Source: Rubrobacter sp. | GTDB lineage: Bacteria; Chloroflexota; Chloroflexia; Thermobaculales; Thermobaculaceae | Assembly (NCBI GenBank): GCA_016781735.1 | Contig: JADDPT010000050.1 | Coordinates: 1 to 32,417, forward strand | Length of the DNA: 32,417 bases | Direction of reading: 5' to 3' | Part shown: positions 1 to 32,417 of the stretch, piece after piece | Numbering within the stretch: position 1 is the stretch's first letter | How the letters are laid out: each line of letters starts with the position of its first letter | Position numbers and translations under genes: made by a program | The notes under the pieces: model-generated | What the model saw: only the letters and a program-made list of their open reading frames with translations | Databases searched by the model: none | Told to the model about the DNA's origin: nothing

Positions 1-195
1 CCTTGCCCTGCTTGACTCCACCTGACTGTGAACTCTTACAGTATTGCGTCTGGGCAATTCCACCAGGTTGGATGACTACCGACACCCTCCGACGAAGCCT
101 GCCGTGCCATAGCATCAAATTGGCACCTAACGATTACCACTGTAAGTAGGATCGCGCTGGTGATGAATTTACACACCTATCCGCGATCATACGCC

Positions 196-1509
196 CTACC
201 GAGCAGTAGCAACCCGTGCTGCCTGCTGCCCGAGCCTCACACTGTAGTTCGTGCCCCTGTCCTCCGGATAAATCTGCGTGGTGTTTGCCAAGATGAGGTT
301 CTCGACAGGTGTCTGAAGTTCCGGCACGAGCGGTGAGTACATTGGCGGGACCACTGGTTGAGCCGCGGCTTCGCGGAAGACCCGGCATGTCTCGATCCAG
401 TCCCGACTGAAGTCCGGGTTGATGCGCCTGAGGTAGGGCTCGTACGCCTCCATCAGCTCCTCATCGCTTTTCCGCCAGTATGGGTCCTGCGTAGAGAGGT
501 AGTTGCTGACGTAGAGCACGTGCTTACCACCGTACCACTCGCGTGGCAGGAAGTTCGTCTGCTCAACCAGAGCGACGAAGGGGAAGTCCTCCTCACCGAT
601 GTTCATCCAGTACGTCTCGGAGAGTTGGTGCTTCATAGTGAGAAGCATACAGATCGCGCCTTGGTAGCTTCCCGCGCGGAGCTTTCGCTCATACTCCTCC
701 CCCATTGGAGGCGCGATGGCTAGGAAGCGGTTGGAGGGTATGGTCGCTATGACGCGGTCGAAGTCTATGTCTCCGAGGTCTGTACGAATCCCGGTAGCGC
801 GGGGCGCTGCCGATCCGTCCTCGGGCTCGGTGACTATTCGTTCTACCGATGCGCCCGTGTGGATAACGCCGCCCTTCTCTCGAATACTCTGCTCCAACGC
901 GTCCACGATGATGGAGAAGCTCCCGCGAGGATACCCAAGGACTTCTTTGTTGAGACTCTTGCGGGAGGTAGTGCGAAGGTGAATTTTTCCCCAGAGCCAC
1001 GCCATCGAGATCTCTTCGTAGCGGGTGCCGAACTTGCCGCGGAGCAGCGGCTTCCACACCTGCTCGTATGCATCAGCGCCTGCCCACCGCCGCATCCAGG
1101 CTGCCGCCGTGGTGCGCTCCAGCTTGCGCCAGTTGTCGTATTTCTGCAGGAATAGGACTGCAAGCCCCAGTCTCAACCGGTTCCACGGCTTGAGCGGCCG
1201 AAACCTGAGGAGATCAATGGGGCTGATGAAGGGGTATATCTTGCCGCCCTTGAACCAGCCGACCTTCGACGGATACCACTCCAGGGCGTCGAGTACCCCT
1301 AGCTCGGCCATCAGGTCCTGTATGACTATGTCGCTCGTGAAGAGGTGGTGGTAGGCGAACTCTATGCGCGTGTCCGCTATCGGCAGCGTAACCACTTGTC
1401 CACCGAGGTACGGCGCACGCTCGTACAGCTCGACCTCGTGCCCTTCCTTCAGTAGCTCGTGCGCCGCCGAGAGGCCCGCTATGCCGCCGCCTATGATACC
1501 TATACGCAA
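196..1509 (-). CDS. NAD(P)/FAD-dependent oxidoreductase (amine-oxidase / protoporphyrinogen-oxidase-like)
   Basis: 437 aa ORF; N-terminal Rossmann FAD motif MRIGIIGGGIAGLSAAHELLKEGHEVELYERAPYLGGQ and C-terminal NLILANTTQIYPEDRGTNYSVRLGQ typical of the flavin amine oxidase fold. Confidence 0.85.
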   Translation of the reverse strand: MRIGIIGGGIAGLSAAHELLKEGHEVELYERAPYLGGQVVTLPIADTRIEFAYHHLFTSDIVIQDLMAELGVLDALEWYPSKVGWFKGGKIYPFISPIDLLRFRPLKPWNRLRLGLAVLFLQKYDNWRKLERTTAAAWMRRWAGADAYEQVWKPLLRGKFGTRYEEISMAWLWGKIHLRTTSRKSLNKEVLGYPRGSFSIIVDALEQSIREKGGVIHTGASVERIVTEPEDGSAAPRATGIRTDLGDIDFDRVIATIPSNRFLAIAPPMGEEYERKLRAGSYQGAICMLLTMKHQLSETYWMNIGEEDFPFVALVEQTNFLPREWYGGKHVLYVSNYLSTQDPYWRKSDEELMEAYEPYLRRINPDFSRDWIETCRVFREAAAQPVVPPMYSPLVPELQTPVENLILANTTQIYPEDRGTNYSVRLGQQAARVATAR

Positions 1510-1702
1510 GGTCGGTTCAAGCCTTTCCAGTGGCCATACTAATCAGCTTGGGACAGGTCGGGACACGTGCGGTATCCATGCTCACACCCACCATCCCTCT
1601 ACAGAGACGACGCCGCGCGACGGGTATGCCTACTGTCATAACGCCGCGAGGGCGGGCGAGGTTCCCTAGCGTCCGCGGCAAGTCGGACTGCCGGATGCCG
1701 AT

Positions 1703-3826
1703 CTATCCCCCGATGAAGAGCGGCGCCAGTACGAGCGTAATCGTCGCGAGCAGCTTGATGAGTACGTGAAGGGACGGCCCCGCCGTGTCCTTGAACGGAT
1801 CACCCACGGTGTCACCGACGACCGCAGCGGCGTGCGTGAGGCTGCCTTTGGCCACCGGCTCGCCCTTCTCATCCAGCAACCCGCCGCTCTCGATAAGCTT
1901 CTTCGCATTGTCCCAGGCGCCACCGCCGTTGTTCATCACGAGCGCGAGCAGGATACCCGTCATCGTGCCGACGATGAGCATCGCCGCTACCGCCTCGGCG
2001 CGCAGCACGAGGCCGACGACGACAGGGGCGGAGACTGCCAGCAGGCCCGGCAGCATCATCTCTCGGAGGGCGGCGCGGGTGCTGATGTCGACCGCGCGCG
2101 CGTAGTCAGGTCGAACGGTCCCCGCCATGATGCCCGGGTTCGACCGGAACTGGCGGCGGACCTCCTCGATCATGTCGCCAGCCGCGCGCCCGACGGCCCG
2201 GATAGCGAGGGAGGAGAAGAGGAACACGAGCATCGCGCCCAGGAAGCCGCCGATGAAGACCTCCATCTTCGCGAGGTTGACACCGGTCTCTAGGAGGTCC
2301 GCCTCCTGGAGGTAGGCGCTGAACAGTAGGAAGGCGGCCAGAGCCGCAGAGCCAATCGCGTAGCCCTTGGTGAGTGCCTTGGTGGTGTTGCCGACGGAGT
2401 CAAGGGCGTCGGTTCGCGCGCGCACGTCCTCGGGCTGGTTGCTCATCTCCGCCACACCGCCGGCGTTGTCGGTGATGGGGCCAAACACGTCCATTGCGAG
2501 CACGTAGGCAGCGCTCATCAGCATACCCATCGTCGCCACTGCGGTCCCGTACACGCCATTGATGAAAGCACTGTCGGTCAGTGCCGACTGCACGCCTGCG
2601 TAGTACGCAGCACCGAGTGCCACCGAGATCACCAGTGCCGGCATGGCTGTGTTCTCGAAACCTATGGAAAGACCGGAGATGATGTTAGTCGCCGGGCCAG
2701 TGCGGGACGCTTCCGCGATGTTCTTGACCGGGCGATACGTTGTCGCGGTGTAGTACTGCGTGATAAGCAGGAAGAGGAAGGAGGTAGCTATGCCGACAAG
2801 ACCTGCCGCGAAGAGCCACAGCTCTCCGTCAAGCATTAGCATGATAGCGGCGAGAAGTCCAATAACCGATAGGACGGCCGTGACAGCGAAGCCACGGTTC
2901 AGTGCTGCCATTGGGTCGCTGTTCTCGTTCGGCCGTACTGTGAGCACACCGATAATGGAGGCGAGCAGACCGATGGAGCCTACGACAAGCGAGAACAGGA
3001 TATACGACGGGTTCTGGGAGCCTGCCGCCCCAAGGATCGCCGCGCCGAGGATCATCGCTCCGATGTTCTCGGCGGCGGTGCTCTCGAACAGGTCGGCGCC
3101 ACGCCCGGCGCAGTCACCGACGTTGTCTCCCACGAGGTCGGCTATGACCGCTGCATTGCGAGGATCATCCTCCGGTATACCGGCCTCGACTTTGCCCACC
3201 AGGTCAGCTCCCACGTCAGCGGCTTTGGTGTAGATCCCGCCACCCAACTGGGCAAAGAGTGCGACGAAAGACGCCCCGAAGCCGAAGCCGACGATGAGCC
3301 GTGCTGCGAGCGCGGGCTCGTTCATGCCGTTGTATGCGTAGAAGATGGCCGCCACGCCCATTAGAGAGAGTGCGACGATCAGGAAGCCTGACACCGCGCC
3401 GCCGCGAAGCGCCACGAGCATCGCCTCGCCGAGGCTTCTACGAGCGGCCGCTGCTGTACGGATGTTGGAGCGGACCGCGACGAGCATTCCGATGTATCCG
3501 GATACGCCCGAAGCGAGAGCGCCAGCCAGGAACGCGAAGGAGGTCCGCCATCCCTCGCTTACATTGCTGTAGTTCTCGAGTCCTATGCCGACCACCGAGA
3601 TGAGGATCCCGATGATCACCGAGGTGACGAGAGCTATGAGGCCGATCGTCCTGTATTGCCTGTTGAGGTATGCGACGGCGCCCTCGTAGATCGTGTCGGC
3701 TATGTCTTTCATCTCCGGCGTGCCGGTATCACGACTCAGGACGTACCTTGCCATCATCAGGGCGAAGATGATCCCTATGATGCCGCTTCCAAAGATGATT
3801 ACCGCCCAAAGGACTTCCTGTTCCAT
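1703..3826 (-). CDS. hppA: Membrane-bound proton-translocating pyrophosphatase (K+-independent subtype predicted)
   Basis: 707 aa; motifs DVGADLVGKVEAGIPEDDPRNAAVIADLVGDNVGDCAGRGADLFES and GDTVGDPFKDTAGPSLHVLIKL; GNTTKALTKG signature. Confidence 0.97.
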   Translation of the reverse strand: MEQEVLWAVIIFGSGIIGIIFALMMARYVLSRDTGTPEMKDIADTIYEGAVAYLNRQYRTIGLIALVTSVIIGILISVVGIGLENYSNVSEGWRTSFAFLAGALASGVSGYIGMLVAVRSNIRTAAAARRSLGEAMLVALRGGAVSGFLIVALSLMGVAAIFYAYNGMNEPALAARLIVGFGFGASFVALFAQLGGGIYTKAADVGADLVGKVEAGIPEDDPRNAAVIADLVGDNVGDCAGRGADLFESTAAENIGAMILGAAILGAAGSQNPSYILFSLVVGSIGLLASIIGVLTVRPNENSDPMAALNRGFAVTAVLSVIGLLAAIMLMLDGELWLFAAGLVGIATSFLFLLITQYYTATTYRPVKNIAEASRTGPATNIISGLSIGFENTAMPALVISVALGAAYYAGVQSALTDSAFINGVYGTAVATMGMLMSAAYVLAMDVFGPITDNAGGVAEMSNQPEDVRARTDALDSVGNTTKALTKGYAIGSAALAAFLLFSAYLQEADLLETGVNLAKMEVFIGGFLGAMLVFLFSSLAIRAVGRAAGDMIEEVRRQFRSNPGIMAGTVRPDYARAVDISTRAALREMMLPGLLAVSAPVVVGLVLRAEAVAAMLIVGTMTGILLALVMNNGGGAWDNAKKLIESGGLLDEKGEPVAKGSLTHAAAVVGDTVGDPFKDTAGPSLHVLIKLLATITLVLAPLFIGG

Positions 3827-4208
3827 TCATCTCCTCATCTCGTACACGTAACAAAGCGCGCCCGTGGGCGGACGCGCCAAGCTCAAGCTGAAGCCTATTC
3901 TACCATAGCCGGCCCGTATGACTGGGCGACATCCCGTCGTATAGCAGAGGAGGTGCGAGCTTCCTGCGCGTCCCGGCGTACGTGGCGATTGGCCGCTCAC
4001 GTCCGCGACGGGTCTTTGCTGGAGCGCCTGTCTGGGATTGGACGGGCTGTCAGGTGTGGGAATGGTGCCGCCTTCCACGCTAGTCTCATACTACGATTCG
4101 GCGGATGCAAGTGGGCCAATTTGTCAGTCTAGTGATAACAGTCCGTTGCGCGGCAAATTGGTCACGTCAATAGATGGCTGTATCCGGACCCGGTAGGCCT
4201 GTGGTGAA

Positions 4209-5876
4209 TCAGCCTGCCCAGCTCTGCGAGAGCCTTTGTGCTGAGCGGCAAAGTGGTCCAGGACTGTACCAGTGATACGTGGCCGAGCAGGTACCCACGC
4301 GGGAGCGGGCGACTCGAGGCGGTGGCTGGCTCGTCGCCTGATCCGGGGGCCTGCTAACCCTCCAGAGTCCTGAACTCCGTTGCAAAATATACCCATGCCG
4401 TCGAAGAAGGTTTGCATAGTTATCGTGTAGGAAGTACACCTGGCGTCTCTCTCGGAAATCTGAGTCGAGCTGTTCAATCACGGTCGATGTGCGAACCTGT
4501 TTGACTGTCAGATCGAGCCGACGCCGTTCGACGTGTGTGAGGTACTGTAGCGGAGTTGTGTTCTGAGTGTCGTACACGACTGAGCCCTGGGGTAGGTCAG
4601 CGACCCTTTCGATCAGGTTCCGCCATTGGTACATGCCGCTCGCATCTACCACGCTATGGTGGGCATCCCACGTCCGTCCTAGGACCAGCAGTAACGCCAC
4701 ACCGACGATTCCCGTTTCCAAGAGGTGTAAGGAGGGACGTGCCACTCCCGTTGCGAGCATCAACAGGCGCAACCCCGCTCCTACCCACACTGCGATGGAA
4801 AAGTACGTCGGTATGAAGTACACAAAGATGTCCCTAATGTCGTACTCCAGCGCGTGGATGAGGTTCCCCGCGTACAGCACGAGGATGAAGCCCCACGCTG
4901 CCCTCGCCATTCTCCAGCCGCCGACGAGTCCAAGCAGACCGAGTATGAGTAGGAGAGGATGGTACTGCTTCTGCAGCAGGCTCCAATACATGGTCAGGCG
5001 GTCTGGCAGTTCTGTTAAGCCGAATATCCACATTTGCCCCTGAAACTGCCTTCCCGTGACCAGGGTAACGAAGTTGTCGAGTGTGGACGGATTACCGTAG
5101 TTGAGAGGCGGGTTCATCAAGGCACGTATCGGCAGGTAGAGATACGGGGTCAATCCAAGGAGGAAGCAGAGCGCCATCTTCACGAGCAAGCGCCAATTGA
5201 CAAGCGTCCGCCACTGCGTCAGCAACACGAACACCCCTCCAGCCGGTATCAGCAGACCGCTAGTGAGGTGATTGGTAAGCGCCAACCCTGCTAGAAACGC
5301 GGCGAGCAGCAGGTAGCGATCGTTGCGCCGGTCCCGCCAGAGTAGGAGCGCGAGCAGCGTTGCAGCAAGGAAGAGTACGTTGAGGGTGTAAACCTCGGCT
5401 ACCACTGCCATCCGCCAGAAGGACTGGCTGAAAGCGAAAGCGAACGCGGAAACGACGGCGGGGAACCAGCCACACAGCCGTAGCACTATGTAGTACAACG
5501 TCACAACCGAGGCAGCAGCGTACACGGCCGAAGAGAGGTTCACTCGGTAGGCAACATCACCAATGGGCAGGAAGGTGAAGAGCTTACCCAGCATGATGTA
5601 TGTGGGGTAACCGGTCGGGTGCCCGATGCCAAGAACGTAAGCCCGCGCCTGGAACCTACCGGAGTCGGTAGCTAGCACAGTCGGGGCCAGCGTATTGAGG
5701 TAGGACAGGAAAGCGACAAGTCCCACCGTAGCGCTGAGCAACCACTGGTGGTGGCGGACCCAACGGGGAAGTCCTACGAGTTTCTGAGCGCAGTCGGTCG
5801 GTGTATTGTTGGCTTCTTCCGGGACCGCTGGCTGGGGAGAAAGTTTCGAGTTCAACGCCTGTGTCTGTTTGTTCAC
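4209..5876 (-). CDS. DUF2723 family (TMEM260-like) multi-pass membrane protein, putative glycosyl/mannosyltransferase
   Basis: N-terminal LSYLNTLAPTVLATDSGRFQARAYVLGIGHPTGYPTYIMLGKLF matches the DUF2723 pattern; many TM helices; GTG start. Confidence 0.8.
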   Translation of the reverse strand: MNKQTQALNSKLSPQPAVPEEANNTPTDCAQKLVGLPRWVRHHQWLLSATVGLVAFLSYLNTLAPTVLATDSGRFQARAYVLGIGHPTGYPTYIMLGKLFTFLPIGDVAYRVNLSSAVYAAASVVTLYYIVLRLCGWFPAVVSAFAFAFSQSFWRMAVVAEVYTLNVLFLAATLLALLLWRDRRNDRYLLLAAFLAGLALTNHLTSGLLIPAGGVFVLLTQWRTLVNWRLLVKMALCFLLGLTPYLYLPIRALMNPPLNYGNPSTLDNFVTLVTGRQFQGQMWIFGLTELPDRLTMYWSLLQKQYHPLLLILGLLGLVGGWRMARAAWGFILVLYAGNLIHALEYDIRDIFVYFIPTYFSIAVWVGAGLRLLMLATGVARPSLHLLETGIVGVALLLVLGRTWDAHHSVVDASGMYQWRNLIERVADLPQGSVVYDTQNTTPLQYLTHVERRRLDLTVKQVRTSTVIEQLDSDFRERRQVYFLHDNYANLLRRHGYILQRSSGLWRVSRPPDQATSQPPPRVARSRVGTCSATYHWYSPGPLCRSAQRLSQSWAG

Positions 5877-6524
5877 CTCATTGCTCGGTAGATGATTACG
5901 CCCTCGTTCTCATATGTGGTTTGGCACAAATGGGGTCCGACCACGACAAGCCTCTCGGCCATTACGCCGTTGGGAAGGAGAACACACGGTCTATCGCAGC
6001 CTAATATCCCGGCCACTATGGAACTACGCGGAATCCATGGATCAGCTCAGATGACTCAGTGGATTTGTACCGCTCAGTATGCCGCAACAAAGGGAGGCGT
6101 GCTGGTGGACGTAGGCAGATCCGTGACCCTGTACGGCTAATAGGTCGGCTATCTCGCTGCCGTTCGACTAGGAGTCCGGCCACCCCTCAGCAAACTATCC
6201 CCAATCTGCTCCCAACGTTAAAGGTACGTTCGCCGGATTGTCAAGCGTGCCGTTGCATGTCGTAATGTGAGGCATACGTCGCAACTGATGAGGCGCAGTC
6301 GTGAGGGCAACCGGTCAGGCGCCATCACGGCCGGCGGTGGGCAATCCCCCCAACATCAATGGGTCTGCGCCGGAGTAGCGCAATCATGCTGCTAGAGGGG
6401 CTGCCTAGGTTCGACAGGCAAGAACAAGGATGCCTTCATATCCCTCACGCACGGTATGGTGTGGAGGGTAGTACCAGCCATGCTGCGCAGCCTCACAATC
6501 AACATGGCAGCGGTTCGCTGCTAT

Positions 6525-7472
6525 CTACCCAGCCGTTGCCGGGCTGGCCGGGCGCCGACGGCCGAAGAATCGGCTCCACTCGCCGTTCTCCCACACCACG
6601 AGCAGCATGCTCGCGTTGAAGATCGAGCTGAAAGTGCCGCTCGCGATGCCAATCAGCAGAGCCAGCACGAAGTTCTTTATGGTGACGCCACCAAAGAGGT
6701 ACAGGGCGGTAAGGGTAAGCAACACAGTGATGGACGTGTTGATGGAACGCACCAGCGTCTGCACGAGACTGTAGTTCACCACGCTGCTGAAACTCTCACC
6801 GACACGGCGTAGCTGATTCTCGCGTATACGGTCGAACACTACTATCGTGTCGTGGACGGAGAAGCCGATCACGGTCAGCAGTGCCGTGACGAACAAGGCG
6901 TCAACCTCGGTGCCGAAGAACCTGCCAAGGATCGCATAGACACCCAGCACGACCAGCACGTCGTGGAGCATCGCCAGGATGGCGCACGCTCCATAGCGGA
7001 ACGGGTGCCTCACCTTGCGGAATGCGAACGCGATGTACAGCAGGATGCCCAGTGAGGCGGCTGCGATTGCAAGGATGCTTCTCTGGGCCACCTCCCGCCC
7101 CACGGCGGGGCCCACGGTCTGGAACTGTCGCTCGGAGAAGGGGCCAAGTCGCTCCCTCATCAGCGTCTCTAATTGTTGTTTCTGAGGTGCGTCCTGCTGT
7201 ATCTCCTGGAGGCGAATAGAGATACCGCGGCTCGTGTCTCCCGTCGCTGTCTCGCCGAAGCTCTGCACGGTTGCGGGATAGCCGGCATCCTGAAGAGTGC
7301 TACGTACTGCCTCCAGGCTTACTGGCCGCTCGAACTCGACCTGCCAGCTCGTACCACCCCTGAAGTCGATTCCTAGCCGGAGCCCATCCGTTATCAGGAA
7401 GATGGTGCCAGGAATGATCAGGAGTAAGGAGAAAAGGAAGAACCAGTACCTGTACTTAACGATGTCGAACAA
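6525..7472 (-). CDS. secF: Protein translocase subunit SecF
   Basis: LGIDFRGGTSWQVEFERP, TVIGFSVHDTIVVFDRIRENQ, RSINTSITVLLTLTALYLFGG. Confidence 0.95.
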   Translation of the reverse strand: MFDIVKYRYWFFLFSLLLIIPGTIFLITDGLRLGIDFRGGTSWQVEFERPVSLEAVRSTLQDAGYPATVQSFGETATGDTSRGISIRLQEIQQDAPQKQQLETLMRERLGPFSERQFQTVGPAVGREVAQRSILAIAAASLGILLYIAFAFRKVRHPFRYGACAILAMLHDVLVVLGVYAILGRFFGTEVDALFVTALLTVIGFSVHDTIVVFDRIRENQLRRVGESFSSVVNYSLVQTLVRSINTSITVLLTLTALYLFGGVTIKNFVLALLIGIASGTFSSIFNASMLLVVWENGEWSRFFGRRRPASPATAG

Positions 7473-7516
7473 AAGGATGGCTCCTACTAATTAAGCTGTC
7501 TATTCGCTTCAGCGCG

Positions 7517-9064
7517 TTACCTGGGCCGCGTGCCACCGAGCGCCGGGCCGGTCGCGGGCCGGGCCGCGGCACCGCCTGCCTCGCTACGTCCTATGCCCCA
7601 GTACCAGATGTTCCGAGCGACGGGCAAGGCTGTGACCACCCGCAGGAACGTGCGAGTGACGGTAATGGCGGTGAACATGCTAACAAGCACGCCGATCGCC
7701 AGTGTAAGCGCGAAGCCGCGGATCACGCTGGCGCCGAACTGGGAACCGAACCAGAACAGGATGACGCAGGTGATCAGCGTCGAGATGTTACTGTCGCGGA
7801 TAGACGGCCATGCATTCCGAAAGCCCGCGTCCACCGCCTGCACCAGCGAGCGGCCCCGGCGCAGCTCCTCCTTCATGCGCGCGAAGATCAGGACGTTCGC
7901 GTCCACCGCCATGCCGATGGAGAGGACGAAGCCGGCGATACCGGCGAGGGTCAGCACTACCGGAGCCAGCTTGAATATGGCGAACGTGAGCAGGCTATAG
8001 ACAGCGAGAGCAAGTACCGAGATGAAACCGGGTAGCCGGTAGTAGAGGATCATGAAGAGGGCCACCGCGAGCACACCGATCAGGCCCGCCGTTATGCTCC
8101 GCTCTATTGAGTCGCGGCCGAGGGTCGCACCTACGGTGGTCGAGCTCTCGACATCTAGCGCAACCGGCAGGGAGCCGTAGCGCAGCTGAAGGGCGAGGTC
8201 CTGGGCCTCCCGACTGGTCACACCTGTAATCTGGCCCTGGCCGCCGGTGATAGCCCCCTGTATCTGCGGGGAGCTGATTATCCTCTTGTCAACCGCGATG
8301 GCGAGGTATTTGTTCACGTTCGCGCTTGTGAAGTCGGCGAAGGTCTTCGCGCCCGCGCTTGTCAGCTTGAAGTCCACCACGGGCGCGCCGCCCTGCTGCT
8401 GGATGCCCGCGGTGGCGCTCGCGATATCGGTTCCGGTCATTACGGTCCGGTACGTCGGTCCCTGTGCCGCTGGTGGTTGCCCCGCAGTACCGGCGGGGGC
8501 GGGAGTTGCGCCTGCTGCGGGCGTGCTGCCGGCCGCGGCTGGGGTGCCCTCGGCGGGCTTCACCGTTTCTGGCGTCCCATCTGCTGCTGGCGTGGTACCA
8601 GCGGTAGTCGCCTGAGCGGAAGTAGCTGGACCCTGCGTGGTGTTCACCAGAGTGCCCTCGGGAAGGGGTTGATCGCCCGCGTCAACGAACTCTAGGAGCC
8701 CTGTGCTCTTGAATGTCTGGATCGCGCGCTCGGGATCTTTGATGCCGGGGAGCTCGACCACGATTCTGTCGGCTCCTTGCCGCTGAATCAGAGGCTCCGA
8801 TACACCGAGGGCGTTCACACGATTCTCGATAATGCCGCGCGCATCCTCCATGGCTGTGTTGAGGCTCTTGCCTTGCCTCTGCAAGCTCTCCGCCGAGCCA
8901 GGCCTGGCCCTGAGTAGTACCTGCAGTCCGCCCTGAAGGTCGAGCCCTTCCACGGCCTCAACGTTCCGCCCAAGCACCGAGCGGGTGCCGGGGAGGTCCA
9001 CGTAGCCGGCAAAGGCGGTAAGCGCAAGGATGGCGATTAGAGCGTATAGGGTGGAACGCCGCAT
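7517..9064 (-). CDS. secD: Protein translocase subunit SecD with Pro/Ala/Thr-rich insert
   Basis: GLDLQGGLQVLLRA, GMAVDANVLIFARMKEELRRGRS, SNISTLITCVILFWFG; adjacent to secF. Confidence 0.95.
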   Translation of the reverse strand: MRRSTLYALIAILALTAFAGYVDLPGTRSVLGRNVEAVEGLDLQGGLQVLLRARPGSAESLQRQGKSLNTAMEDARGIIENRVNALGVSEPLIQRQGADRIVVELPGIKDPERAIQTFKSTGLLEFVDAGDQPLPEGTLVNTTQGPATSAQATTAGTTPAADGTPETVKPAEGTPAAAGSTPAAGATPAPAGTAGQPPAAQGPTYRTVMTGTDIASATAGIQQQGGAPVVDFKLTSAGAKTFADFTSANVNKYLAIAVDKRIISSPQIQGAITGGQGQITGVTSREAQDLALQLRYGSLPVALDVESSTTVGATLGRDSIERSITAGLIGVLAVALFMILYYRLPGFISVLALAVYSLLTFAIFKLAPVVLTLAGIAGFVLSIGMAVDANVLIFARMKEELRRGRSLVQAVDAGFRNAWPSIRDSNISTLITCVILFWFGSQFGASVIRGFALTLAIGVLVSMFTAITVTRTFLRVVTALPVARNIWYWGIGRSEAGGAAARPATGPALGGTRPR

Positions 9065-9101
9065 GAAGGCTCCTTCTAGAAGGCGACCGGCGGGTCGCGG
9101 G

Positions 9102-9127
9102 AAGGGCGGAGGTCTCCCTCCGCCCTT
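9102..9127 (-). other. Perfect 11-bp stem-loop in secDF 5' leader
   Basis: AAGGGCGGAGG-TCTC-CCTCCGCCCTT; second 6-bp stem GCGACC-ggcg-GGTCGC at 9083-9098. Confidence 0.75.
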
Positions 9128-9162
9128 TGATCAAGCTGTCGGTAAGGCCCCGTAGTTGCCCG

Positions 9163-9192
9163 ATTATAGGTAGCCCTCGCGCCGGCTGTCAA
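9163..9192 (-). promoter_or_regulatory. Predicted secDF promoter, perfect consensus TTGACA-N18-TATAAT
   Basis: Reverse complement of TGTCAA (9187-9192) and ATTATA (9163-9168), 18-bp spacer, about 100 bp upstream of the secD ATG. Confidence 0.8.
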
Positions 9193-9242
9193 ACCGTGAA
9201 AAATGCCACCAGGCAGGCGCTCCGACCCTCCCATGGCCTTCG

Positions 9243-10655
9243 CTACAGCCGGGTAGTCTCCCCGCTGCCTGACCTCGTCTCAAGCCGAAGCTGACTCGTC
9301 TCTCGGCCAGTGAGTCCGGCCAGCAGCCAGTCGAGGAGCAGGCGGATGCGGTTGCGCCATGAGGGGATGTGAGACAGGTAGTACGAATGCCACATGAGCC
9401 AGGCGGGCGGGCCCGTGAGCGTGAGAGGCCCTACCTGAGCGACACCCGTCCCTCGCCCCAGCAGCGCCATATGGCCCAGCGGTCGGAACCGGAAGGGCTT
9501 TGTGGGAATGCCGTTTATTGCGGCGGCTATGGCGCGCCCAACGTACCGGCCCTCATGCTCCGCTGCCTGGGCGGTGGGCGGCACACCCATGCCGGTGCGT
9601 GGGTCAACAGACCAGGCAGAGTCACCGACGGCATACACCTCGGGGCGCCCCGGTAGGCGGAGATGGTCGTCAACGATGAGTGATCCGTTGCGGGCATGCT
9701 CGACGGGCAGGTCGGAAACGACGGAAGGCGCCGCTGTGCCGGCCGCCCAGAAAAGGGTGCGAGCGGGGATATCACCCTTGGACGTGCGCACCGAGCGTTC
9801 CGTGGCCGACTCGATCGAGACGCCGGTCAGCACCTCGACCCCCGACTCCTCGAGCTCCCTCCGCACTGCTTCTGAGCTCTTCGGGTCGCTCATAGGTACC
9901 AGTCGATCGGCTCGTCCGGCGACGACAACTCGGACAGGCGCGTCCTCCAGCCAGGGGTACTGTGACAAGAGCCCGGAGCTAAGGTAGTCGCTGATCGTCG
10001 CGGCAAGCTCAACGCCGGTGTCGCCCCCACCGCCCACGACGAAGGTGAGCCACTCCGCGTCCTCCTTCGGGTCCTGGCTGTTGTGAGCAGCTTCGAGCGC
10101 GTCTATGAGGTGGTTGCGCAGCTGCAGTGCATCGGCGGGGGACTGGAAGATGAGCGAGTGCTCCCGCACGCCGGGCAGGTCGGGCACGGTCGTCACGCTA
10201 CCTAGCGCTATGACGAGGTAGTCGTAGGGACGCGTCCCGGCCGAGGTGTGAACCTGCCGTGAGTCGAGGTCTATCTTCTCGACCTCCGCCTGCAGCAGGT
10301 GGAAGCGACGTCCTCTCTGGAACGCACGTACTGGGACGACGATGTTGCTCGGATTGGATCGGCCATCCGCGACGGTCCAGAGTAGTGGTGTGAACAAGGT
10401 GGAGTTGTCCTTGTCCACTACGAGGATGCTCGTGTCCGTGCGTGCCTCGAGCCGTTTGTCGAGCTCGAGCGCGGTGGCAATGCCTCCAAATCCCGCTCCG
10501 AGGATCAGTATGCGAGTTCCGGCTGAGTGGTAACTCTCCTCTGTCTCACTCTCGTGCGGCAGCCGACGCATACTGACCGAAGCGGCGAGAAGTCGCCTCC
10601 CGACCGCCGCGGCCGCTATGCCCAGCCCCACGATGGCGAGCCCTTTTCCCGTCAT
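9243..10655 (-). CDS. NAD(P)/FAD-dependent oxidoreductase, type II NADH dehydrogenase-like
   Basis: ILILGAGFGGIATALELDKRL, YDYLVIALGSVTTVPDLPG, VYAVGDSAWSVDP. ORF track opens at 11165, but the homologous part starts at MTGKGLAIVG (ATG at 10655) after a GGAGGT Shine-Dalgarno. Confidence 0.85.
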   Translation of the reverse strand: MTGKGLAIVGLGIAAAAVGRRLLAASVSMRRLPHESETEESYHSAGTRILILGAGFGGIATALELDKRLEARTDTSILVVDKDNSTLFTPLLWTVADGRSNPSNIVVPVRAFQRGRRFHLLQAEVEKIDLDSRQVHTSAGTRPYDYLVIALGSVTTVPDLPGVREHSLIFQSPADALQLRNHLIDALEAAHNSQDPKEDAEWLTFVVGGGGDTGVELAATISDYLSSGLLSQYPWLEDAPVRVVVAGRADRLVPMSDPKSSEAVRRELEESGVEVLTGVSIESATERSVRTSKGDIPARTLFWAAGTAAPSVVSDLPVEHARNGSLIVDDHLRLPGRPEVYAVGDSAWSVDPRTGMGVPPTAQAAEHEGRYVGRAIAAAINGIPTKPFRFRPLGHMALLGRGTGVAQVGPLTLTGPPAWLMWHSYYLSHIPSWRNRIRLLLDWLLAGLTGRETSQLRLETRSGSGETTRL

Positions 10656-10784
10656 GGTTGACCTCCGTTCCGTCTGCCGTGCACGTGCTGCCGGTAGCCC
10701 TATATTACTCCTTTCAACCTCGCAGACGCGGTGAAGAGTTGCATGACCGGAACATGGTGACAAACGGTCGGGAACGCATCCTCG

Positions 10785-10814
10785 TTGAGTGTACGTATGG
10801 CCGACGGCTATAAT
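10785..10814 (+). promoter_or_regulatory. Predicted gltX promoter TTGAGT-N18-TATAAT
   Basis: -35 TTGAGT 10785-10790, -10 TATAAT 10809-10814. Confidence 0.7.
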
Positions 10815-10871
10815 TGCAGGTCTCGCGACAGGCCGCCTGTCACCTTCAGTCCCATTCAACCGAGGTGTGTA

Positions 10872-12350
10872 TTGAGTTCCACTGGTTCCTCCCTCCGCGT
10901 CCGTATGGCCCCCAGCCCAACCGGATACCTTCACGTCGGCAGCGTCCGCACGGCCCTCTTCAACTGGTTGCTGGCGCGCCACCACGGCGGCACGTTCATC
11001 CTTCGCGTCGAAGACACTGATCGGTCGAGGATGGTACCCGGCGCGGTGGAGAATATGATGGACACCTTGCGCTGGGTAGGGCTCGACTGGGATGAGGGTC
11101 CGGAGAAGGGTGGGCCATTCGGTCCCTACGTACAATCGGAGCGGCTGGACAAGTATCACCAGCACGCCGAGCAGTTGCTGGCCGAAGGCAAGGCGTACCG
11201 ATGCTACTGCACGGAGGAGCGGCTTGCGGAGCTACGCAGGCAGCAGGAGGCAAGCAGACAGCCAACCGGCTACGACCGAAGGTGCCGATACCTCTCAGAG
11301 GAAGAGAAGAGGGCCCTGGAGGCATCAAGTCAGCCCAGCGTCGTCCGCTTCGCCTCCCCGCTAGAAGGCACCACCACGTTCACGGACCTTGTGCGTGGCC
11401 CGGTTACCTACCAGAACGCGGGGGTGGGTGACTTCGTGTGCATCAAGAGCGACGGTTACCCAACGTACCACTTCGCGGTCGTGGTGGACGACCACCTGAT
11501 GGAGATATCTCATGTAACGCGAGGCGAGGAGTTCATTAGCTCCGCCGCGCGCGACAGGCTGTTATACGAGGCGTTCGGTTGGAGCCCCCCGCTGTACGCG
11601 CACTACCCACTCATACTCGCGCCCGACCGCGCACGTCTGGCGAAGCGACACGGGGCAACTGCCGCCGTCGAGTTTCGCGAGATGGGCATAGTGAGAGAAG
11701 CTTTCTTCAATTACCTCGCGCTGCTCGGCGCATCGTACAGCGCCGACCGCGAGATCTACAGCGTGGAAGAGCTGATACAGCTTTTCGACATACCGCGCGT
11801 GAGCCCGTCGGCGGCGATATTCGACCGGGCAAAGCTGGAATGGATGAACGGTTACTACATCAACCACATCCTGAGCCTTCCGGACGTCACCGACCGATGC
11901 ATGCCGTACCTGCGGGATGACGGACTCGTCGCGGACGAAACCCCACGCGAGTACGTGGAGCAGGTAGTCGCCCTCGTCAAGGAGCGGCTGAAGCTCCTCT
12001 CGGAGGTAGGGGAGCTAACGGAGTTCTTCTTCCGAGAGCCAGATCTGTCGCTGGATGTGCTCGCGGTGAAGAAGCTGTCCGCCGAGGAGACCCGCGATGT
12101 GTTGAGCCGAGCACAGGAACGCCTGCAGGCGCTGCCCGGCTGGGAAGAGGCCGAGATGGAGGTGGCGATGAGGTCGCTGGCGGAGGAGCTCGGACTGAAG
12201 GCCGGACCGCTCTTCATGGCGCTACGCGTGGCTGTGACGGGCAGGACGGTCTCGCCCGGCCTCTTCGAGACGATGCGAGTGCTCGGGCGGGAACGCACCC
12301 TGGAGCGTCTGGCTCGTGCAGCCGAATTGCTCGCAGGCTCCCCTGCCTAG
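10872..12350 (+). CDS. gltX: Glutamyl-tRNA synthetase
   Basis: RVRMAPSPTGYLHVGSVRTALFNWLLARHHGGTFILRVEDTDRSR; LAKRHGATA (KMSKS-like). ORF-track start 10785 lies on the -35 element of a strong promoter, so the TTG at 10872 is preferred. Confidence 0.93.
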   Translation: MSSTGSSLRVRMAPSPTGYLHVGSVRTALFNWLLARHHGGTFILRVEDTDRSRMVPGAVENMMDTLRWVGLDWDEGPEKGGPFGPYVQSERLDKYHQHAEQLLAEGKAYRCYCTEERLAELRRQQEASRQPTGYDRRCRYLSEEEKRALEASSQPSVVRFASPLEGTTTFTDLVRGPVTYQNAGVGDFVCIKSDGYPTYHFAVVVDDHLMEISHVTRGEEFISSAARDRLLYEAFGWSPPLYAHYPLILAPDRARLAKRHGATAAVEFREMGIVREAFFNYLALLGASYSADREIYSVEELIQLFDIPRVSPSAAIFDRAKLEWMNGYYINHILSLPDVTDRCMPYLRDDGLVADETPREYVEQVVALVKERLKLLSEVGELTEFFFREPDLSLDVLAVKKLSAEETRDVLSRAQERLQALPGWEEAEMEVAMRSLAEELGLKAGPLFMALRVAVTGRTVSPGLFETMRVLGRERTLERLARAAELLAGSPA

Positions 12351-14401
12351 CTGGGTTGCTGGGCGGCGAAGAGTCCGCTACGGGTAAGCCGTCCGATCAA
12401 CACCTGTGCCTCGTCAGTGAGGTTGTCGGCTCCCAGCACAAGCAGTACCTCGCGCTCCCCAACCCTCCTTGGACTGTGCGAACGCACGATTGGGGAGCTG
12501 AGCAGCTCCTCAACGCCTGCCTCCGTCTCGCATGACACCAGAAGTGTCGGTCTGGCCTCGATGCGGTGGGGTTCTCGCCCCCACTCCCAGATGGCTGCTA
12601 TCAACTTCGGGGGCGCTCCGTCAGAGGCATAGCGACGCAGGAGGGCGACGACTTCCGAGGGAGGCATTCCGGCGGAGCGCGCTCGTGCGATGCTGCGGCG
12701 ATCCACGAGGTAGAGAGGGTGGCCCCCTGAGCGTGCCGGCCGGGCGAAGCACGCGAGCGCCCAGATTAGTCGGGAGTCCGGGTTGGTGACGCGTATGCGC
12801 CCTTCCTCGCTGACCTCCACCCTGGGCGGCGTGGAGACGGACGGCGGTCGCGGCACCCTTCCGCAGAGCCACGCACCGTCCGGCGTGACCCTGAAGAGCG
12901 GCTCGGGCTCCGCTGCTGACTCGACAACGTGGGTCCAACTCAACGGGCCGAGAACAGCCTCCTTGATCCACCTGCCTTCTACGTCCCGCCAGTCTTCCAG
13001 AGCCTTCCGGGCGCCGGCAGCGCCGAGGTCGCGCATGAGCCGGTTCTGGGGTCTCAAGATGTGGGGGTTGTTTGTACGGATGGTAGCGATCAGACTTTCA
13101 ACTGAGTACCACGTTTCAGGCTCGCACGCCGCCAGGTGCTCGAGGACAGTGTGACGCGCGCTCTTCAGCGTGTTCGGGTCGTTTCTGAAGCCTGCGGCGC
13201 CTGCTAGCGCGCTTCCCTCCCCTGGCAGACCCGCCTCCACCCACTGTACTACCAACTGCCGCGACTGGCGCTCGAGCGTGCTTTCCGCCCACTGTCTGCA
13301 CCTTGGCGCTGGTTTGACCACGCCGTCACGTCTCTCTACCAGCGAAAGCCCTTCGGCGGCCGCAAGCAGGAACCGAAGGTTTGCGTGGGGATCGGCGGGT
13401 CGCGCCAGGAGGGCCGTTTCCCAGGACTCGAAAAAGGGGCGTGGGAGCTCGCCTGGTTCGGGCGATGGTATGTCGCGCAACTCGAAGGCGCGCGACAGGT
13501 TGAGAAGGTCCCAGGCGCAAGCCCAGGCGGGGGCAGGGACGTGGCGGGTAGGAGCCGTCGCCCGCTCGGGTTCTGCGCGTAGCTTTCCACCTTGTGGCAG
13601 CGCATGCACTGGGCCCTGAGGTAGGTACAGCTTCCATTCGCCGTCGTACATCTCGAGCGCGAGCAGGCGGTCACCCAGGTCGCCCACGGCATCGCGTAGC
13701 ACGGACGGGTGGAGTCCTGCCCGTTCGCCCACCTGCACCGTAGGAGCACAGCCCCCCGCCTCAACGAGAGCAGCGTATAGCTGGCGCGCCGGTTCGGCCG
13801 CCTCTGCGACAACCTGCTGGGTGGGCGCGTTGCTAATTCGCCCAAGCAGCGACTCGACTAGCTCGTCCCGAGTGTAGGAGCCTGGCTCGGACGCGAGACC
13901 CCAGTACGCCGCCAGGTTCTCCAACTCGCCGGTGCCGAGCCGTGTGAGCTGTTCCTCGAGCGGCAGCGTGCTGGTATCACCCTCACGCACATCGGCTAAC
14001 AGCCGGTTGAGGAGTCTCTGCAACTCAGGGGGCAGGATGAGCGCAGGGTCGGGCACTTGAGGGAGATGCAGCGAGAGGAGGCCGCCCTCGCGCTCGCTCT
14101 CCTCGGACGCCCACAGAATACCTGCCCTAAGGCATGCACGAAGGGAAGGATCGTCAGCCGTGATGCCTGTGCTTGAGAGCTTCTGTTCCGGCTCCGTGGC
14201 GAAAGCTGTCAAGAGGGTCCTGGAGTCTTCATCGAGGCTGTCCCAGAGGCGGTGGGCGGAGGCATCGCGGAGCATCTCCCGGCTCAGGGCGGCCGCCTGC
14301 TGGGACCTGGAAACACGAGGTAGCTCTATGCTCCAGGCATCCGCGACGCCCGAGAGATTCTCGGCCGGGCACGTCATCAGTAGTGCCATCAGGTTGCGCA
14401 A
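12347..14401 (-). CDS. Helicase-associated (XPB/Ssl2-like, Helicase_C_3) domain protein lacking helicase ATPase motifs
   Basis: 684 aa; C-terminal segment VEVSEEGRIRVTNPDSRLIWALACFARP...YLVDRRSIARARSAGMPPSEVVALLRRYASDGAPPKLIAAIWEWG resembles this family; no Walker A/B seen. Confidence 0.6.
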   Translation of the reverse strand: MRNLMALLMTCPAENLSGVADAWSIELPRVSRSQQAAALSREMLRDASAHRLWDSLDEDSRTLLTAFATEPEQKLSSTGITADDPSLRACLRAGILWASEESEREGGLLSLHLPQVPDPALILPPELQRLLNRLLADVREGDTSTLPLEEQLTRLGTGELENLAAYWGLASEPGSYTRDELVESLLGRISNAPTQQVVAEAAEPARQLYAALVEAGGCAPTVQVGERAGLHPSVLRDAVGDLGDRLLALEMYDGEWKLYLPQGPVHALPQGGKLRAEPERATAPTRHVPAPAWACAWDLLNLSRAFELRDIPSPEPGELPRPFFESWETALLARPADPHANLRFLLAAAEGLSLVERRDGVVKPAPRCRQWAESTLERQSRQLVVQWVEAGLPGEGSALAGAAGFRNDPNTLKSARHTVLEHLAACEPETWYSVESLIATIRTNNPHILRPQNRLMRDLGAAGARKALEDWRDVEGRWIKEAVLGPLSWTHVVESAAEPEPLFRVTPDGAWLCGRVPRPPSVSTPPRVEVSEEGRIRVTNPDSRLIWALACFARPARSGGHPLYLVDRRSIARARSAGMPPSEVVALLRRYASDGAPPKLIAAIWEWGREPHRIEARPTLLVSCETEAGVEELLSSPIVRSHSPRRVGEREVLLVLGADNLTDEAQVLIGRLTRSGLFAAQQPS

Positions 14402-14499
14402 GGGCGGCTCTCCGAACGTTCCAGCTGGCGCCGACGGAATGTCACCTGACCAGGCAGGCGCCTGTGGCGATTATCCGACAGCCTCTGTCCGGTTGCTAC

Positions 14500-14991
14500 T
14501 CAGCGGGCGATCAGCAGGTAGATACCGAGGATCGAGAGGCCAAAGAAGAGGTCCGCGATCAGCGCGATCGCGAATCCGATCACCGCGCCCGTGCCGGAGC
14601 GCAGCGCGGCGCGAAGCGGGCGGTTGACTAGCAGGTCGCCGGCGACCGCGCCTCCCACACCGCCGAGTAGCGCGCCCCATGCCCCGAAGAGGACAATGCC
14701 GATCAGCCCGCCGACGAGCGCGCCCCAGGCGCCTGGTCTTGAAGCTCCCATCTTGCGGCTGACCCAGGCGGCGGCGAGAAAGTCCACAACGAGTGACGCG
14801 ATCGTGAGGAGTGAGAGGAGAGTGAGCCACGGCCAGGTGAGGATGTCAAAGTCAGTGAGCCAGGAGTAGATGAAGGCGCCGAGTAGCATGACTGGGATGC
14901 CGGGCATGAACGGTACGAAGACACCGACCAGCCCGACCAGCATCAGCAGGAGCCCGAGCGCAAATGGGGAGCCGAGCAGCTGCGTTTCCAT
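14500..14991 (-). CDS. DUF456 family membrane protein
   Basis: GLVGVFVPFMPGIPVMLLGAFIYSW...VVDFLAAAWVSRKMGASRPGAWGALVGGLIGIV is DUF456-like. Confidence 0.8.
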   Translation of the reverse strand: METQLLGSPFALGLLLMLVGLVGVFVPFMPGIPVMLLGAFIYSWLTDFDILTWPWLTLLSLLTIASLVVDFLAAAWVSRKMGASRPGAWGALVGGLIGIVLFGAWGALLGGVGGAVAGDLLVNRPLRAALRSGTGAVIGFAIALIADLFFGLSILGIYLLIAR

Positions 14992-15195
14992 TCCGGTATC
15001 TTAGCACGAGAGCAGTCCGGTGGAGCCTCCGGCGTGGGCGCCACGTACAGTTTCATCCGGCAATAATGCGATGCTTCGGGGCACGGTCAATGGGCAGGCG
15101 AGCCCGCTTAGCAGGTCGCATAAGGGGGCTGCTAGTGGATAATAATGGTGGTGCCAATAGCGGTGTTCTGAGGCTGCCGGTAACGGCATTTCTCA

Positions 15196-15225
15196 TTGAC
15201 ACCGGCACCGAAAAAGGGCTAAAAT
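15196..15225 (+). promoter_or_regulatory. Predicted recA sigma70-type promoter TTGACA-N18-TAAAAT
   Basis: -35 TTGACA 15196-15201, -10 TAAAAT 15220-15225, about 70-100 bp upstream of the recA ATG. Confidence 0.75.
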
Positions 15226-15237
15226 CGAGTGTCGGAC

Positions 15238-15253
15238 TAGAACATATTTTCTA
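15238..15253. promoter_or_regulatory. Predicted LexA-like operator TAGAACATATTTTCTA
   Basis: 14/16 palindromic match; resembles Gram-positive-type SOS box (GAAC-N4-GTTC); placed just after the predicted recA TSS. Confidence 0.6.
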
Positions 15254-15258
15254 TTAAC

Positions 15259-15284
15259 GCGCACGCAGAAGGCGCACGCAGAAG
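15259..15284 (+). repeat. 13-bp perfect tandem duplication GCGCACGCAGAAG x2 in recA 5'UTR
   Basis: Copies at 15259-15271 and 15272-15284. Confidence 0.95.
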
Positions 15285-15293
15285 AGGTGGTAG

Positions 15294-16328
15294 ATGAGCG
15301 ACCGAACCAAGGCACTTGAGAGCGCGATCGCGCAGATAGAACGCTCCTTCGGCAGTGGCTCCATCATGAAGATGGGCGAGTTCTCACCCAAGATGGCGAT
15401 TGACGCAATACCGACTGGCGCTATTGCCCTCGACATGGCGCTGGGCATTGGCGGCATACCTCGTGGGCGCGTGATTGAGATCTACGGGCCGGAGTCCTCA
15501 GGCAAGACCACGCTCGCCCAGCACATCATCGCCGAGGCTCAGAAACTGGGCGGCACCGCGGCCATCATCGACGCGGAGCACGCCTTTGACCCTCTGTATG
15601 CACAGAAGTGCGGCGTCCAGTTGGACGAGTTGCTCATCTCGCAGCCGGACACCGGGGAGCAGGCGCTTGAGATCGCCGAGACGCTCGTCCGATCCGGCAG
15701 TATAGACGTGGTGGTCGTGGACTCCGTGGCCGCGCTCGTTCCCAGGGCGGAGATCGAGGGTGAGATGGGCGACAGCCACGTCGGTCTGCAGGCGCGCCTG
15801 ATGAGCCAGGCGTTGCGTAAGCTGACCGGCGCAGTCAGCAAGTCGAACACCTCGCTCATATTCATCAACCAGATACGTATGAAGATCGGCGTGATGTTCG
15901 GCAACCCCGAGACGACGAGCGGCGGCAACGCACTGAAGTTCTACTCCTCCGTGCGAATGGAGATCCGCAAGGCGGAGACGATCAAGCAGGGTTCGGACTC
16001 CGTGGGCAACCGCATCCGCGTCAAGGTGATAAAGAACAAGGTCGCGCCGCCGTTTCGCGTTGCCGAGTTCGACATCATGTTCAATGAGGGCATCTCGAAG
16101 GAAGGCAACCTTATTGACGTAGGCCTCACAATGGGCATCCTGCGAAAGAGCGGAGCCTTCATCTATCTGGACGACGACCGGCTGGGACAGGGCCGCGAGA
16201 ACGCCAAGGAATTCCTCAGGCAGAACCCGGCGATTGCCCAGGACATTGAGGACCGTATCAAGAGCGCGGGCGTGGGCGACCGGCTCGTGATGGGTGTGGA
16301 TGGTGCAGCGGACGGATCGTCGAGCTAG
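15294..16328 (+). CDS. recA: Recombinase RecA
   Basis: [77 protein letters not shown]. Confidence 0.99.
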
Positions 16329-16344
16329 ACAACGCGACTCCGAT

Positions 16345-16401
16345 GGGCGGGGCTCCGAGAGAACCGGGAGGAACTTCCGGTTGGGGCCCCGCCCCTCTTT
16401 T
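16345..16401 (+). terminator. Rho-independent terminator / attenuator between recA and recX
   Basis: Outer stem GGGCGGGGC (16345-16353)/GCCCCGCCC (16386-16394), inner stem AACCGG/CCGGTT, followed by CTCTTTT. Confidence 0.75.
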
Positions 16402-16425
16402 AGCCCGGATGAGGGGACGGTTGTC

Positions 16426-17085
16426 GTGGTCTCGGCCGTCGAGCCACAGAAGAGAGACCCCGAGCGGGTCAACGTCTTTGTGGACGGCAAGTTCGCCTTT
16501 AGCCTCAACGCGCTGCTCGCGCTAGAGCTTGACCTGCGCAAGGGTGCCGAGATACCCGCGGAGACTCTTGCGAACGTGCTACGGCGCGACGAGGTTGGCA
16601 AGGCGGTCGAGGCGTGCGTGCGTCTGCTCGGTTACCGCCCCAGGACCGAGGCGGAGCTACTCAGGCGGCTCGCCCAGAAGGGCTACGAGGCTGAACTTGC
16701 GCGCGAGGCGGTGGACCGTGTGCGGGACTTGGGTTACGTTGACGACGTGGACTTCGCCCGGTTCTGGGTGCGCAATCGCGAGCAGTTCAAGCCGATGGGC
16801 GCGCGTCGTATCCGTCACGAGCTCTTTCAGAAGGGCGTCGATCGGGAAACAGTACAGACGGTGATCGAGGAGGAGCTGCCCGCCGAGGAGGATGAGGCAG
16901 CCCTCCGGGTCGCGAGGAAGAAGCTTCGGTCGCTGGCGGGGACCGACTACCCCACGTTTCAGCGACGGCTAGGGGGCCTACTAGCCCGGCAGGGATTCGG
17001 TTTCGATACTTCCGCGCGGGTGGTCAGGCTGGTCTGGCAAGAGAGCAGCGGAGAGGGACCGGACTCCGATGAGGACGGTGGATAG
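16426..17085 (+). CDS. recX: Regulatory protein RecX
   Basis: LLGYRPRTEAELLRRLAQKGYE...LGYVDDVDFARFWVRNREQFKPMGARRIRHELFQKGVDRE; directly after recA. GTG at 16426 preferred because the upstream ORF part covers recA's end and the terminator. Confidence 0.88.
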   Translation: MVSAVEPQKRDPERVNVFVDGKFAFSLNALLALELDLRKGAEIPAETLANVLRRDEVGKAVEACVRLLGYRPRTEAELLRRLAQKGYEAELAREAVDRVRDLGYVDDVDFARFWVRNREQFKPMGARRIRHELFQKGVDRETVQTVIEEELPAEEDEAALRVARKKLRSLAGTDYPTFQRRLGGLLARQGFGFDTSARVVRLVWQESSGEGPDSDEDGG

Positions 17086-17153
17086 CGATACGGGGCCCTC
17101 TATCTGATATTTTTACCAACAGGGGAAGCGCTACGGCGCCGGGGGTACGTAAC

Positions 17154-17801
17154 TTGGATATAACCTGGATGGGACACTCCTGCTTCCGTGTGAGGAGCAA
17201 GGACGCAACCGTGCTGATGGACCCGTACACCAAGATACGGGGACTGGAGCTGGGCAGGCCGAAAGCCGACATCATAACCATCAGTCACGAGCATCCTGGC
17301 CACAGCAACGCCGCGGCCGTCAAGGGCGATCCTGCACCGAAGGTGGTGTCGGGACCCGGTGAGTATGAGATAAGCGGCTTGTTTCTTACTGGTGTGCGCA
17401 CGTACCATGACTCGGAGGCCGGCAAGAAGCTCGGTCGAAACACCGTCTACATTTTGGAGAGCGAGGGAATGGTGCTTGCGCATTTGGGCGATCTTGGTCA
17501 TGCCCTCTCTGCCGAGCAGGCGGACCTCATGAGTAACGTCGACATCTTGCTGGTGCCTGTCGGCGGTGGCAAGTCGCTGGGGCCTGAGCAGGCAGCTGAG
17601 GTTATTGCGCAGCTCGAGCCGCTGGTCGTGGTGCCGATGCACTACAGGACCGCGGAGGGACAGGAGGGCCTCGAAGGCGTGGAGCACTTCGTGAAGGAGA
17701 TGGGGCTCTCCGACTTTCAGGCGGAGGACAGGCTTTCCATACGCAAGTCGGACCTACCCGACACACTGCAGGTTCGTGTACTCTCGCCAAGGCCGGCATA
17801 G
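17154..17801 (+). CDS. MBL-fold metallohydrolase (Lactamase_B_3-like) with HEHPGH motif
   Basis: MDITWMGHSCFRVRSKDATVLMDPYTK ... ISHEHPGHSN ... VVVPMHYR; TTG start. Confidence 0.8.
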   Translation: MDITWMGHSCFRVRSKDATVLMDPYTKIRGLELGRPKADIITISHEHPGHSNAAAVKGDPAPKVVSGPGEYEISGLFLTGVRTYHDSEAGKKLGRNTVYILESEGMVLAHLGDLGHALSAEQADLMSNVDILLVPVGGGKSLGPEQAAEVIAQLEPLVVVPMHYRTAEGQEGLEGVEHFVKEMGLSDFQAEDRLSIRKSDLPDTLQVRVLSPRPA

Positions 17802-17822
17802 GCAACCGTCGCGGAGCGATGA

Positions 17823-19538
<1,716 letters not shown>

Positions 19539-19732
19539 ACCTCGGCTTCCAGAGGCAACGCACCAGTCCTGTAACGCAGTGTGCGCTGGTATAGGGTGCT
19601 GACGGCATTCACCGCTAACCTCGACACGCATTGACGATAGGCTCCTGCTAGGACACGTGATGTGGTTCCCATGACTCGCAGTGTCCCTCCACAGGTGGGC
19701 TCCACTCCGCCCCTACTACTCGCCTCGCGACA

Positions 19733-19761
19733 TTGTGAAAAATCTCACAAAGTGGTATATT
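19733..19761 (+). promoter_or_regulatory. Predicted atp operon promoter P1 with overlapping palindromic operator TTGTGAAAAATCTCACAA
   Basis: -35 TTGTGA 19733-19738, 17-bp spacer, -10 TATATT 19756-19761; perfect 6-bp arms TTGTGA-N6-TCACAA at 19733-19750. Confidence 0.65.
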
Positions 19762-19772
19762 AAGGGCGGAAG

Positions 19773-19802
19773 TTGTGGCACTCTTTGACGGCGTGCTATA
19801 CT
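19773..19802 (+). promoter_or_regulatory. Predicted second atp operon promoter P2 TTGTGG-N18-TATACT
   Basis: -35 TTGTGG 19773-19778; -10 TATACT 19797-19802; about 23 bp before the atpI TTG. Confidence 0.45.
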
Positions 19803-19824
19803 CTTTGCCTGTGAGGGAGCCTTC

Positions 19825-20058
19825 TTGGGAGTAGACCGCTCTACATTGCGGGCGTTCGCACTGGCGACTCAGATGGGGTTCTCCATCGCAGTCCCGCTGG
19901 TGGCAGGGGTCGCTGGTGGTCTATTCCTGGACGACAGGCTCGGCACAAAGCCCATCTTTCTGATTGTGGGTATTCTTCTCGGCCTGGTACTTGCTACCTT
20001 CACACTCTACAAACTCGTCTCTTTCCGCACGTCGAGGGACAGCAGGAACGGAACGTAA
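19825..20058 (+). CDS. atpI: AtpZ/AtpI family protein
   Basis: 77 aa, two TM helices, VPLVAGVAGGLFLDDRLGTKPIFLIVGILLGLVLATFTLYKLV; first gene of atp operon; TTG start. Confidence 0.85.
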   Translation: MGVDRSTLRAFALATQMGFSIAVPLVAGVAGGLFLDDRLGTKPIFLIVGILLGLVLATFTLYKLVSFRTSRDSRNGT

Positions 20059-20085
20059 ATGGACAACGTACGGGAGCCGCGCTAG

Positions 20086-21045
20086 ATGTCACTAACGACC
20101 GCTTACCTGGGCCTTGTCAACTCGCCCGTAGGACGCATCCTCCTCCAGGAGGAAGAGGGCGAGGATACTCTACTCGGAACCCCGTATCACAGGCCCGGGC
20201 CGGCGCCCGAAGAGTTGTTCACCATCGGCCCCCTGCACATCACAAACTCGATGCTCACGACGGTGCTGGTGGTGCTGCTCGTCTCCGCACTGGCCTTCTG
20301 GATGTCGCGTGGCTTGAAGCTGATTCCGGGCAGGCGGCAGAACCTCCTGGAGAGCGTAATCGAAGGGCTGCTCGGCCTAGTTGAGGGAGCGGCTGGCAGG
20401 CGGGTCGGACGCATAATCTTCCCGCTGATCGGCACCCTCTTCATATACATCCTAGTAGCCAACTGGTTCGCACTGCTACCCGGAATAGGCACGATCACGT
20501 GGCACACCCACGGTCACGATTACCCGCTGCTGCGAGCGCCTAACGCGGACTACAACATGACACTGGCGATGGCGCTGCTGACGATAGTGATAGTGCAGGT
20601 CGCCGGCTTTGCCGCTCACGGCTTCTTTGGTCACCTGAAGGAGTACTTCATCAAGACCGGTCCGGTGCGCATATTGCCGAATCCGCTCACCATCATCGAC
20701 GAGTTCGCGCGGGTACTCTCGCTCTCCGTGCGACTCTTCGCGAACGTGTTCGCGGGCGAGGTGCTGGTGACCGTGATGCTCGCGTTGTCGTATGTCGCGG
20801 TCACCACGTTTATCGGGTTCTTCTTCGCCGCTGCCGTCCCGTCGCTGTTCCTTGCGTTGGAGATATTCTTCGGTTTGATCCAGGCGCTGGTGTTCGCGCT
20901 CCTCTCTCTCATCTACATCACTCTCGCGGTAGGGGGACACGGCGACGACCACGGTGCGGATCACTCGACGGAGGAGTACGCCGCCGGCACCGAGCACATG
21001 GATACACGCACGCCCATCATGCAGGAGCGTATTCCGGGGACGTAA
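20086..21045 (+). CDS. atpB: F0F1 ATP synthase subunit a
   Basis: EFARVLSLSVRLFANVFAGEVLV and FFGLIQALVFALLSLIYITLAV; N-terminal acidic module and His/Asp-rich C-tail. Confidence 0.97.
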   Translation: MSLTTAYLGLVNSPVGRILLQEEEGEDTLLGTPYHRPGPAPEELFTIGPLHITNSMLTTVLVVLLVSALAFWMSRGLKLIPGRRQNLLESVIEGLLGLVEGAAGRRVGRIIFPLIGTLFIYILVANWFALLPGIGTITWHTHGHDYPLLRAPNADYNMTLAMALLTIVIVQVAGFAAHGFFGHLKEYFIKTGPVRILPNPLTIIDEFARVLSLSVRLFANVFAGEVLVTVMLALSYVAVTTFIGFFFAAAVPSLFLALEIFFGLIQALVFALLSLIYITLAVGGHGDDHGADHSTEEYAAGTEHMDTRTPIMQERIPGT

Positions 21046-21096
21046 GGCCCCGGCGCGCACAAAACTCACCACAAGCAAACAGAGGAGGGCTAGTAG

Positions 21097-21411
<315 letters not shown>

Positions 21412-21434
21412 GTTCGTTTGCCTCGGTGGGAGTT

Positions 21435-21468
21435 CTCCGGGGGCGGCCAACGGGACCGCCCCCTGGAG
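21435..21468 (+). other. Intercistronic stem-loop between atpE and atpF
   Basis: CTCCGGGGGCGG-ccaacggga-CCGCCCCCtGGAG, 12-bp stem with one bulged T, no U-tract. Confidence 0.7.
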
Positions 21469-21516
21469 CGTATGAGGAACATTGATATGAAGCCAGCTTT
21501 TCGGGAGCCGCGATAG

Positions 21517-22131
21517 ATGTCTGCTGCAGACGCTTTACTGGGATACATAAGCTCGCCACTGGCGGCGATCCTCGCGCAGGAGGAGGAAGGAGGGGGCCTC
21601 CTCGGAGCCCTCGGTGTGAACCTGTTCTCCTTTCTGTGGCAGCTATTTGCGTTCCTTGTCCTGCTCTTTGTGCTCCGAAAGTATGCCTACCGCCCAGTAA
21701 TGAATATGCTCGACGAGCGTGCCAATCGGATACGCAACAGCATGGAGACCGCCGAGCGGGTACAGCGCGAGATGGCTGAGATGGAGCAGCGCTCACGCCA
21801 GATGTTGGAACAGTCGAGGCGCGAGAGCCAGGCGGTCATCACTCAGGCTCAACAGACGGCCGAACGCATACAGGCTCAGGCTCAGGAGAGCGCCCGCAAC
21901 CAGGCCAATGAGATCGTTTCTCGCGCGCAGGTCGAGATCAACAGGGAGCGAGTCGAAGCGATGGCACAGCTACGGCGAGAGGTGGCCGACTTGGCTATTA
22001 CCGCTGCCAGCAGGGTCGTCAGGCGGGAGCTCGACCCACAGACCCACATCAGGCTCATCAACGAAACGCTTGCCGAGAGTGGCGCTACGCACGGCAATGG
22101 CGTTCAGGATGGAGGTCGGCCCCTTGCCTAG
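21517..22131 (+). CDS. atpF: F0F1 ATP synthase subunit b
   Basis: LGVNLFSFLWQLFAFLVLLFVLRKYAYRPVMNMLDERANRIRNSMETAERV. Confidence 0.95.
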   Translation: MSAADALLGYISSPLAAILAQEEEGGGLLGALGVNLFSFLWQLFAFLVLLFVLRKYAYRPVMNMLDERANRIRNSMETAERVQREMAEMEQRSRQMLEQSRRESQAVITQAQQTAERIQAQAQESARNQANEIVSRAQVEINRERVEAMAQLRREVADLAITAASRVVRRELDPQTHIRLINETLAESGATHGNGVQDGGRPLA

Positions 22132-22657
22132 GGCAGGCGCCAGTGCTCGCCGGTACGCACAAGCAGCCTTCGAGCTTGGGCGCGAGAAAGGCAACCTTCA
22201 GAGCTGGCAGGATGACATCGAGCTGATGGCCGCCGTCTTCGAGGATCGTCAGGTGCGCGCCTACTTCGGTGATCCCAAGCGACGCGCAGTCGAGAAGAAG
22301 GATTCCGCCCGCAGGATGTTCGAGGGCAGAGTCCAGCCGGAGACACTCAACCTGCTGCTCCTGCTAACCGAGCGAGGCCGTGCAGTTCTACTGCCTGATG
22401 TCAAGCAGAGGTTCGATATGTTCGTGCGCGAGGAACTCGGTCTCGTGGTCGCCCAGGTCACAACTGCTATACCCGTGGATGACGCAGAGAGGGATCGGAT
22501 AGCGTTGGAGTTGGGACGCCTCACCGGCAAGCGGGTGCAGGTCGAGACGACTGTTGATCCTCAGATTATCGGTGGGCTCATTGCCCGCGTAGGCGACAAG
22601 CTAATAGACGGCAGCGTGCGCACCTCGCTGCTGCAACTGCGTCAGCACATTACATAA
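22124..22657 (+). CDS. atpH: F0F1 ATP synthase subunit delta
   Basis: ASARRYAQAAFELGREKGNLQSWQDDIELM ... GGLIARVGDKLIDGSVRTSLLQLRQHI. TTG 22124 has GGAGGT 7 nt upstream; ATG 22109 is the alternative. ORF-track start 21719 is inside atpF. Confidence 0.92.
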   Translation: MPRAGASARRYAQAAFELGREKGNLQSWQDDIELMAAVFEDRQVRAYFGDPKRRAVEKKDSARRMFEGRVQPETLNLLLLLTERGRAVLLPDVKQRFDMFVREELGLVVAQVTTAIPVDDAERDRIALELGRLTGKRVQVETTVDPQIIGGLIARVGDKLIDGSVRTSLLQLRQHIT

Positions 22658-22697
22658 CTCAGCAAGCAGGCTGGATGAGCCACTGGGGGAGAATTAG

Positions 22698-24224
22698 ATG
22701 GCTATACGAACCGACGAAATAACCTCGATCATAAAGAGTCAGATAGCGAGCTACGAGCAGCCTCTTACGACCGTGGATGTCGGGACGGTTGTTGAGGTGG
22801 GTGATGGCATCGCCCGAGTCTTCGGCATGTCAGGAGTCCGCGCGGCCGAGATTGTGGAGTTCGAGAACGGTGTGTCCGGGCTCGCGCTCAACCTGGAAGA
22901 GGAGAGCGTCGGCGTGGTGGTCCTCGGTCCGTATACGGGCATTGAGGAGGGCGACCAGGTGCGCTCGACCGGGCGCATCATTGACGTACCGGTGGGGGAT
23001 GCGCTGATCGGCCGCGTGGTAGATGCGCTCGGCAACCCGCTCGACGGCAAGGGACCGATTCGAACGACGAGCCGCCGCGTGGTCGAACGAGTAGCGCCGG
23101 GTGTTATCGTGCGCAAGAGCGTGACTACTCCCGTCCAGACCGGCATAAAGGCGATAGACGCGATGACACCGATAGGCCGTGGTCAGCGTGAGCTGATCAT
23201 CGGTGACCGGCAGACCGGGAAGAGCGCGATCGTGCTGGACACGATCATGAACCAGAAGGGCAAGGACCTGATCTGCATTTACGTCGCCATCGGGCAGAAG
23301 AGCTCGAAGGTAGCGCAGATCGTCGCCACATTGGAAGAGTACGGCGCGATGGACCACACGATCGTGGTGTCGGCCTCCGCTGACGCCCCTGCGCCGCTGC
23401 AGTACCTATCGGCGTACGCGGGCTGTGCAATGGGTGAGGAGTTCATGGAACAGGGTAAGGACGCCCTGATCGTGTACGACGACCTGTCGAAGCATGCTGC
23501 GGCGTACCGCGAGATCTCGCTGCTGCTCCGCCGACCGCCCGGACGTGAAGCGTACCCCGGGGACGTTTTTTACCTGCACTCACGGCTCCTTGAGCGCGCC
23601 GCCCGCCTCAATGAGGAGAACGGCGGAGGTAGCTTGACCGCCCTGCCGATCATCGAGACTCAGGCGAACGACGTGTCCGCGTACATCCCCACAAACGTGA
23701 TCTCAATTACGGACGGACAGATCTTCCTCGAGAGCGACCTGTTCTACGCGGGCGTCCGCCCGGCCATCAACGTAGGGCTGTCCGTCTCACGCGTGGGTGG
23801 CGCGGCGCAGACCAAGGCGATGAAGCAGGTGGCGGGCCGCGTGCGCCTCGACCTCTCTCAGTACCGCGAGCTAGCCGCGTTCGCACAGTTTGGCTCTGAC
23901 CTGGACAAGCAGACGCGCTCGCAGCTTGAGCGCGGGCAGCGGACCGTGGAGATCCTCAAGCAGCCTCAGTACGCGCCCGTGCCGGTGGAAGAGCAGGTCA
24001 TGATCATCTACGCAGTCACCAACGGCCTGCTCGATGACGTGCCAGTCGAGAGCATCCGTGACTTCGAATCGAAGCTGGGCGACTACATGCGCTCCGCACA
24101 CCTGGAGCTCATGAGCACCATCCGCGACCAGGGAGCTCTCAATGATGACCTGGTCGGCCAGCTTCGTAGCGCGATTGAAGAGTTCAAGCAGGGTTATCAG
24201 CCCGAGCAGGCGACGGCCGTCTAG
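22698..24224 (+). CDS. atpA: F0F1 ATP synthase subunit alpha
   Basis: [51 protein letters not shown]. Confidence 0.99.
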
Positions 24225-24259
24225 GACGTCGCTACCGGGGTGATACGGGGAGGTAGTCG

Positions 24260-26598
<2,339 letters not shown>

Positions 26599-26631
26599 GT
26601 CGAGCCAGGACCGCGCGTATCAGGTACTCTT

Positions 26632-26662
26632 GCAGGGGGCGGGTCCAGGATCCGTCCCCTGC
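26632..26662 (+). other. Stem-loop between atpD and atpC
   Basis: GCAGGGGGCGG-gtccaggat-CCGTCCCCTGC, 11-bp stem with one GU pair; followed only by CCTTTC. Confidence 0.65.
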
Positions 26663-26809
26663 CCTTTCACGGGGGCAAAGACGGATCGCGCGTGGTTTCC
26701 GTTCTGGCTGCCTGCTAGAATTGGCGGGTCGAGACGTGGGGAACAGCGTTTGGGATCTCATGCAGGGCGATGAGACGGTCAACATAAGCAGTTCGTGGGA
26801 GGGACATAG

Positions 26810-27235
26810 ATGCCGCTGCAGCTGCAAGTAGTTACCGCGGAGCGCGTGGTGTACGAGGACGAGGTGGACATGGTGGTCGCGCCGAGCCTAGAAGGCACGG
26901 TCGGGATCCTGCCGCGCCACGCGCCGCTGATGAGTGTGCTGGGAATCGGCGAGCTTCGCATCAAGAAGGGTGCCGAGGAGACGCCACTAGCCATAGGCGG
27001 TGGCTTCATGGAAGTGCTCGATGACCGTGTGACCGTGTTGGCGGACAGCGCTGAGCGCGCGGACGAGATAGACGTGCAGCGTGCCGAGGAAGCTCAGCTA
27101 CGTGCCGAGCGGCTCCGGGCGGAGGGTGCGCCGGCCGACCCGGCGATAATGGAGGCAGCTCTGCGCCGGGCTCAGGTTCGCCTCAAGGTTGCCCGCAGGC
27201 GCCGGAACGTGCGTGGCGGTCAGCCAACCCCGTAG
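26810..27235 (+). CDS. atpC: F0F1 ATP synthase subunit epsilon
   Basis: LQVVTAERVVYEDEVDMVVAPSLEGTVGILPRHAPLMSVLGIGELRIKKG. Confidence 0.96.
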   Translation: MPLQLQVVTAERVVYEDEVDMVVAPSLEGTVGILPRHAPLMSVLGIGELRIKKGAEETPLAIGGGFMEVLDDRVTVLADSAERADEIDVQRAEEAQLRAERLRAEGAPADPAIMEAALRRAQVRLKVARRRRNVRGGQPTP

Positions 27236-27329
27236 TAGCTATGGGCAGAATTCAGCACGCCCGATAACCCTGCCGCCGCTCGGTACGCTGGCGCGCAGCA
27301 ATTACCCTTTCCGTATTGGAGTGTAGTAC

Positions 27330-28337
27330 TTGATCTTTTCCAAGCGAATCGGCATAGACCTGGGGACCGCAAACGTGCTCGTCTTCACCAAGGGAAAGGG
27401 CATCATCCTCAACGAACCTTCGGTGGTCGCGATAAGCACTAAGGACGGCTCGATAAAGGCCGTTGGCGCGGAGGCCCGTGACATGCTGGGGCGCACTCCG
27501 GAGACCATCGAGGTCATACGTCCCATGAAGAACGGGGTGATAGCGGACTACGTGATCACCGAGCAGATGTTGCGCTACTTCATCAGCAAGGCGGCGGGCC
27601 GCTTCTCGCTCGGGGGTCCCGAGGTAATGATCTGCATCCCGGCGGGCGTGACCACGGTCGAGATGCGCGCGGTACGCGACGCGGCCCTCAATGCAGGCGC
27701 AAAGCACGCATGGCTGATCCGCGAGCCGCTCGCCGCTGCCATCGGGGCGGATGTCCCGGTAGCCTCGCCCAGTGGCAACCTCGTGATTGATGTCGGAGGC
27801 GGCACCACTGAGGTGGCGGTAATTGCACTGAATGGCATCGTCGTCGGCGCGTCTGTACGTGTTGGCGGCAACCGCATAGACGACGAGATCGCGAACTACA
27901 TGAAGCGCAAGTACAGCCTGATGGTAGGCGACCGCACCGCCGAGGAGATCAAGATCACCATAGGTAGCGCGATCCGCACGGAGGATAACGCTGCCATGGA
28001 GGTGCGCGGACGGGACCAGGTGTCCGGCCTTCCCCGCACGGTTACCGTGCACTCGCACGAGATTACTGATGCAATGCGGGACCCGCTAAACAGCATCCTC
28101 GGCGCCGTTCAGACTGTGCTCGAGGATACGCCTCCCGAACTGGCTTCCGACATCATTGATAAGGGGATGGTGCTTACAGGGGGTGGTGCGCTGCTCCGCA
28201 ACCTCGACCAACTCCTTTCTCGTGCGACAGGAGTGCCGTGCACCATCGCGGAGAACCCGCTGAACTGCGTCGCGATCGGCACAGGCATTGCGCTCGAGCA
28301 CCTGGATATCTTGCGCGATAGCCTCTCGGATGAGTAA
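27330..28337 (+). CDS. mreB: Rod shape-determining protein MreB
   Basis: [70 protein letters not shown] start. Confidence 0.97.
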
Positions 28338-28364
28338 GGTGATTCGAGGTATATCGATGCCCGT

Positions 28365-29504
28365 GTGCAGGACAGGAGCAGCGTGCTCTCGCTGAACACC
28401 GCCGGAACCGCCCGTTGGAAGCACTTCGACTGGGTGATGCTGGCGGCCACCCTCATGATCGCCGGCTTCGGGCTGATGATGATATACAGCGCGACGAGCG
28501 AGCCTGGCGCCTTCGCCCCCAGTTCATTTGTCATCAAGCAAGCGGTGTATCTCTTGGTCGGCCTCCTGCTCATGGCCGTGCTCGCATCCGTGGACTACAG
28601 GTTCCTGGCGAACTGGGCCCCGTACATGTACGTAGCGACGCTGGCGCTACTTGCGCTCGTGTACGTTGTCGGCACGGAGGTGTACGGCTCGACGCGGTGG
28701 ATATACTTCGGGCCGGTGCCGCTGCAGCCTAGCGAGCCTGCGAAGCTGTTTATGGTGCTCGTGCTTGCCCGGTTACTTTCTGAGAAGCCGCGGTCCCAGT
28801 CCTCGCTGTTTCGCTTCCTCGCCTCCATCGTGGTCGTCGGCGCCCCGCTCCTGCTGGTGTTCGGACAACCGGACCTCGGCACGTCGCTCGTGTTGGGCAC
28901 GGTCTGGCTTGCCATCGCGCTTGTATCCGGTACGCGCCTGAAGTATTTCCTCTGGTTGGCGGTGCTTAGCGTCCCTCTGGGAATCGTCAGCTGGCTCTAC
29001 GTGCTCAAGCCATATCAGATCGCACGCGTGCTCGTCTTCCTGAATCCCGATGCCTCGCCGCTCGACGACGGCTACAACATCATCCAGGCCACGATCAGCG
29101 TAGGCGCCGGGGGCCTATCTGGACAAGGGTATATGGAAGGGTCGCAGAGCCAGCTCCACTACCTGCGGGTTCAACATACGGACTTCATTGCATCCGTCAT
29201 AGGCGAGGAGTTTGGCTTCCTTGGAATGCTGGCCCTGCTGCTTGTCTACGGACTGCTGCTCTGGCGGGTGATCCGCGTGGCGGACCTCGCACGCGACAAG
29301 TACGGCGAGCTGATAGCGACCGGTATCGGCGCGATCCTGCTCTTCCAGATATTCGTGAACGTGGGTATGAACGTCAGGTTGATGCCGGTCACGGGCATCC
29401 CGCTGCCTTTTGTATCGTACGGAGGCAGCTCACTCGTTACGTTGCTAGCGGCGCAGGGCGTCCTGCAGAGCATCCTGCTGCGCCACAAGAAGCTCAACCT
29501 GTAG
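28365..29504 (+). CDS. rodA: FtsW/RodA/SpoVE family SEDS protein, probably RodA
   Basis: FDWVMLAATLMIAGFGLMMIYSAT; FGQPDLGTSLVLGTVW; RVQHTDFIASVIGEEFGFLGML; VTGIPLPFVSYGGSSLVTLLAAQGVLQSI; adjacent to mreB; GTG start. Confidence 0.9.
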   Translation: MQDRSSVLSLNTAGTARWKHFDWVMLAATLMIAGFGLMMIYSATSEPGAFAPSSFVIKQAVYLLVGLLLMAVLASVDYRFLANWAPYMYVATLALLALVYVVGTEVYGSTRWIYFGPVPLQPSEPAKLFMVLVLARLLSEKPRSQSSLFRFLASIVVVGAPLLLVFGQPDLGTSLVLGTVWLAIALVSGTRLKYFLWLAVLSVPLGIVSWLYVLKPYQIARVLVFLNPDASPLDDGYNIIQATISVGAGGLSGQGYMEGSQSQLHYLRVQHTDFIASVIGEEFGFLGMLALLLVYGLLLWRVIRVADLARDKYGELIATGIGAILLFQIFVNVGMNVRLMPVTGIPLPFVSYGGSSLVTLLAAQGVLQSILLRHKKLNL

Positions 29505-29554
29505 CCGGGGTATAATCGGTAGCCGCCGCGCTCTTTGGGAAGGACACGCTACGT

Positions 29555-29851
29555 ATGGAACTGACCAGCGAGGAAGTCCAGCATATCGCGATGCTGGCCC
29601 GCATTGGCCTCACGCCTGAGGAGGTGGAGACGTTGCGCTCGCAACTGTCGGGCATCCTCGCCCACGTGAACCAGCTTAATGAGCTCGACACCGAGGCAAT
29701 TCCGCCGACCGCTCAGGTCGTGGCGCTATCTAACGTGTTCGCGGCAGACGAGGTGCGTCCGAGCTTCCCACCGGAGGAGATGCTGGCGAACGCTCCAGAC
29801 CGGGAGGGCAACTCGTTCAAAGTCAAGGCGGTGCTCGGATATGAGACCTAA
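29555..29851 (+). CDS. gatC: Asp-tRNA(Asn)/Glu-tRNA(Gln) amidotransferase subunit C
   Basis: [54 protein letters not shown]; adjacent to gatA. Confidence 0.95.
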
Positions 29852-31322
29852 CAGTTTGACGGACTGCACGGTGGCGGAGTTGCGGACGCTGCTCGACAAC
29901 AGGGAGCTAAGCGCCAAGGATTTGACCCGTGCGTACCTGGACCGAATATCCGACGTGGAAGGTGTACTGCACTCGTATCTAACCGTCACGGAGGAGATCG
30001 CGCTAACCCAGGCCGAGGAAGCGGACTCGCGGATGGCTCAGGGCGAGAAGGGGCCGCTGCTCGGCGTGCCAATGGCGCTCAAGGATCTGCTCTCCACAAA
30101 GGGTATTGAGACCACCTGTGGCTCCCGAATGCTTGCCGGTTACAGGCCGCCGTACGATGCCACCGCGTACAGGAAGTTGCGCGATGCCGGAGCGGTTCTG
30201 CTGGGCAAGCTGAACATGGATGAGTTCGCGATGGGCAGCAGCACCGAGAATTCGGCGTTCGGCGTTACTGCGAATCCGTGGGACTCCTCGACGGTTCCCG
30301 GTGGCAGCAGCGGTGGGTCCGCCGCGGCTGTGGCTGCGGGTGAGACGGCCTTCACGCTTGGAAGCGACACGGGTGGGAGCGTACGCCAGCCGGCTTCGCT
30401 TTGCGGCGTGGTCGGCATGAAGCCTACTTACGGCCGAGTCTCCCGCTTCGGGCTCATTGCGTTCGCTAGCAGCCTCGACCAGATTGGTCCGTTCACCCGC
30501 ACCGTAGAGGACTGCGCCAACGTGCTCTCGGTGATATCCGGGCATGACCCTCTCGACTCTACGAGCGCACCGGTCCCCGTCCCGGACTTCTCCGAGGTGC
30601 TTTCAGCCGACCTTCGGGGTGTGCGCGTGGGCGTGCCTGCCGAGTACTTTGTGGAGGGCGTCGAGCCGGGAGTGGAGAGTGCCGTCAGGGCGGCGATCGA
30701 GCGCCTGCGGGAGCTCGGCGCCGAGATAGTTGACGTGTCGCTGCCGAGCACGGGATATGCCCTTTCTACCTACTACATCATCGCACCCGCCGAGGTATCC
30801 TCGAACCTGAGCCGGTACGACGGCGTGAGGTACGGATACAGGACTACCGAGGGGAATGACCTTATAGATACGTACCTGCGGACTCGGGACCAGGGGTTCG
30901 GACCGGAGGTGAAGCGAAGGGTGATGCTGGGCACGTACGCGCTCTCCGCCGGCTACTACGACGCTTACTACGTGAAAGCCCAGAAGGTCCGCACGCTCAT
31001 CAAGCAGGAGTTCGACCGCGCATTTGAAAAGTGCGACGTTATCGTGACGCCCACGAGCCCGAGCGTTGCGTTCCCCTTGGGCTCGCGCACGCAGGACCCG
31101 CTGTCAATGTACCTCGCGGACCTGTTCACAATACCGGCGAACATGGCGGGCATACCTGGCATCAGCGTGCCTTGCGGCTTCTCGGACGGGCTACCCGTGG
31201 GCCTGCAGCTTCTTGGGCGCGCGTTTGATGAGGCCGGTGTCCTGCGGGTAGCCCACGCCTACGAGCGATCCTGCGACTGGCACACCAGACGACCGGAGCC
31301 CACCGCCGCATCTGGTGCTTGA
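29841..31322 (+). CDS. gatA: Asp-tRNA(Asn)/Glu-tRNA(Gln) amidotransferase subunit A
   Basis: [98 protein letters not shown] at 29841 overlaps gatC by 11 nt; ORF-track start 29679 is inside gatC. Confidence 0.97.
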
Positions 31323-31386
31323 TACCGGCCTCTCACGCGTCTAGTATCGATGGAGTAGTGCCGCCCGCTAGACCGGAGGTTCGCCC

Positions 31387-31803
31387 GTGCTCAATGCAGA
31401 CCTGTTCCGAGACCGACGCAGCCAGCTCTCCAAGGTCGTGCTGCTGCTGTGCGGCTTCTACTTCGCACTCGCGTTCGCCGGTCAGGCCTGGAAGGCGAAG
31501 GGGCTCGGCGAGATGCTCGCGGCGGAGCAGGCCAAGCTCGACTCGCTTGAAGCGCAAAATGCGAAGCTCGAGAACCGGCTCAGCTTTCTCCAGGGCAAGG
31601 GATACGACGCCTACGTCGAGGGCGTGGCTCGCAGCAAGTTGGGCATGGTGAAGAAGGGCGACAAGGCGCTCTTCGTCGTGCCCGACCCAAAGGCTCCGAG
31701 CCGAGAAGCTAAAGCGCCGCTACCAGCGGGCACGGAGACGACACCGAGGCAGTCCCTGCCCGAACCCACCTGGGAGCAGTGGGTTCACGTATTCTTCCCG
31801 TAA
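31387..31803 (+). CDS. Septum formation initiator family protein (FtsB/DivIC-like)
   Basis: Single N-terminal TM followed by coiled coil LAAEQAKLDSLEAQNAKLENRLSFLQGKGYDAYVEGVARSKLGMVKKGDKALFVV; GTG start. Confidence 0.8.
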   Translation: MLNADLFRDRRSQLSKVVLLLCGFYFALAFAGQAWKAKGLGEMLAAEQAKLDSLEAQNAKLENRLSFLQGKGYDAYVEGVARSKLGMVKKGDKALFVVPDPKAPSREAKAPLPAGTETTPRQSLPEPTWEQWVHVFFP

Positions 31804-31812
31804 TTCCCTCCC

Positions 31813-32112
31813 GTGACGCGACTACTGACGCTGCTGCTCGCGATCGTGCCACCCCTGGCACTCGCGGGCGGGAGCGTGCTTACAGTTTGGTCACTACTCC
31901 ACCTGTCGGGACGGAAGTTGTTGCCGGGCGTAGAGCCGGAACACACCATGAGTGCGCTGGCCGCGCTGCTACTGGGGATTACGCTGGCCGGGCTCGGAGG
32001 CACTTACCTGCTGACTGGCGGGGCGACTGGCTACGATCACGTCTACCTGGCGTGGCTAGCTGTAGGCCTGGTGTCGGGCATCCTTGGCGTGTGGAGCGGG
32101 CGGTCCGGATAG
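31813..32112 (+). CDS. Small hypothetical membrane protein (three predicted TM segments)
   Basis: 99 aa, hydrophobic segments LLTLLLAIVPPLALAGGSVLTVWSLL, ALAALLLGITLAGLGGTYLL, VYLAWLAVGLVSGILGVW; GTG start 10 nt after the previous stop. Confidence 0.55.
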   Translation: MTRLLTLLLAIVPPLALAGGSVLTVWSLLHLSGRKLLPGVEPEHTMSALAALLLGITLAGLGGTYLLTGGATGYDHVYLAWLAVGLVSGILGVWSGRSG

Positions 32113-32183
32113 GGCCCGATGATGGTGGCTACTACCGCGCAAGGCATAGCTCTTGCAACCCCGCTGCCCCAGGAGGTGTGAAG

Positions 32184-32417
32184 ATGACTATCAAGGCGAG
32201 CGACGAGTGGAAGGAACACGCCCTCCATCCGGAGAAGTCGGACACGGGCGAGACGCCGGAGTCAATGGCGCCTGCGGAGCGGGCAACCGGCGACCCCGAC
32301 GCGGTTTTCGGTGCCGAGTCGGCGAACCTAGAGCCGGGCGGAGGGATCGCCGGCAGCGGCCAGGGCGGCAACCACGCCAGCGAGCCCCGCACCGACATGC
32401 CCCGACCGAGCACTGCT
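32184..32417 (+). CDS. Hypothetical disordered acidic protein, truncated by window end
   Basis: AGGAGGTG Shine-Dalgarno then ATG; 78 codons open to window end (MTIKASDEWKEHALHPEKSDTGETPESMAPAERATGDPDAVFGAESANLEPGGG...). Confidence 0.55.
   Translation, partial: MTIKASDEWKEHALHPEKSDTGETPESMAPAERATGDPDAVFGAESANLEPGGGIAGSGQGGNHASEPRTDMPRPSTA

Follow-up and report, generated by a model that had tools for sequence, protein, structure and literature searches.

A probable Rex operator at the atp operon promoter and its conservation among relatives

The atp operon and the palindrome in its promoter region

The window, as we call the whole 32,417-nt stretch of DNA that was analysed, contains a complete atpI-B-E-F-H-A-G-D-C gene set on the plus strand. 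The set begins with atpI (19825 to 20058; PF09527, 60.5 bits), which has a TTG start and a ribosome-binding site GAGGGAG at 19813 to 19819, and continues with atpB, encoding the F0 subunit a (20086 to 21045; TIGR01131, 127 bits). Matches to PF00137, PF00430 and PF00213 identify atpE (21100 to 21411), atpF (21517 to 22131) and atpH, the last as a domain at residues 143 to 310 of an ORF located at 21719 to 22657, and Pfam ATP-synthase domains were found for atpA (22698 to 24224), atpG (24260 to 25141), atpD (25189 to 26598) and atpC (26810 to 27235).

Upstream of this set, the 286-bp gap between pyrG (17841 to 19538) and atpI harbors an inverted repeat with perfect 6-bp arms, TTGTGAAAAATCTCACAA (TTGTGA-AAAATC-TCACAA), at 19733 to 19750, exactly as the initial annotation of this DNA had read it. 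Within the window, the palindrome is the sole match at zero to two mismatches, with 0.5 matches expected at that level. In the available genome (1.9 Mb, 78% complete), it is the single perfect copy, compared with ~0.03 expected from base composition, and three copies with one mismatch were detected, where composition would lead one to expect ~1.3 at this level and a reversed control pattern gave none. These three copies are located upstream of nuoA, between prmC and an unknown small gene, and inside the coding region of an MFS-type gene (L002), the last of which was judged to be a chance match.

The sequence at 19733 to 19750 matches all 12 specified positions of TTGTGA-N6-TCACAA. It also resembles the stricter consensus TTGTGAA-N4-TTCACAA of the Rex operators of Bacillota (PMC5355995, PMC13077300), with 13 of the 14 specified positions matched and a C for T at 19744 as the one mismatch. 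At the same time, the core TGTGA-N6-TCACA of CRP/FNR-family operators is present, with both pentamers and their spacing.

The palindrome overlaps a predicted extended -10 promoter (TG-G-TATATT), P1, at 19733 to 19761 on the plus strand. It is composed of the -35 element TTGTGA (19733 to 19738), a 17-bp spacer, the TG at 19753 to 19754 and the -10 element TATATT (19756 to 19761), so that the left operator arm doubles as the -35 element while the right arm lies in the spacer. Such an overlap is expected of a site from which a bound protein would exclude RNA polymerase. A consensus promoter scan recovered P1 as the initial annotation had described it, together with a second site that uses the -10 element of a further promoter, P2, whereas only 0.2 sites were expected in shuffles. 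P2 (19773 to 19802, plus strand) consists of TTGTGG (19773 to 19778), an 18-bp spacer, the TG at 19794 to 19795 and the -10 element TATACT (19797 to 19802); it had likewise been noticed before as a promoter-like pair just downstream of P1, and the -35 element chosen for it by the scan differs slightly from TTGTGG. The inferred polymerase footprint on P2 begins just downstream of the operator, and judging from the sequence, P2 is probably an operator-free basal promoter.

Rex and the distribution of the site among relatives

A search of the genome for rex and crp/fnr homologues, which the initial annotation had proposed, yielded one Rex and two CRP-type proteins. The single Rex, P0003 (G000:C10:20542-21243), contains both Rex domains in Pfam, scores 270 bits against NF003995 (cut-off 126) and resembles solved Rex structures across 200 residues (E 4e-46); both the Rossmann glycines and the winged-helix stretch are conserved.

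In the family to which the window belongs, six of the seven genomes, from four of the five genera, carry the operator at the same atp position. Also in the relatives, TATACT or TATATT stands ~17-18 bp from the left arm, a conserved P2 comes next, and the overlap between the operator and the -35 element is kept. The -10 element of P2 occurs as TATAAT in 6/6 family relatives, including the rex-bearing G002, which has no atp operator and has kept a remnant of the P1 -10 element and all of P2.

A class-wide survey covered 70 atp upstream regions, 61 of them from rex-bearing genomes, with expectations derived from dinucleotide shuffles. Among these 61 genomes, which are related to each other and do not represent 61 independent events, the motif was present in 28 at ≤1 mismatch (0.05 expected) and in 47 at ≤2 mismatches (0.98 expected), leaving about a quarter without an atp site at the latter level. 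The occurrence of motif copies upstream of orthologous atp operons, a check suggested at the outset, is hence conserved across the class. In many other families the palindrome has moved onto the extended -10 element, as in TTGTGATAGGATTCGCAA, within which TGATAGGAT is usable as the extended -10 element.

Rex is present in 72 of 81 relatives. It was found, even with the NCBIfam model, in none of the near-complete (≥90%) genomes G062, G066 and G078, and in these three the operator is absent at both atp and nuoA. In family f9, the atp site occurs in 7/7 rex-bearing versus 0/3 rex-less genomes of ≥90% completeness (Fisher p ~0.008, kinship ignored). Five further rex-less genomes, all 81-90% complete, have kept the atp site, and in these rex was likely missed through incomplete assembly. 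The motif is kept at orthologous targets and lost together with rex, as expected of a Rex operator, within a rex-less sample that is small, partly incomplete and, for the genomes lacking the sites, drawn from two genera of one family only.

Sites at nuoA, rex and other loci

The nuoA promoter of the window's genome carries TTGTGATATAATACACAA, which has one mismatch, and close variants were found in 5/6 family relatives, so that the site is present in 6/7 family members; other families have variants such as TTGTGATACCATACACAA, CTGTGATATACTTCGCAA and TTGTGCTATACTGCACAA. This nuoA operator, TTGTGA-TATAAT-ACACAA (L003:1501-1518; G000:C84:22973-22990), encloses the -10 element, an arrangement kept in the family relatives. 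At the nuoA sites the palindrome spacer is the -10 hexamer itself, so that palindrome and promoter are in a different register from that at atp. These observations bear on the question of whether a regulator is involved at all. The left arm at atp serves as the -35 element of P1, and the motif overlaps the extended -10 element in other families, so the arm could be conserved merely as a promoter element within a coincidental palindrome. We consider this very improbable because four genera of the family have kept the right arm, although it is located in the spacer and forms no promoter element, and because the palindrome is found again at nuo in the other register and is missing from near-complete rex-less genomes.

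In seven genomes of family f6, a site (TTGTGCTACACTTCACAA and variants) immediately precedes rex, at ~45 bp from the first aligned Rex codon, a position that autoregulation of rex would lead one to expect. The rex gene of the window's genome comes after uppP and has no site in its vicinity, whereas rex leads the hem genes in Streptomyces avermitilis. Two genes of the window, hppA for a proton-pumping pyrophosphatase (1703 to 3826) and a gene for an NDH-2-type oxidoreductase (9243 to 11165), are homologues of S. avermitilis Rex targets and, unlike these, have no site at ≤2 mismatches.

Additional sites were observed elsewhere. The prmC-adjacent site (L004:1501-1909; G000:C136) is located between prmC and a small gene (MGKLRILSKLGD...) without a Pfam match, next to which a second unknown gene follows in L004, and three genera of the family show this site (L004, L083 and L076). 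Two genomes belonging to one genus, G006 and G005, have a perfect motif copy ~200 bp in front of a sigma-70 factor gene (L071:1501-1518 and L073:1501-1518). In G004, for which the scan showed no enrichment of the one-mismatch pattern over the control (6 versus 6), a one-mismatch site (L156:1070-1087) precedes by ~180 bp a gene for a multihaem cytochrome, close to which there is an NrfD-type gene. The operon of these two genes resembles alternative complex III; its homologues in G001, G002 and G003 have no nearby site at ≤2 mismatches, and no homologue was found in the window's genome.

Candidate regulators and predicted mode of action

With an operator core compatible with a CRP site and two CRP-type proteins in the genome, P0004 and P0005, one of these might bind TGTGA-N6-TCACA and control atp, via ligand-dependent repression of P1 or otherwise. 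P0004 (L006:1486-2232) has the recognition helix RETVTK, close to the RETVGR helix of E. coli CRP. The occurrence of the site was compared with that of P0004 homologues only. The best of these are found in G066 (45% identity) and G078 (42% identity), both of which have neither rex nor the site, while G060 possesses rex and the atp site, yet no detectable P0004 homologue. The site therefore tracks Rex and not P0004, which it would be expected to follow across relatives if it were a CRP/FNR operator. Furthermore, CRP sites prefer an A before TGTGA, whereas a T precedes it at 19733 to 19750 and in 86-88% of the half-sites at atp and nuo, and in family f6 the motif stands before rex itself. Control by a CRP/FNR-family regulator is thus unlikely. 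The initial annotation had left the choice between Rex and CRP/FNR open; the sequence indeed fits both cores, but the occurrence across relatives and the flanking base favor Rex.

We therefore regard it as highly probable that the palindrome is a Rex operator, at which Rex blocks P1 at low NADH/NAD+, with P2 giving basal atp expression. By analogy with characterised Rex proteins, a Rex dimer would occupy 19733 to 19750 at low NADH/NAD+ and keep RNA polymerase off P1, whose -35 element is the left operator arm. Upon accumulation of NADH, Rex would bind NADH and leave the operator, and the freed P1 would supplement the basal atpIBEFHAGDC transcription provided by P2, which appears from its sequence to be Rex-independent. 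The nuo promoter, where the operator brackets the -10 element, is very probably a further target of this Rex, and therefore complex I and the ATP synthase would rise together when reductant is plentiful. The overlap from which the initial annotation had suggested repression, and Rex control of energy genes, is conserved; the repression itself is a prediction from this geometry and from Streptomyces.

A different mode of action would be activation of P2 from upstream by the bound protein, rather than repression of P1. The site ends just upstream of the expected polymerase position on P2, ~67 bp before the inferred P2 start, which would suit an activator. Nevertheless, P1 is conserved along with the site, the overlap with the -10 element at nuo and in other families is compatible with repression, and the Rex of S. 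avermitilis is a repressor of atp (PMC5355995), so that we hold activation to be highly improbable.

The predicted repression of P1 by Rex closely resembles the S. avermitilis system. There, Rex represses atp, nuo, cyd and rex-hem, its binding is weakened by NADH, and its footprint on atpI extends from -50 to -22 over TTGTGATACGGTTCACGA, with an operator that is located between the -35 and -10 elements and takes in the -35 element (PMC5355995). The operon, atpIBEFHAGDC, the 18-bp motif class and the operator position are the same in the window, and nuo, a target there (PMC5355995), is very probably one here as well; the differences are that the window belongs to another bacterial class and has a second promoter downstream of the operator. 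In Bacillota, Rex controls mostly fermentation, ldh and cyd genes (PMC5355995, PMC13077300), unlike the ATP synthase and complex I predicted here for the window's genome.

With Rex control of atp already known in Streptomyces, the window very probably represents a well-supported, fairly ordinary extension of it. It was less to be expected that a core of atp plus nuo would recur across another class and that operator and -10 element would frequently be fused. A class-wide respiratory core Rex regulon of ATP synthase and complex I might exist, with the operator often fused to the promoter such that the -10 element is the palindrome spacer (TTGTGA-TATAAT-TCACAA) and with the uncharacterised gene pair next to prmC as a further redox-linked target in the window's family, a proposal for which we judge the chances to be evenly balanced. 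The analysis carries the probable reach of Rex control over ATP synthase and complex I beyond Streptomyces into another class, apparently within the Chloroflexota, much of which is known only from assembled genomes, and provides an operator, a regulator and a set of targets that lend themselves to direct testing. Control of the respiratory chain in response to NADH thus seems to be more common than the cases characterised so far would indicate.
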